64,000 nucleotides of DNA from Capsulimonadaceae bacterium. GTDB lineage: Bacteria > Armatimonadota > Armatimonadia > Armatimonadales > Capsulimonadaceae. The notes below the pieces were generated by a model. It was not told where the DNA came from, did no database searches, and was given only the letters and a program-made list of their open reading frames with translations. Within the stretch, counting starts at the first letter, position 1; the number at the start of each line of letters is the position of its first letter. The DNA is taken from positions 124,001-188,000 of the forward strand of contig JARLGU010000041.1 of assembly GCA_031292625.1 (NCBI GenBank), given 5' to 3'. The translations under genes and the position numbers were made by a program. Shown here one piece after another: positions 1 through 64,000 of this stretch.

Positions 1-149
1 TCTGTTTCGGTCGTGCCTCATGTTCGCTCATCAAGCCGTAGTTACCTGCTCGTCAGTCACGCGGCATCCGAGGTGGTCCCATCTATTACGACAGACTTGG
101 CGTGCAAAGCTAACGTGGATATTCACTATCCGTGTTAGTCTGCCACTTT

Positions 150-320
150 GGCAAAACTTGGCCACCGTAAGATAGCCCAGCGCCTGATGGACGCCTCCGA
201 GTCTATCAAGACCGAATGCTGCCCAACGCTTTACTTGCATCTTGTGGCGACGCATATTCGCTTAAGTAGAGCTCCCCCAATTTGATGGCCGCCAGAACCA
301 TTCCGTAAAGACGTTGTCAT
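150..320 (-). pseudogene. IS3-family transposase (OrfB/DDE) remnant, frameshifted
   Basis: Read on the minus strand in three successive frames, the segment gives DNVFTEWFWR (about 318-289), then AIKLGELYLSEYASPQD and following residues in a second frame, then VHQALGYLTVAKF (about 195-153) in a third. These line up in order with the C-terminal end of IS3-group integrases, whose typical text is DN.F.ERLWRS.KYEE.YL.EY....A...L......RPHQALGY.TPA.F. The Glu in the first block corresponds to the last acid of the DDE triad. At least two frameshifts make it non-functional. It is a fossil rather than an active element; the identification rests on motif order only. Confidence 0.7.
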
Positions 321-479
321 GGGACCATTATAATCCTAGTTGACCTGGGGACCGCCACGCGCATGTGAGCACTCAGCCACCAGTCGATCCCGTTCCAGTG
401 CATCAACTCGTACGGGTTCTGCGGGCGCTGCTCTCCCTTCAAAAGATTATTTACGATCTTATCCTACAGGGCGCTCAAA

Positions 480-519
480 CAAAAACACCCGGCTTCCAAT
501 CTGCTGGAAAGCCGGGTGT
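480..519 (-). terminator. Rho-independent terminator of pilin gene
   Basis: Inverted arms at 485-498 and 505-519 (ACACCCGGCTTCCA against its complement with one extra A) form a strong hairpin with a six-base loop. On the minus strand the hairpin is followed directly by a T run (complement of 480-484). It lies about 25 bases after the pilin stop codon. Confidence 0.9.
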
Positions 520-542
520 CGAAGCAATAAGCTGGGGGTAGC

Positions 543-1586
543 TCAGTTGCAGGCGGTGTGGGCGCCATCGGCGTCCGTCGCCCAGTAGCACATGTTCGTG
601 ATAAGCTGGTCGTAGCGAACAGCCTTCACGTGGCCATCAGCAAAGAGGCTGTTGATCATGCCGTTGTGGCGGGAAGCCAGGTTGGTGATGTCCGTGGCAG
701 TTCCGGCATACGTGTTGGAGCCCGGGGTGTTCTGCTTGTAGCTCCAAGCATCGTTTCCGATGTTGGCCCAGTAGTTAACATACTGACCACCAGCCACACC
801 CGCATAGGTCACGTCATTTGCGATTGAGCCGGTCGGTCCGCCGGTATAGCCCGTGCCAGTTCCGCTGCCCGGGGTGCAAAGCCCCGATGCGCAGTTGAAG
901 TCAGGGCCAACGCCATAGTAGGTCGCATCGCAAGCAAGAAGTGTGCTCGCAGGGCGGGGAATGGAAGCAAGACCGACAGGCTTGGATGAACCAGTCACTG
1001 TCCCGGACGAAGCGTCGAACGGAGCGGCCGGGCTAAGGAAGACGTCATTGTGGCCGTAGCTGTTCTCACCACCATAGTCGTTGCCAGTGGCACCCTTGGT
1101 GCCGCTAGGAATGGCTAACTGATTCGTTGCAGTGTCGGAAGTAAATGCGTTCGCATTGGACGGGCAGATAAAGACAGCGTAGTTGTGGAGGTACGGCTGA
1201 AGCTTGTACATATAGTAGAAGCGGGTGTTAGAGTTGCTTGCACTAAATGCACCATTATCAAGACCGGCGTCAGGATATACGGCTGACATATCGGTTGAAG
1301 CGGCCGACGTGTCCTGGTACTGCGGGCAAACTTCATCAGGGGTGGACACTACTGTCCCCGTCGACGAACAGTTGTCACGGTGAGTGTAGAGCTTCTCGTC
1401 CCAGTCCTGAGCATACTGCAAGGATGCAGTTCCAATTTGCTTCAGGTTGTTGGCGCAAGAGCTCTGCCGGGCCTTTTCACGAGCCTGGGCAAACACGGGG
1501 AACAGAATCGCCGCGAGAATCGCGATAATCGCGATAACGACGAGGAGCTCAATAAGGGTAAAACCCTTTTTGTTGGTGATCTTCAT
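543..1586 (-). CDS. DUF1559-type prepilin (type II/IV pseudopilin-like)
   Basis: A secreted or surface pilin-like protein of about 347 residues. The short positively charged leader MKITNKK is followed by [20 protein letters not shown], the class III prepilin peptidase site and hydrophobic stalk, where the processed Phe would be methylated. The following [17 protein letters not shown] and NLKQIGTA are characteristic of DUF1559/H-X9-DG proteins, and the C-terminus carries [16 protein letters not shown], the H-X9-DG-like end motif. The start at 1586 is chosen because GGAG lies six bases upstream; the upstream in-frame ATG overlaps that site. Such pilins are numerous in Armatimonadota and Planctomycetes; the exact role (adhesion, secretion, surface fibre) is unknown. 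A Pho-box-like array lies about 140 bases upstream. Confidence 0.9.
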
Positions 1587-1692
1587 TTCGGACTCCATAG
1601 TGTGGTAAGCATTTGCGCATACTGCCGAAGGCCCCGATGATCCGAATGCGCATCGCATTCACCGGGCGGCCGCCTTTCGCGACTACGTGAAG

Positions 1693-1747
1693 ATAATAGC
1701 ATTTGAATTCTGGCGTGTGCATTAACGCAGGGTTAAGTTTACTTTAA
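1693..1747 (-). promoter_or_regulatory. Triple TTAA array (Pho-box-like) and -10 box upstream of pilin
   Basis: TTAA occurs at 1722-1725, 1733-1736 and 1744-1747, exactly 11 bp apart. On the minus strand the units read TTTAAAG, CTTAACC and GTTAATG, and TATTAT (1698-1693), a good -10 candidate, follows 23 bases downstream in the direction of the pilin gene. OmpR/PhoB-family regulators bind direct repeats with this period, and cyanobacterial SphR boxes have a PyTTAAPyPy-type unit. The array overlaps the stop codon of the neighbouring gene. Function is inference. Confidence 0.5.
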
Positions 1748-2332
1748 ACTTCCGTCGGCAACGTTGTTAGAAAAATCAGATCGCATCGCCTGCGAGACAG
1801 ACCGCGGATCGATCATGCGCGAAATCCACGTTTCTGCCGGCATTTGATCAAGAGAACTATAGCTGACGATATGCACCCTCCCTGTAGAAAGGCACACGAC
1901 TACGTCGACAAACTCGCCCTGTTCTCCGCTAGAACCCAAAAAACGCCAAGCTACTTCCGGCCGAAATTTTGTGCTCAATACATCACGGTAGTTTGCGCCA
2001 TTGTAAAGCTGCCCAAGGAGCCCCCCAAGGGTCGAAATGGGAACCTTGGGGTTGAAGCCGATCAACCTTTCGCCAGGACAGGGTGTTGGCAGCGAGGAGC
2101 GAAAGTCTGCTGATGGTGCAGGGCACCCTACACCATTCATCACGGTACAGAACTTAAACGCTTCGACCCGGCTCGGATGCGCGAGGATATCTACGGCAAG
2201 CGGGCCAAGCCTGGAAGACGCAAAGTCGTCTGGCGCTTGAGGCGATAAGAAGGCGTACAATGCCATGGCGGCCACGCATATGACCGATATTGAAATCACT
2301 AAACCGAAGCGAGAGGAAGATCCGTGAAACAT
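1739..2332 (-). CDS. Hypothetical protein with N-terminal membrane anchor
   Basis: 197 residues. A hydrophobic segment at about residues 9-30 (LVISISVICVAAMALYAFL) acts as signal anchor or uncleaved signal peptide; the remainder is a soluble domain with two cysteine-containing stretches (FKFCTVMNGVGCPAP and LPTPCPGE) that could form disulfides outside the membrane. I recognise no family. No clear Shine-Dalgarno site precedes the ATG, so the start is uncertain. It lies upstream of the pilin gene on the same strand, and two Pho-box-like TTAA pairs lie upstream of it, so co-regulation with the pilin is possible. Confidence 0.65.
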   Translation of the reverse strand: MFHGSSSRFGLVISISVICVAAMALYAFLSPQAPDDFASSRLGPLAVDILAHPSRVEAFKFCTVMNGVGCPAPSADFRSSLPTPCPGERLIGFNPKVPISTLGGLLGQLYNGANYRDVLSTKFRPEVAWRFLGSSGEQGEFVDVVVCLSTGRVHIVSYSSLDQMPAETWISRMIDPRSVSQAMRSDFSNNVADGSLK

Positions 2333-2356
2333 GGTGTGAACATTACCATGTCCTTG

Positions 2357-2371
2357 TTAAGTGAGAATTAA
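2357..2371 (-). promoter_or_regulatory. TTAA-N7-TTAA pair, Pho-box-like
   Basis: TTAA at 2357-2360 and 2368-2371, 11 bp apart. In the minus direction it reads CTTAAT-N5-CTTAAC, the same orientation and unit as the array at the pilin. It lies 25 bases from the start codon of the small membrane protein at 1739-2332. Confidence 0.4.
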
Positions 2372-2459
2372 GATTCAATGGCAGCCAGTTTTGCATAGCA
2401 AATGAGCACGAACTAAGCTGTTGTCGGGTCTCCAAACGTCTGCCGTGCCCAACATAATA

Positions 2460-2474
2460 TTAAGATAGTGTTAA
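2460..2474 (-). promoter_or_regulatory. Second TTAA-N7-TTAA pair, Pho-box-like
   Basis: TTAA at 2460-2463 and 2471-2474, again 11 bp apart, reading CTTAAC-N5-CTTAAT on the minus strand. It sits in the 280-base divergent region between the genes at 1739-2332 and 2613-4469, so it could serve either; the orientation of the unit favours the minus-strand gene. Confidence 0.4.
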
Positions 2475-2538
2475 GTGTAATGCCGCAAATTCAGCAGATT
2501 AATGTCTAAAATGGCCGATACTTATCTTTTGTCAATGG

Positions 2539-2544
2539 TATAAT
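2539..2544 (+). promoter_or_regulatory. Candidate -10 box for the TPR membrane protein gene
   Basis: A perfect TATAAT lies about 70 bases before the start at 2613. No convincing -35 is found at 16-18 bases upstream, so the promoter may depend on an activator or be fortuitous. Confidence 0.3.
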
Positions 2545-2612
2545 CGGCATGACTTCGTGGTTGTCAGGTCCGATCTGCTTCGCCTCGATAGTAGCCAGCT
2601 GAGGTTTCCGAA

Positions 2613-4469
2613 ATGCATCGATCCAATCGACTCCGCTCCGACCCCGTAACGCACAAGCGCGCCGGCGTTCCCTGGCGATTAATCGGCCTCCTCTTTACCG
2701 CCTCGGTGCTCATCTATCTGCCATGCGTTAACAATGGCTTCGTCAGCTATAACGACGCCGTCTACATTGTCAATAATCCAGACATCAACCCGGTTTCTCC
2801 GCAGTCCTTCGTGCGATACTGGACAGGTCCGCGAATTGGACTCTATCAGCCGATGGACTGCACACTCGGCGCCATAATCGCAATGGTTGCGCACATGGCA
2901 GCACCCGCCTCAAACATTGCTGCACTTGGCGGTACTCTGAATCCGCATGTCTATCATCTTGTCAGCGTTTTAGTGCACGCCCTTAATGCGCTTCTTTTAT
3001 ACTTTCTTCTGAGACGATTGGCCCTGTCTGAGATCGCATCCCTAAGCGGCGCTGGACTATTCGCCATACATCCAATGCAAGTTGAGAGTGTCGCATGGGC
3101 GTCAGCGTCCGACCGGCTATTCTGCATCATGTTCAGTATTCCAGCGCTTCTTCTTTACCTCCGTGCGCCCAATGCCTCAGAGACTGCGATCAAGACCTAT
3201 ACGCGTTACGGTGCTTCAGTTGTCCTGGGCATCCTGGCAGTTCTCTGCAAGCCAACCGCGATCGTATTGCCGTTGATTGCTCTCATCCTGGATAGAGAGC
3301 TCCTTCGCCATCGGTGGCGCACGAGCTTTGCGCGTTATGCGGTTTGGCAACTCGCTGTCTTGCCGATACTATTTCTCGCATCCGCTTCTGTCGCGCCGAC
3401 CGACCAAATCCCGCCTGTTCCGATTTCGAGCCGAATTTTCATCGCTGGAGATTCCTTAGCGTTTAGCTTGGGCAAGTTTCTCTTCCCTGTGAGACTGTCT
3501 CTCGATTATGGGCGCGCGCCGCAATTCGTACTGCAGCATTGGTGGGTCTTCGTAACGTGGGTGTTTCCAGCCGCAGTCGCCTTTGCTCTATGGCGTCTTA
3601 CGAGACCGGGCAGTCCGATCAGAACCGGTAGCTTAGTGTTTCTTATTGGTCTTGCTCCGACGCTAGGCCTAATAAGCTTTCCTTCGCAAATCGTGTCGAC
3701 CGTGGCAGACCGCTACATGTATCCTGCGCTTATTGGAGCATCGATCGTTGTTGGAGCGGTTGTCGACCGTCTAATGTTGCGCGCTCTTTGGAAGCCCTTT
3801 GCCTATGCAGGGGCAGCGTTTTCGCTAGCTGTCCTGGCACTTCTTACATTACTTCGGATCCCGGTCTGGTCGGATAGCATTTCTCTCATGCGCGATACCC
3901 TAAACGAAAATCCAAAGAGTTACAACGCACTGACCTATTTGGGCAAGGAGTACGAATCACGCGGGCAAAGCGGCAAGGCATTGCCTTTCTTCCTTTCAGC
4001 GAATGCGATTAGGCCAAACTACTACCAGCCACATTATAATCTGGCAACAGCCTATGCGGTCATGGGAAACTTCGACGCGGCGATTGCGGAGCTCAACGTA
4101 GCGCTCCAATATGCGCCAGACCACACTGAGACGGACCTTATGCTTGGCAACTGTTATCTCGCCAAGCGCGATCTTGCGAAGGCGAGGGCGGCGTACGAGA
4201 CAGCAATCAAGGTGCAGCCAGATGACGCATTGGCCTTTTATGATTTAGCCAACTTGGCGCTTCTGCAAGGGGACTACTATACGGCGGAACGTGATTTTGC
4301 GATGACGATTCACTTTGCGCCGCGAGACGCATTCGCCCATGCGCACCTCGCCAAGGTCCTAATGCGTGTAGGAGATCTCGACCAGGCTCAGTCGGAAGCA
4401 CAGCTAGCGCAGTCATTGGCCGCCGGATCCAGGGATTACCTGGAAATCATGCGCCTCCTTAGCCACTAG
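2613..4469 (+). CDS. TMTC-like polytopic membrane protein with C-terminal TPR repeats
   Basis: 618 residues. The N-terminal two-thirds is a GT-C-like membrane region with about ten hydrophobic helices. The text NNGFVSYNDAVYIVNNPDI resembles the first extracytoplasmic loop of TMTC/PMT-like proteins, where an F..DD motif carries the catalytic acid; here it reads ND, keeping one acid. HPMQVESVAWASASDRLFC is another signature of this family. From about residue 420 to the end there are four to five tetratricopeptide repeats (for example ALPFFLSANAIRPNYYQPHY and AKARAAYETAIKVQPDDALA). In eukaryotes TMTC proteins are O-mannosyltransferases; bacterial homologues are uncharacterised, so sugar transfer to secreted proteins is inference. 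GAGG eight bases upstream supports the start. The next gene follows after 46 bases and is probably co-transcribed. Confidence 0.85.
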   Translation: MHRSNRLRSDPVTHKRAGVPWRLIGLLFTASVLIYLPCVNNGFVSYNDAVYIVNNPDINPVSPQSFVRYWTGPRIGLYQPMDCTLGAIIAMVAHMAAPASNIAALGGTLNPHVYHLVSVLVHALNALLLYFLLRRLALSEIASLSGAGLFAIHPMQVESVAWASASDRLFCIMFSIPALLLYLRAPNASETAIKTYTRYGASVVLGILAVLCKPTAIVLPLIALILDRELLRHRWRTSFARYAVWQLAVLPILFLASASVAPTDQIPPVPISSRIFIAGDSLAFSLGKFLFPVRLSLDYGRAPQFVLQHWWVFVTWVFPAAVAFALWRLTRPGSPIRTGSLVFLIGLAPTLGLISFPSQIVSTVADRYMYPALIGASIVVGAVVDRLMLRALWKPFAYAGAAFSLAVLALLTLLRIPVWSDSISLMRDTLNENPKSYNALTYLGKEYESRGQSGKALPFFLSANAIRPNYYQPHYNLATAYAVMGNFDAAIAELNVALQYAPDHTETDLMLGNCYLAKRDLAKARAAYETAIKVQPDDALAFYDLANLALLQGDYYTAERDFAMTIHFAPRDAFAHAHLAKVLMRVGDLDQAQSEAQLAQSLAAGSRDYLEIMRLLSH

Positions 4470-4515
4470 GCAGATCTGCAGTGGCGCGAGGCTGGATCTT
4501 TCAACCTATCTAGAT

Positions 4516-6204
4516 ATGCGAACGAAGCGAACAAATCCACAACACCACCGGACGCCTTCCGTGTCCTTTCCATCTTGGCAACTCGATGCTCGGAGCCTCT
4601 TTGTCTTTTGCGCACTGGCAGCGGCTCTAATTTCGGTTCTTCAGGGTATGTTTCCGTCGAGGGGAACTGATTTTTTTTGGCAACTTAGAACTGGGCAGCA
4701 AATCCTGGTCAGCGGCCCACCGCATCATGATCCGTTCACTTGGACCCGCTTAGGGAAGGAATGGCGCGTCAACGAATGGCTCTTCTTCGGTCTTCTCGCC
4801 CTCGCCTTTCGAGACTGCGGCGGATTGAGCGGCGTGTTCTGGCTTTATCTGGCCCTGCTAAGCACGCTTGGCATCACCCTCTTTATATGTATCGAGCGTG
4901 CATGCAAATCCCTGGGCTTTAGCTTGCTTCTTTCCTCTCTTGCTCTAGCTGCCTTATGCCCGTATCTTGCACCTCGTCCGCAGCTTATATCCTACATTTT
5001 CCTTGCCATAACTTGCGCAGTAAGCAGTGCCATCATGGAGGAGGACCTTCCTGCCGTTGTCGGGGCAGGATTGGTCCCCATGTTCGCGCTCTGGTCAAAC
5101 CTCCACCAAGGCGTTGTCATTGGCGTTGCCATACTCGTCATTCAAGCGATGCGAGGAATTAGCCCTGCACGCCGTCGTTCGGGAGCAATCCTTGCGATGG
5201 TTGCGGGAGCATGTCTCACTATGACACTGGTGACGCCCTATGGTGTAGGTCTGTATAAGCTAATCATGAATACATTGACACAACCAGCTGCAATGCAAGT
5301 CGATGAGTGGCGTCCGTATGTTCCGCAAACCACGCCCGCAGATATTGCCCTTATTATCCTCTGTTTGCTCGCCGCGACTGGAATCGCGTTGCGCAGATCC
5401 AGCGAGATTCTGTGGGAGCTCGCACTGCTTCTAATTTTCCTTGTGGAAGCGTATTGTCACGCGCGCAACATCCCTCTCGCCGTAATCGTTATGAGTGTTG
5501 CGCTCTGGAAGCCAATCCAAGTCGTCGTTTTGCATTGCTTCCCTTGCACCGCGTTGAAAACGTGCGATTTCGATAGCAAGCCAGCGTCTTCACGAAGGGC
5601 GACCCTGGTAGGCCTCAAGCTCATTCTCGGAGCCTTCGGCGCATATGCCATACTCGGGGTGACCATCCCATCCGCGCTTATCCTCATTGGCTCGGGTGGC
5701 GCCAACCTAAAGTATAGTTGCGTCGGCTACGACCGCTTCCCCTGGGAAGCGGTAAGCTTTCTTAACTACGAAAATTTCCCTGTGGGCCTCCGGCAATACA
5801 ACGATTATCCGTTAGGAGGAATGCTGGGATATGCTCGGCCGAAGCAACTAGTTTTCATTGATAGCCGTGCGGACATTTGCGATGGAGAGTTGCTTCGCGA
5901 AGTGCTTAGTATCACGAATCCGGACCGGATGCGCGAGCCTTTGACGCGCGACGAGACCTCATTTATTGGGCGGTGGGATTTTGACGACGCCATTGTAACG
6001 GCTCCGCGTCTTGCATTTTACTTGGCTTGCCAACCGGACTGGAGCCTTGTTTACGTTCACCATATCGGCCCTGTCTTTGACAGAGACCACGCCAATGCGT
6101 GGATATTTGTTCGCAGGCGTCACAGGTTTGTGCAACTCATCGAAAAAGGCCGTCTGGACTGGTCTATGCGGCATCATGGCGTCTTTCCGATAGTCGGCTA
6201 CTGA
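4516..6204 (+). CDS. Polytopic membrane protein, GT-C-like, unknown function
   Basis: 562 residues with roughly ten transmembrane helices through residue 400, then a soluble extracytoplasmic tail. The first loop, TDFFWQLRTGQQILVSG followed by HHDPFTWTRLGKEW and NEWLF, matches a broad family of bacterial membrane proteins with D..W.LRTG....G..P..D.F.....EW, often annotated as hypothetical or glycosyltransferase-like. The tail holds VFIDSRADICDGELL, another mark of this family. It sits directly after the TMTC-like gene and may work with it in transferring lipid-linked sugars, but nothing in the sequence shows a reaction. The start has only a weak ribosome site. Confidence 0.75.
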   Translation: MRTKRTNPQHHRTPSVSFPSWQLDARSLFVFCALAAALISVLQGMFPSRGTDFFWQLRTGQQILVSGPPHHDPFTWTRLGKEWRVNEWLFFGLLALAFRDCGGLSGVFWLYLALLSTLGITLFICIERACKSLGFSLLLSSLALAALCPYLAPRPQLISYIFLAITCAVSSAIMEEDLPAVVGAGLVPMFALWSNLHQGVVIGVAILVIQAMRGISPARRRSGAILAMVAGACLTMTLVTPYGVGLYKLIMNTLTQPAAMQVDEWRPYVPQTTPADIALIILCLLAATGIALRRSSEILWELALLLIFLVEAYCHARNIPLAVIVMSVALWKPIQVVVLHCFPCTALKTCDFDSKPASSRRATLVGLKLILGAFGAYAILGVTIPSALILIGSGGANLKYSCVGYDRFPWEAVSFLNYENFPVGLRQYNDYPLGGMLGYARPKQLVFIDSRADICDGELLREVLSITNPDRMREPLTRDETSFIGRWDFDDAIVTAPRLAFYLACQPDWSLVYVHHIGPVFDRDHANAWIFVRRRHRFVQLIEKGRLDWSMRHHGVFPIVGY

Positions 6205-6293
6205 ACAGCCATTGCGGCCTCGCTCGCCTTACGGACGCCAAGGGCTGCGAAAAGGGCGGTTTATCGGTCTTGGCAGCATTCATCAGGAGTGTG

Positions 6294-6308
6294 TTAATAT
6301 TGTCTTAA
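6294..6308 (+). promoter_or_regulatory. TTAA-N7-TTAA pair, Pho-box-like
   Basis: TTAA at 6294-6297 and 6305-6308, 11 bp apart, the same unit as upstream of the pilin and the phosphatase genes. The next downstream large gene is the lipobox protein at 6676, about 370 bases away, so the target is uncertain. Confidence 0.35.
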
Positions 6309-6354
6309 TGCAGCCAGTGCACAATTGGCATTGGATGTTGGGCGAGCGGTCGGT

Positions 6355-6376
6355 CCAATTGCGAGTTCGCAATTGG
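6355..6376. repeat. Perfect 10-bp inverted repeat
   Basis: Arms CCAATTGCGA (6355-6364) and TCGCAATTGG (6367-6376) are separated by two bases. No T run follows on either strand, so it is not a terminator. A near-symmetric 22-bp palindrome of this kind is typical of a dimeric repressor operator. Confidence 0.5.
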
Positions 6377-6434
6377 AGCCGATTGCATACAGAAAGTGGT
6401 TTCCACACGATCACTTTAGCTGTTGGGTAATGGG

Positions 6435-6626
6435 ATGCGTTTTGAGATCGGAAGAACTTCGACTCTGTTCTGTAACAACGAAACCGGTCGCGCTCAAATC
6501 GCCAAGGAGGTTGCTGATGGTCCTTTCCCAACGGACGGTGAGATTGTCGGCAGCGAGCCAATTTCTTATTCGGTCTATTCGCTGCAAATTATCGGGGGCA
6601 GTTTACCCCTAATATCTTACCGCTAA
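6435..6626 (+). CDS. Possible small protein, 63 residues
   Basis: An open frame starting MRFEIGRTSTLFCNN and ending in YSVYSLQIIGGSLPLISYR. The composition is not obviously noise, but there is no Shine-Dalgarno site and no recognised family. It occupies most of the gap before the lipobox protein gene. Could equally be chance. Confidence 0.18.
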   Translation: MRFEIGRTSTLFCNNETGRAQIAKEVADGPFPTDGEIVGSEPISYSVYSLQIIGGSLPLISYR

Positions 6627-6675
6627 TGTAGTATATGGGCATCGAATGCATTCAGATGCAGGTTCTTAATCGATA

Positions 6676-9600
6676 ATGTTGATTAGACGGGCAAAGGCAA
6701 ATCGGGCGTTGATCTGGCTCGTCGCTCTGACGTTTGTTCTTGCGCTGAGCGGGTGCGGGGGCTCGTCTGCGTCGCAAGACGCGCAGATCAATAAGATCCT
6801 GCATAACCACCATCTAACCACCAAGCAGAAGCACGATCTCATCGCGGTTGTCCAGGCGCAACATGCTTTTGGCGCAATTATTCTGCCAGGGGTTGGCGTG
6901 GCGGTGTTCGGCCTGTTTTCAATACGCGTCGGTTATAAGATCTACAAACTTAAGAAGCAGAGAGATCTTGAGAAGGAGCAGTATCGGCGCCGTTGTGAGC
7001 GGCAGCTCAAGGCCATGGAAGAGCTGTACGCGCCTAAGCCTCCTGCGCCCGAAGATCCTTATGTCATATTGCAGCGCGCCACGGAAGCTATCCCCATTGA
7101 AGAATGCACGATGTCCTTCTTTACATCGCGCCCAATGGCTGTCTCGGATGCGGTCGACGTTACCCTAATTATTCGGGGAACCGTTGTCGTCGTCGATGTG
7201 GACAGGACCGAGTTTGTCGACATTCGCGCAGGGCGAATGCCCCTCGTGCGAACGTTTAGCATCGACGGCGTCACCAGGCCGTGGTACGAGTGGGATGGCT
7301 ACTTCCCGTATAAGCACTATTGGCCGTCCGTTTCGCAAGGCTGGGCGTGGCCGGATAGTCGCATCTCGTGCGGCTGGACGGAACTCGACCAACTCGAGCC
7401 CGGTATACCGGCCTATACGAGCGGCGAAGGCCGCGTCGAAATAGACTGGGCGGATGTCATCCGTCGGCGATCCGGCGTTCTTTACCGCTGGTCGCGAGAA
7501 AAGCGTTCGCTCGTAAAGGCCCTGAACCCCAAACTCGCCGTATCCTACCGGCCGCCGCGCCCTCTGTCGAAAGTTCGCGGGACAGCACATGAGGCTGCGC
7601 TGATCGCGGGATTGGATCCTCGTGTCAGGGCATTCAGCCTGGTAAAACATTTGCGCAAGTCTCGTGCACCCGGCGGCGCCTACGCAGATCGAAAGGTGGA
7701 AGTAGTTGCGCCAGAAATTCCGCGACGCTTAGGGGCACTCTCCGAGACGACAAGGAAGCGCCGCCTCCGGAAGTCGCTGATCGAAATTCGGCCTAACCAA
7801 GAGGCGAGCGCGTTGGACAAGTCCAAGAATGCAGCGTCCGCGGATGCTGCGCATGCGCTCCATAAATCGCTCGTTAAACTCGACGTGGACGCAAATGAGA
7901 AGGACGCTGCGCAAATTGAGCATAGCGAAGGCGCCGTTGCACAGCCTGGGGCTCAACGAAAGAGGACGAAGCCACGAAAGCCTTCCGCCGCTTTGCCAGA
8001 TTCCAAGACCTGGACGCCGCCGGTTGACGCTCCGGTGGGATGGGACGAAGCGCCGCGAGTCCCGAACGGAGCGCCGATGTGGCAAGCTCCCGACGGAACC
8101 CAGGCGTTCAAATATGAGCCCGCGCGTTCTCAGGCAAACGAAGCGCCGGCTCAAGGAACGGCAGTCGCCGCCGAACCGCCGCCGTTTCCGGTCGCGTGGG
8201 CAGATCAGATTAAGGCGCTTCATAAGGAGCTCGAGGAGTCCTTCTTGAGGGCGCGCGAATGGAATGCCGAGCCCCCTGCCAACGATCGGTCAAGTGAGGA
8301 ATCCTCGGTCGACAATGAGGATTACACGGATGAGACAAATCAAGAACCGTTAAGTGTAGAGGAAGAAGTCATGCCAGCTGGCGGTGTCGCGGAATACACC
8401 CGGGAAGAACAGTCGAATGCGAACCGGTTTACGTTCGTTGAGATGGATGAAGAAAGCGTCATAAGCGGCGAGCCTTACGAATCGCACACGAACTCGCACC
8501 GTATGGATTTTCTATCCGACGAAGGCGAACTTGCGAACGCGGCAAGCGTATCCGAAGAGGCGTTAGAAGAATATTGCGACCCGATTGACAGCGGTTCCAT
8601 CGCAGCAAGCATGAGCGCGTCCGAAGATTCCGAAGATGCGGCGGCGCAAGCGCCTCAGGGTCCGGCCGAAATGACGGTCCGAGACGAAAATCAAGACGCC
8701 GCCGTAATTGAGCAGCCTGCACCTCTTATGGATGCGGCTCCCGTCATTCCTGACGCGGAGACGGGGACAGGGGAATCGGTGCCAAGTGACGTCCAAGAGG
8801 CTTCCGAGACCAGCGCCGAGAAGAGCGAGCCTCCGGCTAAAAGGCGGGCATACCGGCTCCGGTACCGGTCTAACAATCGAACCGAAAGCGAGGACGATGC
8901 TGCGCCTCTCAAGACGCCGAGTGACGATCAAGCGCTCCCTCTTGCCGAGGATTCTCTCGTGGCAAGCGCGCAAGAATCTTCTTTGCCTGCTCCCGAAATC
9001 CAGCCGGCTGCGACACCTACTCCTTCGAACAATGAAGCCGCGGCGCCGGTTGAACCGGCGAAAAGCGGGAGCCGGTTTAAGAAGCGAAAGTCCTTGCGGC
9101 CCCCTGCCCCGCGCGAGGTCCAATATCCGCCTACCTGGCCAGGTTTTCCGAATCCGCCCAGCCCGTACTACGCGCCGCCGGGATACCAGACAGCGCCCTA
9201 CCCATATCCACCAGCCGGAGCGCCTTATCCAGTCACTGACTCTGCCCATCCGCCGCTGCAGGCCCCGTCGCCATTGGCGCCTCCGGCCGCCAGTGAACAA
9301 TCGCCGCCGCCTCAATGGTACGCGGCTCCGCCTAACGGCGAGCCACAGTTCAACGGCCATAATGGGCAACAGCCAATTCCATGGAATCCGGCAGGGGCTC
9401 CGCCATACTCGCCTCCGGCTAGCCCGCCGAGCTACTCAAACGGACATGGGGCTCCTCCTCCGCTCGATACGACTAGCGCCGAAGGGGTAACCGGCGAAAG
9501 CGTGCCGCAAGGGCCTGAAACGACGTCGCATCGCGCTCAACATGCCCACCAATCGAATTTGGTTCGCGCAAGCGTGGGATCCGGGCGGGTGTCTCCCAAT

Positions 9601-9861
9601 CATCGCAGAAGGAAGAATGCCAAACAGGACCAGCAAAACAAATCGAAGCAGCCCGCGCAGCCTGACGCTTCCGAGGCGCTTCTTCAGATCCTCAAGCTAT
9701 ACACGCAAACGCAGCTGAAGGACGCTCCCAGCAAGGAAGAGATATCTCCAGAAGGCATTCTTCTGAAACTTATCGCCATGTCTAGCCAGCGACCAGAACT
9801 GAATCTCGACGATCTTAAGGCCGTCGAGGACGAAGATAAGCGCTCGAGCGATCTTGTCTAG
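6676..9861 (+). CDS. 1061-residue acidic, proline-rich lipobox protein with second TM helix
   Basis: The N-terminus is a lipoprotein-like signal peptide ending in the lipobox LSGC (Cys27). A short exported stretch follows (residues 28-62), then a second hydrophobic helix at about 64-86 ([19 protein letters not shown]) and a strongly basic stretch ([22 protein letters not shown]). By the positive-inside rule this places the remaining 950 residues in the cytoplasm. Residues about 120-300 look globular, with Trp-rich text around [14 protein letters not shown]. About 350-900 is acidic low-complexity sequence, 900-960 is a proline/tyrosine-rich tract and about 985-1061 is a helical C-terminus ([15 protein letters not shown]). 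No family is recognised. It stands alone, followed by a tRNA gene. The ribosome site is weak. Confidence 0.75.
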
Positions 9862-9909
9862 TGATCGAGCACGCGGGATATATGCTTGCCATCTTCACGT
9901 TCTATGAGG

Positions 9910-9940
9910 TTGACTGCGTATAATCGAATTGGGGTATAAT
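9910..9940 (+). promoter_or_regulatory. Promoter of tRNA-Pro
   Basis: TTGACT at 9910-9915 and TATAAT at 9935-9940, separated by 19 bases, 23 bases before the tRNA. A second TATAAT at 9919-9924 has no matching -35. The spacer is slightly long, but both hexamers are close to consensus. Confidence 0.55.
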
Positions 9941-9963
9941 CCAGCAGCAAGCAGTTGATGTTT

Positions 9964-10040
<77 letters not shown>

Positions 10041-10084
10041 GAAAACTGTAACTGAATAAACTTACGGTCCCGTCGTAAGGACTA

Positions 10085-10119
10085 AAAAGGCCCAAGGATG
10101 TTGCATCCTGGGGCCTTTT
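10085..10119. terminator. Bidirectional rho-independent terminator
   Basis: Arms AAAAGGCCCAAGGATG (10085-10100) and CATCCTGGGGCCTTTT (10104-10119) form a hairpin with a three-base loop. A T run follows on the plus strand for the tRNA transcript, and the AAAAA before it gives a T run on the minus strand for the beta-helix gene ending at 10203. Confidence 0.85.
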
Positions 10120-10202
10120 GCATCTTGCGCCCAATCCCTCTTCACCGCGAATGCGTCGATCAGCCTTGAGGTCGGCGGTCCGTTGCCGCGACCAAGCGCA
10201 GG

Positions 10203-11957
10203 CTAGCGATTCATGATGGCGGGCCTAATGCCTCTTGCGTCGTTGTGGCTGAGCCCCGTCACGTTCTCGCGTACGGCTACCGCCTCCTGCGTATATGCGG
10301 CGGCATTCCTCACTATGTTTGTTTCCAAGGAGACACCCTGGTCGTTAGAAAGCTGCACAACCGGATGGCGCTTAAAGAACTCGGGCCAAGGATTTGCTCC
10401 GGAAAATGCGTTGCCGGACACCGTGACATCGTGCGACCATTCGATTTGGACATCGCCCTGATAGCTCGACGAGACCTGGTTGTCACGAATGTTGACGTCT
10501 CCGTTGCCGATAGCTCCATCCCCGTGCAGCAAGATCGCCGCGCCGCCATATCCGGCCCCGCCGCACTGGTCAATCTTGTTTCTCTCGACGGTCACATGTT
10601 GGACGTATCCCGCTTCGCCCCACCAAAACTCCGGTCCCAAACTAACCGCCGACATCCCGCACCGGACAATCGTGTTTCCTTTGATTAGGCCGCTGTTCGC
10701 CTTCGCGAGAATGCCTCGTGAGCGTGTATCTCCGATATGACAGTTGATAATCTTATAACCAGCGCCGCATGCGCTTGGGTTGTAGAGCTTGGTCTCAGGC
10801 GGCGCATTGAGCGCGATATCGGTCACGATCGTGCACGTGCCGGCACCGTCTACATTGTGCTCGACGGCCACAACCTTTCCTTGAGCAAAAAATCCCTTCT
10901 TGTCGCATCCAACGATCGGATCTCCGGCAAAGAACGAAGCGTGACCTTTGGCGATAAGTTTGCTTCCGGCGCTTGAAACCAGATCGCTAAACGAGCCGTG
11001 GATCGCAATGCAATCGTCCAGCAGCACGCCCTCCATTGTGCAATCCTCGATGTCCGGTCCCTCCGTCGTACCGACTGAGTGCAGACCGTCGGCCATCGTG
11101 GATACCAGCGGTTCTTCCGTTGCGCCAGCCGGACGTGGACCAAGCAGCCATTTGCAGCCGAGAATACGGTTACCGCCGCCGCCCGTCTCGAAAATGGGCG
11201 CAAAGCCGTTGCGCATCATGGACACGTCCTTAATCGTACAGTGCTCGCATCCATCCAGATGAACCTTGCAGGCGATTGCGCATTCATTTCGCGCGACGAG
11301 CCAGTCGCCGGCATCTATAAGAGGGCGGCCGTGAAATCCCGAGATCCGGAATGCATTGTTACCAAGGCTCTGCCATTTGGTCGAGTAGAAATCCCCAGTG
11401 CCAACCTTGAGCTTGCGGGTACGCGCATCGACGACATTGAGCGAAGGGCGCTTCGTCATTTCAGCCGGCATGATCGGATATCCAAAGTCCGAGGTCCAAT
11501 CACAGTAGAATTCTCCTTGCGAAGTGCTGCCTGTTGCGGTCACTCTGCCCTGATAGGCTGTGAGAGCGGTCTGCGACAACAACGGCCCCGCGACGGTGAC
11601 GTTCATGCAGTGCCTCATATCGAAAATCGCGCTTGGCCAGGGCCGTTCGGCGGTAATGATTGTTACGCCGTAGGCGCTGATGGTCGTATCTTTCCAACCT
11701 TCCATGCGAAACATGTCGCGATTCTCGGCGGGAACGAGGTAGGTGCCAGGGTTGATGACGATCATCCTCACCCCAGCAGCGTACGCATCCTGTACAGCTT
11801 GTCCAAGCGCCGCCGGCGCGGCGGGGTTGCCGACGACTCCCTTCGCCGATTGGTGATCGCCGCCAGCAGGAAAAGACACGCTGGCGGAGCCAAAGCATGT
11901 CGTCAAGCCTGCGACGATCACGGAGAAACAACAACCGATTAAGGGGCGGAGCATCAT
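10203..11957 (-). CDS. Secreted right-handed parallel beta-helix protein, GH110-like
   Basis: 584 residues with a signal peptide (MMLRPLIGCCFSVIVAGL...). The body shows the regular short beta-strand rungs of a pectate-lyase-like fold (DCTMEGVLLDDCIAIHG, IINCHIGDTRSRGILAKAN, GLIKGNTIVRCGMSAVSLG). The motif DGLHSVGTTEGP followed by LLDDCIAIHG corresponds to DAFHSVGATKGP and GDDAVNIHG in the second beta-helix protein of the island. The DD-x3-HG pattern recalls GH110 alpha-1,3-galactosidases, in which adjacent aspartates act in catalysis. The substrate is unknown; GH110-like assignment is tentative, and a lyase or epimerase is possible. It is the last gene of a minus-strand run and ends at the shared terminator. 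Confidence 0.75.
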   Translation of the reverse strand: MMLRPLIGCCFSVIVAGLTTCFGSASVSFPAGGDHQSAKGVVGNPAAPAALGQAVQDAYAAGVRMIVINPGTYLVPAENRDMFRMEGWKDTTISAYGVTIITAERPWPSAIFDMRHCMNVTVAGPLLSQTALTAYQGRVTATGSTSQGEFYCDWTSDFGYPIMPAEMTKRPSLNVVDARTRKLKVGTGDFYSTKWQSLGNNAFRISGFHGRPLIDAGDWLVARNECAIACKVHLDGCEHCTIKDVSMMRNGFAPIFETGGGGNRILGCKWLLGPRPAGATEEPLVSTMADGLHSVGTTEGPDIEDCTMEGVLLDDCIAIHGSFSDLVSSAGSKLIAKGHASFFAGDPIVGCDKKGFFAQGKVVAVEHNVDGAGTCTIVTDIALNAPPETKLYNPSACGAGYKIINCHIGDTRSRGILAKANSGLIKGNTIVRCGMSAVSLGPEFWWGEAGYVQHVTVERNKIDQCGGAGYGGAAILLHGDGAIGNGDVNIRDNQVSSSYQGDVQIEWSHDVTVSGNAFSGANPWPEFFKRHPVVQLSNDQGVSLETNIVRNAAAYTQEAVAVRENVTGLSHNDARGIRPAIMNR

Positions 11958-12027
11958 AATTTGTTCTCTTTACGAATTTCGGCGAAAAGCATGCTGCCGC
12001 CGGAAACCGAGGACTTTGCGAAATGGC

Positions 12028-13542
12028 TTATTTCGATAACAGCGGCTGAAGTTGCTCTGCGAGCAGGAACCCTGCCTTTATCGCGCCAGCATCGTTAGGA
12101 TGCACGCCGTCGCGGAAGTCCTCCTTTACGAGCCAGCCCGACGTGTTAATGAGTACGACCCGGTCATCCCCTGCCTTCTTGACGCGCGCGACAGCCGCTG
12201 CGACGTCGGCTGCGTGCGAGCCGCTGTAAGGCTGCATCGCGGCAATGGGAGTTTTCGGGAATTTCGTATGGATTGCCTGAATGAACCGCGCGTAGCTGGC
12301 GACGAATGCGTCCGGCTTTTCCTCGGGCTCGTTCTGGCCAAGGTTTATAACGATAATGTCCGGCGTATACGAAAAATCCCACTGCGCTTGAGGTGTGTCC
12401 GCGAGGTGATTGAAGTTCTTTAGAGCAAAGTATTGCGTGTCGAAACCGATCTTACGCGGATTTGTGTAACCAAATCCCGAACTGAGCGCACATCCGCTAT
12501 ACGCGATCTGCACGTGATCGCAGTCCAGCATCTCGGCGGAGCGCCAGGAGTAGGACGTGTTTCCCTGCGTAATCGAGTCGCCGATGTATTCTATCAGGCG
12601 CCTCGCCGGTATCGGCAGCGTCACGGATCCAGGCGCGAGTACAAATCCCTGAAACGCAACCTCCGCGTTTTGCCCGTCAGCGCCAAGCATGATCGTATGA
12701 TAGCCCTGCTTAAGCGGGGCACGCGCCAGGTCAACCTCACCTGGTCCCGCGCTGATCGCCGCCGGCATCGCTCCGTCAATGCTTACCGCAAGCGCCGTTT
12801 GGGCCGCAAGGTTCACCTTGACGGTCGATCCAATAAACTTCATCCGCAAATAGGCTCCGCTCCAATAGCTGTGGTAGATCGCTGGATCGCTCTTGTCCCA
12901 TCGACCGATATACCGAAGATTGGCATCCGCCGGCGATCCGTCGGGCGCGGGAGTGCCTGCCGGCGAGACCGCAAGCGAGACGTTCGTGACCTGCGCCTGC
13001 ATTTGCGTCTCCGGCTTCGCCCAGGCAAACTGCACGCCGATCGATTTGCCTACATCCTCCGGCTTTGCGGTATAGGCGACTGAGACGGCGAGCGCAAGAC
13101 CGACGGGGTTGACGATGTCCATCGGCGTTGTAGATACTGCCTTGCCGTCGACGAGAAGCGTCGACGTTTCGTGCATCGTCCCAGAGCCCTGGCCTCCGAG
13201 AGAGGCCAGAAGAATGTAACGGTCTCCCGCACTCTTGATCGTGTACGTGGCGGGATCGATGATTTGGGTGATTGAGCCGTCAGGCCCGTTCCAATAGAAC
13301 GTCGTGGTAGGCGTTGGCTTCCAGCTCACGACCTGCACGCCTACGCCGTCGAGGTTGTTCCCTGCGTACGTCCAGCCCGGCGCTTTCGCTCCATTGATCC
13401 AAGCTGCAGGCGGAACGATCGCTGGACTAGAAAAATCACTATTGATAAGCGGTAAAGATAATGGCGCCGTGTTTGCCTCGCGCATCGTCGTTACGCCAAT
13501 CAGACAGGCAAAAATGATCGCCAGAGAGAGCTTATGGCCCAT
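12028..13542 (-). CDS. Secreted SGNH/GDSL esterase with N-terminal beta domains
   Basis: 504 residues. A signal peptide is followed by a beta-rich N-terminal half (about 25-300) resembling a carbohydrate-binding region plus the jelly-roll domain of CE2-type esterases. The SGNH catalytic domain follows, with IEYIGDSITQG (nucleophile Ser in GDS), VINLGQNEP (block III Asn) and DGVHPNDAG (Asp/His pair). Expected activity is deacetylation of an acetylated polysaccharide outside the cytoplasm; the exact substrate cannot be read from the sequence. GGAG seven bases upstream supports the start. It lies 70 bases before the beta-helix gene in the same direction. Confidence 0.85.
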   Translation of the reverse strand: MGHKLSLAIIFACLIGVTTMREANTAPLSLPLINSDFSSPAIVPPAAWINGAKAPGWTYAGNNLDGVGVQVVSWKPTPTTTFYWNGPDGSITQIIDPATYTIKSAGDRYILLASLGGQGSGTMHETSTLLVDGKAVSTTPMDIVNPVGLALAVSVAYTAKPEDVGKSIGVQFAWAKPETQMQAQVTNVSLAVSPAGTPAPDGSPADANLRYIGRWDKSDPAIYHSYWSGAYLRMKFIGSTVKVNLAAQTALAVSIDGAMPAAISAGPGEVDLARAPLKQGYHTIMLGADGQNAEVAFQGFVLAPGSVTLPIPARRLIEYIGDSITQGNTSYSWRSAEMLDCDHVQIAYSGCALSSGFGYTNPRKIGFDTQYFALKNFNHLADTPQAQWDFSYTPDIIVINLGQNEPEEKPDAFVASYARFIQAIHTKFPKTPIAAMQPYSGSHAADVAAAVARVKKAGDDRVVLINTSGWLVKEDFRDGVHPNDAGAIKAGFLLAEQLQPLLSK

Positions 13543-13621
13543 CGATAATCTCCTTCAGAGGTTGCTAACGTGAATGCCTTGAGCGCCGATGGCTTGTTCA
13601 TATCCGTCACTCTCTTTCTCC

Positions 13622-14827
13622 CTAACGACTACGGGATGATAACGGGATGGACGACGGCCCCGTGCTTTCACGTACAACAAGACGCGGAGGCACATACTCG
13701 CGCACCCCGCTCAAATCCTGACCGCTTACAAGAAGGTCGACGATCCGCTTTGCCAATTCCGGCAAAGGATGCGCGATCGTCGTCAGCGCAGGCGTCACAT
13801 GGGCGCTCGGTCGCGAGTCCTCGAAGCCGATAACGGATACCTCGTCCGGCACCGAGACGTTGCGTTCATGAAGCCACTTCAATACGGCCCACGCTCCAGG
13901 ATCGGACACCACAAAAATTGCCGTCGGCCTGTCCGCTTCGGGCACGGACCAGATTTCGTCCATACGCGCGTAGGCCGCGTCGTGCGAGCTTTCGCCATAG
14001 CGCGTCCCACATAGCACGAGTTGCATCGAGCGCACGAACCCACGTTTTCGCATCTCGATGCTAAACTCGTCGATCTTATCGGTAACGCTTCCATCAAGCA
14101 TTGGTTCGTTCACCAACAACGCAATGCGCTCATGGCCAAGCGAACAGAGATGCTCTATCGCGATCCGCACAGCCGCACGAGCATCGGTTGTTACGGCCGC
14201 TTCATGGTATCCCACCGGGATGCCATCCGCCGCAATCGAGCGATAGCCGCGAGCCGAAAGACGATTATGCAAGTCTAACGTCGCATCGCTGGTAACAAAG
14301 CTAATAAGCGCTTCCTTGCTGGGATCTGTCGCAATTCTTGACAGTGATTTGTCCAGCTGCGTGCCCTTCTGCGTGCAGACCAAATCTACATGCAACTCTC
14401 GCCGAGCACACTCATCGCCCAGTACGTCGATGAACGCACGGCAATACTCGGAGTAGTAGCCCGTAAAAACAATGCCGATCGTGTCCACCGCCGCTGTCGA
14501 GCCCGGCCGGACAATGCCCGTGGATGTCGAGAGGCCCCCGTCCTTTATGACAATCGTCCCCCGCCCCACCTTTCGTTCAAGCAAACCTTCGCGCCTAAGA
14601 TCATCGAGAGCGCGTCGAACGGTGACGCGCGAAACAGACAGGCTCGAAACAAGCGATTGCTCGGTGAAGAAAACATCGCCGTTATCATACTGGGTCTCGA
14701 TCATGCGACGAAGGCACTTGCGAAGCTGCAGATGCAACGGCTCGGCGCTTTTGCCGTCAAGGGCTATATCGAGTCGCTTTATGCTCGTTTCAGAAGCACT
14801 CTTTGATTGGAGAGAAGGCGGCACCAT
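13622..14827 (-). CDS. GntR-LacI hybrid transcriptional regulator (AraR-like)
   Basis: 401 residues. Residues about 25-100 form a GntR winged helix (EPLHLQLRKCLRRMI, LSVSRVTVRRALDDLRREGLLERKVGRGT). From about 115 to the end is a LacI/periplasmic-binding-type effector domain (IGIVFTGYYSEYCRAFID, EHLCSLGHERIALLVNEP, VIGFEDSRPSAHVTPALTTIAHP). This architecture is known from B. subtilis AraR, a sugar-responsive repressor. Its place upstream of the esterase and beta-helix genes suggests it controls the island. It has its own sigma-70-like promoter at 14872-14900. Confidence 0.9.
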   Translation of the reverse strand: MVPPSLQSKSASETSIKRLDIALDGKSAEPLHLQLRKCLRRMIETQYDNGDVFFTEQSLVSSLSVSRVTVRRALDDLRREGLLERKVGRGTIVIKDGGLSTSTGIVRPGSTAAVDTIGIVFTGYYSEYCRAFIDVLGDECARRELHVDLVCTQKGTQLDKSLSRIATDPSKEALISFVTSDATLDLHNRLSARGYRSIAADGIPVGYHEAAVTTDARAAVRIAIEHLCSLGHERIALLVNEPMLDGSVTDKIDEFSIEMRKRGFVRSMQLVLCGTRYGESSHDAAYARMDEIWSVPEADRPTAIFVVSDPGAWAVLKWLHERNVSVPDEVSVIGFEDSRPSAHVTPALTTIAHPLPELAKRIVDLLVSGQDLSGVREYVPPRLVVRESTGPSSIPLSSRSR

Positions 14828-14871
14828 GGTTGAGTGATATGCGGCTGATTGATTATAACAAATGCAGATTT

Positions 14872-14900
14872 ATCTTAATACAATTTCGATCGATTGTCAA
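14872..14900 (-). promoter_or_regulatory. Sigma-70-like promoter of the GntR-LacI regulator
   Basis: On the minus strand TTGACA (14900-14895), a 17-base spacer and TAAGAT (14877-14872), about 45 bases before the start codon. The spacer contains CAATCGATCGAAATTG, a partly symmetric sequence that could be an autoregulatory operator. Confidence 0.6.
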
Positions 14901-14903
14901 GCG

Positions 14904-14927
14904 CCTTTTTGGAGGCCTTTTTGGAGG
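14904..14927. repeat. Two tandem copies of a 12-bp unit
   Basis: CCTTTTTGGAGG occurs twice without a gap (14904-14915 and 14916-14927), just after the restored stop of the AraC-type gene (14930) and just upstream of the GntR-LacI promoter. It could be a slippage product or a binding site. Confidence 0.6.
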
Positions 14928-14964
14928 CTTCAATGCCTGCGCCGGTAATCCCTTGGCGGCTCCC

Positions 14965-15762
14965 CTACATTTTGCCGAAATCGCTTAGAGAAGAGTGATA
15001 CTCATCCGAAAAACCGAGCCGCTGCGCAATCTGTGCATGAGTCATTGATGTGGAGGTAAGGAGTAGACACGCGAGTTCGATCCTTTTGCGCTGGCGATAC
15101 TCGATTGGAGAAACGCCCACGTCAGCCCTAAAGCGGCGCCGAAATGAATCCGCGCTCATATTCATCTTCCTCGCAAGCTCATCGACTGTGCAGGATTGGC
15201 CAAGGTTCGTCGCGAGAACTCCGCACGCGAGCGATGCCCAGTGAGGTGGAACCTCGTCCCGCGGACCGGATGGATCGTCCACCGCGAGCACCTCTGTCAA
15301 GAGCTCGAGCAATTGGATCGTCTGACGCGTGCGTGCGACGGCTGTGTCGTCGTGCGATGAATTCGCAATGGTCGTCAAGCGGTCAATCCATACTTGTGCT
15401 TCGAGCCCCCTGCGGATTGGGCGCGAAGAGTCCAAAAGGCCAACGGACCTCAATAATTCAAACGCCGGTCCATCGAAAACGGTGTAGACCTCGTCCCAGG
15501 TTGTGCCGGAATCTGGAGTGTAAATGTGGCCAAGCTCCGGAAACACAAAGATGATATCGCCCTCGCGAACGACGTGCTCACAGCCGTTCGCATCGCTGTA
15601 CCAGCCGCTTCCGCGCGTAATATACACTGCGGCATAGTGGCCGTAGATGCGCATCGGGCGGCGAGGCATTACGCCCGGAGCGTTCTGGACGGACATGATC
15701 AGACTGATCGTGCCGAGCGGACATTCACCTGAGCCATGGAAAAGAATATTTTCCTGAAACAT
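14965..15762 (-). CDS. AraC-family regulator with frameshifted C-terminus
   Basis: The N-terminal half is an AraC-type cupin sensor (YAAVYITRGSGWYSD, GDIIFVFPELGHIY). The C-terminal part is the double HTH, with the first HTH intact (CTVDELARKMNMSADSFRRRFR) and the second beginning MTHAQIAQRLGFSDEYH. After that His the frame runs into SSLSDFGKM and stops. Skipping two bases at 14993-14994 restores FSKRFRQNVGEPPRDYR to a stop at 14930, which is the expected end of the family. As it stands the protein lacks the recognition helix of the second HTH. The start is taken at 15762 (AGGGA eight bases upstream); an ATG at 15786 is also possible. It is either a sequencing error or a recently inactivated regulator. 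Confidence 0.8.
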   Translation of the reverse strand: MFQENILFHGSGECPLGTISLIMSVQNAPGVMPRRPMRIYGHYAAVYITRGSGWYSDANGCEHVVREGDIIFVFPELGHIYTPDSGTTWDEVYTVFDGPAFELLRSVGLLDSSRPIRRGLEAQVWIDRLTTIANSSHDDTAVARTRQTIQLLELLTEVLAVDDPSGPRDEVPPHWASLACGVLATNLGQSCTVDELARKMNMSADSFRRRFRADVGVSPIEYRQRKRIELACLLLTSTSMTHAQIAQRLGFSDEYHSSLSDFGKM

Positions 15763-15860
15763 ACAAGGAATCCCTGAGCGAGCCATTCCGCTTTACTGCG
15801 CTACGCAATAGAATACAACCAGAAGATCGTGTTCAGAACGATACCAATGCGTGATATCAA

Positions 15861-15876
15861 TGTGACACAGATCACC
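15861..15876. promoter_or_regulatory. CRP/FNR-family-like site in divergent region
   Basis: TGTGA-CACAGA-TCACC, a near-perfect match to the TGTGA-N6-TCACA site of CRP. It lies between the divergent AraC-type gene (start 15762) and the UroD-family gene (start 15914), where a catabolite-type activator could act on one or both. Confidence 0.45.
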
Positions 15877-15913
15877 CGAAATTGACAAGTCTGAGAATCC
15901 AGAGGCCCAATTC

Positions 15914-16933
15914 ATGAATTCAGTTGAAAGAATCAACGCCCTTTTGCGCGGAGAACCGTGCGACCGTCTCCCCATACAACCGCTCGTCATGCTCTTCGCG
16001 GCCAAACATGCCGGCATCCCGTTCGGAGACTATTGCCGCGATGGGCGTTTGATGGCGCGGGTCCAAAAGCAGTTCGCCGAGGACTTTCAAGTGGATGTCC
16101 TCACGACATGCTCCGACCCGGCGCGCGAGGTCATCGATATCGCCGGCGAAGGCAGCGTCGCGTGGTTCGACGACCAGCCTCCCGCCATTGCCGAGGACCG
16201 CGCCGCGCTAACGGATAAGAAGCGCTTCGATAAGTTCCGGCTCCCAGATCCAACAAAGCCAGGGCGGATGAACGACCGGCTTGTGGGGATCGACATAATG
16301 GTCAAGCAGTGCTCGCCGAGGAAGTCGATCTGCGGCTGGGTCGAAGGGCCGCTCGCTCTCGCGGCCGAACTTCGCGGAATCAATAATATCATGACGGACT
16401 TCATCGACGACCCTGAGTTCGTCAATAAGCTCCTGGAGTTCACGGCGGATGTCGCCATCTTATACGGCAAGGTGCAAGCGGCGCACGGCGTCGACACCAT
16501 CGCAATGAGCGATGCAGCAGCGTCGCTCATTGGTCCGCGCCTCTACCGCGAGTTCCTGCTGCCGCAACAACGGCGCGTACTCGCCGCACTCAAAAGCTTC
16601 GGCGTGATCACTCGCCTGCATATGTGCGGGCAAACCGGGGCGTTGATCGGCGACATGAGAACCCTGCCCGTCGACATTTTTGAACTGGACTTTCCAGTGG
16701 ACCTTGCGATGGCCCGGCAGAACCTGGGACCTGACAAGGCAATCCTCGGGAATGTCTCGACGATAGCCGAGTTGCTGAACGGAACTCCGGAGTCCGTAAG
16801 CGCATCCGCGGAACGTTGCCACAACGTCTGTGGACGATACCACGTTGTCGGCGCGGGATGCGAGATTTCGCCGCTCACCCCACCGGATAACCTCAAAGCC
16901 CTGGTGAGCTACGGCCTGACTCATAAGCCGTAA
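15914..16933 (+). CDS. Uroporphyrinogen decarboxylase-family protein (MtaA/CmuA-like)
   Basis: 339 residues forming the UroD TIM-barrel fold. The zinc-binding pattern of corrinoid methyltransferases is visible: HMCGQ at about residues 236-240 and a later Cys in GAGCEISPLTPPDN. True HemE proteins have FAGSW/GPxT motifs that are absent here, so haem synthesis is unlikely. It more probably moves a methyl group or acts on a small metabolite. UroD-family genes of this kind are often seen in sugar-use clusters of Planctomycetes and related phyla, but their reaction is unknown. GAGG eight bases upstream supports the start. Confidence 0.85.
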   Translation: MNSVERINALLRGEPCDRLPIQPLVMLFAAKHAGIPFGDYCRDGRLMARVQKQFAEDFQVDVLTTCSDPAREVIDIAGEGSVAWFDDQPPAIAEDRAALTDKKRFDKFRLPDPTKPGRMNDRLVGIDIMVKQCSPRKSICGWVEGPLALAAELRGINNIMTDFIDDPEFVNKLLEFTADVAILYGKVQAAHGVDTIAMSDAAASLIGPRLYREFLLPQQRRVLAALKSFGVITRLHMCGQTGALIGDMRTLPVDIFELDFPVDLAMARQNLGPDKAILGNVSTIAELLNGTPESVSASAERCHNVCGRYHVVGAGCEISPLTPPDNLKALVSYGLTHKP

Positions 16934-16979
16934 CATGGCGTGGCCGGAAGACGCATACTCCCCGGTCGCGTCGAGGTTC

Positions 16980-18677
16980 CTACGGCCGATTATCCTGAAG
17001 AAGCACGTGATCGCAGTTGACTGTCTCAGTCGCATTCACGTGCTCGGGATTCAATCCTTGCCCGCGCAGAGCCCGTTCGAGAATCGAAAACTGCGGATGA
17101 GGCTCGCACGTGTTTCCTGTAATCGTCACATGATCCGTGGATGTCACGAGGATATTCGGGTATGCACAGTTGCGAATCGTGTTTCCGGTAACGGCGATAT
17201 TGTTGTGCGCGCCGGCAGGCGCTACTTTGCCCGAACCTGAGTTCGCCGCGACAAGAATCCCAAACGTTGCGCAATTCGATATCTGATTATTCCGAATGAC
17301 AACATTGTTCGAGCTGCCTGCTTCCAACCAGTAATACTCTGGAGTAACCAGGATAGCCGGCCCACGCGAACCGCTGAGGATATTGTTCTCGACGACGCCA
17401 TCGCTCGCCTTGATCAGAATCCCTCGCGACCGGTTCGAGCCGAAAGTGCAACCGCGGACGACGAAGCCGTTCCCTGTCCGGCGCGTAGAGCAGATCAGGG
17501 TTCCCTCCGGCACGTCGATGGACCGATCAAGCGCTACCTTGAACGTCTTGGGATTCCAGTTCGTCTTGTATGCCTCTAATAGTCGCTGTTTGGCAAGAAA
17601 AGCCTTCTCGTCGTCGTTAATCGGCACGTCTTGCGCTACGGACGTTACGGTCGCATCGGGCAATCGAAGTCCATCATAACTCCAGATCTCGACCGGCTCG
17701 CCTACGGCCGGCATGCCGTCCGCCGAACTACTCAGCACGCGCAGAACGTTTCCGGCACACGCGGCGACCATCTGGTACCTGCCGTGTATATTGACCGCAT
17801 CATCCCCCATCCATCCCGCCGTGCACTCGATAATCGACGGCCCCTTCGTCGCCCCCACGCTGTGAAAGGCGTCCGCATCCAACGATCGGATACGCGGATC
17901 GGCTCGCACGGCAATATCGGACGTGGCCGGGCGGCGATCAATACGACACCTGTAATACGTTGTCGAATCGCAACCGTTTTCCAGGAATCCGAACGCCGTG
18001 GACGCCCAAACGTTAATCTGCTCGAGGCGCACTCCGCTGCAATGGTCGAGCGCTACGGCGTGGCCTATTCTGCCATGCGGAGCGTAATTGCTGCCGATTG
18101 CAATAATGTCCCCAACCTGCTCCGGATCGGTCGTTCTCGCGTGGCTGTTCGTTATACGAAGATGCGATGCGTCGATCACCTCCGGCATGGGCGTCGTGAG
18201 TTCCTCCATGCGAAGCGTGCGCGTATCCGGGGCGAAGATCTCGATCTTGAAATTGCTCGCCTGCTCAGCGGGAGGATAACCGGCAAAGATCTCGACATCG
18301 ATCAGCTTCTTGTCGGACGAGACCGCGGTAATGTGTCCCTGCGTATACGGCAGCGGATCATAATCAATCGATAAGCCGCGCAGTGTAAGGTTGGCGCAGT
18401 TCGCAATCGATACTGCGCGCGTGGTTTCGGTGCAGATCATCTCAACGCCGCTGGCATCGATTTCCGTATCGTTGATCCCGGTCAGCAGAAGATGTATTCG
18501 GTTGCACGGTGTGATGCGATACCTTCCCGGCGGCACGACGATTTTCTTCTGCCCCGAAGCAACCGCCTTATCGATATAGCCTTGCAAGTCAAACGGCACG
18601 CCTGCGATTGGCGCCGCATGCGTGGCATCCATTAGGCACGCGGCGGCGAGAAATAGCGCTGAGATTAGCTTAGACAT
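16980..18677 (-). CDS. Secreted right-handed parallel beta-helix protein, GH110-like
   Basis: About 565 residues. The signal peptide is MSKLISALFLAAACLMDATHA. The N-terminal part, with VVPPGRYRI, TEIDASGVEMIC and LTLRGLSIDYDPLPYTQG, follows the pattern of GH110 proteins (L.IDY....F.QG). The centre carries DAFHSVGATKGPSI and GWMGDDAVNIHGRYQMV, where the paired Asp would sit at the GH110 catalytic position. The C-terminal half shows clear rungs (NRSRGILIKASDGVVENNIL, NVVIRNNQISNCATFGILV). In GH110 this fold removes alpha-1,3-galactose; that activity here is inference. ATG at 18677 is preferred for its signal peptide (GGAGG 12 bases upstream); ATG at 18713 overlaps the fucosidase stop region and is an alternative. 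Confidence 0.8.
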   Translation of the reverse strand: MSKLISALFLAAACLMDATHAAPIAGVPFDLQGYIDKAVASGQKKIVVPPGRYRITPCNRIHLLLTGINDTEIDASGVEMICTETTRAVSIANCANLTLRGLSIDYDPLPYTQGHITAVSSDKKLIDVEIFAGYPPAEQASNFKIEIFAPDTRTLRMEELTTPMPEVIDASHLRITNSHARTTDPEQVGDIIAIGSNYAPHGRIGHAVALDHCSGVRLEQINVWASTAFGFLENGCDSTTYYRCRIDRRPATSDIAVRADPRIRSLDADAFHSVGATKGPSIIECTAGWMGDDAVNIHGRYQMVAACAGNVLRVLSSSADGMPAVGEPVEIWSYDGLRLPDATVTSVAQDVPINDDEKAFLAKQRLLEAYKTNWNPKTFKVALDRSIDVPEGTLICSTRRTGNGFVVRGCTFGSNRSRGILIKASDGVVENNILSGSRGPAILVTPEYYWLEAGSSNNVVIRNNQISNCATFGILVAANSGSGKVAPAGAHNNIAVTGNTIRNCAYPNILVTSTDHVTITGNTCEPHPQFSILERALRGQGLNPEHVNATETVNCDHVLLQDNRP

Positions 18678-18709
18678 GTAGGTAGCACGCCTCCATAGGA
18701 CTGACTCCA

Positions 18710-20530
18710 TCACGAACGCCCAGCTTTTGCCGGCGTCAATATTATGCGGCGCAAGTTCATTACCGCTGCTCCTGGTTTCGATATGGGCACAATCGAAATA
18801 TGCTGGACGCCGCCTTCAAGGTGAAGATTTGCGCCGTCGCCCACCGGAGCCGTTGTGTACGAACTCCAAGCGCCGGTCTCCGTAACGCTTCCCCTTACCT
18901 TGGAAGATGCCGACGCGATAATGTCAAACGTCGATCCCCCTGAACCTTTGTCGCACGAGTACTCTAGTTTCACGGTGTAGTCTCCGCCGGCAGGAGGCAC
19001 GTGAACCTTCCAGCTCGCCTTATCCGCGACGTTCATCCAGTATCCAATATTTGATGGCGAGTTCTCGATCTTCAACCCGTCCGTCAAATCCGCATCGTCC
19101 GCTGAGAGCAAAATGGATCCGTCTGCCCGCGGGTATATCTCCGCGCTCACCGGCGCGACGTCAATCGGTCCCTTGAGCTTCAGGACAATCACAGTATCCA
19201 ACGGATCTGGTTTCGAAGGCGCTGAAATCGTCGTCACTCCATCCGAGCCTTTCGCGACGGTAAGGTTACCGTGACCAACGAGGGTCGTCGCGGAGACAAC
19301 CGGCGTAATAAGGCCTGGAAGCATCGCGCTGCCTGATTGCCAGTTGAACACGTGTAGAAACAGCGTGTTATGCTTGGTCGTAATTCTCTCGTACGTGGGT
19401 AGCCTTGAGAGCGGGGATGCCGTGGTTCCGTAGATGCTTTCGCCGTTCGCTTTCATCCAATCGCCAACTTGCCGCAGACTATCGACCTCGCCCTGGGGAA
19501 TGACGCCAAGCGGATCAGGACCGACGTTGAGCAAATAGTTGCCGCCCTTGCTGGCGATATCGACGAGATTGTGGACCAGTACCGCAGCGGACTTAAAGTG
19601 ATCGTCGTACGACACATAACCCCAGTGGTCGTTGATCGTCATGCAGGTTTCCCAGTCCCTGTTCTTAAAGCCGGTCGCGGGGATGTTCTGCTCAGGCGTC
19701 TCCGTATCTCCGGAGACCCCATTGCCTAGCCGGTTGTTCATGATCAGATCGCGGTCGAGAGGAAGCGCCTCGGTCAAGGCTCGTATATCGTCCTTGGACA
19801 TGGCGACAGGCGTGTCCCACCACAAAATGGCGGGATGATACTTCGTCACGAGTTCTCGCACCTGGGGGGCCGCGATCGTGCGGACATACTCATCGAGATC
19901 GCCATCCTGCGCTTGCGGATCCCAATGTCCGTGATATGCTGCGCCGCCCTTATGATGCCAGTCCTGGGCCTGGGAGTAATAGACGCCGAATTTTATCCCC
20001 TGCTTCTTGCAAGCCGCAGCCATTTCGGCAATGGGATCGCGCTTAAAGGGAGTCGCATCGTAGATGTTGTATCCATCGGTCGCCGTGTGGAACATGGCGA
20101 AGCCTTCGTGATGTTTGGCGGTCATCACGATGTACTTCATTCCGGCAGCCTTCGCGATCGACACCCATTTCGCGGCATCAAAGTGCACCGGGTTGAACTG
20201 TGGCGCCGCCTTCGCATATTCCGCGACCGGGATCTTGCCCACGTTCATGATCCACTCGCCGCCCCCGACACGCTTGCCATCGTACATACCGGCATACTCA
20301 GCGTAGAGCCCCCAGTGTATGAACATGCCAAACTTGGCTTCCCGCCACCATTTCATGCGCGCGTTATGCTGCGAGGCGCTTTCGGGTGCGCCTCCTGGGC
20401 TCGCAAAGACGACGGGAGGCAGCGCGTTTGCGGCAGGCGGTTCCGCGCATGCGAGCTTTGCGCCCATGCACGCGGTCAGGCAACCGACGGCGAGTGCTAT
20501 TCTAAATCGGTGGTTGATAGAGATATTCAT
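18710..20530 (-). CDS. Secreted GH29 alpha-L-fucosidase
   Basis: About 606 residues with a signal peptide (MNISINHRFRIALAVGCLTACMG). The GH29 domain begins near residue 55: MKWWREAKFGMFIHWGLYAEYAG, GMKYIVMTAKHHEGFAMF, and PAILWWDTP, whose Asp (about residue 239) is at the nucleophile position. The C-terminal part (from about 440) is a beta domain, possibly carbohydrate-binding. Function: hydrolysis of terminal alpha-L-fucose by a retaining mechanism, outside the cytoplasm. The start at 20530 has GGAG six bases upstream. The gene is followed closely by the GH110-like gene, so the two may act together on fucosylated galactosides. Confidence 0.93.
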   Translation of the reverse strand: MNISINHRFRIALAVGCLTACMGAKLACAEPPAANALPPVVFASPGGAPESASQHNARMKWWREAKFGMFIHWGLYAEYAGMYDGKRVGGGEWIMNVGKIPVAEYAKAAPQFNPVHFDAAKWVSIAKAAGMKYIVMTAKHHEGFAMFHTATDGYNIYDATPFKRDPIAEMAAACKKQGIKFGVYYSQAQDWHHKGGAAYHGHWDPQAQDGDLDEYVRTIAAPQVRELVTKYHPAILWWDTPVAMSKDDIRALTEALPLDRDLIMNNRLGNGVSGDTETPEQNIPATGFKNRDWETCMTINDHWGYVSYDDHFKSAAVLVHNLVDIASKGGNYLLNVGPDPLGVIPQGEVDSLRQVGDWMKANGESIYGTTASPLSRLPTYERITTKHNTLFLHVFNWQSGSAMLPGLITPVVSATTLVGHGNLTVAKGSDGVTTISAPSKPDPLDTVIVLKLKGPIDVAPVSAEIYPRADGSILLSADDADLTDGLKIENSPSNIGYWMNVADKASWKVHVPPAGGDYTVKLEYSCDKGSGGSTFDIIASASSKVRGSVTETGAWSSYTTAPVGDGANLHLEGGVQHISIVPISKPGAAVMNLRRIILTPAKAGRS

Positions 20531-20596
20531 GAATCGCTCCACAATGGAATGGGCTCCAGGGTTATTGGCGTGGTAAGCTACGAATTCAACGCAGGA

Positions 20597-21310
20597 CTAA
20601 TTCCCTTGCCTCGCCGCAAGAGCCGCCTCGATGCTGGCGGCAACCGACTTTGCCAGAATCTCATATCCAGCTTGCGTGTAGTGAACATTCTGTTTGAGCT
20701 GGATCTGGTCAATAAGCGGCAACGCAACATTGTATAGATCGTCGATCGCCACTCCGTCGTCATGCATCACTTTGAGCGCGATCTGATTGTATTTCACCTC
20801 GTCCCCTTTGGTGCGAGGAGGATCAAGGCGACAATCTGGAACCGGAGTCGTGGTCGCGAAGATCAAGCTGGCTCCCGTCGTTTTAAAGCGAGCGTCGATC
20901 GTTCGCAGGTTCTTCTCATATTGGTCAGGCGGCGCCTCGTAGCCCCCAGGATACGCGGGCTCCGATCTTCTTGGCGCGAGTTTGATGTCGTGCAGGCCGA
21001 AATTGAAGTGGATCACGGCCCAATGACCCGGATGCTGCGCGATCCATTCATCGACATGCGCGACTCCCGAAGTGGTATTGCCCTCGTTCTTCGACTCGCG
21101 ATAGACGTTCGCCTTGCCGGCGAGAAGCGCGCGAACGTACTTGGTGTAACCACCCGCAATCGAGTCGCCAATCAGCAATACGTTTGGAAGATTTGCAGAT
21201 TGCGCGACGGGCGCATTCCGCGAATCCGTAACCGCCCCTGGCTCGGCGGCAAACGCCGCAACCGATGCGAGCGCGATCACGGCTAACAAGGGGATCGAGA
21301 AGAACCGCAT
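20597..21310 (-). CDS. Secreted SGNH/GDSL hydrolase
   Basis: 237 residues. The signal peptide is MRFFSIPLLAVIALASVAAFA. The SGNH blocks are NVLLIGDSIAGG (nucleophile Ser), HFNFGLHDIK (block III) and NVHYTQAGYEIL (catalytic His). It is a single-domain esterase, likely removing acetyl or acyl groups from a glycan. A textbook AGGAGG lies six bases before the ATG at 21310, making it probably the best-translated gene of the run. It is the gene immediately upstream of the fucosidase (66 bases), in the same direction. Confidence 0.87.
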   Translation of the reverse strand: MRFFSIPLLAVIALASVAAFAAEPGAVTDSRNAPVAQSANLPNVLLIGDSIAGGYTKYVRALLAGKANVYRESKNEGNTTSGVAHVDEWIAQHPGHWAVIHFNFGLHDIKLAPRRSEPAYPGGYEAPPDQYEKNLRTIDARFKTTGASLIFATTTPVPDCRLDPPRTKGDEVKYNQIALKVMHDDGVAIDDLYNVALPLIDQIQLKQNVHYTQAGYEILAKSVAASIEAALAARQGN

Positions 21311-21452
21311 GGTTTGCCTCCTAATGTGACCTGAGAATCTACTCACGTTGCTATCTCTCGCTTCCTGCCGATCCGGCGACGTTCAAAATCGACTTGTGAC
21401 GATTGCTCACTGCGGTCGTCCTCGACGCTCAGTCAGCCCTTTGCCCGCGTTC

Positions 21453-21493
21453 AAGGCGTGACACAAAGCCATAATAGCGAATCGTCACGCCTT
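21453..21493. repeat. 10-bp inverted repeat flanking a -10-like box
   Basis: AAGGCGTGAC (21453-21462) and GTCACGCCTT (21484-21493) flank 21 bases that contain TATTAT on the minus strand. No T run follows, so it is not a standard terminator. It may be a looped operator for the 21310 gene, or a weak hairpin terminator for the esterase gene that ends at 21594. A small hairpin CCAGCG-AAG-CGCTGG lies beside it at 21501-21515. Confidence 0.4.
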
Positions 21494-21593
21494 ATATAGT
21501 CCAGCGAAGCGCTGGAGCCCCGCCGGCTTGAGGCGGCCATAGCGGCGAGCGCTCTTCAATTCTCCGCAACCATGAACGCCCCCAAGAATACCG

Positions 21594-24059
21594 TCACAGC
21601 GGCCAGTTGTCCGAACGAAACGGCGACGCGGGCAGGCCCTCGCCGTTGTAGAGATTGCAATCCAGCGGATTGTCGTCCCAAGCATAGCGAACGGCGACTG
21701 GCTTCGGCACATCCGGTGAACTGACCACAATCGTCGCGCCCTCAATAGACGCGGTTGCCCAATGGAATTTCTGATCGTCGCCCGCGACCGCAAAGTTCTT
21801 GAGCGTGGTCCCTTTGACGACGAGCCCGCTTGACGCGTGGTCGAACGTCACGCGCATCGCCCCACCCTCGGATTTGGCGGCAAGGTAAACCGGACCGCTA
21901 TACTCGGCGGCGCTGTCGTATGCTTTGCTCATCGCGACAAGCGCTAATCGCTCGCCGACCGGCTTCTTGCGCAGCGGGTGTATCCCCCCGTCGCCTTCAT
22001 CGATGGCGACCGCTAGCCCCGTGCCCGGCGTTTCGCGAACGGTCTGTAACTGCGCCTCGCGTATCGCCGCCTGATGGCTGTTATACGGATCCGGATGCGT
22101 CGTATAATAGTTTGCAAGCTGTACGATATAGAACGGCATCGTCGCGTTTCCCCAGCGCTTCCGCCAATCCGCGATATTCATCTCCAAGTGCTGTTTATAC
22201 GTTTCCCAGCGCCCTACATTGCTCTCGCCCTGATACCATATGACGCCGCGCAAACCGCACGGGATCAAGGGGCTGATCATCGCATTAAAAAGTACGGTGG
22301 GCGTATTCCGAATCGATGCGGTCGGAAGCGCGGGGATCGCGGCCTTCGCGCTCCCGGTCAGCGGCGCAAACTCCTTCTCGATCTTGCATTTCCATTTGTT
22401 GTCGAGTTCCGCGGCGTTGGCAACTGGAAAGCCCATCTTGTCCGTCGTCGTCCAGAAGTAGGATTCTGCGCAAAGCGCATGAATGCGAATTGCAATGGCG
22501 TTCGTTCCCGCCTTCACCAATGTCCCTGGCACGTAGTACATGTATTGCTTCTTGAAAAACTGGGGAGCCCGGTTTCCATCAAGCACCTGCGTCCCGTTGA
22601 AGTAAACCTGAATTCCGCACTGGCTTTGGACATTTGTCGCTATGAAAAACGCCTTTCCAACAGCGGATGCCGGAAGGGTTACGTTTTTGCGCAACCAAGC
22701 CACACCGCCGCTTTTCAGCCCGAGGCCCTTAACGTTGCTCGGGATTGACACGTTCGCCCAACCAGAATCATCGAAGTCTAGCCGATACCAACCTGCGGCA
22801 AGGGACCCCGTATCGTCGTCTCCGGCGCCGTTTAGCTGCTCCCAATCACGCAATGCCACGCCGTATTGACGAAGGTTGTCCGAATTGTGTTCAAGGGCAT
22901 CGATCGCCTTATCGGTCTCGTCCTTAAATGCGGGAACCGTATTGAGCACTTCGCGCGCGGTCCATGCCTCAATGGCGGTCGCGCCCACGGGGGCGTTGAT
23001 AATACCAATCGGAACCTTCAGCTTCTCACGGAGCGACCTCGCATAGAAATATGCCACTGCGGAAAAACCAAGCACGGAGTTTGGATTTGCAGGCTGCCAC
23101 CGGCCTCCGGGATCTCTCGGTTGCTGCAAGGAGCCGTATTCGGGAATGCGGATCATCCGGAGGTCAGGATCCGTCGACGATGCGATATCGCTTGCATAGA
23201 GAGACGCACAACCGTTGACGCCGAACTCCATGTTGGACTGACCGGATGCGAGCCACACTTCTCCAAACGTGACATTCTTTGAGGTGATCGCGGCGGTTTC
23301 GCCTGTCACGGTAAGATCAAAGTTGCCGCCCGCTGGCATCTTCGCAAGCGTTATCTTCCACTTGCCATCCATATCCGCGACGGTCGAGACAGCCTGCGCT
23401 CCCAACGTTACCTTGATCTTCTCGCCAGGCAAGGCCCATCCCCAGATGGGGACCGCGACATCGCGCTGCAGTACCGCATTATCGCCGAAAAACGATGGCA
23501 TTCCTGGGTCCGGTTGAGGGCTCCGTCCAAAGACAATCTGATCGACTTCGATGTGCCCCCAGTAGCCTTCGTTGTTATCGACAATCTCGATATGAGCAGT
23601 CTTTCCAACCAGATCATTGACATCCCACGTGTCCCACGACATCTGGTCCGTATATCTCCCAGTCGATGTGCGCACCGTTTTCCCATCGACGATCAGATTG
23701 ATCGCACACTCGCCAAGCTCCTGGTGAGGCCTGTAACCGCCTCCGATCAAGAAGCTGATGAATCTTTGCTGAATCGAGAAGTCAGGCGACGTCAACTTTC
23801 CAGTGCCTGTTTCGCCCACGGAGTCCGAGTTCGCAAACCCAGCGCCTACGCATCCGGCAACCGGCTGTCCCTTGGCCGCGCTTACGGCCGGCGCCGGCCC
23901 GAACGCATTTCCTTCGACTTTCCAAGCGCCGTAGCCGCCGGAGTCGAAGTTCGCGAATACCTCGGAGGGCGGAAGCGATGCGGTAAGACCTTGCCCAGTC
24001 ATCAAGGCGACGAGCGCGCCTGCGATAACGATCTGAACGGCGAACAACCTGAGTGTCAT
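21594..24059 (-). CDS. Sialate O-acetylesterase-family protein with N-terminal beta domain
   Basis: About 821 residues. The signal peptide begins MTLRLFAVQIVIAGALVAL. Residues about 25-180 form a beta domain (FANFDSGGYGAWKVEG, CAINLIVDGKTVRTSTG, AHIEIVDNNEGYWGHIEVDQI) of the type also found at the front of GH32-type enzymes. The SASA domain follows: EVWLASGQSNMEFGV (nucleophile Ser), GVIWYQGESNVGRWE and an inserted beta domain at about 430-560 (CGIQVYFNGTQVLDGN). Known members remove O-acetyl groups from sialic acid or from plant polysaccharides; with no sialidase nearby, a xylan- or pectin-like substrate is at least as likely. The start at 24059 has GAGG ten bases upstream. Confidence 0.88.
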   Translation of the reverse strand: MTLRLFAVQIVIAGALVALMTGQGLTASLPPSEVFANFDSGGYGAWKVEGNAFGPAPAVSAAKGQPVAGCVGAGFANSDSVGETGTGKLTSPDFSIQQRFISFLIGGGYRPHQELGECAINLIVDGKTVRTSTGRYTDQMSWDTWDVNDLVGKTAHIEIVDNNEGYWGHIEVDQIVFGRSPQPDPGMPSFFGDNAVLQRDVAVPIWGWALPGEKIKVTLGAQAVSTVADMDGKWKITLAKMPAGGNFDLTVTGETAAITSKNVTFGEVWLASGQSNMEFGVNGCASLYASDIASSTDPDLRMIRIPEYGSLQQPRDPGGRWQPANPNSVLGFSAVAYFYARSLREKLKVPIGIINAPVGATAIEAWTAREVLNTVPAFKDETDKAIDALEHNSDNLRQYGVALRDWEQLNGAGDDDTGSLAAGWYRLDFDDSGWANVSIPSNVKGLGLKSGGVAWLRKNVTLPASAVGKAFFIATNVQSQCGIQVYFNGTQVLDGNRAPQFFKKQYMYYVPGTLVKAGTNAIAIRIHALCAESYFWTTTDKMGFPVANAAELDNKWKCKIEKEFAPLTGSAKAAIPALPTASIRNTPTVLFNAMISPLIPCGLRGVIWYQGESNVGRWETYKQHLEMNIADWRKRWGNATMPFYIVQLANYYTTHPDPYNSHQAAIREAQLQTVRETPGTGLAVAIDEGDGGIHPLRKKPVGERLALVAMSKAYDSAAEYSGPVYLAAKSEGGAMRVTFDHASSGLVVKGTTLKNFAVAGDDQKFHWATASIEGATIVVSSPDVPKPVAVRYAWDDNPLDCNLYNGEGLPASPFRSDNWPL

Positions 24060-24147
24060 GGTGGAAAGTCCTCTGTGAAGGATAACGGACCGAAGTTGCT
24101 GATTGCGGGGTGGAAGTTGACGCGCCAATATTGGAACGTGCTGAGCC

Positions 24148-24177
24148 ATTATACTATTGTAGAAGCTAGAATCGCAA
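24148..24177 (-). promoter_or_regulatory. Promoter of the O-acetylesterase gene
   Basis: On the minus strand TTGCGA (24177-24172), an 18-base spacer and TATAAT (24153-24148), about 90 bases before the start codon. The -10 is perfect and the -35 matches four of six. Confidence 0.5.
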
Positions 24178-24269
24178 TTGCCTTAAGTCCGCTTAGACTC
24201 TCGAACGTTCTCTTGCTGAGATCGCTTTTACCCGAAAATCGCTGTACAATACAGGCAAGCTAAGTCTTT

Positions 24270-25421
24270 ATGAGTTACCCGACGAACAATCTCGCACGCC
24301 GCGCAGTGACGCTCGCCGTCTGCCTATTCCTCGCCGCTGCGTGTCTGCAGCCAGGCCGGGCTGATCCTTTCGCCCCCCGTGTCACGATCGATGGATCGCT
24401 AAAGACCAGCGCTAGCTTCACGAAGACATTCGTTTGCCACGTCCCGTCCGGACTTCACACGCTTGTAATCAGTCTGCCTGTCGCGCGTTCGTGCAAACTG
24501 GGAGGGTGGTATCAATCGATTGGCGATTTCGTCACAACCGCATCCCCGCCGCCTTCGCGAAGAAGTACGCAGACAGATGCGGCGGGGAACGTTTTCCACG
24601 TGCTCGAATACGACTCGCCGCTGGAAGGAGATGTCCTCGTCACCCAGGCGGCAATGAACGTGGCGATCGAGACTGACCTCGACCGAATTTTGCCTTCGAC
24701 ACCGTTTCCCTTGGCGCCCCTGCCAGCTTCGATCCAACCATTCGTCCGCCCCTCCAACCTGTCTCAGGCCGGAGACGCCGGCATTGTCCAGTACGCGAGC
24801 GTGCTGACGCGGGACTGTTCCACGGAAGCACAGGCGACGGAGAACATCGCCAGATGGACGGTCGCGAACCTCACGTACACCGAGGGACGCACCGTCCGGA
24901 AGGTCGATGCGATCACGACGCTCATTAAGCGCGCAGGTCAATGCCGCGGCTATTCCAATGCATTCGTCGCACTCGCAAGAGCCGCCGGGATTCCCGCTCG
25001 CGTTGTTACGGGGTGCACGCTTGCCGGCGAAGTCGCGGTTCCCTTGCGTCGCGACGGACGAGCAAAGATGACGGTTTCGGTGCCAAACGGAGCGCATGCA
25101 TGGGTTGAACTATGGTATCCGGGCTATGGCTGGATACCATACGATCCGCAAACGACCATGGGGTTCGTAGACAGTCACCACGTTCGCTTCTGCGTCGTTG
25201 GTCCCAGCGATGAGGAACGACCACTCGTTGAATGGTCGTCAGCCATAGACCGCAATTGCAACGTCCGTTGCGACGAGTCCGTTGCCGGCGGCAGTCTAAC
25301 AGATCGTTTCGACGTCCACTGCGTCACCGATGGCGAACCGGACGGCCGGGGGAGAATTCTGCTGGAACGAATCCAGGATGACGGCCGTCAGGCGAAAGCG
25401 CCGGAAGCCGAACACGGCTAA
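24270..25421 (+). CDS. Secreted transglutaminase-like protein
   Basis: 383 residues with a signal peptide (LARRAVTLAVCLFLAAACLQ). The transglutaminase-like core lies at about residues 180-300: AGQCRGYSNAFVALARAAGIPAR holds the catalytic Cys, NGAHAWVELWYPGYGWIPYDPQ holds the His and Asp. The N-terminal 170 residues form a beta domain like that preceding bacterial TGase cores. Bacterial members mostly act as cysteine peptidases or amidases; the substrate is unknown. It is divergent from the O-acetylesterase gene and converges with sucB with only 23 bases between stops. Confidence 0.85.
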   Translation: MSYPTNNLARRAVTLAVCLFLAAACLQPGRADPFAPRVTIDGSLKTSASFTKTFVCHVPSGLHTLVISLPVARSCKLGGWYQSIGDFVTTASPPPSRRSTQTDAAGNVFHVLEYDSPLEGDVLVTQAAMNVAIETDLDRILPSTPFPLAPLPASIQPFVRPSNLSQAGDAGIVQYASVLTRDCSTEAQATENIARWTVANLTYTEGRTVRKVDAITTLIKRAGQCRGYSNAFVALARAAGIPARVVTGCTLAGEVAVPLRRDGRAKMTVSVPNGAHAWVELWYPGYGWIPYDPQTTMGFVDSHHVRFCVVGPSDEERPLVEWSSAIDRNCNVRCDESVAGGSLTDRFDVHCVTDGEPDGRGRILLERIQDDGRQAKAPEAEHG

Positions 25422-25444
25422 TCCAACGCTTTCGCCCTCAGCGT

Positions 25445-26650
25445 CTATGCGTCGAGAAGGAGCGACTCAGGATCCTCAAGGAGTTCCTTCACGCGAACGA
25501 GGAAGCGTACCGCTTCGCTGCCGTCGATGATCCGGTGGTCATAGGATAGCGCGACATACATCATCGGCCGGATTACGACCTCGCCATTCAGCGCGATCGG
25601 ACGCTCCTGGATCTTATGCATTCCCAGGATTGCCACCTGTGGGGCGTTAATGATCGGCGTCGACATCAGCGAACCGAAGATACCGCCGTTCGTGATGGTG
25701 AACGTCCCGCCGGTGAGGTCCGGCAAACCGAGCTTGTTCTCTCTCGCGCGGGTCGCCAGATCCACGATGTCCTTCTCAATCTGGGCGAACGTCTTGCGGT
25801 CCGCATCCCGCACGACGGGCACGACAAGTCCTTGCTCCGTTGACACCGCAACGCCGATGTCGTAGTATTTCTTCAGAACGATTTCGTCGTTCTGGATCTC
25901 GCCATTCACAAGCGGAAACGCTTTCAGCGCTCCGACCGACGCCCTTGTGAAAAACGACATAAACCCGAGACCGACGCCGTGACGCTCCTTGAACGAATCC
26001 TTTCGGCGCTTCCGGATCTCCATGATCGCCGTCATGTCCACTTCGTTGAACGTCGTGAGCATGGCCGCGGTGTGTTGCGCTTCGACGAGCCGATGAGCGA
26101 TCGTCTGCCGCCGGCGCGACATTGGAATGCGCTCCTCAAGCCGGCCCGCGCTTACCGGCGCTGGCGTGGGGGCGAGCACCGGCTTCCCGACGGCAGGCGC
26201 GGCTGCCGTTGGGATATGCTGCGCAGGAGCCGGGCTCTTTTCGATGTGGCTTGCAACGTCATCCTTCGTGATGCGGCCGTTCGGTCCTGATCCCTTAACT
26301 TGTCCGAGATCGAGGCCCTTTTCCTCCGCAAGCTTACGCGCAACGGGTGACGCCGCGGCGGGAGCGTCCGCAACCGATACAGCGGATGGGGTTGCGGCTC
26401 CTGCCGCGACTGCGCCTTCTTCGATCGTGGCGATCACATCTCCAACGCTGACCGTTTCGCCTTCGCGACGAAGCAGGCTTGAAAGAACGCCATCTGCTTC
26501 GGCCGGGACCTCAATATTGATTTTATCCGTCTCCAACTCAACAAGCGCTTCGCCGGCAGCAACCCGGTCTCCCGGCTGCTTCGCCCATTTACCCACGGTT
26601 GCCTCAACGATAGACTCGCCGAGTTGCGGAACTCGAATCTCAAGAACCAT
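25445..26650 (-). CDS. sucB: 2-oxoglutarate dehydrogenase E2, dihydrolipoyl succinyltransferase
   Basis: 401 residues, the usual length. The lipoyl domain (1-80) carries the lipoylated Lys in [12 protein letters not shown] peripheral-subunit-binding domain (about 110-145: [16 protein letters not shown]...GRITKDDV) follows. The catalytic domain (about 170-401) carries [14 protein letters not shown] with the active His and Asp. It moves succinyl from E1-bound thiamine to CoA in the TCA cycle. It overlaps the sucA stop by 11 bases, so the two are translationally coupled. The E3 (lpd) gene is not in this window. Confidence 0.96.
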
Positions 26651-29465
26651 GTGTTACCGGACTCCTTCTTTTCTGCGGCTGCGGCACATCCCGCAAAGCA
26701 GACCCGATGATTTCATCTTGCTGCGCGATATGACGGCTAAGCGAACCTTCTGCAGGACTTGCCGATTCTCCTCTTCCGGCATAGCTTAACTCAATGCCAG
26801 GACGAAGCAATGCTTCGACGCGCGGCCGAACGAACGTCCACGCACCCTGATTCGCTGGCTCCTCCTGCATCCAGACAACCTGTTCCAACGATCCATATCG
26901 TGCGAATTCCCGGAGCAGCGTGTCTGATGGGAACGGATACAGTTCCTCAATACGATAGACTGCTATGTTCTGCGAGCCTGCAAATGCATCATTGCCGATA
27001 AGGTCGACATAGACTTTGCCGCTGCAGAGAATCACCCTCGTCACATCGCTGTCATGCGCCTTTACCGGGCCAGATAGAAAAGATTGGAACTGCCCGTTGA
27101 CCAGGTCTGTCATGGATGACGCTGCCCTCGGATGCCGCAGAAGGCTCTTTGGAGTCATGACAATCAGGGGCCTAGGAGTTCCGGAAAGCTCGGATGCCTG
27201 TCGTCGCAAAGCGTGAAAATACTGCGCGGCGTTCGTACAATTGACGACGCGGATATTATCGTTTGCAGCGAGCTGAAGGTAGCGTTCGATACGAGCGCTC
27301 GAATGCTCCGGCCCCTGTCCCTCGTAGCCGTGGGGCAAAAGCATCACCAGGGACGGCGCTTGCTTCCATTTGGCCGAACCCGAGACGATGAACTGATCAA
27401 TAATCACCTGTGCACAATTTGAAAAGTCGCCAAACTGCGCCTCCCAGAGAACCAGAGCGCCGTCCGCGTGAGAGCTATAGCCATACTCGAATCCTACCGT
27501 GGAGATTTCCGAAAGCGGGCTGTTGTAGATCGCAAACGACGCCTTAGCTGTCGGCAAATTCTGCAGCGGCGTGTATTCAATGTCGGAGACCGGGTCGTGC
27601 AGCACAGCGTGCCGATGCGCGAACGTCCCGCGCTCCGCATCCTGCCCCGTCAATCGAATTGGCGTTCCGTCTTCGATTATCGTTGCAAACGCGAGGGCCT
27701 CCGCGTGGCCCCATTCTATTCCTCCGTCGGCAAGGATCGATGTCTTCCGCCGCTGAAAATTACGCTCGAGCTTCGCATTTCCCGTAAAGCCCTCGGGGCG
27801 CACGAGAATCGCGTCGTTAATCCGCAGCAGGCGCTCGGCCGTGACCGGGCCGGCCTCCGGCCGGATGCGGCGCGGTTTTTGCGCAAGAGCAGGAACGGGA
27901 GTCGCGGTCTTCTTCGTCGCTCTGGTTTTCGCCTCGTCGAGAGCCTTCATCGCGGCTGTTACGAGTTGGTCCGCGTAGTTGCCGTCGATCAAGCCGTGTT
28001 TCTGCAGCCGCGTCGCCCATATCTCGCGGACACGCGGGTGGTCGTTGATCTGCTGGTACATCAGGGGTTGAGTCGCGGTTGGCTCGTCGCCTTCGTTGTG
28101 ACCGTAGCGCCGATAGCCCACGATGTCGATCAAAAAGTCCTTGGAAAACTTTTCGCGATAAGCGTGCGCCATCCGGGCAACGGCGATGCAGGCGATCGGA
28201 TCATCTGCGTTGACGTGCACGATCGGGATCTCAAAGCCCTTTGCAAGGTCGCTTGCATACAGCGTCGACCGGGATTCCTTTGGCGGAGTTGTAAAGCCGA
28301 TTTGGTTGTTGGATATGATGTGTATGCTGCCGCCCACACCGTAGCCGGCAATGCGCGATAGGTTGAGCGTCTCCGCCACGACACCCTGCCCCGGAAACGC
28401 CGCATCGCCATGAATCAGGATAGCGAGCGATGCCCGTTGATTCTGATGCGGCGCGCCGATAACATGCCGGTCTTCTTGGGCTGCCCTCGCACGCCCTTCG
28501 ATCACCGGATTTACAAACTCAAGGTGGCTCGGATTGGGCGCAAGCGTAATTGGCATCTCGCGGTCGCCGTCTGCCGCATAAGCTCGCCGGGCGCCGAGAT
28601 GGTATTTGACATCGCCCGTCCACCCCATCGACGCCGACCCGCTAACCGACTGCGTGAGCGAGTGCGCAGCCTGAAACTCGGAGATAATCGCCTCGTACGG
28701 CTTGCCAAGCACATGCGTCAGGACGTTCAGGCGGCCTCTGTGCGCCATGCCAATGACCACTTCGTGCGTCTCGCAGGCGGCGGCCAAACGTATGATCTCG
28801 TCGAGCACGGGCACGAGAATATCGGTGCCTTCTATGGAGAATCGCTTCTGGCCGATAAACGTTTGATGGAGGAACTTCTCGAAGCACTCCACCTGAGTAA
28901 GTCTGTTCAGAACTTCGAGCTTGTCCTCATCCGTCACCGTGTCAAAGAACCGGCGGCTCTCGGCGGCTTCTCGAAGCCAGCCGCGCTCCTCCGCGTTTTG
29001 AACATGGTCGTCCTCGTAGCCCACGGTGCCGGAATAGACGTCCATAAGGCGCGCCAAAGCGTCGCGGCAAGAGAGCGCGCCCTGCGCACAGGCGCCGCCG
29101 ACAATACTGGCGGGAAGCATGTCGAGGTCACGATTACTTAAGCCGTGGGTTGCAAGATCAAGTCCAGGATCGCCAGGCGGATCGCCGTTCAGCGGATCGA
29201 TGCGCGCTTCAAGATGGCCCAGCTCACGAATATATCTTGCGTAGCGCGCGGCGCCGACAACCTTGGTTACCGTCGTGGGGGAGAGGATCGGAGCAACATC
29301 CGGCTTCTTCGCCGGAGCCGCAGCCTCTGTGGTCTCCTCGGGAGTCCACTGCTCAAAATACTGCCGCGTGGCCTCATCGACCGAGTTTGGATCTGCTTTA
29401 TACAGATCATACAGGTCCAGAACGTACCCTGCATTGGGTCCGTGAAACGCTGACAAACTGGACAT
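26640..29465 (-). CDS. sucA: 2-oxoglutarate dehydrogenase E1 component
   Basis: 941 residues, close to the 933 of E. coli SucA. The thiamine diphosphate region includes [18 protein letters not shown] and [11 protein letters not shown]; substrate residues lie around [17 protein letters not shown] and [18 protein letters not shown]. The C-terminal transketolase-like part has [19 protein letters not shown]. It decarboxylates 2-oxoglutarate and passes the succinyl group to SucB. ATG at 29465 is preferred, with AGGA nine bases upstream, over the TTG two codons earlier. Divergent from a LysR-type gene. Confidence 0.97.
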
Positions 29466-29655
29466 ACCCAAGTTTCCTTATATTCGTCTCCAATAGCCCA
29501 GCGCCGTTAGCTTCATCGGCGAAACCAACCGCTTCGAGACGACTTCGTTATGTTCTGGTGTTATTATGTACTTATATGAGTCAGAGCTATAATATATATT
29601 TGATATGGTACTAAGACTTATTTCGTATTAGTTCTTTGCAGAGAGTGTATTTCCA

Positions 29656-30561
29656 ATGATCGATTTAAGACATATGCGCTACTTCGTTGCCGTCGCCGAG
29701 GAGTTGCACTTTGGCAGAGCGGCGGAGAAGCTCTATATTGCGCAGCCGCCGCTCAGCCATCAGATCAAGCAGTTGGAACAGCAAATCGGCGTGAAGCTCC
29801 TTGAACGCAATCGCAGGCGCGTGCGCCTTACCGAAGCGGGCGCGGTTTTTCTTGAGCAGGCGCGCCGCACACTCGCGCAGGCCGAGTTTGCCGTCCAGGC
29901 GGCCCACAACGCCGCCACGGGAGAACCGGACAGCATCGAGATTGGCTTCGTAAGCAGCGCAACTTATCACGATGTCATCCCGGCAATCATTCGTGTCTTT
30001 CGGGAGCGCCACCCCCGCGTCGTCATGGCGCTCCATGAATTGACGTCGGCCCAGCAAGCGCAAGCTTTGCTGGACGGCTCACTGCACATTGGCTTTGTCC
30101 GCCCTCCAATCGGCGAGGTGGATCTGACGCTGCAGACGGTCCTTTATGAGCCCTTCCTCGTGGCGCTTCCATCCACGCATCCCCTTGCAAGCGAGTCCGC
30201 GCTCTCGATAACCTCTATCGCAAACGATCCCTTCGTAATGTTGCCGCGCCACCTCAATTTAAGCTTGTACGATCAGATTATTGCAATTTGTCAGACTGCC
30301 GGATTTCGCCCGCGGGTTTCGCAAGAAGCTACTCAGCTTCAAACAATCACGAGCCTGGTGGCAGCAGGCCTCGGAGTATCCCTGGTCCCCGAGTCACTGA
30401 AAAACGTGCGTCGAAGCGGGATTGTCTACAAAAGGCTCCTCGACGTTTCGGCGCGCATCGAGATGGCGGCCGCCTACCGCAAGGACCAACCGGCGACGTC
30501 CCTCCAACTGCTGCTCAACGTCATCCAGGAGGTTTCCGGGCACGCCGGCGCGGGAGACTGA
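29656..30561 (+). CDS. LysR-family transcriptional regulator
   Basis: 301 residues, the standard LTTR length. The N-terminal winged HTH reads DLRHMRYFVAVAEELHFGRAAEKLYIAQPPLSHQIKQLEQQIG, and the effector domain starts near residue 90 (IEIGFVSSATYHDVIPAIIRVF). The HTH text is close to the BenM/CatM/CynR group, whose effectors are small aromatic or organic acids. It is divergent from sucA across a 190-base AT-rich gap, the usual arrangement for a regulator acting on its neighbour, so control of sucAB is a fair guess. Confidence 0.92.
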   Translation: MIDLRHMRYFVAVAEELHFGRAAEKLYIAQPPLSHQIKQLEQQIGVKLLERNRRRVRLTEAGAVFLEQARRTLAQAEFAVQAAHNAATGEPDSIEIGFVSSATYHDVIPAIIRVFRERHPRVVMALHELTSAQQAQALLDGSLHIGFVRPPIGEVDLTLQTVLYEPFLVALPSTHPLASESALSITSIANDPFVMLPRHLNLSLYDQIIAICQTAGFRPRVSQEATQLQTITSLVAAGLGVSLVPESLKNVRRSGIVYKRLLDVSARIEMAAAYRKDQPATSLQLLLNVIQEVSGHAGAGD

Positions 30562-30728
30562 GACGAAGCGGCTTCCACTCCCGTGCCTACAGACGAGAGC
30601 GTTTGCAAATATGTGTAACAAAATGGCCACTTTCGGTGTCAAAATAAGCGCATAATAGTGTGGGGATCATGCAAGGCTAGGAAGCCTGTCCTCCAGAGTT
30701 CGTTTACGGATTGGAAGGAACAAAGTAC

Positions 30729-31271
30729 ATGAGGATTCTCGCAGTAGCCCTCGCAGTGGGTGCTTTGGCGCTCGGCGCAGCTGCCGTCCAAGCAGACCCC
30801 GTCCAAGCCCCATTGTCCATCAAGGTCGGTAATGCTTGGCCCTCACAAAGTCAGGCCAAGTACGACGAGGGAAATAACGTATTGACCGCTGGCCTCGATT
30901 ATGCGGTGTCAAAGAACACGGGGGACGAACCCTCGATTGGCTCCGTCTACTTCGACTACACCGGCGGAACCAGGCACTCCGGACATCTGAACACCTACGG
31001 CGTCGGCGTGGCGGCGCGCGCGTACGGAACCAACCCCGGCGGCAACGCATCGATTGGCGCAGCAACGTACTACGGAGCGGGCGTTGGATTATATAGGGTT
31101 GATGACAAGGATTTAGGCCTGGACAAGACGAATAGTAGCATTGGCGGCAAAGTCTTCGCCGGAGTCGAGTTCGGCAAGTCTCTATTGGCGGAAATCGGCT
31201 ACCAGTGGCTTCCCAAAGCCGATGGGGCGGATCCGAGCAGTTTTATCGCGGAAGTCGGATTACGGTTGTAA
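30729..31271 (+). CDS. Small secreted protein, likely outer-membrane beta-barrel
   Basis: 180 residues. The signal peptide MRILAVALAVGALALGAAAVQA is followed by alternating strands with glycine turns (VLTAGLDYAV, SIGSVYFDYTGG, YGVGVAARAYG, SIGAATYYGAGVGLYRV, SIGGKVFAGVEFG, LLAEIGYQWLP, FIAEVGLRL). That is eight strands or so, ending in an amphipathic strand at the C-terminus, the hallmark of small OMP barrels, although the last residue is Leu rather than Phe. AAGGA nine bases upstream fixes the start. Function unknown. A terminator lies 155 bases downstream. Confidence 0.75.
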   Translation: MRILAVALAVGALALGAAAVQADPVQAPLSIKVGNAWPSQSQAKYDEGNNVLTAGLDYAVSKNTGDEPSIGSVYFDYTGGTRHSGHLNTYGVGVAARAYGTNPGGNASIGAATYYGAGVGLYRVDDKDLGLDKTNSSIGGKVFAGVEFGKSLLAEIGYQWLPKADGADPSSFIAEVGLRL

Positions 31272-31426
31272 GACTTAAGCGATACAGATGTTGATGACCC
31301 AGACAATGGAAAAGGAGAGCCGGCTAAGAAGGAAAGTCTGAAGGCGGAACCGACTGGAAACACAGGACACAGATCGAAGAAGCTTTTGGATCGACCGACG
31401 ATGACCGGCGATCACAGTACACCCCC

Positions 31427-31452
31427 GGGCGGACCGAAAGGTCCGCCCTTTT
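31427..31452 (+). terminator. Rho-independent terminator
   Basis: GGGCGGACC (31427-31435), loop GAAA, GGTCCGCCC (31440-31448), then TTTT. It serves the barrel-protein transcript; on the minus strand no T run follows, so it does not serve the isomerase gene. Confidence 0.85.
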
Positions 31453-31470
31453 ACGTCGGGAGCGCCGCAC

Positions 31471-32496
31471 TCAGATCGCGCAGGGCTGCTCGCCGGATGC
31501 GACCGCGAGAAACCCGCTGGAGACGTCCGCGAAGTACAGGCCTGTCCAGATTCGGGCGAGCAACGACGCGCCGTCCACGAATACCTCGTGTATCTCGACG
31601 CTGACCGGGACTGCATCAAGCGCCGCATCCATTCGGGCGCTCTCCTCCGCGCTGTCGAGCCGATCTCGAACGGCAAGAACCGCCCAGTTGCCGCTTTGTG
31701 TGAGCGCGTTCCGCCAGCCGATCAACTCGTTATGCGTCATTTCCGGAAAGAGATTGGAATGGGCTTGCCGCTTCGCAAAGGCGTTAATCCGCGTTCGCCA
31801 ATGGTCGACGACCGGCAATAGACGCGGCGATGAGCTGTACAGCACGGGTAACTTACCCATCAGTGAACTGGCAAGCACCTTTGTAGGGTTCTCCGCGACG
31901 ACGGTCTCGGGAGCAAACCACGCGCGCTGGCGATGAAGTAATGCCAGAGCCTCGGATACCGCATCGGGTTGAGGCGGGATAATTTGCAAAACCTCCAGCA
32001 ACGCGAAACAACCAAAATAGAGCGACGGCAACGCGAACTCAGAACGCAAATCTGGCGGCAAAACCAGATGCAGCGCCCCGTCGGCAACTGACGCCAACTC
32101 GCCCCCGCTCGTCACAATGGCGACGCGCGCGCCGCGGCGGAATGCCTCTCCGTAGGCGGCTATGCACTCTTGGGTCTGTCCGGAGTAGCTCACCAATACG
32201 ACCAAGGAACGCGCCCCGACATAACCTGGCAGTTCCGCCCCGCCAATTACGGAAATCGGAACTCGGGCAATGGGGCAAGCCGCCGCGGCAGCCGCCAATG
32301 CGGCGGAAAACGATGTGCCAAGACCAACGATTACGACAGAATCGAACGCCAACCCGCTGATGCGCCAATCGTCAGGGATGATCGCATTGCGGTCGAAATC
32401 AAGAACTCTCGCCGCCTGCTCCGGATAGGAAAACATCTCTTCCAGCCCACCGGCCGTATCAATGGCGCGGATGGCTTCGGGATCGTCGAGTATCAT
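31471..32496 (-). CDS. SIS-domain isomerase, bifunctional phosphoglucose/phosphomannose isomerase type
   Basis: 341 residues, the length of the archaeal/bacterial PGI/PMI family. The first SIS domain has VVIVGLGTSFSAALAAAAAA and VVLVSYSGQTQECIAAYGEA; the second carries FPEMTHNELIGWRNA, the E..HNE catalytic motif. It interconverts hexose 6-phosphates, feeding mannose or glucose into surface-sugar precursors. It is the third gene of the GT9-kdsA run, 14 bases after kdsA. Confidence 0.85.
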   Translation of the reverse strand: MILDDPEAIRAIDTAGGLEEMFSYPEQAARVLDFDRNAIIPDDWRISGLAFDSVVIVGLGTSFSAALAAAAAACPIARVPISVIGGAELPGYVGARSLVVLVSYSGQTQECIAAYGEAFRRGARVAIVTSGGELASVADGALHLVLPPDLRSEFALPSLYFGCFALLEVLQIIPPQPDAVSEALALLHRQRAWFAPETVVAENPTKVLASSLMGKLPVLYSSSPRLLPVVDHWRTRINAFAKRQAHSNLFPEMTHNELIGWRNALTQSGNWAVLAVRDRLDSAEESARMDAALDAVPVSVEIHEVFVDGASLLARIWTGLYFADVSSGFLAVASGEQPCAI

Positions 32497-32510
32497 GCCG
32501 GTTATCTTCC

Positions 32511-33353
32511 CTACCCCGCGCCGAAGCCAGGCTGGCGCACAAGATCGTGCAGCGCCAGCGCCTGTGACAGCAGCTCGCGCATCTTCGATAGAGGGTGCAT
32601 CGTCGCGGCGTCGGAAAGAGCCTTGTCGGGATTAGGGTGCGTTTCAAGGAAAAGGGCATCGACGGCTCCGGTCGCGACGGCCGCTCTCACCAGGCTCGGG
32701 ATAAACTCGCGCTGCCCGCCGGATGATGTTCCTTGTCCGCCAGGTTGCTGTACCGAATGCGTCCCGTCGAATACGACTGGCTGACCGAGCGCGCGCATGA
32801 TCGGAAGCGACCGCATATCGACGACAAGCGTGTTGTAGCCAAAGCTCACGCCGCGCTCGCAAAGCAGAAACTGTTTACATCCTGCTTGGCGCATCTTATC
32901 GACGACATTCTTCATGTCCCAAGGCGCAAGAAACTGCCCCTTCTTTATGTTGACGATCCGTCCGGTTGCGGCCGCCGCAAGCAGCAAATCGGTCTGCCGG
33001 CATAGGAACGCTGGAATCTGAAGTATTTCGCAGACTTCGGCGGCCGGAGCGCAATGACCGGGCTCGTGGACATCGGTCATTACGGGAACGCCCACTTTTT
33101 CCTTTATGGTCTGTAAGATCTCCAGCCCTTTTTCGAGCCCCTGCCCCCGGAAGCTGCTCGCCGATGTCCTGTTCGCTTTGTCAAATGACGCCTTGAAAAC
33201 ATACACGATCCCCAGCTCATCACAAATCGCCTTGACCGTGGACGCCACTTCCTCGCATAGAGACTCGCTCTCGATGACACACGGACCAGCGAAAAGAGCC
33301 AACGGCGAACCGGATTCGCCAATGACGCGGCCAGCAATATTCACACTATTCAT
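32511..33353 (-). CDS. kdsA: 3-deoxy-8-phosphooctulonate synthase
   Basis: 280 residues, normal for KdsA. Motifs include [80 protein letters not shown] and [12 protein letters not shown]. It condenses arabinose 5-phosphate with phosphoenolpyruvate to Kdo 8-phosphate, the first step to Kdo in LPS. The Cys in FLCRQTD is the ordinary KdsA position; the first metal-ligand Cys of metal-dependent KdsA should be checked by alignment. It is evidence for an LPS-bearing outer membrane. No Shine-Dalgarno site precedes the ATG. Confidence 0.96.
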
Positions 33354-33378
33354 AAGGAGAAGTCCAAACCTTTGTCGT

Positions 33379-35514
33379 TTACTTTGCCCAGGTCAGCGGC
33401 CGGCTCGCCGCGGCCGGCGCCTGCGCCTCGATAAGTTCGATAACCGCGCTGGGATGAATATCCTGCATAACTCCGGTCGGGGAGATCATGATTTCCTGCC
33501 TGGGAGAGCAGTGATTGCCCCACTTCCGATTGTTGGTCGGTCCGAACAATCCGACGCTCGGAACATCGAGCGCAACGGTTGTGTGCCGAATGGCTGTATC
33601 GTTTCCGACAAACAACGCCAGGCGGGAAAGGACCGCCAGCGTTTGGCGAAGCCGCGTCTTGCCGACGAGGTTAATTGTCCTCTCGCGCACGATGTTCGAG
33701 CACGCGCTGAGCATCTCTTCTCCTGCGATTAGCTCGTCGGGGCCGCCAATCACCGCGATGCGGCCTGCAAGGCCGCGGTCGAGAAGAAGCTGAGCGAGTT
33801 CCGCGTAATACGGGGCGGGCCATCGCTTGCCATCATTCGTCGCCCCCGGCTGAAGACCAATGATCCGATCGTCAACGCGAATTGAATCAGGGACATCTTC
33901 TAGCTCCTCGGCGCTGAGCCAAAGCTCGACCGAGTTGTCCGCTTCCAGACCGGGAGCGATATGCCGCACCATGTCCAGATTGCACTCAAGTTCATTTCGC
34001 TCAGGATCGTACGGCAGCGTGTCGGAAAAGAGCCGGTCCCGCCGCTCAAATCCGGCCCATCCAATGCGATACGGCACCCTCGCCAGCCAAGGCGTAAGCG
34101 CCGCGTGCGCAGATGTATGGTACACGATTGCGGCGTCTATCCCTCGACGCCGGAGTTCCGGGACCAGGTGAACGTACAGGTTGAGCCCTCTGTTCTCCCG
34201 GCTCTCCGGGTTGAACGGAATGATGCTGTTGACGTAAGGACAATTGCGCATCAGATCCGCCGCGTTCGGTCCCGTCAGCAATGTCACGTGCGCGTTCGGC
34301 CACTGTTTGCGAATCGCCTTAAGGGCAGGCCCGGTTAAGAGAGTGTCGCCAAGATAGCGGTACTTGGTGGTCACCATGATCGCGCGAAAATCCGGGCTTG
34401 CTACCCGGCGCGACGTTTCCGAAGCGGCGACCGCCACGGCAGGCGACGCATGACCATTGCTTTGAGCGCGCCGCGATGAAAGAGGCGATAAAGCAAACTG
34501 CTCACGGGATTCGATTGCCGCGCGGACAGCGTCTACAACCGAATCAATTCCGAGATCTTCCAGATTTCCCGCGGGAGCCTCGAGCACGCAATGAAGCGGC
34601 GGACATGCGTTGCCCCATTTTAGCGCGGATGTCGGCCCAAACAGGCCCAGGCTCGGAACTCCCAGCGACATGGCAGCGTGCCGGATGGCGGTATCGTTGG
34701 CGATAAAATACGAGAGCTTCTCAAGCACCGCCAGCGTTCCCCGCAGCGGGAGCGTTCCAGTCAGGTTGATCAGCCGCGCGCGCGTTTGATCCGCGCAGTG
34801 CGCAAGCATTTGATCGGCGATTTCGCATTCATCCGGTCCGCCGATCACTACCAGTTTGATCTCGCCGGACATTCCGCAAAGGAAATCGGCAAGAGCGGCA
34901 AACCGGTGAGCTGGCCAGCGCTTGTATGCATGCGTCGCTCCTGGCTGAATGCCCACGAATAAGCCGGGCCGCTTGAACATGTCAGGCACTCCGGCTCGCT
35001 CTTCGTCGGTCAGCCATACTTCGAGATGACGATCAAACTTATCCGGTAATGCGCCGTCTCCAAACGCACGGTAGGCGCAGGCAACAACATCCAGATAGCT
35101 GTCGATTTCGCTGTCGTCCGTGTTGTACGGGCAGGAAGCGTGGAGCAGAAAATCTCGATGCGCAAACCCTGACCATCCGGCGCGCAACCTCGCGCCCCCA
35201 ACAGTCGATATGAGCGCGCTGTGGAACGACCGGTTCAAAACAAGCGCAAGATCGAAGTTCCGTTGTCGCAGGCTCCGTGAAGTGGTAACGAACGGAACCA
35301 CTCCCTGGTCGCTTGGCCGATACGGATCGAACTCGACGGCATCGTGAACAAACGGACAGTTCTGGACGATCTCAAGAGCCTTAGAACCCGTCAGAAGCGT
35401 AATTCGCGCTTCTGGCCAAAGCATCGCGGTCGCGCGAATTGCCGGTACGGAGAGCAGCGTGTCCCCGATAAAGCGATATTTAGTTGCAATCAGGATGCGT
35501 CGAATTTCGGCCAC
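33379..35514 (-). CDS. Tandem-fused GT9 heptosyltransferase-like protein
   Basis: About 711 residues, twice the usual GT9 length, made of two homologous domains. Domain 1 (about 1-335) has [35 protein letters not shown] and [17 protein letters not shown]. Domain 2 (about 375-700) repeats [35 protein letters not shown] and [19 protein letters not shown]9 enzymes add ADP-heptose to the LPS inner core. Two active-site sets in one chain could add two successive heptoses, as WaaC and WaaF do separately. GTG at 35514 is preferred because AAAGGA lies nine bases upstream; ATG at 35523 overlaps that site. First gene of an operon with kdsA and the isomerase. Confidence 0.9.
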
Positions 35515-35733
35515 ACCCGGCATTCCTTTCGCAATCAATCTGTAACATTCTACCAGATATACGCCAGACGCCTCGGAACGTTCTTTCGGGTGCGCGCAAT
35601 CGGCGCGTCAGAACGGACAGTCTTACCGTCGATCGATCGGGGGCGGAAGTGAAATGCACTTTCTCCGCGGAAGAACAACGCATGTGGAGCAGGCTGGGTA
35701 TCGTTCAGAATAATACCTTATATCGAAGCCTCG

Positions 35734-35757
35734 GCGATCGCGTGCTACCGCGCCGTC
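35734..35757 (+). repeat. Direct repeat copy A, 24 bp
   Basis: Begins GCGATCGCGTGCTACC and ends GCGCCGTC. Identical to copy B (35971-35995) apart from one T missing in the run after GCGATCGCG. It lies in non-coding DNA. Confidence 0.75.
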
Positions 35758-35794
35758 CAGGGCGATGGCATCTATAACTGTTAACAGCAGCGTG

Positions 35795-35899
35795 AGTCCG
35801 GTCCTGAAAGGGCCGGACTGTGTTGAGAAGGCCCCTGAACGGGCTTAATCGGTAGACGGCCAGCAATTTCGTGAGCCGGCAGCCCGATTGATGGGGCTT
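35795..35899. ncRNA. Candidate structured RNA, class unknown
   Basis: A 10-bp hairpin, AGTCCGGTCC-TGAAA-GGGCCGGACT (35795-35819), is followed by a nested fold. AAGGCCCC (35827-35834) can pair either with the nearby GGGCTT or with the distal GGGGCTT (35893-35899). Inside, AATCGG pairs with CCGATT and CGGC with GCCG. Mutually exclusive partners are typical of regulatory RNAs, but no T run follows on either strand and I know no riboswitch with this layout. The transcribed strand is unknown; on the minus strand it would lie in the leader of the GT9-kdsA operon. Confidence 0.3.
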
Positions 35900-35970
35900 G
35901 ACATCTCAGGACGGTCGTTCACGGCCGGAAACCGAGCCAATATCGGTGACAATCGTTGATATTAGCAGAT

Positions 35971-35995
35971 GCGATCGCGTTGCTACCGCGCCGTC
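35971..35995 (+). repeat. Direct repeat copy B, 25 bp, spanning the DUF4127 stop codon
   Basis: Matches copy A with one extra T. It includes the last codons and the TAG stop (35983-35985 on the plus-strand scale) of the DUF4127 gene. A repeat formed from the 3' end of a gene is what site-specific integration leaves as attL/attR. Confidence 0.7.
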
Positions 35996-37545
35996 AGCTC
36001 GAAGTCAACCTCAAACGTCCGACGCCATGGAAGCCTTGTACTGGCCGGTGCGATGTCCACTTCGCGGCCAATTCCCGACCGCCGCAGCTCCGCCAGCAAT
36101 TCCATCAAACGCCCCTCGATAAACAGTGCGATCTCGTGCTGGTTCGTTATACAATCAGGATCGGGTTCGCGCTTGCCCCAGAGCCTTTCGCACTCATCCC
36201 TCGCCTCTTTCCGCACTACGCTTTGATAGCCGCAGTCTTCCAAGAACCGATGCGCCAGAAAAATCCGCTGAGCATCGCGCTGCTCTGGCGTTTCCGCCTT
36301 GAGGGCAAGGGAGGCCTGAGCAACGACCACGCCAAGCGTATTGCCTGCAGTGTTCCACGCGCCGTATGCGGCGAGGTCTCGTGCCAGCACGCCGGATTTC
36401 GGGGATAGGAGCAGACGCGTAAAGAGAGGATCTCCGCCATTAGGATAAGCGACATCGGCGATCGCAACCGGCTTCCCGATTGTTTGGCGCCCGGCAAGTC
36501 GAGCGATGAAGGCCTCGTAAGGTTGTGTACGCACCGCTGCGTCTCGCGCAAGAAACTCTGGCCTGTAATCGTCCTGTGCAGGATTGGGCGTCACAACCGC
36601 CAGCACGAAATCAGCGGCAGAAACGTCGTCCACGACAGCGCATCCGCACGCACGAATCTGACCGAGCACGGTCTGCTCAATCGCGCGGTCCTCGTACCGC
36701 GCAACCACGGTCCTGTCAGCATCGATGGCGTAGTCGACATACACTCGCGGCGTTTGTCCTGTTGCTTCGTTGATCACCCGCGCAACAAGCGCTGAGCCGA
36801 CCTCGTCCGCGCCCGGATACGCCTGGACGCGAGTTGACAACGGCTCGCCAATCAGCCTTCCCCACCCGATCAGCCAGCTTCTTTCACGCGACGAGAGCCC
36901 GTACGGCGCGGTGTCATCGCTTGTGAGCGCAAGCGACGTAAGTTCTCCGCGCGACGCCATGTCAAGGAGAGAGAGGTTGACGGCATGGTTGCGCAAGCGC
37001 CGGTTTAACCAGTCTGAACGAAGATCAGCCGGGAGTTCGGCGGTCAGACTACTCAGCTCCGCAGCATCGTTCGCGGGCAAATCGCTGACCTCGCTCCGAT
37101 GAAAAAGATGCGCCCAGCGGTAGAACCGCGTTCCCCACTCCGCCCAATACAGCGGCTCCTCGACACAGTCGTTCGCGTTCGCAACCCGCGTGATCACGGA
37201 AAATGCGTGCACTGGACAGCGGACGTTAATCTCCGCGAGCAACCCCAGGCGCGCGGCCGCCGCATGCGCGGAGTCCTGCGAGATGCGTGCGTTGATCAAG
37301 TTACCGAATGCGAGATAGTCACACGACGCCACGACGCACGATGCAGCTTCAGCGGTCGCGCGAAGCCACTGTGCGACGGCATCCAGGTCCGCGCTCGAGC
37401 GGCCATGTCCCCGGATTTCCTCAGGCGGCAACAGGACGCTCCAACCCGCGATCCGCGCAAGCATCTCAGGGTATCGCGTATTAACGGGCCGCTCATCGAG
37501 CGGCAGTAGAAGGATCGTGTTACTGCCGGCCTCACGCGGTGGCAT
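35983..37545 (-). CDS. DUF4127 family protein
   Basis: 520 residues. The start (NTILLLPLDERPVNTRYPEMLARIAG) is the diagnostic LPLDERPVN motif of DUF4127, followed by ASCDYLAFGNLINAR, FSVITRVANANDC and LTSDDTAPYGLSSRE. The family has no proven reaction; conserved Asp, Arg and Asn residues suggest an enzyme. No signal peptide is seen, so it is cytoplasmic. It overlaps the GH38 gene by 14 bases and is translated after it (GGAG seven bases upstream), so a role in handling mannose-containing oligosaccharides or their products is likely. Confidence 0.9.
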   Translation of the reverse strand: MPPREAGSNTILLLPLDERPVNTRYPEMLARIAGWSVLLPPEEIRGHGRSSADLDAVAQWLRATAEAASCVVASCDYLAFGNLINARISQDSAHAAAARLGLLAEINVRCPVHAFSVITRVANANDCVEEPLYWAEWGTRFYRWAHLFHRSEVSDLPANDAAELSSLTAELPADLRSDWLNRRLRNHAVNLSLLDMASRGELTSLALTSDDTAPYGLSSRERSWLIGWGRLIGEPLSTRVQAYPGADEVGSALVARVINEATGQTPRVYVDYAIDADRTVVARYEDRAIEQTVLGQIRACGCAVVDDVSAADFVLAVVTPNPAQDDYRPEFLARDAAVRTQPYEAFIARLAGRQTIGKPVAIADVAYPNGGDPLFTRLLLSPKSGVLARDLAAYGAWNTAGNTLGVVVAQASLALKAETPEQRDAQRIFLAHRFLEDCGYQSVVRKEARDECERLWGKREPDPDCITNQHEIALFIEGRLMELLAELRRSGIGREVDIAPASTRLPWRRTFEVDFELTAR

Positions 37546-40051
37546 CCGCTGCCTCCGCCTTCAGTCCCTCCGAACCGTTCGTAACGCGCCACGTCGCAAT
37601 CCCGCCCTTTGGCACATCGCCGAGTACGACCTTGCCTGCCGGCATCGTAAACGAAACCGACTTGGCGCATTCCGTTTGATTGTGGACGCGAACGACGACA
37701 CCCAATCCGTCTTCCGCCGGCTTATACGCGAGCAAGCGCACATCGGACGGCTCGATTGCCCCCAGCGTGCCTGAGCGCGCCAAACGGCCTTTTCTCGCCA
37801 GAACGGTCTGCACGAGTATCGGCTCTGCAATAACTTGCGACAGCTGCTCGATTGGAGCAGCGTTGCCCGTTACCAGGAATCGGAACTTGAGCTCCCCGCG
37901 ATCTACGGCCGGGTTCCATACCTCCGCCTCAGGATCGCCCGCTCCCGTATCCGCTCCGCCGAGGTTTCCGGCGGCATACCGCGACGCTCGCGCGACGGTC
38001 GCGTAGAAGACCCCATCGTGCGTGCTGAAGCTGGAAAGCCCATCCGACGCAAACGCGATCGCGTTTTGGGGCGATTTTACCTTCACCCAGCGTCCGCCGG
38101 GTTCCTCGCCCACTTGCGTGCAGGTCGTCGCTCCTCCGGCCCTGTCGTAGAGCGCTTCAAGCGGCGCACCTGCGCTGACAGGCATCACGAGCTTGATTCG
38201 AGCCGCGCGCTCGTTCCAGAGGAGCCGCGCCGTCACATCCACCGCATCTCGACCGCCGGTGAGCGAGAGCGTCAAATCCAAAACGCTGTGACCGCCGGTC
38301 AGGCGAACCCAAAGCGAGGCATGCAGCGGGCCATCCTCAAGCACCTTAACGCGTTCGACGCTCCATCCGAAACGAACGTTGGTCAGCGCGTTCCGGACGG
38401 GGTCGTCGGATTCCATGTCGCCCCACGATCCGTAAGGATCTTCGACCGTTACCGCACCAAGCCCCGCGCCGTCCAGCAGCGCGACTCCGTCACGCTGGAT
38501 GGAAATGCCGTGGTCGCCGGCCTTTGCCTCTATGCGGTAACGACGGCTCTGAATGACGCCCTCTTCAGGCGACGAGACGAGATCGGCTGCCGGGATGACT
38601 GGCTTCTGAGCGCCTTCCCTGTACGCCAGCTCGAATACAGACCAGCCGAGCGCGGGCAGCAGCGGCGCCGCGGAAACTCGGATGCGCCACGGAGGATCCT
38701 GCATCACCAGCGATTCCACGCGGATGCGTTGACAGGGAACGGGAAGTCCTTCGGGACCAATGAGTTCGTACGGCAGTTCGCTGTTGCGACCGGCATACGC
38801 GTAGACCTGGCGATAGTCGATATTGGCCTCGATCTGAATCGGCGTCGCCACGGGGTAAGGATGCGGATTGAAAACGAGCACCGATGCACCGGTTGGAGCG
38901 TAACCTTCCGCCGGTCTCACGCTCGTATCGACGAGGTTGGCGAGCCGGTTAATCGCCGCGAACTCCGTTGAGCGCACATCGTGACGCGCCCCGGCCATCC
39001 ACTCGATTTGTTCATCCACCGCGCGCTCAATGCTTGAGCCTGGCAAAATGTCATGGAAGGTGTTGAACAGTGCGGCATCCCACCCTTTTGCAATCGCCGG
39101 CAGCGTGCGCAGCGCTCCGCTTGGCGCCTCAAGCACCGCGATTGCGGTCGTCGCGCGTTCCGCGCGGCATACGCCGGATTCAATCGAATGAAATGCGAAT
39201 TTTTGCTTCGCGATGGAAGAGTAACAGCCTCGTGCAAAATGCTGCAAGTCGCCGCTGTGGGTCGGGAAGAAATTCTCGCCCTTAGCACGAACCTCCTCGC
39301 GCAGCGCGCCGAACAACCCATGGAGCGTGGAAAAGACGACACGCACCTCCGGATGCTTCGCTCGCCATTCGTCCACGTGTTCCAGCTGGCGGCGAGTCGG
39401 ACCGCCGCCGTGGTTGCCAAGGCCGAAGAACGCGCCGATGTTGGCGGGCTCGTACTTTGCGGATAGTTCCAAGAGCGAATCAAGCCTGCGCGGTACTTCC
39501 TCGTGCTCCGTCCCGTACCAGCCGCCAAGCGGACGGTACGCAAGAATCCGTGATCCTCCCGGACCTATCCACCAGAATGGCCCCCGGTAGGGCGTATTCT
39601 CCGGCCGCGTAAAAGCAAATCCGCTCATTCCGGCCGCAGCGATGATGTCCGGAAGTCCCTCCGGATGACCGAATGAATCGGCGGCCCACAGAATCTTAGG
39701 CGTACGGCCGAACCGCGTCCGGAAAAAATTCTGTCCGCGCGTGAAGTGGCGGATTAAAGTCTCCGTTGCTGGAACGTTATTGTCGGGCTGGATGAATGTC
39801 CCGCCCACCAGTTCCCATCTCCCCTCTTTTACATATTGCTTGATGCGCTCAAAAAGGTCGGGCGCCGCCGTTTCAATGTGTTCATAGATCAGCGACTCCC
39901 CTCGCATAAACGTTAGCTCCGGACGCTCATCCATCAGATCCAGCACAGCGCGGCACGTAATAAGCCCCTCATTGAGACCCTCGCGCCAATCCCAGAGCCA
40001 CACAGGGTCAAGGTGGGCATTTGCAATCAGATGCAAAGTCTTCGTAGACAT
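37532..40051 (-). CDS. GH38 alpha-mannosidase
   Basis: 839 residues, normal for bacterial GH38. The catalytic domain starts at once with LHLIANAHLDPVWLWDWREG (the HxD zinc motif). It continues with LWAADSFGHPEGLPDII, which holds the Asp nucleophile, and FNTFHDILPGSSIERAVDEQ with the conserved HD. The C-terminal two-thirds are beta domains (SRRYRIEAKAGDHGISIQRDG, WGDMESDDPVRN). It releases alpha-linked mannose. No signal peptide is present, so it probably acts on imported oligosaccharides. AAGGA lies seven bases before the start. Operon with DUF4127. Confidence 0.95.
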   Translation of the reverse strand: MSTKTLHLIANAHLDPVWLWDWREGLNEGLITCRAVLDLMDERPELTFMRGESLIYEHIETAAPDLFERIKQYVKEGRWELVGGTFIQPDNNVPATETLIRHFTRGQNFFRTRFGRTPKILWAADSFGHPEGLPDIIAAAGMSGFAFTRPENTPYRGPFWWIGPGGSRILAYRPLGGWYGTEHEEVPRRLDSLLELSAKYEPANIGAFFGLGNHGGGPTRRQLEHVDEWRAKHPEVRVVFSTLHGLFGALREEVRAKGENFFPTHSGDLQHFARGCYSSIAKQKFAFHSIESGVCRAERATTAIAVLEAPSGALRTLPAIAKGWDAALFNTFHDILPGSSIERAVDEQIEWMAGARHDVRSTEFAAINRLANLVDTSVRPAEGYAPTGASVLVFNPHPYPVATPIQIEANIDYRQVYAYAGRNSELPYELIGPEGLPVPCQRIRVESLVMQDPPWRIRVSAAPLLPALGWSVFELAYREGAQKPVIPAADLVSSPEEGVIQSRRYRIEAKAGDHGISIQRDGVALLDGAGLGAVTVEDPYGSWGDMESDDPVRNALTNVRFGWSVERVKVLEDGPLHASLWVRLTGGHSVLDLTLSLTGGRDAVDVTARLLWNERAARIKLVMPVSAGAPLEALYDRAGGATTCTQVGEEPGGRWVKVKSPQNAIAFASDGLSSFSTHDGVFYATVARASRYAAGNLGGADTGAGDPEAEVWNPAVDRGELKFRFLVTGNAAPIEQLSQVIAEPILVQTVLARKGRLARSGTLGAIEPSDVRLLAYKPAEDGLGVVVRVHNQTECAKSVSFTMPAGKVVLGDVPKGGIATWRVTNGSEGLKAEAADATA

Positions 40052-40064
40052 GGATTATCCTTCC

Positions 40065-40095
40065 GCCGCATGTTCAAAGCATTCCAACATGCGGC
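40065..40095. repeat. 10-bp inverted repeat in the GH38 leader
   Basis: GCCGCATGTT (40065-40074) and AACATGCGGC (40086-40095) with an 11-base spacer, just upstream of the GH38 ribosome site. It could be an operator for a sugar regulator, or a hairpin in the 5' leader. No T run makes it a terminator. Confidence 0.55.
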
Positions 40096-40164
40096 TTTGC
40101 CGAACTCTCAAACTTATAGCGATACAGAAACACAGCGTGAAGACGTCAGCGCAACGTTGCCTTA

Positions 40165-40515
40165 TTACGGCCCCGGCGCCTGCGAATCCTTTACGTACCT
40201 GACTGATTCCACGTCACACGTCACGACCAGCCCTTCGGTTAGGATCTCATCAATGACGGCCTGGGCAAGTTCGATCTGCTCAGGCGAGTCGATCGCCTCG
40301 ATGACGACGGGCAAGCCCTGAAACAGGACCTCGATGCGCTGCGTGTGGAGCTCACGATGGCCGCCATAACCCTCGACGCCGTGCAGGACGGTGATCTCCT
40401 CCAGGCCAATTGCGCGAAGACCTTTCACGAGAGCAGCGTGGAGTGGTCCTCCCCTGTACTGATCCTGATCGCCGACATAGATGCGCAAGACACGTGCGTT
40501 TTTGAGAAGCTTCAT
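40165..40515 (-). CDS. DUF190 family protein, fluoride-locus associated
   Basis: 116 residues. The text LRIYVGDQDQYRGGPLHAALVKGLRAIGLEEITVLHGVEGYGGHRELHTQRIEV... is typical of DUF190, a small PII-like ferredoxin-fold protein (GxEGYG motif). DUF190 genes commonly sit next to CrcB/FluC fluoride channels, as here, and are thought to sense or regulate. The start at 40515 has GGAG about seven bases upstream. It follows crcB by 20 bases. Confidence 0.9.
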   Translation of the reverse strand: MKLLKNARVLRIYVGDQDQYRGGPLHAALVKGLRAIGLEEITVLHGVEGYGGHRELHTQRIEVLFQGLPVVIEAIDSPEQIELAQAVIDEILTEGLVVTCDVESVRYVKDSQAPGP

Positions 40516-40535
40516 GGAGGCACTCCTTTGAAAGG

Positions 40536-40934
40536 CTAGCCCGGGGATGGGTGGTAGATGCTCGCAATCCAACGGGCGAGTTGTATTCCCAGCCAAACAG
40601 CTCCGTAGCCTGCAATAACGCTACCGACCAGGTTCCCAAAAGCATGCCACGACGAACCAAGTTGCGCCGATTCATATTCGTATGTGCTGAAGGTCGTGTA
40701 CGCTCCAACAAAGCCGATCGTGAAAAAGGGGCGAATGTTCGGGTTGTAGAGGACACGCTCCGCGAGAAGCGTGGATACGAGGCCGAGAATGAAGCATCCG
40801 GAAACGTTGATAACAAACGTGCCCCACGGAAAACCGCCCCCGGTTTGCTTGGTTACCCATGCGCCGACAAACGCGCGCGACATTGCGCCGAGCGCGCCTC
40901 CGAAAGCGACCCACAAATATTGCGTCAACGACAT
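40536..40934 (-). CDS. crcB: CrcB/FluC fluoride channel
   Basis: 132 residues with four transmembrane helices. Family motifs are present: VAFGGALGAMSRAFV, WGTFVINVSGCFILGL (Asn and the membrane-break region) and GFVGAYTTFSTYEYE (Phe-box and central Thr/Ser). It exports F- as a dual-topology dimer. MSLTQYLWV is the expected start, though no Shine-Dalgarno site is seen. It is preceded by 63 bases after the oxidoreductase gene; I looked there for a fluoride riboswitch and did not find the conserved pattern. Confidence 0.93.
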   Translation of the reverse strand: MSLTQYLWVAFGGALGAMSRAFVGAWVTKQTGGGFPWGTFVINVSGCFILGLVSTLLAERVLYNPNIRPFFTIGFVGAYTTFSTYEYESAQLGSSWHAFGNLVGSVIAGYGAVWLGIQLARWIASIYHPSPG

Positions 40935-40997
40935 GCCGGTTGGTTCGCCATGATCGCCGCATCGTCCTTCTCACTGGGGCAAATCACGCGAAGAACT

Positions 40998-42938
40998 CTA
41001 CGCAATAACGGGCAACGTCGTTCTCGATGGCGTTTCGAGGGGCACGAGCTGCTCTTCGTACTCGAACGCCTCCATCGAGATGCAGTTCACCGGGCAAATT
41101 TTTGCGCACAACGCGCACCGGATACACTTCGTGCCGTCCATTAGCATCACGGTGCCGTCCTCGGGGCGTAGCGCTTCCTGTGGAACGCCGTACTTGCTTT
41201 CGATTAGCCGGGCAAGATCTACGTCGCCGGCGACCTCGGTTACGGGGACCATTTTCAGAATGCTCTCCGGGCAGATGTTGATGCAAAGTCCGCATAAGAT
41301 GCACTTCTCCGCATCGAATACAACGTTGATATGGCAACGAAGACACCGCATACCCTGCTCGCGCGCGGCCTTCTCGGTAAAGTTGAACTCAACGAGATCG
41401 AACGCCGCCGATCGTTCCGCGGGCCGGATCTCTGGAGGCTCCTGCCGGATATACGCATCGTATTGAGCCGGCATGTCGTAAGATACAATCGGAAGGGGAC
41501 GCATGTAGCCGCGCCGTTGCAGTTTGTACGTCTTGCCGGTCAGCGCTTCGTCAATCGCGAGAGCCGCCCTCTGTCCGGACGCGATGGCGTCGATAAACAG
41601 CCGCGCGCCAAGGGCGATGTCGCCAACGGCCCAGATGTCAGGCTCGCTCGTCTGCAGCGTATCGGGATCTATCTCGATTGTGCCGCGCGGCGTCCGCTTG
41701 AGATTATCGACCCCTGTAAGGAAGTTCCAATCGACCATCTGGCTGATCGTTACGAGCACTGTATCGCATTCAATGGTAAGAACATCGTCGTCATCAAGCT
41801 GCGGATTGAACCGGCCGCTTGCATCGATCAAGGAAATCACGCGTTTGGAGACCATTGCGCGAACGTGTCCGTTATCGTCCTTAAGAATCTCCACGGGCAT
41901 CCGGTTATTGTGCAGGCGCGCGCCTTCAAGAAGGGCTTCCTCAATCTCGTACTCGTCTGCGGGCATCTTGATCCGGCTCTCCGGCACCACCACATCCACC
42001 GTTTTAGCGGTGCGCGCGAGAAGGCGCGCAACATCCGTCATCGCGTAGTTCTTAGGCTTGGATAGACGCGAAAGCCCTGGCATGACGGGGGTCCGTATGG
42101 ATGTACGCGTAACATCCATAGCGACGTTTCCGCCGCCAACGACGACCACGCGCTCTCCCGTCTCGACGGGCCGGCCCAGGTTGACGTCGCGCAGAAACTC
42201 GATGCCAACGAGTACGCCGTCTGCGTCAGCTCCAGGCACCGTCAATTTGCGCCCCGACATCATGCCCGACGCGATAACGATTGCCTTGTAGCCGTCGTTT
42301 CGCAGGTCCGGGATCGTCAGCCCGGGGCTGCCCACCGGCGTATTCAGCCTGAGGTCGACGCCGAGTTCGCAAATTGCCGCGATCTCGAGGTTCATCAGCT
42401 CACGATCCAACCGGTAGATTGGCACGCCAGCCGCCATTTGACCGCCGGCCGTCGCAAGAGCCTCAAAAACGGTGACCCGATAGCCGAGACGGGCCAAATC
42501 GTGTGCGACCGTCATGCCTGCGACACCGGCTCCGATGATCGCGATCTTCTCTCCGGTAAGCTGCGGATAAGCGGATCCGCGCGCGTTTGACGACTCAAGA
42601 GTCTCCCTCAAATCGCGCACACGCTCAACGCCGTAGACTTCGGTTGCGAAGCGCTTCAAGGCGCGAATGGCGACGGGGCCCGACGTATCCACGCCGACCT
42701 TGCCGCGCGTGCAAGAAACTTCGCACGGAGCGCCGCAAATGCGGCCGCACATTGACGCGAAAGGATTGGGCGCTCTGGCAATCCGGTAAGCGTCCTCGTA
42801 CCGGCCTTCCGCGATGGCTATTACGTAGCCGCGGGCATCGGTCTTGACCGGGCATCCGGTCGTGCATCCGATCTTCCCGCGCCAATAGTCGATGTCGGGC
42901 ACTTTGACGCGATACGGTTCCTTGATGCTATCGGACAT
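40998..42938 (-). CDS. GltD-like FAD oxidoreductase with C-terminal 2[4Fe-4S] ferredoxin
   Basis: About 646 residues. The N-terminal GltD-like Fe-S domain has Cys clusters (GCTTGCPVKTDARGY, CGRICGAPCEVSC). The FAD-binding motif is KIAIIGAGVAGMTVAHDLARLG, and the NAD(P)-binding motif VVVVGGGNVAMDVTR. A second FAD signature is DIWAVGDIALGARLFIDAI. The C-terminal ferredoxin has CILCGLCINICPESIL and CIRCALCAKICPVNCI. Such proteins pass electrons from NAD(P)H or ferredoxin to a partner; no glutamate synthase large subunit is adjacent, so the partner is unknown. GGAGG ten bases upstream supports 42938. Confidence 0.87.
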   Translation of the reverse strand: MSDSIKEPYRVKVPDIDYWRGKIGCTTGCPVKTDARGYVIAIAEGRYEDAYRIARAPNPFASMCGRICGAPCEVSCTRGKVGVDTSGPVAIRALKRFATEVYGVERVRDLRETLESSNARGSAYPQLTGEKIAIIGAGVAGMTVAHDLARLGYRVTVFEALATAGGQMAAGVPIYRLDRELMNLEIAAICELGVDLRLNTPVGSPGLTIPDLRNDGYKAIVIASGMMSGRKLTVPGADADGVLVGIEFLRDVNLGRPVETGERVVVVGGGNVAMDVTRTSIRTPVMPGLSRLSKPKNYAMTDVARLLARTAKTVDVVVPESRIKMPADEYEIEEALLEGARLHNNRMPVEILKDDNGHVRAMVSKRVISLIDASGRFNPQLDDDDVLTIECDTVLVTISQMVDWNFLTGVDNLKRTPRGTIEIDPDTLQTSEPDIWAVGDIALGARLFIDAIASGQRAALAIDEALTGKTYKLQRRGYMRPLPIVSYDMPAQYDAYIRQEPPEIRPAERSAAFDLVEFNFTEKAAREQGMRCLRCHINVVFDAEKCILCGLCINICPESILKMVPVTEVAGDVDLARLIESKYGVPQEALRPEDGTVMLMDGTKCIRCALCAKICPVNCISMEAFEYEEQLVPLETPSRTTLPVIA

Positions 42939-43047
42939 TGAGACACTCCCTCCACGTCTGCGGCGGACATGCGGCATTTTACCGCATAGCGATTATTAAA
43001 CGCGAGTCATTATCTAATCTATTCGTCGATCTGGCGGTCCACTAGCA

Positions 43048-43078
43048 TTAACTTTCCCTTAATCTTTAAATGGTATGC
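43048..43078 (+). promoter_or_regulatory. Pho-box-like repeat and -10 upstream of phosphatase gene
   Basis: TTAA at 43048-43051 and 43059-43062, 11 bp apart. The units ATTAACTT and CTTAATCT match the cyanobacterial PyTTAAPyPy(T/A) Pho unit in all but one position. TATGCT (43073-43078) follows ten bases after the second unit, the spacing at which PhoB-type boxes replace the -35. The target gene, at 43130, encodes a phosphatase-family enzyme, which fits phosphate control. Confidence 0.5.
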
Positions 43079-43129
43079 TCGCGGCCAAACTGTTTCCACG
43101 CCTGTCATCGAGATTTTAAAGGACATAAC

Positions 43130-45139
43130 ATGCACCTGTATCGTACTACCCCGTCCACGCTCAGTGCTTTTGCAATCACTGTACTCCTGGCGACGTGCTG
43201 TGCGTCCGTCTCGTGTACTGCGGCTCCTCGCCGGAACGTGGTCATCTTCGTAGCCGACGGCCTCCGCGCGGGATCGGTGACACGCGCGAATATGCCCACC
43301 CTTTACGCACTTGCGGCGAGAGGCGTCCGGTTTGAGAATAGCCACTCCCTCTTTCCCACGGTGACGATGCCGAACTCGTCGGCGATCGCAACGGGACACT
43401 GTCTCGGAGATACCGGCATACGCGGCAACGTCCTCTTTATCGGCCGCCGGTCGCTCGCAAACGCGCCAACTCCAGGGGCGCTTGCACCGGCTATCGAAAA
43501 CGACGAGGTGGAGGGAGACATTGATGAGCTTTACGTAGGCAGTCTGCTTGGCGAGGAGACTCTCCTCGCCGCGGCGAGAAAACATGGCTACAACACGGCG
43601 GCTATCGGCAAGCTGGGTCCGACGCTGATGCAAGATGTCTCGCAGGGAGCGCTCGTAAACGGGGTCGCGCAGATCCCGCAAACCATTTTTATCGACGACT
43701 CCACCGGGAGGCGAAGCGGCATTCCGCTCAGCCCGGCCGTATTGCAAGCGCTTGCGGCCGCGTCCCTCCCCGCGATTGCGCCAGACCGGTCCAATGGCAG
43801 TGCTCCAAAATCCCAGCAGAGCAACGGTTACACCGGTAACAGCACCAAGCCGGGGACGCTCGCCGCGAACACAGTCCAGCAACAATACTTCGTCGACGCT
43901 CTCACGCATGCCGTCTTGCCGCAATTCAAGGCCGCTGGAAAGCCCTTCGTCGTCGTTTACTGGTCGAGGGATCCGGATGGCACTCAGCACAACCAGGGCG
44001 ACAGCCTTGGCGCTCTCAGTCCGGGAGTCAACGGGCCGACATCCCTTGCGGCGCTCCGCAATGCCGACACGAACCTCGCACAGATATTAGACGCGCTCAA
44101 GCAGCAGGGGCTCATAAACAATACGGACATATTCGTAACGTCGGATCATGGGTTCAACACGATCAGCAAGCGCGAAATCGACAACCACGGCGGCGTCACG
44201 AAAAGCTACGCGGCTAGCATTACATATCGTGACGCGACGGGGCGTCAGGATGTCCCAACCGGCTCTTTGCCGCCGGGGTTCCTCGCCATCGATCTGGCGC
44301 ATGCCCTCGGGCTGAAGCTCTATGACACGGACGCGTTTATCGGCAGCGGCGCAGCCCAAACCTGCAAGCTGATCGACCCAACGCTTTCGCAAGCGTCTGA
44401 CACGGTTTTGCAACATCCGTCTACAGGCAGCGCCGTGCTCGGCGGATCTGGCGGCGCGGCAATTCCCGGAGATGCTCAAGCGGCCGTGCTGGCGAACGGC
44501 GGCGCGGATCTGATCTACTTGTTCGGCGCAAGCGCGACGAACGTTCGCGAACAAGCGACGCAAATCGTGGACTTCCTGTTGAAGCAAGATTACGTCAGCG
44601 GCGTATTTGTCCACGATCGCATCGGCAAAATTCAGGGAACGCTTCCGCTCTCAACGATCGGTCTGCTCGGTTCCGCAAAGCTTCCCGATCCTTCGATCGT
44701 CGTCAACTTCCGCAGCTTCGCACTGGACCCAAAGAACCCGCTTCAGACGAGCGTTCTGATTTCGGACACGGCCCTGCAGGAGGGCCAGGGACAACACGGC
44801 GGCTTCGATCGCGCGAACACCTACAACTTTATGGCGGCATCGGGACCTGATTTTAAGCAAAACTATGTTGATCCCGCCCCCGCGAGCAACGCAGACATCG
44901 CTCAGACGCTGGCGAGCCTCTTGCACCTCGCGCTCCCTTCACGCGGCTCCCTTGCCGGTCGCGTCCTCGAAGAGGGCTTTCTTGGACACCCGAACGCGAA
45001 TCCAAAGTCGATCAAATCTGGTTACATTACGTCGAGCCTGGACGCCCGCGGCGCGGGCGTCGTCCTCCGGTACGTCGAGATCGATGGGCGCCGGTACTTC
45101 GATGCCGCCGGTTCGCCCGGGCGAACCAACGGGCTATAG
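43130..45139 (+). CDS. Secreted alkaline phosphatase/type I phosphodiesterase-family enzyme
   Basis: 669 residues. The signal peptide (TTPSTLSAFAITVLLATCCASVSC, with a possible lipobox-like SVSC) precedes the alkaline phosphatase superfamily core. Visible elements are VVIFVADGLRAGSV (metal Asp), FPTVTMPNSSAIATGH (Thr nucleophile region), YWSRDPDGTQHNQGD (Asp and His ligands), FVTSDHGFNTI (Asp-His ligands) and GQGQHGGFDRANTYNFMAASGP (His ligand). The ligand set is that of nucleotide pyrophosphatase/phosphodiesterases. It likely frees phosphate from organic esters outside the cytoplasm. AAAGGA seven bases upstream supports the start. Stands alone, with the Pho-box-like array upstream. Confidence 0.87.
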   Translation: MHLYRTTPSTLSAFAITVLLATCCASVSCTAAPRRNVVIFVADGLRAGSVTRANMPTLYALAARGVRFENSHSLFPTVTMPNSSAIATGHCLGDTGIRGNVLFIGRRSLANAPTPGALAPAIENDEVEGDIDELYVGSLLGEETLLAAARKHGYNTAAIGKLGPTLMQDVSQGALVNGVAQIPQTIFIDDSTGRRSGIPLSPAVLQALAAASLPAIAPDRSNGSAPKSQQSNGYTGNSTKPGTLAANTVQQQYFVDALTHAVLPQFKAAGKPFVVVYWSRDPDGTQHNQGDSLGALSPGVNGPTSLAALRNADTNLAQILDALKQQGLINNTDIFVTSDHGFNTISKREIDNHGGVTKSYAASITYRDATGRQDVPTGSLPPGFLAIDLAHALGLKLYDTDAFIGSGAAQTCKLIDPTLSQASDTVLQHPSTGSAVLGGSGGAAIPGDAQAAVLANGGADLIYLFGASATNVREQATQIVDFLLKQDYVSGVFVHDRIGKIQGTLPLSTIGLLGSAKLPDPSIVVNFRSFALDPKNPLQTSVLISDTALQEGQGQHGGFDRANTYNFMAASGPDFKQNYVDPAPASNADIAQTLASLLHLALPSRGSLAGRVLEEGFLGHPNANPKSIKSGYITSSLDARGAGVVLRYVEIDGRRYFDAAGSPGRTNGL

Positions 45140-45372
45140 CCGCGATGGCGCATCGCCCTGCGGTCGGTTAACGTTCAATTTCGTTACAATTTGCCGCCGC
45201 GCCGGGAACGTATGGTAGGATAATATCATTGTTATTGGTAAGCCGGAGGCCGGCGAGACGTCGCAACTGTACTCGTCAACGCGTCGCGATGGCAGCCGGT
45301 GGAAGAATTAAGGCTTCGCGTCAGCAGGGCGCGACACGATTTGCAGGGCGAGCCTGCAGGAGGAACGTTTGA

Positions 45373-45783
45373 ATGTCAGCAGTGGAGACCGTTGAGGAAA
45401 CGATCACGACGCCGCTTTCTCTCACGCAAGAGGCTGCGGACGTGGTCAAGGATCTAATTGCCCAGCAGGAGCGCGATGACCTTGCGCTTCGCGTGTATGT
45501 CGCGGGCGGAGGTTGCTCGGGCCTGCAATACGGCATGGCGCTCGATGAGAATATCGAGCAGGACGACCAGGTGTTCGAGAGCCTCGGGGTGCGGATGGTG
45601 GTCGATCCCGTGAGCCTTCGCTACATCGTTGGATCCACCGTCGAATACGTGGCGTCCGGCATGGGCGGCGGGTTCAAGGTAAGCAATCCCAACGCCACTG
45701 GCGGCTGCGGTTGCGGATCATCCTTCTCGGCCGAAGGTGAAGAGGGCGGATCGAGCTGCGGAAGCGGCTGCGGCTGCCACTAA
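45373..45783 (+). CDS. IscA/ErpA-family iron-sulfur assembly protein with Cys-rich tail
   Basis: 136 residues. The A-type carrier signature is complete: RVYVAGGGCSGLQYGMAL (first Cys), and NPNATGGCGCGSSFS (the Cys-Gly-Cys pair). It transfers Fe-S clusters to apoproteins. Family members normally end right after CGCGSSF; this one continues with a Gly/Glu linker and a second cysteine cluster CGSGCGCH. The N-terminal METVEETITTPLSLT part is ordinary. GGAGG nine bases upstream. The Cys-rich tail could hold another metal. Confidence 0.92.
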   Translation: MSAVETVEETITTPLSLTQEAADVVKDLIAQQERDDLALRVYVAGGGCSGLQYGMALDENIEQDDQVFESLGVRMVVDPVSLRYIVGSTVEYVASGMGGGFKVSNPNATGGCGCGSSFSAEGEEGGSSCGSGCGCH

Positions 45784-45808
45784 CTCCTGGCGACTTCGAT
45801 CTTGCGCG

Positions 45809-45838
45809 GGGTGCAATGCTTTGACATTGCGCCCTGTT
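45809..45838 (+). terminator. Probable terminator after the IscA-type gene
   Basis: GGGTGCAATG (45809-45818), loop CTTTGA, CATTGCGCCC (45825-45834), then TGTTTC. Ten pairs with one G-T; the U run is imperfect. Confidence 0.55.
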
Positions 45839-46023
45839 TCTCGCTCTTTATCTCCCTATCTCCCGCGAAAACAAGCATAATTTTGGCTTCCTCGCCAGAC
45901 TCATTCCGTACTTTTCATAAAGAGCGCCCCTTCGCCTGCCGATAATTCTGCTTGAATTGCACTTGACCGCGATCTCCACAATGGACATCAGCTCGCAAGT
46001 GCTGCCAAAGACGCAGTGCGTCG

Positions 46024-48678
46024 GTGAAAGCGCGAGTCATGAAGAGGTCCCAAGCACACGAGAATACGTCCGCTCAACACGCCGCGGTAATCCATGCGGC
46101 GGAAGACTTTGAAATGAACGCTGATAATCTCGCCTCCAACAAAGCGCTCGAGTGGCCCGGCTATAGCAGTTCGGCGAAAACGGCGGAGGAGCTGATCGAG
46201 ACAAACGCGCTTTTGACTTGGGCCTCCCAGCGCTTTGCGGACCTATTTCGAGATCTTCCCGTAATCTGCTTTTGTTATGACCAGGATGGATGCGTCTACG
46301 AATGGAACAGGGCCTGCGAACAAGAAACGGGCTTTACGGGAGATCAGGTTGTTCAGCAGCGCATATGGGAGACGTTCTTCCGTCCAGAGGACAAGGAACG
46401 GCTTCAATCGATCACCAACGACGTCTTCAACGGCAAGACGTTTACCGGCCTTGAACTGGAGATGGTTCGCTTCGGCGGCGCCGCCTTCCCTGTCTTGAAT
46501 AATACGTACCCTCTTCGGCATCAGGACGGAACAGTCGTAGGCGTGATAAGCGCCAACGTCAACATCGAAGATCGCGTCCATGCCGAAAGCGCGTTGCGCG
46601 TTAGCGAAGAACGTCTGCGCCTCGCCGTTGAAATCGCTCAGCTCGGAACCTGGCAGTGGGATCTAAAAACCAATGTCATCTCTTGGAGCGAGATCGATGC
46701 GCGCCTAATGGGCTTCCCTCCAGGCCGTCTCTGCGTGCCATCCGAGCTGTTCTTGTCTCGCATCCATCCCGACGACCGTGCGCGCGTCGAATCCTCTATG
46801 CGCTATGCAAGAGAGACGGGCTCGGTTTATGAGAGGGAATTCCGGATTGTACGACCTGACGGCACGATCCGATGGGCAATTGTTCACGGAACGTTCGTAT
46901 TAAACGAACTCGATCAGCCCACCAAGATTATTGGCACGACCCTCGACATCACCGACAGGAAAGAGGGGGAGGATCGCCTTCAGCGCGCACAAGATGCGCT
47001 AGAAGCTCGAGTACAGCAGCGCACGAGAGAATTGGCCCATGCCAACGAAGCGCTTCACGAGGAAATAACTGTCCGCCGGGCCGCCGAAGAAGACATTCGC
47101 ATGTACGGCGAAGTTGTCCGGAATATGCCGCTTGGCGTGGTCGTCTATCACCTTGAAGACGACCAGGACGACTATTCGCTTAAAATCACCCTGTATAATT
47201 CCGCGGTGGAAAACCGCGGCGTCATCGGAGCCAAGCGAGGCATCGGCTGCTATGTACGTGACGTCTATCCGCCAAGCACGGTCGACCAGTTAGCCCACCG
47301 AGTTGCCGAAGTCGTGCGGACAGGCGAACCCGATTCGGTGGAGCAAGCGGATTGCGACGAGAACGGCGCGCTCCGCAGGGTGCTCTCCATCCAGATCTTT
47401 CCTCTCCCAAATCGCCGTGCCTGCGTGGTAGTCGACGACATTACGGAGAAACGCCGCTCAATTCACGAATTGCAGCGGGCTCATGCGCAGAATGCGCAAA
47501 TACTGGGGTCAATTGGTTCCATTTTGATTTGTGTTGACGAAAAGTATGTCGTCACAAGCTGGAACACGATGGCCAGCCATACGTTTGGCACGTCCGCTAC
47601 CGACACCGTGGGCAGGAAGCTCACCGATACCGCGATTCAGTGGGACTGGGAGCCGGTCATGATGGCGCTCTACGAGTGCAACAATACGAATCTGCCGGTT
47701 CGCTTGGAAGATCTCCGCTATACGAGCATTGACTGCAAGGAGTGCTTTCTTGGTCTAACAATCAATCCGCTCAAGGATGTCAACGAAAAGCAATCGGGCT
47801 TCCTTCTCCTCGCAACGGACATCACCAAGAGACGCGTCCTGGAAAGCCAGCTTGCCCAGTCGCAGAAACTCGAATCGATAGGCAACCTCGCCGCCGGCAT
47901 CGCCCATGAGATCAACACGCCGATCCAGTACGTCGGCGATAACACGCGGTTCTTGAACGACGCGTTTCTTGACCTTCACAAGGTTGTAAAGACCTGCAAG
48001 GATATCGTTGAGGCGACTGAGAAACACGACAGCGTGAACGAAATTGTCAAGCAACTACGCAGCGCCCTTGAGGAAGCAGACGTCGACTACCTTACGGAAG
48101 AGATTCCATCCGCAATCAACCAGTCTCTCGAGGGAGTCGAGCGGGTCGCTCATATCGTGCGGGCAATGAAGGAGTTCTCTCATCCCGGGCAAGAAGAGAT
48201 GACATCCGTAGACCTCAATAGGGCCATCGACAGCACGATCACGGTCGCTCGGAACGAATGGAAATATGTCGCCGATATCCACACCGACTTCGAGGAGGAT
48301 CTACCTGCCGTTCCTTGTTATCCGAGTTCCTTCAACCAGGTAATCCTGAACATGATCATCAACGCCGCGCACGCGATCAGCGATGTGGTCGCCGGGTCAA
48401 ACAGCAAAGGAACGATATCCGTTTCCACCCGGCGAGCCGGAGGCATGGCAGAGATCACGATCTCGGACACTGGGACCGGAATCCCCGCCGACATCCTGGG
48501 ACGCATTTACGACCCATTCTTTACGACCAAGCCGGTTGGTCGCGGCACCGGACAGGGGCTGTCCATCTCGCACACCGTAATTGTCGAGAAGCACCAGGGC
48601 ACCATTGACGTCGACACGAAGGTCGGTTCCGGTACGACATTTACAATACGCCTTCCCCTGCATCGGAAAAGCACGTAG
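46024..48678 (+). CDS. Multi-PAS cytoplasmic histidine kinase
   Basis: 884 residues, no transmembrane segment. PAS/PAC domains lie at about 70-190 (VICFCYDQDGCVYEWNRACEQETGF), 195-315 (LGTWQWDLKTNVISWSEIDARLMGF), 355-475 and 490-610. A coiled coil of about 40 residues (QDALEARVQQRTRELAHANE) separates the second and third. The H-box is LGNLAAGIAHEINTPIQYVG-like text at about 618-640. The ATPase domain has NMIINAAHAI (N box), DTGTGIP (G1), PFFTTKPVGRGTGQGLS (F, G2). It should phosphorylate the REC domains of the next two genes. The GTG start has no ribosome site; ATG at 46114, with GGAAG upstream, is an alternative. Confidence 0.9.
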   Translation: MKARVMKRSQAHENTSAQHAAVIHAAEDFEMNADNLASNKALEWPGYSSSAKTAEELIETNALLTWASQRFADLFRDLPVICFCYDQDGCVYEWNRACEQETGFTGDQVVQQRIWETFFRPEDKERLQSITNDVFNGKTFTGLELEMVRFGGAAFPVLNNTYPLRHQDGTVVGVISANVNIEDRVHAESALRVSEERLRLAVEIAQLGTWQWDLKTNVISWSEIDARLMGFPPGRLCVPSELFLSRIHPDDRARVESSMRYARETGSVYEREFRIVRPDGTIRWAIVHGTFVLNELDQPTKIIGTTLDITDRKEGEDRLQRAQDALEARVQQRTRELAHANEALHEEITVRRAAEEDIRMYGEVVRNMPLGVVVYHLEDDQDDYSLKITLYNSAVENRGVIGAKRGIGCYVRDVYPPSTVDQLAHRVAEVVRTGEPDSVEQADCDENGALRRVLSIQIFPLPNRRACVVVDDITEKRRSIHELQRAHAQNAQILGSIGSILICVDEKYVVTSWNTMASHTFGTSATDTVGRKLTDTAIQWDWEPVMMALYECNNTNLPVRLEDLRYTSIDCKECFLGLTINPLKDVNEKQSGFLLLATDITKRRVLESQLAQSQKLESIGNLAAGIAHEINTPIQYVGDNTRFLNDAFLDLHKVVKTCKDIVEATEKHDSVNEIVKQLRSALEEADVDYLTEEIPSAINQSLEGVERVAHIVRAMKEFSHPGQEEMTSVDLNRAIDSTITVARNEWKYVADIHTDFEEDLPAVPCYPSSFNQVILNMIINAAHAISDVVAGSNSKGTISVSTRRAGGMAEITISDTGTGIPADILGRIYDPFFTTKPVGRGTGQGLSISHTVIVEKHQGTIDVDTKVGSGTTFTIRLPLHRKST

Positions 48679-48680
48679 AC

Positions 48681-49886
48681 ATGGGAACTTTGCCGAAAAT
48701 ACTGTTCGTCGATGACGAGCGCAACATTTTGCAGGGCCTGCAGCGTATGTTGCGGCCCGAGCGTCACATTTGGGATATGACCTTCGCGGGAGGAAGCGTC
48801 GAGGCGCTTTATGAGCTTGAGCAGAGCGCGTTCGATATTGTCGTAACCGATATGCGGATGCCTGTCATGAATGGCGCCGAGCTCCTCGAGGAGATTCGGC
48901 GCCGTTATCCGAGCACCGCGCGAATGGCGCTCTCTGGGCACACGGATCGAGAGTTTATCTTCCGAGTCGTATCGTCGACACACCAATTCCTTAGTAAGCC
49001 ATGCGATGCCGATGTCATAAAGAATGCCTTGTCCCGCTGCATTGCCGCAAGCGCATTGATTGAAAACAAAGAGCTTCGGGCGAACATCGGAAGCAGCCAG
49101 GCAGTCGCGATCTTCCCTGCCAATCTCGAGTCGTTTCAAAATGCTCTGGTATGGGGAGAAAGCAGCGCGTCTAAGGTTGGCCGTATCGTCGAAAGAGACA
49201 TTGGCCTCACTGCCAAGTGCCTGCAGTTCGTGAACTCCGCCTTCTTCGGCACCCCGCGCGAAATTTGCTTGCCGGAGCAAGCCGTCGCAATGATTGGCAT
49301 TGAGACGCTTCGAGAAGTGTACGGTTCGCCCGATCTGCGCTCGGAGTTTCCCGAAAATGAGTTCAATCATTTAAAGCCGATGGACCTAGCGGACCATAGC
49401 ATGCTGACCGCAAGGATTGCGAGACTAATCGCCGAATCCGAAGACTTGCCCGCCAGAACCGCCGATGCCGTTTTTATCGCGGGCATGCTGCATGATGTCG
49501 GCAAGCTCATTTTCGCCGCCACTAATCCTGCCGCATGCGACTCGTTGCCTTGTTGGTCTGGACAGGATACAAGGAATCGCGAGACCGAGCTGTTCGGGGC
49601 GTGCCACTGTCGCGCGGGAGCCTACCTGCTCAGTCTGTGGGGGTTTCAGCCAAACGTCGTAAGCGCGGTGGCGTGGCACCACGCCCCAATGGCGCTCGCC
49701 GATGAGCCGTCCTGGCCTCTTACGATCGTGCACGTCGCCAATCTACTCGCCAACGAGTTCGCCGGAACGCGCGATCGCAGCGACGATTACGACGAGCGCT
49801 ATTTGATCGCCACAAATACTTTAGACAAGCTCGCCGGCTGGAAACAAACGGCCGCCGGGGCCATCATGAACGGAGCCGTCAGATGA
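48681..49886 (+). CDS. Response regulator, REC-HDOD
   Basis: 401 residues. REC at 1-125 is intact: ILFVDDERN (acid pair), VVTDMRMPVMNG (phospho-Asp), ALSGHTD (Thr/Ser) and FLSKPCD (Lys). From about 140 to 370 is an HDOD domain (VGRIVERDIGLTAKCLQFVNSAFFG, AVFIAGMLHDVGKLIFA). HDOD domains are HD-related, usually without full metal sites, and act in signalling output. It begins two bases after the kinase stop and its own stop overlaps the next start. Confidence 0.92.
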   Translation: MGTLPKILFVDDERNILQGLQRMLRPERHIWDMTFAGGSVEALYELEQSAFDIVVTDMRMPVMNGAELLEEIRRRYPSTARMALSGHTDREFIFRVVSSTHQFLSKPCDADVIKNALSRCIAASALIENKELRANIGSSQAVAIFPANLESFQNALVWGESSASKVGRIVERDIGLTAKCLQFVNSAFFGTPREICLPEQAVAMIGIETLREVYGSPDLRSEFPENEFNHLKPMDLADHSMLTARIARLIAESEDLPARTADAVFIAGMLHDVGKLIFAATNPAACDSLPCWSGQDTRNRETELFGACHCRAGAYLLSLWGFQPNVVSAVAWHHAPMALADEPSWPLTIVHVANLLANEFAGTRDRSDDYDERYLIATNTLDKLAGWKQTAAGAIMNGAVR

Positions 49887-51085
49887 ACGAAAAGATTCTA
49901 TGCGTCGATGATGATCCTAACATCCTGGATGCCTACAAGCGCAGTTTGCGCAAGATTTACACAATCGATACGGCTCAGGGCGGAGAGGCGGGGCTTGCCG
50001 TCTTAACCGAAAAAGGACCGTACGCTGTCGTCGTCAGCGATCAGCACATGCCCGGCATCAGCGGCGTGCAGTTCCTCGCCAAAGCGCGCGACGTCGCCCC
50101 GGACACCGTACGCATGATGCTCACCGGCAACGCCGATCTCAACGTTGCGATCAACGCGCTGAACGAAGGGGCGATCTTCCGCTTTCTTGTGAAACCCGTT
50201 ACGCCTGAGAACATGGCCGTGATCCTCGAACATGGAGTCGCGCAATATCGCCTCGTAACGGCTGAGCGTGAACTCTTGGAGAAAACCCTCCGTGGTTCCG
50301 TTCGGATCCTCATTGAAATTCTATCGAGCCTTAATCCCGACCTGTTCGGCCGCTCTCAACTTCTCCGCCAGGAGATGAGGCAGATTTCGGACATTCTTGG
50401 ACTAACCGACAATTGGTCGCTCGAACTGGCCGCGATGCTTGCCCAGATCGGCATGGTAACTCTGCCGACAAACCTCTTTCAACGACTGGAAAAGGGCGCG
50501 CCGCTCAACGCGACCGAACAAGCGATGCTCGACCGCACCCCGGAAATCAGCTATAAATTGCTGGCAAACATTCCACGCCTCGAACAAGTAGCGCGAATGA
50601 TCCGCTATCAAAATAAGAACTACGACGGCTCGGGCATTCCCGATGACAACGTCTCCGGCGACGCCATTCCAGTTGGCGCGCGCATCCTTAAGGTGCTTTT
50701 GGAGTGGCACCAGATCGAGGCTCGAGGGGCCTCAAGATCCGGCGCCTACGCCCTTATGCGTAACCGCAGAGGCTTTTACGATCCGACCGTCTTCGAGGCG
50801 CTTGGTCGAATTTTAGGTCAGCCGGAAAATGCCGCGAGCAAGCGACCACCAATTCGAATAAAACTGATTCAATTGAAGGTAGGTCATGTCCTCGCGTCGA
50901 ATATGGAAACGGACGAAGGGAAGCTCCTGATCGCGGCCGGGCACCAGATCACGGAAACCCTGTTGGAGAAGATCTTCAACTATAGCGAAATTGCAGGTAT
51001 CCGTGAGCCGATCATAATCGAGCAACCGGCTGAACCAATTGCACCCCTGTCGTCTCAGCCCGGAGTCGCTCGACGCGCTGCTTAG
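49883..51085 (+). CDS. Response regulator, REC plus degenerate HD-GYP domain
   Basis: 400 residues. REC is intact (ILCVDDDPN, VVVSDQHMPGISG, MLTGNAD, FLVKPVTP). The second domain follows the RpfG/HD-GYP path, but the catalytic residues are lost: the HD of the HDIGK motif is replaced in LAAMLAQIGMVTLP, and HH..-DGSGYP reads RYQNKNYDGSGIP. Cyclic-di-GMP hydrolysis is therefore unlikely; it may bind the nucleotide or a partner. The C-terminal 60 residues (LKVGHVLASNMETDEGKLLIAAG) form the extra module common to this family. It overlaps the REC-HDOD gene by four bases with GGAG seven bases upstream. Confidence 0.88.
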   Translation: MNEKILCVDDDPNILDAYKRSLRKIYTIDTAQGGEAGLAVLTEKGPYAVVVSDQHMPGISGVQFLAKARDVAPDTVRMMLTGNADLNVAINALNEGAIFRFLVKPVTPENMAVILEHGVAQYRLVTAERELLEKTLRGSVRILIEILSSLNPDLFGRSQLLRQEMRQISDILGLTDNWSLELAAMLAQIGMVTLPTNLFQRLEKGAPLNATEQAMLDRTPEISYKLLANIPRLEQVARMIRYQNKNYDGSGIPDDNVSGDAIPVGARILKVLLEWHQIEARGASRSGAYALMRNRRGFYDPTVFEALGRILGQPENAASKRPPIRIKLIQLKVGHVLASNMETDEGKLLIAAGHQITETLLEKIFNYSEIAGIREPIIIEQPAEPIAPLSSQPGVARRAA

Positions 51086-51158
51086 CCTTCGGTTCTTGCA
51101 ACCGCACCGGCTTGCGCGGCGTCGTCACATTGACACTCTCGGAGGTAAGCGTCAAGGA

Positions 51159-52796
51159 ATGGCTCGTCGGCGGCGCGTGGATGAAAAAATGCTGCTCGTC
51201 CCTGGGGAAGTTATCCAGGGGCACCATCGGTATGCTGTCGACACGGTCGTTGGCACTGGCGCGTACGCGTGCGTCTACCGCGCGACCGATGAACTTGGCC
51301 GGCTAGTCGCTCTTAAAGAGTACTTCCCACCGTCGCATCCCCGGGAAATCGCCAACCTCAAGAACCTCTTTGAACGAGAACGCTTTATTCTGACCCAGGT
51401 CAGCCCGCACCCGCAGGTGCCGACGTTCTACGAAGGTTTCATTGCCGACAACCAGTACTACATCGCCCAGGAGTTTATTGCCGGACGATCGCTCGATGAG
51501 GTTATCCGCGCCGAAAAGCAAATTAGCCGCGAGTGGATGATCAAATGGGCAATCAGCCTTTGTGAAGCGCTGTCGTACATGCATAACCGGCAAATCGTGC
51601 ATCACGATCTCAAGCCGCCTAACATCCGCATTACGCCCGAGAACCATCTTAAGCTGCTCGACTACGGCGCCGCAATCTATCTTGGCAAGATGGACGAGAC
51701 GGTCCCCGAAAGCATGCACAACGAGACCGAGCTGTTCGGGACGGAAGGCTATCTTCCGCCTGAAGTAGAAGAAACGTTTAAGGCCGATATCCGGACCGAT
51801 ATCTTTGCCCTCGGCTGCATTCTCTACGAGCTCGTCATGGGAGAGCCGCCGGAACAACAATCGATCAACGAGCGCAACCTTTACGTCACCACTCCGCTGA
51901 TGCAGCGTAAGGATGTGGATCTATCGTTCGTCAAGCTCGTAACGACCGCGCTTTCGTATAACACGGAATTCCGCTATGCCAACGCAGGGATGTTCGCGGC
52001 GGAACTGCGTAAAATCGCGCAGGCGATGCTCTTCGTTACCGCGAAAAGCATCTACTTCGGCAATGTCGACCTTGGTACGGCGACCTCGCAAAAGTTTCGG
52101 ATGTTCAACGGAGGCGGCAAAGGCGATCTTGTAGGCGAAATCAAACCCAAGGTTCCCTGGATCCGCATTGAGGTGCCGGGCTTCCGCACGCAAAAGCGCG
52201 ATGTCGTCTTGATAGCGGACACCACCAAGGTCCCACGCCGCAATCAGGTCGTTCGAGGGCAGGTCGAGATTGTTACCAAGGATGTGGTTAACGAAGACGG
52301 CGAAATGCTCGCCCGGGCGGATCGGTGGACCGTCGATTGCTATATCACGGTTAACGCCAAGTCAGCCAAGCTCGTTGCCGTTGACGCTGCTGGCAAAGCA
52401 GTCAATCTCGATGTGCATGTACGCCTCGGCCAAACCGCGCGCCTGAACTTCACGCTCCGCAACGACGGTGAAATGACATCCGAGGGAACACTCGAGATTG
52501 CCGGCGACCCAACGGAGATCGTCGTAGGCCCCGACATGTTCCGGCTGAAGCCCGCCGCTTCCGTTGCGCTCGTTGTCGTGGTTCCACCCTTTCCAGGGGC
52601 AACTGCGGGCGAGCATCGCGAGATCATTATAGAAGCGAGAGAGGACGGCAAGGCTGTTGCCGCAATTCCAATTCAATATCACGTCGAAGGCACTTTCGAC
52701 TTTGTAAAAGGATTGTTTTCTCGCAAGATGTCGCGAAAGCTCGAACAGCGTCCTCCTGACGACGCTGCGCCGCCCTCAGCGGATCCAAAGACGTAG
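51159..52796 (+). CDS. Soluble Ser/Thr protein kinase with C-terminal beta domains
   Basis: About 545 residues. The kinase domain (about 15-285) has VVGTGAYACVYRA (Gly loop), VALKEYFP (Lys), IVHHDLKPPNIRI (catalytic loop, HHD in place of HRD), LLDYGAA (DYG in place of DFG) and TEGYLPPEV. All essential residues are present, so it is probably active and of the non-RD type. Residues about 290-530 are beta-rich with Ig-like text (VHVRLGQTARLNFTLRNDGEMTSEGTLEI). No transmembrane helix. ATG at 51159 has a nearby GGAGG; ATG at 51189 is an alternative. It starts about 70 bases after the REC-HD-GYP stop. Confidence 0.87.
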   Translation: MARRRRVDEKMLLVPGEVIQGHHRYAVDTVVGTGAYACVYRATDELGRLVALKEYFPPSHPREIANLKNLFERERFILTQVSPHPQVPTFYEGFIADNQYYIAQEFIAGRSLDEVIRAEKQISREWMIKWAISLCEALSYMHNRQIVHHDLKPPNIRITPENHLKLLDYGAAIYLGKMDETVPESMHNETELFGTEGYLPPEVEETFKADIRTDIFALGCILYELVMGEPPEQQSINERNLYVTTPLMQRKDVDLSFVKLVTTALSYNTEFRYANAGMFAAELRKIAQAMLFVTAKSIYFGNVDLGTATSQKFRMFNGGGKGDLVGEIKPKVPWIRIEVPGFRTQKRDVVLIADTTKVPRRNQVVRGQVEIVTKDVVNEDGEMLARADRWTVDCYITVNAKSAKLVAVDAAGKAVNLDVHVRLGQTARLNFTLRNDGEMTSEGTLEIAGDPTEIVVGPDMFRLKPAASVALVVVVPPFPGATAGEHREIIIEAREDGKAVAAIPIQYHVEGTFDFVKGLFSRKMSRKLEQRPPDDAAPPSADPKT

Positions 52797-52820
52797 ATCT
52801 AACAGAGAGGGGAGGACGAC

Positions 52821-53306
52821 ATGGCCGAAGGAACTCAGGCGACATACCTCCAACCAACGAATGAGGCAGGCCGCGCGCTATTCAATCGCGGTATCAAAGG
52901 CGATGTCGTCATGCTGAACCTGCTCCGCTTCCGCGATGTAGCAGATTACTCCGCCAACCCTGAACTCGCGCCGGATGCGCCTGTTAGCGGCGAGGAGGCT
53001 TTCAACTTATACATCAAGCACACCCTTCCGTTCCTCAAAGAAAGCGGCGGAGCTCTAACGTTTCTGGGTAAGGGCGGTCCCTTTTTAATTGGTCCAGAGA
53101 CTGAGCGCTGGGATCTCGCGATGCTTGTGCGCCAGAGCAGTGTCGATTCGTTTATCGCCTTCGCTTCGCATGAAGCCTATCTTGCGGGCCTCGGACATCG
53201 CACCGCTGCCATCGAAGATTCACGGCTATTGCCGCTCGTAGAAGTCGACCTCGACGAATACGATAATTGCCTCGCGCAACCCCGCGCGTCTTCTCCCTTG
53301 CCCTGA
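52821..53306 (+). CDS. DUF1330-like small protein
   Basis: 161 residues. KGDVVMLNLLRFRDVADY, YIKHTLPFLKESGGALTFLGKG and the conserved spacing to WDLAMLVRQSSVDSFIAFASHEAYLAG match the DUF1330/dimeric alpha-beta barrel pattern. Members bind or modify small molecules, but most are uncharacterised. Set between two kinase genes with a strong GGGAGG site five bases upstream, it may be a ligand sensor of the module. Confidence 0.75.
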   Translation: MAEGTQATYLQPTNEAGRALFNRGIKGDVVMLNLLRFRDVADYSANPELAPDAPVSGEEAFNLYIKHTLPFLKESGGALTFLGKGGPFLIGPETERWDLAMLVRQSSVDSFIAFASHEAYLAGLGHRTAAIEDSRLLPLVEVDLDEYDNCLAQPRASSPLP

Positions 53307-53408
53307 AGTTATTCATCAAACCCCGCATTTTCAACAGCCAGTATTCACGCTCCAGCGGCCAACCATTTAACCGGCGGCAAGCTTTGCCCTGCCGCTTGGA
53401 GCGATTGG

Positions 53409-55562
53409 TTGAGAGATCACAGCGAACAAAATGGGCGATCGAGGGTTCTTTGGGGCCATCGGGTGCTGCATAGACTCGGAAGCGGGCCTCTTGGGTCCGT
53501 CTACGCGGCGGTCGATCTAGCAACCGGTCAGCGAGTCGCGCTGCGAGGCTTTAGACGCCCGCACGGCGCGAACCAGGAGCGCTGGGACGCCGCGATCGCC
53601 CGGTTCGCTGCGGCGATGGCGGACCATTGTCTCATAGACGATCACCCGGCTATCCAAAAGATCGTCCGGTTCGGCCAAGATGGGCATATCTTTTACGTCG
53701 CGACCGAATACCTCGACCACCCTACCCTTCGCGACGTGCTGGACGAGAGCGGCCCAATGCAGTTGCCACAAGCTCTTGATATTCTTCGGGACGTTGCAGA
53801 CGCTCTGGACTACGCCGCCGCATCCGGATCAGCGCACGCTGATTTGACACCCCGAAATATTCTCGTTACCCGGGGCGCGCCTGCGGCAATCGTCACCAAC
53901 TTCGGCCTCGCTCAAGCGCGCGATAAAGGCGATTCGGTCTACCTTTCGCCGGAGCAGATTCGCAGTGGCGATTCGGGGCCGCGCTCGCACATTTTCTCCG
54001 CCGGCGTGATCGCCTATGAGATCCTGAGCGGAGCGCCGCCCTTCTCCGGAGATTCGGCGACCACGCGCCGCCGCTGCGTCCTCACGAACAAGCCCGCGCC
54101 GCTGGCCGATCAACCACCTTACGTTTGGCAGATCCTCCGAAAGATGATGGCCACTGACCCGGCGGATCGCTACGAGAACGTAACCGAGGCGATAGAAGAC
54201 CTTGCGCACCGTCGTAAACCGGCCTCGCCCCTTTTCTCGGCGGCCTCATCAAACGAATATGCGGCGGAAGGCAATCTCGCTGTTATTAACCGCGTTCAGA
54301 TCGCTCCAGAGCAGATCGAGCAGTCGTCCGCGAGCCTCGAAATGTCAAACTGCGCCCCCGTGCTCAGCGAGTTCGGCGTCCAGCGCCAACACGTCATCGA
54401 ATGGTCTCTCTACATTGATACCGCGCACGAGATGTTGACGCGCGCGCTGTTATCGTCCAAAGCCCGCGCAAAAGTCGTGGCAATTGTCCTTGCCGCCGGC
54501 GCTCTGATGCTGCATGTGTCCAGGGCCCGCATCGACTACGACCATGGAACGGTCATCGCGGCGACCGGTTCGCCCCGTCTTGCGCTTAACGGCACGCCGA
54601 TACCAATTTCGGCTGGCGACGGCGTATCGTCGAAGGGCTTTCAAATGCTCTGCACCGACGCGGCGTCAAGCGTTGTTGTGTCTATGAGAGGGTGCCGGCT
54701 TAAACTCCTGCCGGGCTCCAAACTCATTCTCCGCCGCCTTGGGTACGAAGGAGGGCCAGACCGTCAATTCCAGCTTGTACAAGGAACCGTTCTGGAAACG
54801 ATCGATCCTCGCCACCGCAAGTCCGCATTATTCGAAACCCTGGCTGGCCAACTCGCCATTCACAGCAGCGGCGGCCGTCTCTCGGCAACCGTCGATCCGG
54901 CCGGTCAGACTCACGTGATTAACTTCGGCGGAAACTTAAGCGTTGACGCACAAGGCGACACTGTTCAGGTGCCGCGGCGGCAAGCGGCAATAATCGATCC
55001 GCATAACATCGCTCTGCCGCTCGTCGGACCAATCGACGACAGTCAACGCACTGCATTTGAACAGCAAAAGGACCTTTTAGCGCCCTCCTCATTAACCGAG
55101 CGCCTCGACAATACCCTCGCCATTGCGGAAGATGAAGTGCTTCTTCGCGCAGCGGATGATCTAGCCGCGCTGCAAACGTCGCGTACGGAAAAGGCAATCA
55201 AAGACGCACAGGCGCTCCAGGCTGCCCAGGCCGCTGTTCATGCAATTGCTCTGTTGATCGAAACCAGCGACAACGGGGACGTGCCTCGCGACATCGATCT
55301 AACGACGCTGGAACCGGTCAGCGCTGGAACCAACATGCAGGCGGCTCTCAACAATCTCGACGGACACCAGCTTCTTTCGTACAAGCAAGTTGACAGCGGA
55401 CGCTATGAGTTTATGGCGCGAGCTTGCGATTCTACTCACACGCTGTTCCGAGTTCGCGACGGCGCCGTTGAAATCGTCCAAGAAAACGCTGTAAAGCGGC
55501 AGCCTCTTCTGAGTATCATCAAGCGCTTCATTAATGGCAGCGTTATCCCCTCGAAGCGCTGA
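53409..55562 (+). CDS. Pseudokinase with TM helix and FecR-like domain
   Basis: 717 residues from a TTG start (GGAG seven bases upstream). The kinase fold (about 18-275) keeps LGSGPLGSVYAAVD (Gly loop). The VAIK Lys is Arg (VALRGF, residue 46), the catalytic-loop Lys is Thr (AHADLTPRN; Asp145 kept), and the DFG Asp is Asn (TNFG, residue 164). Phosphotransfer is therefore unlikely. A hydrophobic helix follows at about 355-375 (VVAIVLAAGALMLHV). The outer part (about 380-530) is FecR-like (GDGVSSKGFQMLC, LLPGSKLILRRL, FQLVQGTVLETIDP, FETLAGQLAIHSSGG). The tail is helical. This architecture is unfamiliar to me. Confidence 0.83.
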   Translation: MRDHSEQNGRSRVLWGHRVLHRLGSGPLGSVYAAVDLATGQRVALRGFRRPHGANQERWDAAIARFAAAMADHCLIDDHPAIQKIVRFGQDGHIFYVATEYLDHPTLRDVLDESGPMQLPQALDILRDVADALDYAAASGSAHADLTPRNILVTRGAPAAIVTNFGLAQARDKGDSVYLSPEQIRSGDSGPRSHIFSAGVIAYEILSGAPPFSGDSATTRRRCVLTNKPAPLADQPPYVWQILRKMMATDPADRYENVTEAIEDLAHRRKPASPLFSAASSNEYAAEGNLAVINRVQIAPEQIEQSSASLEMSNCAPVLSEFGVQRQHVIEWSLYIDTAHEMLTRALLSSKARAKVVAIVLAAGALMLHVSRARIDYDHGTVIAATGSPRLALNGTPIPISAGDGVSSKGFQMLCTDAASSVVVSMRGCRLKLLPGSKLILRRLGYEGGPDRQFQLVQGTVLETIDPRHRKSALFETLAGQLAIHSSGGRLSATVDPAGQTHVINFGGNLSVDAQGDTVQVPRRQAAIIDPHNIALPLVGPIDDSQRTAFEQQKDLLAPSSLTERLDNTLAIAEDEVLLRAADDLAALQTSRTEKAIKDAQALQAAQAAVHAIALLIETSDNGDVPRDIDLTTLEPVSAGTNMQAALNNLDGHQLLSYKQVDSGRYEFMARACDSTHTLFRVRDGAVEIVQENAVKRQPLLSIIKRFINGSVIPSKR

Positions 55563-55635
55563 TTATTTCGATTGACGCTTGTTAGCCTCCTTTGCGCTTC
55601 GCCACGCCTCGAAAATCGCCGATTCTGAAAATATC

Positions 55636-55673
55636 ATAAGAGACTTTATCTTATTATGTTAGCGTGGTATACT
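55636..55673 (+). promoter_or_regulatory. clpB promoter with overlapping inverted repeat
   Basis: TATACT (55668-55673) is a good -10. The inverted repeat ATAAGA-N7-TCTTAT (55636-55654) covers the -35 position, where no consensus hexamer is seen. An operator with a seven-base gap over the -35 fits a heat-shock repressor, although the sequence is not HspR's HAIR or CIRCE. The ribosome site AGGAGGAG lies just before the start. Confidence 0.5.
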
Positions 55674-55722
55674 AAATGCAAATTAAGACTACTGTGATCG
55701 GATAATCAGGAGGAGTTGATTC

Positions 55723-58356
55723 ATGGATCTAAACAAACTAACGGAAAGATCTCGCGACGCAATCAGCGAAGCTCAAACGATCGCATCCCGCTACAACCAT
55801 ACGGAGATTGACGGGGAGCATCTTCTGCTTGCCCTCCTTCAACAATCCGAAGGACTTCTGCCGCGCTTATTGACCAAGATGGAAGTCGATCCTGGACGGG
55901 TTGCCGAGCACGTCGAGCAGAATCTCTCGTCGCGTCCGCGCGTGAGCGGTCCCGGCGCGGAACAGGCGCGGGTATACATCACGAGGCGGCTGAATGACAT
56001 TTTGGTGCACGCTCTCGACGAAGCTGAGCGTCTTAAAGACGAGTACGTTTCGGTCGAGCACATTGCCCTAGCGCTCATTGACGAAGGCAAAGCGACGCCG
56101 GCCGGCCGCGCGCTTGCCGATGCGGGAGTCGATCGCGACAGATTTCTCCGAGCGCTCACAGACGTTCGCGGCAACCAGCGCGTCACATCCGAATCTCCCG
56201 AGGAAACATACGATGCGCTCACGCGGTACGGCCGGGATCTCGTCGAGGAAGCGCGGGCGGCCAAGCTCGACCCCGTGATTGGGCGCGACGAGGAGATCCG
56301 TCGCGTAATCCGCATACTCCTGCGCAAAACGAAGAACAATCCGGTGCTGATTGGCGAACCCGGAGTCGGCAAGACCGCGATCGTCGAAGGGCTCGCCCAA
56401 AGAATCGTAAGAGGCGACGTGCCCGACGGCCTCAAGAACAAGAGCGTCTTTTCGCTCGATCTCGGCGCACTCATTGCCGGAGCGAAGTTTCGCGGCGAGT
56501 TCGAGGAGCGCCTGAAGGCAGTTCTCGCGGAAGTAAAAAAGAGCGATGGACGCGTTCTACTCTTTATCGATGAGCTGCACACAATCGTAGGCGCTGGCAA
56601 AGCCGAGGGATCGATGGATGCCGGCAATATGCTAAAGCCGATGCTCGCACGCGGTGAACTGCACTGCATCGGCGCGACCACGCTGGACGAATATCGAAAG
56701 CATATCGAAAAGGATGCCGCTCTCGAACGCCGATTTCAACCCGTTGTCGTCGAACCGCCCACGGTCGAGGATACGGTGTCGATACTGCGCGGCCTAAAGG
56801 AGCGCTTTGAGGTCCACCACGGCGTACGCATTCAAGATAATGCCATCGTCGCGGCGGCCACGCTATCGAACCGCTACATCACGGACCGGTTTCTGCCCGA
56901 CAAAGCGATCGACCTGGTAGACGAAGCCTGTGCGATGGTTCGCGCGGAAATCGATTCGATGCCGGCGGAGATGGATCAAGCGACCAGACGCATCATGCAG
57001 CTTGAGATCGAGGAGCAGGCTTTGGGCAAAGAGAAGGACAAAGCCAGCGAAGAGCGTCTCGTCGCGCTTCGGCAGGAGCTCGCCGATATTCGAGAACGAG
57101 CGGCAGCAATGAAAGCGCAATGGGATAACGAAAAGTCGGCAATTAAGCGCGTCCAGCTGCTTCGTGAAGAGCTAGAAAAGACGCGTGCCCAGATCGATGC
57201 CGCCGAGAGGAGCTACGACCTGAGCAAGGTTGCGGAGCTTCGGTACGGACAGCTTCCGCAGATCGAGGCAGCCATCAAAAAGCAGGAAGCAGGTCTGGTA
57301 GAGCAACAACACGGTCAGCGGCTCTTGCGTGAAGAGGTCACCGACGACGAGATCGCGGACATTGTCGCCCGCTGGACAGGCATCCCTGTAACAAGGCTCG
57401 TTGAGGGCGAACGGAATAAGTTGCTGAGGCTCGAAGAGATTCTGCACGAGCGCGTCATCGGCCAGGATGAAGCGGTGCAACTCGTCAGCGATGCGGTCCT
57501 TCGCGCACGCGCCGGGATCAAGGATCCGCGACGTCCGACGGGCTCGTTCATCTTCCTCGGGCCAACCGGCGTCGGGAAAACTGAAACCGCCAAGGCCCTC
57601 GCCGAGGCGCTGTTCGACAGCGAGGACAACCTCGTCCGCATCGACATGTCCGAGTATATGGAGCGCTATTCGGTTGCTCGCCTCATTGGCGCCCCGCCGG
57701 GCTATGTGGGCTACGAAGAAGGCGGACAGCTGACTGAAGCCGTACGTCGCAAGCCGTACTCCGTAATTCTCTTCGACGAGTTCGAGAAGGCGCATCAAGA
57801 TGTTGCCAACGTCCTGTTGCAACTGCTTGACGACGGTCGTCTAACGGATTCGCAAGGCAGGACCGTAGACTTCAAGAACACGGTCATCATTATGACCAGC
57901 AACATCGGCTCTGACCATTTGCTAGATGCCGCCATGCTCGGCAACGAAATCACCGCTTCCGCACGCGACGCCGTTCTTGCGGACCTGAGGGCTCATTGCC
58001 GCCCAGAGTTTCTAAATCGCGTGGATGACATCGTCCTGTTCAAGCCTCTTGGCATCGGGCAAATCGAACGAATCGTCGACCTCCTGCTATCGTCGATTCA
58101 GCAGAGGGTCGCGGAGCGGCGCATCACGATCGCAATGACGGATGCGGCACGCAAGCTCACGGCGAGAGAAGGATATGATCCGGTGTACGGAGCTCGGCCA
58201 CTCCGGCGGTATCTACAGCATGAACTGGAAACGAAACTGGCGCGCGCGCTCATTGCCGGGAATATCGTCGACGGAGATGCGGTGATCGTAGACGATGTTA
58301 GCGGTGAGCTTGCGGTGTCGACGGCGGGACCGCCTTCGGACAGCCCAACAAGGTAA
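55723..58356 (+). CDS. clpB: ATP-dependent disaggregase ClpB
   Basis: 877 residues, the normal length. The N-domain (1-145, two Clp repeats) is followed by AAA+ module 1 with [18 protein letters not shown] (Walker A) and [15 protein letters not shown] (Walker B). The middle coiled coil (about 405-525) distinguishes ClpB from ClpA/C. Module 2 has [16 protein letters not shown] and [11 protein letters not shown]. The pore loops include [13 protein letters not shown] and [11 protein letters not shown]. It works with DnaK to dissolve aggregates. A monocistronic gene with its own promoter and terminator. Confidence 0.97.
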
Positions 58357-58361
58357 TCGAG

Positions 58362-58400
58362 ACGCTCGCAGGCGCCTCGATTGCCTGCGAGCGTATTTTT
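58362..58400 (+). terminator. Rho-independent terminator of clpB
   Basis: ACGCTCGCAGGC (58362-58373), nine-base loop, GCCTGCGAGCGT (58383-58394), then ATTTTT. Confidence 0.92.
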
Positions 58401-58414
58401 CATACAGAATTCCC

Positions 58415-58443
58415 TTGACAAATATAAAAATGTGTCCGATAAT
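58415..58443 (+). promoter_or_regulatory. Consensus sigma-70 promoter
   Basis: TTGACA (58415-58420), a 17-base spacer, GATAAT (58438-58443). The best promoter in the window. It lies after the clpB terminator and before a short leader frame and the 50-residue membrane protein gene. Confidence 0.8.
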
Positions 58444-58466
58444 TGATTTAGGGAGAATCAGGCAGC

Positions 58467-58553
58467 ATGGTACGTATCAGCGTACGTCTTCGATTTTTCC
58501 AGCGAGTAGAAAAAATCGCGATTTTGCGCTGTGACGCCGAACTTTTCGGCTGA
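58467..58553 (+). CDS. Possible 28-codon leader peptide
   Basis: MVRISVRLRFFQRVEKIAIL and eight further residues, beginning 24 bases after the -10 box. GGGAG lies 11 bases upstream, a little far. The frame runs over two alternative hairpins: CGATTTTT (58491-58498) pairs with AAAAAATCG (58510-58518), which can also pair with the following CGATTTT (58519-58525). Could be a regulatory leader or chance. Confidence 0.25.
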   Translation: MVRISVRLRFFQRVEKIAILRCDAELFG

Positions 58554-58624
58554 CCAGGTCGTCTATGTTATTGGTATGGTCTTTATCAATACCTTGAGAG
58601 AAATTACGGTGAGGGCCGAGCAGA

Positions 58625-58777
58625 ATGAACTTACGCAAGCAATCCGTCGTCTGCCTTGTCGTGGCAGGTATTTGCACTCTTATGCTAGCCGCCTACATGG
58701 CGGGACCCACACTCCAACAGCCGTACAGCGCGCCCGCTTATGTCGCGATGGATCGATCCATCGACCACATTCGGTAG
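58625..58777 (+). CDS. Small 50-residue exported or membrane protein
   Basis: MNLRKQSVVCLVVAGICTLM begins a basic N-terminus and a hydrophobic helix (about residues 7-27), followed by a short Pro/Tyr/Ala tail ending in DRSIDHIR. GAGGG about nine bases upstream serves as ribosome site, and a consensus promoter lies 180 bases upstream. No family is recognised. It is the only plausible product of that promoter before the aldolase gene. Confidence 0.5.
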   Translation: MNLRKQSVVCLVVAGICTLMLAAYMAGPTLQQPYSAPAYVAMDRSIDHIR

Positions 58778-58863
58778 CGCTGGCGTGCCTCAACTGACGT
58801 CCTAATGCTAGCCCGCGAGATATCGGCCATCTCCGGGAAGCCATCAGGACGGCGCAATCCGAG

Positions 58864-58869
58864 TATAAT
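58864..58869 (+). promoter_or_regulatory. -10 box of the aldolase gene
   Basis: A perfect TATAAT about 115 bases before the start; no consensus -35 at the right distance (CCATCA). It precedes the structured leader. Confidence 0.4.
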
Positions 58870-58885
58870 GGTATCGTTTGAACAT

Positions 58886-58971
58886 GCATTGCGTCGCGCG
58901 GCACGAAGCCCGCGAGCCGGACGCTTGGTAGCGTCTGGCCACGCTGATGCAGAACCGGGCCTTCGATGCCC
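58886..58971 (+). ncRNA. Candidate structured 5' leader (three-way junction) of aldolase mRNA
   Basis: Outer stem: GCAT (58886-58889) with ATGC (58947-58950) and GCGT (58891-58894) with ACGC (58941-58944). Arm two: CGCGG (58897-58901) with CCGCG (58910-58914). Arm three is a ten-pair hairpin, GCCGGACGCT-TGGT-AGCGTCTGGC (58916-58939). Then GGGC (58957-58960) pairs with GCCC (58968-58971), next to the ribosome site AGGAG (58972-58976). A junction followed by a stem beside the ribosome site suggests a riboswitch-like control element. It matches no class I know. Confidence 0.4.
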
Positions 58972-58983
58972 AGGAGATTGACG

Positions 58984-59811
58984 ATGCCTTTAACTGAACC
59001 GTTCCCCTCTCTTTCCGATATCACGCGCCTGATCGGTGAAGCCGGTAAACGTCTCGTGCAAATCGGCGCTTGCGAAGGCGCCGCCGGCAACATATCCGTG
59101 TTTATGGGTTGGGAGGCGTATATTGAGCGCGATTTTCCGCGAGTAGCGCAATATGATCTCCCGATTCACGTTCCCGAGCTTGCAGGCAAGGTATTTGTTG
59201 TGACCGGCTCCGGACGACGCCTTGGCGAAATCGCGTACGACCCCGAGGCAAACCTTGCGATCGCGCGCATCAACGAAGGCGGCACGACCTGTGAGCTGCA
59301 CACGTCGCCAAGAGCTCTCTTCCAAAAGCCAACCAGCGAGTTCAACACTCACTTGGCGCTGCACCGCTCGGCGATCTTACGGGACAATCTGAACTTCCAT
59401 GCGATTATTCACGCGCAGCCGCTCCACCTGACGTACTTAAGTCACCTGCCCGAATATCAGAACACGGTGACCCTCAGTAAGCGAATTCTTCGATGGCAGC
59501 CTGAAACAATTGTAAACCTTCCGATGGGAGTCGCCTATCTTCCGTTCGAGCTCCCGGGATCGCCTGAACTGATGCGCGCGACCGTCGGCGCAATGGAGCA
59601 AGGGCACCGCGTCGTTCTCTGGGCAAAGCACGGTGTGATGGCGCGCAGCGACCTCTCAGTCAAGCGCGCGGCTGACAGAATTGAGTACGCCGAGACAGGC
59701 GCTCACTATGAGTACCTCGATCTTGCGGCAGGCGGAAAGGCAAGCGGTCTCTCCGATGCCGAACTCCGGCAAGTGAACGCCAAGTTTGGCGTTGGGTCGC
59801 CATTGTTTTAA
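58984..59811 (+). CDS. Class II aldolase, rhamnulose-1-phosphate aldolase-like
   Basis: 275 residues, the length of RhaD (274 in E. coli). The class II aldolase/adducin fold is shown by CEGAAGNISVFMG, PTSEFNTHLALHRSAIL, FHAIIHAQPLHLTYLSHLPEY and VVLWAKHGVMARS. The second metal His of the usual H-x-H is Gln (HAQP); the later His of KHGV is kept. The subfamily with HAQP may bind the metal differently. The probable reaction is cleavage of a sugar 1-phosphate to dihydroxyacetone phosphate and an aldehyde. AGGAG lies seven bases before the ATG. Preceded by a structured leader. Confidence 0.82.
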   Translation: MPLTEPFPSLSDITRLIGEAGKRLVQIGACEGAAGNISVFMGWEAYIERDFPRVAQYDLPIHVPELAGKVFVVTGSGRRLGEIAYDPEANLAIARINEGGTTCELHTSPRALFQKPTSEFNTHLALHRSAILRDNLNFHAIIHAQPLHLTYLSHLPEYQNTVTLSKRILRWQPETIVNLPMGVAYLPFELPGSPELMRATVGAMEQGHRVVLWAKHGVMARSDLSVKRAADRIEYAETGAHYEYLDLAAGGKASGLSDAELRQVNAKFGVGSPLF

Positions 59812-59880
59812 ACTGGATCGCCGCTTCGAGCGGCGATCTCTCCTATATCAAGACACCACCTCTAAGGACACCCCTGATTC

Positions 59881-62313
59881 ATGGCGACGATCCGAAGTAA
59901 ACAGTCCGGTCCATCGCGGCCCACTCCCCCGCGCAATCCGCGCGGGGGAGGCGGCGGAGGCAATGGGCGCGGACCTCGAAAAGGCCGGCCACAGTGGTTG
60001 CGACGGCTCATTATCGTCGTCCAGCTGACGTTCGTGCTCATAGGCATCGCCATTGTGTCGCTGCTCGGCCTGATTTTCTGGTTGTACGGCACGTTGCCTT
60101 CCGCGGAAAGCCAGATCAAGAGCTACCGGCCGCCCGGCCGGGCAATGATCTACTCGTCCGACGGTGTTCTTCTTGCGGACCTCTTCCAGCAAAACCGGAA
60201 AGTCATTACCATCGACCAAATGCCGGTGAACCTGCAAAAGGCCACTGTCGATGTCGAAGACCGACGCTTCTACAGCAACGTCGGCGTCGACCTGCGCGGC
60301 ATTGGCCGCGCGCTCGTGCGCGACTTTACGCATCGCCGCTCGAAGGAAGGGGCGAGCACGATTACCCAGCAGCTCGTCCGCAATATTGGAATCGGCGGCG
60401 TCGGGCGCGAGAAGACGATCGCACGAAAAATCAAGGAAGCCCTCTACGCCATACAAATTGAGCGAAACTACTCGAAACAGCAGATCCTGGAGATGTATCT
60501 TAACCAGGTCTACTACGGCAGCGGAGCCTATGGAGTTGAATCGGCGGCCGAAACCTATTTCAACAAGAGCGCCGATAAGCTAAGCCTGCCCGAGTGTGCG
60601 ATGCTGGCAGGGCTCCCGCGCGCCCCTACCCTCTATTCGCCGTACGTCGACAAAGAAGCGGCGCGCGTAAGACGGGATCTCGTTCTTTCAAAGATGCTCG
60701 AGCAGGGCGATATAGGCTACACGCAGTATTCCGACGCAATCGCTACGCCGATCGCGCTCGGCTTTACTCGTTCCCCTCAGGGCAGAAGCCATGTCTATCA
60801 TGCGCCCTATTTCGTCGATTACGTCGTCAAGCAGCTCTCCGAAAAGTTCGGCAGTGATTTCATTTACCGAGGCGGCATCAATATTGCGACGACGATCAAC
60901 TGGCAAGTTCAGGATCAGGCTGAAAAGGCCCTCGAGAATGGCGTTGAGGATGCCCGCTGGCGCGGCGCTAGTCAAGCAGCTCTTGTCGCAATCGATCCGC
61001 ACACCGGCTTTATCAGAGCAATGGTCGGCGGCGTCGATTACTCGAAGAGCCAGTTTAATATCGCTGCAGACGGCCGGCGCCAGGCTGGTTCGTCGTTCAA
61101 GCCGATTATTTACACGGCTGCAATTGACAGCGGCTTGATCAACCAGAATACGCGCATTCTCGACGCCCCCGTGTCCTACCCGGGACTAACCGGCGTCTGG
61201 TCTCCCAAAAACGACGACCACCGGTTCCGCGGATGGGTTACCGCCAAACGCGCCTTGGCGCTGTCAATCAATATTGCCGCCGTTAAGGTGCTCAAGCTGG
61301 TCGGTCCGGATACCGCGATCCGCTACGCCAACATGATGGGGATCAAGTCCCCGCTCGCGCCCTACTTGACGCTCGCTCTTGGAGCATCCGCCGTCACGCC
61401 AATCGAGATGGCGGTTGCTTATTCCGTGATCGACACGGGCGGAGAGCGCCCAAGCCCGCTGTCCGTCAAGCAAATTACGGATACGCAGGGAGCTATCCTG
61501 TACTCCGCGGACCCGCAGGTTGAAACCACAAGCATCGGCAAGGACGCACTTTCCCAGGTGAAAGAGATGATGCGGGCCGTCGTAACGGAAGGCACCGCAT
61601 CGGCCATTCTCGGCGACGGCTCCGTGGCAGGGGCATGCGGCAAAACGGGAACCACGCAAAGCCACTACGACGTCTGGTTCGATGGTTTTACGGACGACCT
61701 CGTCTGCACCGTTTGGGCGGGCCATCCATCCAAGGATGCGAGGGGCCGTGCGATCTATGGGGTACCGATGAACGGCGAAGCGTTTGGAGCCACAATCTGC
61801 GCTCCCATCTGGAAGCGATTCATGATCGCAGCGGAACCGATCCTGGCTAAGGAGCGCGTCAAAGAGGCGCCGCCGAAAGCGCACCCCGCTCCGCCGCCCA
61901 TTGAGACGGACGACGACGCCACGGGGACCGATTCCTCGTCCGCCACGCCTTCCTCTACCGGGACCTCGGACGGCACGCAAGTAACCGTATGGGTTGACAA
62001 TGTGACGGGCCAGCGCGTTGCGGCCAAGTCGCCCAATTCGCACACCGTGAATTACGCGCGCGGCACGGAACCGCCTTTGCCTTCAACGCCGTCCACCACG
62101 GATACGCAGTCGCAGGGGGACTCGACGCAAACCAACGCCAAGCCTCCCGCGCAGGATGATTCTAAGCCGCATACGGTCACGGTGACAATCTGTACGGACA
62201 GCGGGCAACTTGCCACGCAGTGGTGTCCATCAACGCTCACGCGGACGTATGTCGCTGGACAGGAACCTAAGAAATATTGCACCATCCACCAGCCGCCGCC
62301 AGGAGAGCACTAG
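59881..62313 (+). CDS. Class A penicillin-binding protein (PBP1A family)
   Basis: 810 residues. A Gly-rich cytoplasmic tail is followed by a TM helix (about 43-65, RLIIVVQLTFVLIGIAIVSLLGLIFWL in part). The GT51 transglycosylase (about 85-260) has ATVDVEDRRFYSNVGVD and EGASTITQQLVRN (catalytic Glu). The transpeptidase has SSFK (404-407, catalytic Ser), SIN (in LALSINIAAVK) and KTGTT. The C-terminal 200 residues are Thr/Ser/Pro-rich with a small Cys domain (ICTDSGQLATQWCPSTL...KKYCTIH). It polymerises and cross-links peptidoglycan. The start has only AAGGA 12 bases upstream. Confidence 0.95.
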   Translation: MATIRSKQSGPSRPTPPRNPRGGGGGGNGRGPRKGRPQWLRRLIIVVQLTFVLIGIAIVSLLGLIFWLYGTLPSAESQIKSYRPPGRAMIYSSDGVLLADLFQQNRKVITIDQMPVNLQKATVDVEDRRFYSNVGVDLRGIGRALVRDFTHRRSKEGASTITQQLVRNIGIGGVGREKTIARKIKEALYAIQIERNYSKQQILEMYLNQVYYGSGAYGVESAAETYFNKSADKLSLPECAMLAGLPRAPTLYSPYVDKEAARVRRDLVLSKMLEQGDIGYTQYSDAIATPIALGFTRSPQGRSHVYHAPYFVDYVVKQLSEKFGSDFIYRGGINIATTINWQVQDQAEKALENGVEDARWRGASQAALVAIDPHTGFIRAMVGGVDYSKSQFNIAADGRRQAGSSFKPIIYTAAIDSGLINQNTRILDAPVSYPGLTGVWSPKNDDHRFRGWVTAKRALALSINIAAVKVLKLVGPDTAIRYANMMGIKSPLAPYLTLALGASAVTPIEMAVAYSVIDTGGERPSPLSVKQITDTQGAILYSADPQVETTSIGKDALSQVKEMMRAVVTEGTASAILGDGSVAGACGKTGTTQSHYDVWFDGFTDDLVCTVWAGHPSKDARGRAIYGVPMNGEAFGATICAPIWKRFMIAAEPILAKERVKEAPPKAHPAPPPIETDDDATGTDSSSATPSSTGTSDGTQVTVWVDNVTGQRVAAKSPNSHTVNYARGTEPPLPSTPSTTDTQSQGDSTQTNAKPPAQDDSKPHTVTVTICTDSGQLATQWCPSTLTRTYVAGQEPKKYCTIHQPPPGEH

Positions 62314-62367
62314 AGACCAGGCGCTCGAGCGCTCGCAGGTCCTCTACTTGACGCTGGCGATCCGTTT

Positions 62368-64000
62368 ATGAGAAAATCGTCCACGACAGCCGCATCAGGC
62401 CTCGACCCATTCTATGCGCCGCGCACCGATCAGATATCGAGGGCGCGCGCGCGGATACTGGGCATAATTTTGCTTGCGCCGTTCGCGGTCCTTGCGGCCA
62501 GATTGTGGTACTTGCAGATTGCGCATGGCGAGGACTATTTTCGCGCTGCCGAGTCAAACCGCACGCGCATCTTACGGGTTGGCGCTCCGCGCGGGCTTAT
62601 TCTCGACAATACGGGAGCCATTCTTGCGTCTACTCGTCCCGAGTATGCCGTTTATGCCGTTCCGGCGGTAGCGCACAGAAAGGATATCCTTCGCCGCCTG
62701 TCGGCCATTCTCAACATGTCGCCGGATGAAATCCAGGGCGTGTTGACGGCCGAGAGACGCAATAACTATTCCCCCGTACGCCTTGCCCTGAATGTATCCC
62801 TCGCTACGATCACCCGCGTTGAAGAAGATCGTCCCTATCTGCCGGGTGTGAGCACGGCTCCCGAGCCCGTTCGATGGTACCCAAGGGATTCGCTCCTCGC
62901 GAACACGTTAGGGTCGCTTGGCCGCATCGATTCCACCATGTACCGCGCAAAGCGAGGCTCCGGCTACTTTTCCGACGATTTCGTCGGCAAGGGCGGAATT
63001 GAGGCCCAGTACGAAAGCCTCCTCCACGGTACTCCCGGGGGCACACTCGTCGAAGTGCAGGCACGCGGCGGCGCTCCAGTCAACCTCGGACAGATCGAGC
63101 CGATTCCCGGAAGGACGCTGCGCCTGACGGTCGATCAAGGCGTTCAGCGAGCCGCGGAGGATACCTACCGTGAACACGGTTGGACCGGCGGCGCCGTTGC
63201 CCTCGATATCAACACCGGCGCTGTCCTCGCGATGGCGTCCGCGCCCACATACAACCCAAATGCCTTCGCGAAGGGGATCAACGGCCGCGAATGGGCAACG
63301 TTGCGTCTAAATCCCGGCAAACCGCTTCTCAACCGGCCCGTCGACTCGCTTTATCCGCCCGGATCCACATTCAAGCAAGTTGTCGGCCTCGTTGGGCTGG
63401 CTAGCCACGTTGTCACGAGCGGGACGACGTACATTTGTAACGGCTCGCTGATGATCGAGAAGCAGCGCTTTGGTTGCTGGGCCGTTCATGGCCCGGTCGA
63501 TTTCCGCAAGGCGATCGCCGATTCCTGCGACGTCTACTTCTATAAAACCGGCATGCTCGCGGGACCGACTCGCATCTCTCGTTTCGCAAAGGAATACGGC
63601 CTTGCGCGCCTGTCCGGTATCGACTTGCCCCACGAGATGATCGGCTCGGTCCCAAGTCCTGAGTGGAAGGAACGTCGATTTCGCAAGCTCGGTCCGATCT
63701 GGGCCGAGTGGTACACCGGCGACACGCTAAACATGTCTATCGGACAGGGATTTGTATTAACCACGCCGCTCCAAATGGCGATGGTTACGGCCGCGACCGC
63801 GAACGGCGGCACCGTATTTAAGCCCTACCTGCTCAACTCCGTACTGGATCCGCTCACTGGCGAAGTGTCCCAAAAGACCGTACCCTCGGTTCTGAGCCGA
63901 GTCTATGCTCCGGAGGAGTGCTTCCAGGTCGTTCGAGAAGGGATGCGGGACTGTGTAACGGACGGTACGGGGCAGATCGTCAACTTCAAGTCGATGGCGG
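62368..64000 (+). CDS. mrdA: Penicillin-binding protein 2 (partial, runs off window)
   Basis: 544 codons visible, open at the right edge. An N-terminal TM helix (about 31-50, ILGIILLAPFAVLAARLWYL) is followed by the PBP dimerisation region (RVGAPRGLILDNTGAILA, GKGGIEAQYESLLHGTPGG). The transpeptidase carries PPGSTFKQVVGL (catalytic Ser at about 333) and SCDVYFYKTG (SxN-like SCD). The KTG motif expected next should lie just beyond the window edge. This is the elongation-specific class B PBP of rod-shaped cells. It follows the PBP1A gene by 54 bases; no strong ribosome site. Confidence 0.93.
   Translation, partial: MRKSSTTAASGLDPFYAPRTDQISRARARILGIILLAPFAVLAARLWYLQIAHGEDYFRAAESNRTRILRVGAPRGLILDNTGAILASTRPEYAVYAVPAVAHRKDILRRLSAILNMSPDEIQGVLTAERRNNYSPVRLALNVSLATITRVEEDRPYLPGVSTAPEPVRWYPRDSLLANTLGSLGRIDSTMYRAKRGSGYFSDDFVGKGGIEAQYESLLHGTPGGTLVEVQARGGAPVNLGQIEPIPGRTLRLTVDQGVQRAAEDTYREHGWTGGAVALDINTGAVLAMASAPTYNPNAFAKGINGREWATLRLNPGKPLLNRPVDSLYPPGSTFKQVVGLVGLASHVVTSGTTYICNGSLMIEKQRFGCWAVHGPVDFRKAIADSCDVYFYKTGMLAGPTRISRFAKEYGLARLSGIDLPHEMIGSVPSPEWKERRFRKLGPIWAEWYTGDTLNMSIGQGFVLTTPLQMAMVTAATANGGTVFKPYLLNSVLDPLTGEVSQKTVPSVLSRVYAPEECFQVVREGMRDCVTDGTGQIVNFKSMA

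Follow-up and report, generated by a model that had tools for sequence, protein, structure and literature searches.

The window, by which we mean the whole stretch of 64,000 nucleotides analysed here, contains a gene for a pilin-like protein preceded by a regularly spaced TTAA array. The features at this locus are as follows.

484..520, minus strand: terminator-like hairpin with a U tail (z -5.1), 3' of the pilin gene
543..1586, minus strand: DUF1559 / H-X9-DG pseudopilin gene, 347 aa, from domain models
1693..1698, minus strand: -10 hexamer TATTAT, with a 17-bp spacer and a TG before it, from a consensus promoter scan
1716..1721, minus strand: -35-like hexamer TGCACA, abutting the last TTAA unit, from the same scan
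1722..1747, minus strand: Pho-box-type array of three TTAA in 11-bp steps, read from the sequence; its units, in the minus-strand reading, are TTTAAAG (1744-1747), CTTAACC (1733-1736) and GTTAATG (1722-1725)
1739..2332, minus strand: orphan ORF, 197 aa, with a signal-like N-terminus by eye

The pilin gene starts with an ATG at 1586, with GGAG six bases ahead of it; an in-frame ATG is also present at 1598. The protein is laid out as an N-methyl helix, a DUF1559 body and an H-X9-DG end, and it passes all three cut-offs (PF07596, 52.6 bits against 23.3; PF07963, 37.2 against 21.2; TIGR04294, 19.8 against 19). An identity with GspG or PilA was rejected, the protein being below both curated cut-offs: it scored 35.7 against 88.85 with the GspG model (TIGR01710), where only the N-terminal helix was matched, and 40.3 against 400 with that of the type IV major pilin PilA (NF041775). 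Structure prediction from the single sequence gave a mean pLDDT of 35.7 and was confident in the N-terminal helix only. The hairpin and U tail behind the gene suggest that it is probably transcribed alone, as a single-gene unit, and no secretion gene was recognised among the genes listed next to it. The pilin belongs to a large family: first-look searches of the genome (5.77 Mb) returned 289 DUF1559 candidates with the window pilin and 410 with the Pfam model, and in the phylum the numbers run from dozens to hundreds per genome.

The pilin is flanked by two related multi-membrane TPR proteins (window 2613-4469 and C6:122193-123944, the latter also L022:8193-9944), which are 34% identical to each other and are each preceded by a TTAA pair. 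From inspection by eye, we take them to resemble TMTC-type glycosyltransferases, and they might modify the pilin.

The array immediately precedes a sigma-70-like promoter, TGCACA-17-TATTAT (1721-1693, minus strand), which points towards the DUF1559/N-methyl pseudopilin gene. The initial annotation had described TTAA at 1722, 1733 and 1744 in 11-bp steps with TATTAT 23 bases on, directed to the pilin, and this was confirmed; measured from the start of the last unit, the -10 hexamer lies at 27 bp. From the position of this hexamer, transcription would be expected to start near 1686. The promoter scan was consensus-based and blind to the array, and as it returned 3 sites in 2.3 kb where 1.9 were expected, it proves nothing by itself. 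One small correction applies: the upstream part of the pilin array overlaps the stop codon of the orphan ORF 1739-2332, if this ORF is real. The ORF was missed by the in-house gene caller and had no match in 40 relatives, so that among 41 genomes it is confined to its own.

Four further arrays were found in the window, together with the gene that had been called a phosphatase.

2340..2371, minus strand: second array, one TTAA pair (2357-2371) with TAATGT (2345-2340) at pst-type distance, directed towards the orphan ORF
2460..2474, no strand assigned: third array, one TTAA pair, between the orphan ORF and the plus-strand gene at 2613
6294..6325, plus strand: fourth array, a TTAA pair (6294-6308) with CACAAT (6320-6325) at pst-type distance
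43048..43079, plus strand: fifth array, a TTAA pair (43048-43062) with TATGCT (43074-43079) at pst-type distance, preceding the phosphodiesterase gene
43130..45139, plus strand: gene of the type I phosphodiesterase / nucleotide pyrophosphatase family (PF01663)

The fourth array is separated from the next called gene by 401 bp. In this region (window 6294-6676), the leader of about 350 bases ahead of that gene contains a perfect 11-bp hairpin, TCCAATTGCGA/TCGCAATTGGA, seen by eye, and could be an RNA element; Rfam gave no match for it.

In total, six TTAA-N7-TTAA pair matches were counted in the window, in agreement with the five arrays reported initially. The chance expectation given with them, about one pair per 64 kb with equal base use, was too high, since dinucleotide shuffles give 0.15. 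In the entire genome (5.77 Mb, 65 contigs), 40 such pairs are present. Over the 18 spacings from N3 to N20, TTAA pairs amount to 323, and the mean of the other 17 spacings is 16.6. A backwards control yielded 42 pairs against these 40, but the conclusion of no enrichment was rejected because AATT is 1.6 times commoner than TTAA and the other TTAA spacings are the better control. An equal frequency of the pair inside genes was looked for and not seen: by a crude in-house gene caller, 32 of the 40 pairs are intergenic, 3 are at an edge and 5 lie within genes.

On four contigs (1.09 Mb, 15% non-coding), among which C6 and C60 had been picked for carrying the window and phoB, step 11 gave 14 non-coding matches and 1 coding match, against about 1.4 and 1.6, respectively, for other steps. 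Non-coding DNA is AT-richer, and AATT, TATA and ATAT gave no comparable peak at step 11. For C20 and C34 taken alone, step 11 was not above the neighbouring steps (2 each).

The genome encodes only three regulators with a DNA-binding domain of the OmpR/PhoB type. Their best NCBIfam models are PhoB, a CopR/CzcR-like model (copper/silver type) and KdpE, and all three score below the curated cut-offs of these models. The regulator at L019:6122-6844 is called PhoB-like on account of its best score, 241.4 bits with TIGR02154, yet this is under the cut-off of 296.2. Its gene is followed, in this order, by those of a PhoR/PnpS-type kinase, pstC, pstA and pstB. In the gap between the kinase gene and pstC, four TTAA units are spaced at 11, 9 and 11 bp, the last of them beginning 15 bp ahead of TACGAT. 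The single pstS copy of the genome is likewise preceded by an 11-9-11 array, with TAGAAT at 15. When the relatives were included with this genome, the exact 11-bp pair was present at 11 of 30 pstS loci, where the -10, read by eye, is mostly at 15-16. In this genome, the pst genes lie away from the window pilin.

The same kind of signal is known from other bacteria. In the parts of PMC1906773 drawn on here, the Pho box of the cyanobacterial PhoB, SphR, contains three or more copies of the 8-bp repeat CTTAACCT joined by a 3-bp linker, and that of E. coli likewise has 8-bp repeats and a 3-bp linker. The arrays described here share with the SphR box the TTAA core, the 11-bp period, the presence of at least two units and the location before pst genes and phosphatases. 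Compared with CTTAACCT, the cores read TTTAAAG, CTTAACC and GTTAATG in the window and CTTAACC or CTTAATC in relatives. As core and period match these repeats, the TTAA array at pst and at the pilin is, judged by its sequence, a putative Pho box of the cyanobacterial type. It differs from the known cyanobacterial boxes in being found in Armatimonadota, in standing before a DUF1559 pseudopilin (none appears in the same parts of PMC1906773) and in having, at the window pilin, the -10 one helical turn further away. With the E. coli box, it has in common the period, the tandem direct repeats and the promoter-adjacent position, and the pst promoters here keep the short distance to the -10; unlike that box, it has a TTAA core, and the distance at the window pilin is 27 instead of 15-16.

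Conservation of the array was followed before the orthologs of the pilin. Among 20 relatives, five full-length matches at 42-49% identity were found, and the array precedes all five. With a profile of these six sequences, the window pilin included, 48 of 291 genomes gave matches at E 1e-50, 58 in all. Of the 58, 41 matches in 38 genomes scored 275 bits or more and the next match 217, and owing to this gap the 41 were taken as orthologs. Further ortholog loci scored 341 or more against 211 or less for paralogs, the scoring covering 26 of the 28 further loci (all but L377 and L378). The array survey comprised 30 of the 41 ortholog loci and, as a control, 47 paralog loci from the window-pilin and Pfam searches, one paralog with a short upstream region (L341) being left out; a TTAA pair was sought in the 400 bp that precede the FTLIEL motif.

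An 11-bp pair was present before 25 of the 30 ortholog loci, in six families (f1 5/5, f2 1/1, f9 10/12, f24 2/2, f28 1/1, f14 6/8, f6 0/1), against 4 of the 47 paralogs (Fisher p 2e-11, a value that ignores shared ancestry). For steps of 7-10 and 12-16 bp, a pair was found at 0-2 of the 30 ortholog loci. Five ortholog loci have no exact pair, and in three of them (L356, L357, L376) altered units in the 11-bp register were seen by eye. A scan with one mismatch allowed in three units detected 26 of 30 orthologs and 3 of 47 paralogs. On the four contigs of the window's own genome, the pair precedes only 1 of 41 genes with an FTLIEL start, which is the window pilin. In addition, the ortholog adjoins pst or pho genes in 3 of 25 relatives: it lies beside pstSCAB-phoBR in G089, immediately 3' of pstCAB on the same strand in G102, and divergent from phoU in G080. 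In G001 and G005, the ortholog is preceded by what we take, from motifs read by eye, to be an acylglycerol-phosphate acyltransferase gene and followed by one for glycerol-3-phosphate dehydrogenase.

Conservation extends to the protein. Many residues outside the helix are near-invariant (29 or 30 of 30 orthologs), including D61, D63, H69, R70, D220, Y224, W273, N275, D317, G318, H319, K321, C333, W335 and C346, and a near-invariant run around G165-D181 holds NSYGHND. This pattern points to a role that is specific, in binding or catalysis, and not plainly structural. A search of solved structures with the ortholog profile gave matches confined to the N-terminal helix region of pilins.

The distance from the array to the -10 varies between branches, and the branch of the window keeps one extra helical turn. 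The best -10 is at 26-27 bp from the start of the last unit for the window pilin and for G001, G005, G002 and G008; in G003, a weaker TAACAT was seen by eye at 27 from an out-of-register third unit. In G039, G069 and G070 the -10 is at 15, and several other loci of f9 have it at 20-21. At the window pilin the -10 is thus about one turn further out than the 15-16 of pst, so that the spacing is not the textbook one; a -10 about 10 bp behind the box, which is typical of Pho boxes without defining them, is not found there. Retention of one extra turn would fit activation from a single face of the helix. In f14, 5 of 6 arrays read GTTAA towards the pilin, which is the reverse orientation; in this family, the array may work the other way round or belong to a different gene.

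Across Armatimonadota, triple arrays with the 11-bp step were found in 105 of 291 genomes, against 21 of 291 for the 12-bp step. In the 36 genomes of f1, f2 and f9, step 11 accounts for 296 triples, step 12 for 2 and the backwards control for 6. For the reading of targets, 75 triple arrays in 73 loci were used, the window's own included, and 73 arrays were kept after removal of duplicates. The target gene was assigned by the better -10 at an offset of 14-17, which gave 38 arrays with a clear direction and a gene; the other 35 of the 73 consisted of 28 without a clear direction, among them the window's own with its -10 at 27, and 7 without a gene.

The commonest target behind these 38 arrays is an N-methyl pseudopilin (N_methyl 10, DUF1559 9), followed by Phosphoesterase (3), phosphate-selective porin (3), SpoU methylase (2), binding-protein transport permease (2), alkaline phosphatase (1) and others. 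By the candidate counts of the search with the window pilin, DUF1559 genes are roughly 1-6% of genes, if 0.9 gene per kb is assumed, and the 26% seen among the targets clearly exceeds this share. As only 2 of the 10 pseudopilin targets belong to the ortholog group of the window pilin, PhoB appears to drive several pseudopilins. The SpoU-type RNA methylase would be an unexpected Pho target; in relatives, TTAA arrays precede such genes at L275 and L277 (Pfam) and at L347:8033-8958 (by eye).

The initial annotation had proposed that one OmpR/PhoB-type regulator may control both the pilin and the phosphatase. The pilin part of this proposal is supported by the arrays at pst and by their occurrence before 25 of 30 orthologs against 4 of 47 paralogs. 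The phosphatase part stands on thinner ground: its gene has one TTAA pair with the -10 TATGCT at pst-type distance, and no clear ortholog was found in 40 relatives, where only weak partial matches were obtained.

It should be asked whether the regulator is PhoB at all. Binding to 11-bp direct repeats is common to OmpR-family regulators in general, and the arrays also precede genes without an obvious phosphate role, such as the SpoU RNA methylase (2 of 38), as would be expected if another member of the family governed pst and the pilin in a wider envelope or starvation response. However, the genome has just the three regulators described, the other two being nearest to KdpE and CopR/CzcR, one array is located between phoR and pstC, and the Pho boxes of cyanobacteria are of the TTAA type in the parts of PMC1906773 drawn on here. 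We therefore regard the reading of the arrays by a regulator other than PhoB as unlikely.

Still less probable is that, in some or all genomes, the pilin is a bystander and the array belongs to a gene beside it or divergent from it. The GTTAA reading of the f14 units and the divergent gene upstream at L374, L375 and L369 are in favour of such an arrangement; yet the window and several other loci have a non-divergent upstream gene and units that read CTTAA towards the pilin, and the gene downstream is the pilin ortholog in every case, whereas the upstream genes vary. As for an AT-rich element upstream of the promoter, or mere chance, with no regulator involved, the AT-richness both of TTAA and of non-coding DNA and the lack of step-11 enrichment on C20 and C34 would agree with it. 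This explanation is hardly credible in view of the lack of a comparable peak at 11 for the other words (AATT, TATA, ATAT), the lower counts at other steps and the conservation before orthologs at 11 bp only.

We thus consider it highly probable that the array is a Pho box by which a PhoB-type regulator turns on a phylum-wide phosphate-starvation pseudopilin, with binding and induction at low phosphate predicted from the DNA. The array, its spacing, its presence at the pst genes and its conservation before the orthologs of this pilin among paralogs were computed directly. In this scheme, the PhoB-type response regulator, encoded with PhoR beside the pst operon, would dock on head-to-tail units one helical turn apart. 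When phosphate is low, phosphorylated PhoB would align on the three units just upstream of the weak -35 and help the housekeeping RNA polymerase to start from TATTAT, near 1686. The pseudopilin would then be exported, cleaved by the prepilin peptidase and retained at or beyond the membrane, where it would most likely support scavenging outside the cell, for example within a secretion pseudopilus or, as a surface protein, by binding a source of phosphorus.

HxcT of Pseudomonas aeruginosa is a pseudopilin. In this organism, the Hxc type II secretion system, including HxcT, is raised by phosphate limitation and HxcT is found only under this condition, and in Caulobacter a surface lipoprotein has been linked to type II secretion and alkaline phosphatase activity (PMC9769906 and PMC2996285, respectively, each in the parts drawn on here). 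As in the Hxc system, a pseudopilin is tied to phosphate limitation in Armatimonadota, here as a prediction from the array; unlike HxcT, which is part of a full secretion system, it is encoded by a single gene and belongs to another pseudopilin family. Planctomycete DUF1559 proteins have the same domain and also form a large expanded family, with 74 genes in Rhodopirellula baltica described as a solute-binding, shock-regulated family; in contrast to the situation here, no phosphate link is mentioned for them in the parts of PMC2754498 drawn on.

In titles and abstract beginnings of the open-access literature searched, we found no description of such a box before a pseudopilin, or of a pseudopilin as a Pho member, and no study of a Pho regulon for Armatimonadota. 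The box type is already known; a phylum-wide pseudopilin under it appears to be new. To our knowledge, no function is known for DUF1559 proteins. With a conserved signal for phosphate regulation before one DUF1559 orthologous group, there is a condition under which the function of this group can be sought, and the large family gains a first link to a nutrient. Furthermore, the array can be used directly as a motif for the Pho regulon of Armatimonadota.

A more specific version, in which the window pilin is the one dedicated phosphate-starvation pseudopilin among its DUF1559 paralogs and captures phosphorus or displays enzymes as a surface protein outside the cell, is doubtful, although it is somewhat less so than the alternatives weighed above. 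The ortholog group has its own signature outside the helix (GYGG-NSYGHND, DGH-K, C333, C346). If this version were true, the expanded family would comprise surface proteins that are nutrient-specific, each with its own regulator.

Two other loci with TTAA arrays may be mentioned. At L024:7648-7768 (C23:49647-49767 of the window's own genome), a GC-rich hairpin and seven T come no more than about 80 bases after a triple array that has TATACT at pst-type distance, and no gene is called in the interval, which makes this locus a candidate small RNA under PhoB control; over the window and L024, Rfam gave one tRNA and no other match. At L287 (G008:C75), two DUF1559 genes stand in tandem, each with its own TTAA pair upstream.

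Follow-up and report, generated by a model that had tools for sequence, protein, structure and literature searches.

A widespread three-gene cassette of histidine kinase, HDOD regulator and degenerate HD-GYP regulator, and its unrelated Ser/Thr kinase neighbours in a Capsulimonadaceae genome

Six consecutive genes in a Capsulimonadaceae genome raise the question of which of them belong together and how the signalling proteins that they encode might act. The genes lie in the window analyzed here, a stretch of 64,000 nucleotides (assembly GCA_031292625.1, contig JARLGU010000041.1, positions 124,001 to 188,000). They had originally been predicted to form one module that joins His-Asp to Ser/Thr signalling and has no DNA-binding output. 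All six reading frames are open (Table 1). Pfam and residue checks supported the proposed domain architectures and the lack of a DNA-binding output, and the terms degenerate HD-GYP and pseudokinase were upheld at the level of individual residues. The first three genes are indeed tightly coupled, with a gap of 2 bases between the kinase and REC-HDOD genes and an overlap of 4 bases (49883-49886) between the two regulator genes.

Table 1. The six reading frames of the locus, with positions in the window.
Feature	Position	Strand	Remarks
Multi-PAS histidine kinase (HK), 884 aa	46024..48678	+	Pfam PAS_4/PAS_9/PAS_3/HATPase_c; DHp motif HEINTP; cassette gene 1
REC-HDOD response regulator, 401 aa	48681..49886	+	Pfam Response_reg + HDOD; cassette gene 2
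REC-degenerate HD-GYP response regulator, 400 aa, C-terminal beta-containing domain	49883..51085	+	Pfam Response_reg + HD_5; cassette gene 3
Ser/Thr kinase, apparently active, ASH/Ig-like beta-rich tail	51159..52796	+	Pkinase E 1.3e-40
DUF1330-like small protein	52821..53306	+	phmmer to RPA0582 (3dca/3hhl)
Pseudokinase - TM - FecR-like - C-terminal domain, 717 aa	53409..55562	+	VAIK/DFG residues lost

The conserved unit of this locus is formed by the PAS histidine kinase, REC-HDOD and REC-degenerate HD-GYP genes in this order (46024-51085), and it is real and widespread. GTDB genomes were scanned with an alignment of the HD-GYP protein, which yielded 80 loci, and phyla were assigned from record titles. 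Altogether 88 cassette loci or sequences besides that of the window entered the comparisons, 73 of them with at least 2 kb of downstream sequence. Counts of upstream genes were restricted to the 66 loci, Armatimonadota loci among them, with at least 2.6 kb upstream. On the same strand as the HD-GYP gene, a kinase gene was present in 63 and an HDOD gene in 59 of these eligible loci, and both were present in 56. The genes mostly abut or overlap: the median distance between the HDOD and HD-GYP genes is -1 base (61/70 within 60 bases), and that between the kinase and HDOD genes is 0 bases (46/58 within 60 bases). The original prediction had placed such neighbours in several phyla; by record titles the order is kept in at least a dozen. 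Titles of the carriers name Planctomycetota, Verrucomicrobia/Lentisphaerae, Nitrospirae, Nitrospinota, Acidobacteria/Holophagaceae, Desulfobacterales and other Deltaproteobacteria, Myxococcales, Gammaproteobacteria, Rhodospirillales, Pelotomaculum/Dethiobacter, Chloroflexi, Calditrichota, Hydrogenedentota, Deferribacteres, KSB1 and Armatimonadota. Within the family of the window's genome, the member G006 has a relative of the HD-GYP protein (L063). One carrier, L115, is a Geothrix record, from a culturable and non-pathogenic group; another is titled Akkermansia muciniphila (L120, a MAG contig), a taxon label that may be wrong.

As a control, relatives of a catalytically intact REC-HD-GYP protein that the window's genome also encodes (G000 contig 5, 4019-5089) were inspected, and none of their 30 loci has an HDOD gene within 1.5 kb. 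A degenerate HD-GYP query was used to find the cassette loci by similarity, so that the uniformity of the degeneration is partly a product of this selection; the adjacency of the genes is unaffected by it. The distance matrices of the three cassette proteins correlate with rho 0.41-0.49 when the conserved core of the kinase is used, a value that 0 of 500 permutations reached, although shared descent alone could account for this correlation. When the variable PAS part was included, the correlations of the kinase were weak. No fourth partner recurs beside the cassette; only other receivers, a scattered ABC transporter ATPase and antisense reading frames were encountered there. Seven of the eligible loci are without an HDOD gene, and some loci keep kinase and HD-GYP genes without it. 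Variants of the cassette are L058, L060 and L062, in which a REC-only protein replaces REC-HDOD or the HDOD gene is missing next to kinase and HD-GYP genes; in L058 (G004 contig 368, 8665-9006) the REC-only protein occupies the usual position of the HDOD gene. A tandem pair of degenerate REC-HD-GYP genes was seen on G183 contig 178 (6408-8676).

The residues of the three proteins were then compared across the loci. In the kinase, Pfam detects PAS domains and HATPase_c, and HisKA only weakly (17.1 bits vs a cut-off of 26.9). Its relatives align over residues ~470-882 with a variable N-terminal sensor part, and the HEINTP motif is present in 57 of 58 cassette kinases. The second protein is an HDOD response regulator (PF08668, E 6e-38, 130.8 bits vs a cut-off of 22.9) with an intact receiver, whose phospho-accepting D57 is found in 58/58 sequences. 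Its HDOD domain retains the H..HD..H..HH set (H239, H271-D272, H309 and H333-H334, in 63-70 of 71 sequences) and is without the last metal Asp of HD enzymes; the last position, H351, is His in 57 and Tyr in 11 of the 71.

The third protein belongs to the HD-GYP fold superfamily, as indicated by the Pfam HD_5 match (E 1e-37) and by a Foldseek match to the HD-GYP domain of DvhD. Its receiver possesses D9, D10, the invariant D53, T81 and K104. The metal-ligand pattern of c-di-GMP phosphodiesterases (HD...HHExxDGxGYP...D) is missing from the window protein and from most of the 88 sequences: in the window HD reads AQ, HHE reads QNK, the Asp of ADxxDAL is Leu and GYP is GIP. Among the 88, the His of HD is replaced by Ser in 65, Ala in 11 and Cys in 9 and kept in one, and the Asp position holds Gln in 63, Pro in 14 and His in 4. 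The HHE positions hold Gln in 79, variable residues, and Lys in 77, the ADxxDAL Asp is mostly Leu, and one His, at the position of T219 of the window protein, is still His in 44. With other residues in place of its metal ligands, the degenerate HD-GYP domain is predicted to be unable to hydrolyse c-di-GMP. The cassette thus pairs an HD-type domain that retains most of its metal residues (HDOD) with one that misses most of them (HD-GYP). Many proteins of this kind are probably annotated as c-di-GMP phosphodiesterases, for which the usual metal mechanism is ruled out by their sequences.

The replacement residues themselves are well kept. Q243 is found in 79/88, K245 in 77/88, W178 in 87/88, and P231 and R232 in 88/88 sequences, and a new signature consisting of IPR[LM]E, W178 and YQxK is nearly invariant, with IPR invariant in the alignments. 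The predicted structure of the full-length protein reaches a pLDDT of 87. This conservation across phyla, together with the good full-length model, argues for selection for a changed function and against decay.

The reading that we favour, to which we assign a probability of roughly 0.55, is that one kinase controls two response regulators that would not bind DNA, that the dead HD-GYP protein may be a phosphorylation-gated protein-binding regulator, and that the downstream genes are probably separate. As judged from its intact motifs, the cytoplasmic kinase with its exchangeable multi-PAS sensor would autophosphorylate on the His of HEINTP. The intact receiver residues and the gene order suggest that it would pass the phosphate to both REC-HDOD and the REC-degenerate HD-GYP protein. 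The latter, non-hydrolysing and gated by phosphorylation, would then act through protein contact.

The model for this last step is HnoD of Shewanella, which is without phosphodiesterase activity and suppresses the phosphodiesterase HnoB by direct contact, a suppression that is relieved by kinase input (PMC6335343). By description, HnoD resembles the cassette protein as a response regulator with a non-catalytic HD-GYP domain, and a REC-non-catalytic HD-GYP gene adjoining a histidine kinase gene is what is found here. In contrast, HnoK senses NO and the other Hno regulators are HnoB (EAL) and the transcription factor HnoC, whereas the cassette has a multi-PAS sensor and a REC-HDOD partner. Phosphorylation of a degenerate HD-GYP protein has been described for NosR of Burkholderia by NosK (PMC12570481), where kinase and REC-degenerate HD-GYP genes likewise share a single operon (PMC12570481). 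NosR differs in its motif, which is HG-GTP instead of SQ, and in its sensor, the FIST protein NosP instead of PAS domains; an HDOD gene is not mentioned. The window protein scores 251 bits with the NosR model NF053512, below the curated cut-off of 400, and falls outside that family. VC1087 of V. cholerae, compared by description, also combines REC with an HD-GYP domain without the HD dyad and was inactive in vitro and in vivo (PMC4212101). The cassette is thus a widespread variant within the systems of histidine kinase plus degenerate HD-GYP regulator. Our literature search yielded no paper describing the three-gene cassette and no biochemical test of any of its members.

The likeliest target of the degenerate HD-GYP protein would be the co-encoded HDOD protein or a genuine HD-GYP enzyme elsewhere in the genome. 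Since seven eligible loci are without HDOD, the HDOD protein is not the sole target. The idea of HDOD as the regulated enzyme may also be wrong, because the last metal Asp is absent and the activity of DVU0330 is weak. DVU0330 is, like GsmR, an HDOD response regulator, and it retains the HD residues as the window protein does. It acted weakly on bis-pNPP and not on c-di-GMP (PMC4114195). Both regulators were studied singly, and no partner degenerate HD-GYP protein is described in what is available of that work.

A dead HD-GYP protein whose substituted residues are kept in distant phyla, and whose gene nearly always adjoins those of this kinase and of a metal-retaining HDOD protein, points to a common output of two regulators, for which no describing paper was found and which is testable with purified proteins. 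More tentatively, the HDOD and degenerate HD-GYP proteins may form a phosphorylation-controlled hetero-complex of metal-retaining and metal-lost HD-superfamily partners under one kinase with exchangeable sensors. This we regard as possible and not as the probable outcome; if true, the hetero-complex would be a class of bacterial signalling output in at least a dozen phyla.

A different and rather unlikely role for the degenerate HD-GYP protein is that of a metal-free c-di-GMP receptor whose dimer rearranges, so that the cassette would integrate c-di-GMP with the kinase input. The precedent is DvhD of Desulfovibrio vulgaris, in which SQ likewise replaces HD and the His pair is lost; it binds c-di-GMP without hydrolysing it (PMC13090378). 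The structure of DvhD with c-di-GMP (9rbz) is the nearest solved HD-GYP structure by Foldseek (E about 1e-8, target-normalised TM up to 0.76), and DvhD is among the best profile matches (E 1e-15). However, only one of the eight canonical c-di-GMP contacts of DvhD is kept as an identical residue: L577 corresponds to L208 (80/88), Leu stands at the position of M646 in 72/88, and the positions of Y523, K582, Y621, R650, Y652 and E668 carry other or variable residues in the cassette family. Of the bridging-site residues, P567 alone is retained (84/88), and the RPYR loop is shortened. With these contacts mostly absent, the shared SQ is no proof of shared nucleotide binding. DvhD is moreover a membrane-bound dCache-PAS protein and not a response regulator. 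A receptor role therefore appears less likely than the protein-binding role that we favour.

We consider it improbable that the output runs through the HDOD protein alone, with the HD-GYP protein a decaying relic retained for its receiver as a phosphate sink. The loss of most HD-GYP metal residues and the REC-only protein at the HDOD position in L058 would fit such a relic, but the conserved replacement residues, the well-modelled fold and the loci that have kinase and HD-GYP genes without HDOD argue against it.

Least probable by far is the view that all six genes are one module, with the Ser/Thr kinase and pseudokinase coupled to the two-component cassette, possibly as a recent gain in the genus: the same strand, the gaps of 73 (to the ATG of the Ser/Thr kinase), 24 and 102 bases, and the lack of terminator-like signals above chance at the junctions favour it, but the tail genes are missing from the cassette loci elsewhere and their relatives occur beside unrelated genes. 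The sequence scan found no excess of promoter- or terminator-like sites over chance across the six-gene region, and co-transcription of the six genes is possible. The shared strand says little, since all predicted genes from 43070 to the right edge of the window (43070-63999) are encoded on the + strand. An alternative TTG start of the Ser/Thr kinase at 51039 would overlap the REC-HD-GYP gene; its relatives align from the ATG at 51159.

The six-gene neighbourhood was looked for in 60 relatives, in all 7 genomes of the family, in 291 genomes of the phylum and at 80 named loci; it is not conserved, an outcome that the original prediction had itself named as refuting, and the six-gene module was rejected. 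The co-occurrence search thus confirmed the first three genes in their order and not the six families together. No match to the Ser/Thr kinase, the DUF1330-like protein or the pseudokinase lies beside any of the 88 other cassette loci. Of the 291 Armatimonadota genomes, 24 have the degenerate HD-GYP protein (E≤1e-50), 13 the Ser/Thr kinase and 12 the pseudokinase (E≤1e-42), and these three traceable families coincide only in the window's genome. The 11 other genomes with the pseudokinase contain no close relatives of the Ser/Thr kinase or the degenerate HD-GYP protein. A coupling of His-Asp to Ser/Thr signalling is thus unsupported, as the distributions of kinase and pseudokinase overlap only here. 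The three downstream genes are separate genes and chance neighbours of the cassette in this genome. They have possibly been joined to it recently and specifically in the genus, which is represented by one genome only in the comparison.

Two of the six reading frames contain Pkinase domains according to Pfam. The Ser/Thr kinase carries the motifs VALK, HHD and DYG of active Hanks-type kinases and is apparently active. Relatives with 41-47% identity are found in all six other family genomes at unrelated loci (L065-L070), where the typed neighbours are LacI/PAPS-reductase, uracil-DNA-glycosylase, HIT or TetR genes and never the cassette. In the single-contig genome G002, it lies at 4.52 Mb, with HD-GYP copies at 2.32 and 3.57 Mb. 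It looks like a core gene of the family, with a close relative in all seven Capsulimonadaceae genomes at unlinked loci. The DUF1330-like protein has no Pfam match and is homologous to RPA0582 (E 6e-14); it was found in one of the 60 relatives, unlinked.

In the pseudokinase, the Lys of VAIK is replaced by Arg in 13/13 sequences (VxRGF) and DFG reads N[FYW]G in 12 of the 13 and YFG in one; the window protein has the Arg and the Asn, and the Asp of the HxD catalytic loop is kept. Neighbours of the first four relatives examined are TPR, SurE/FtsZ and methyltransferase genes, and further loci are likewise without cassette genes. FecR has no Pfam match in the window protein, but two of five aligned family members match it (best E 3e-15). 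The literature search turned up no paper in which "pseudokinase" and "FecR" occur together. Some members of the family (the window; L002, L004, L153-L160) have the TM-FecR part and a C-terminal domain, others the kinase fold only. The AlphaFold model of the pseudokinase, from a 5-sequence alignment, has a pLDDT of 56 and was set aside. The pseudokinase belongs to a patchy Armatimonadota family of its own. Elsewhere in the window, glycan-related genes were noticed at 16980-20542 and 35983-40051, namely those for an alpha-L-fucosidase, a beta-helix protein and a GH38 alpha-mannosidase adjoining a DUF4127 protein.
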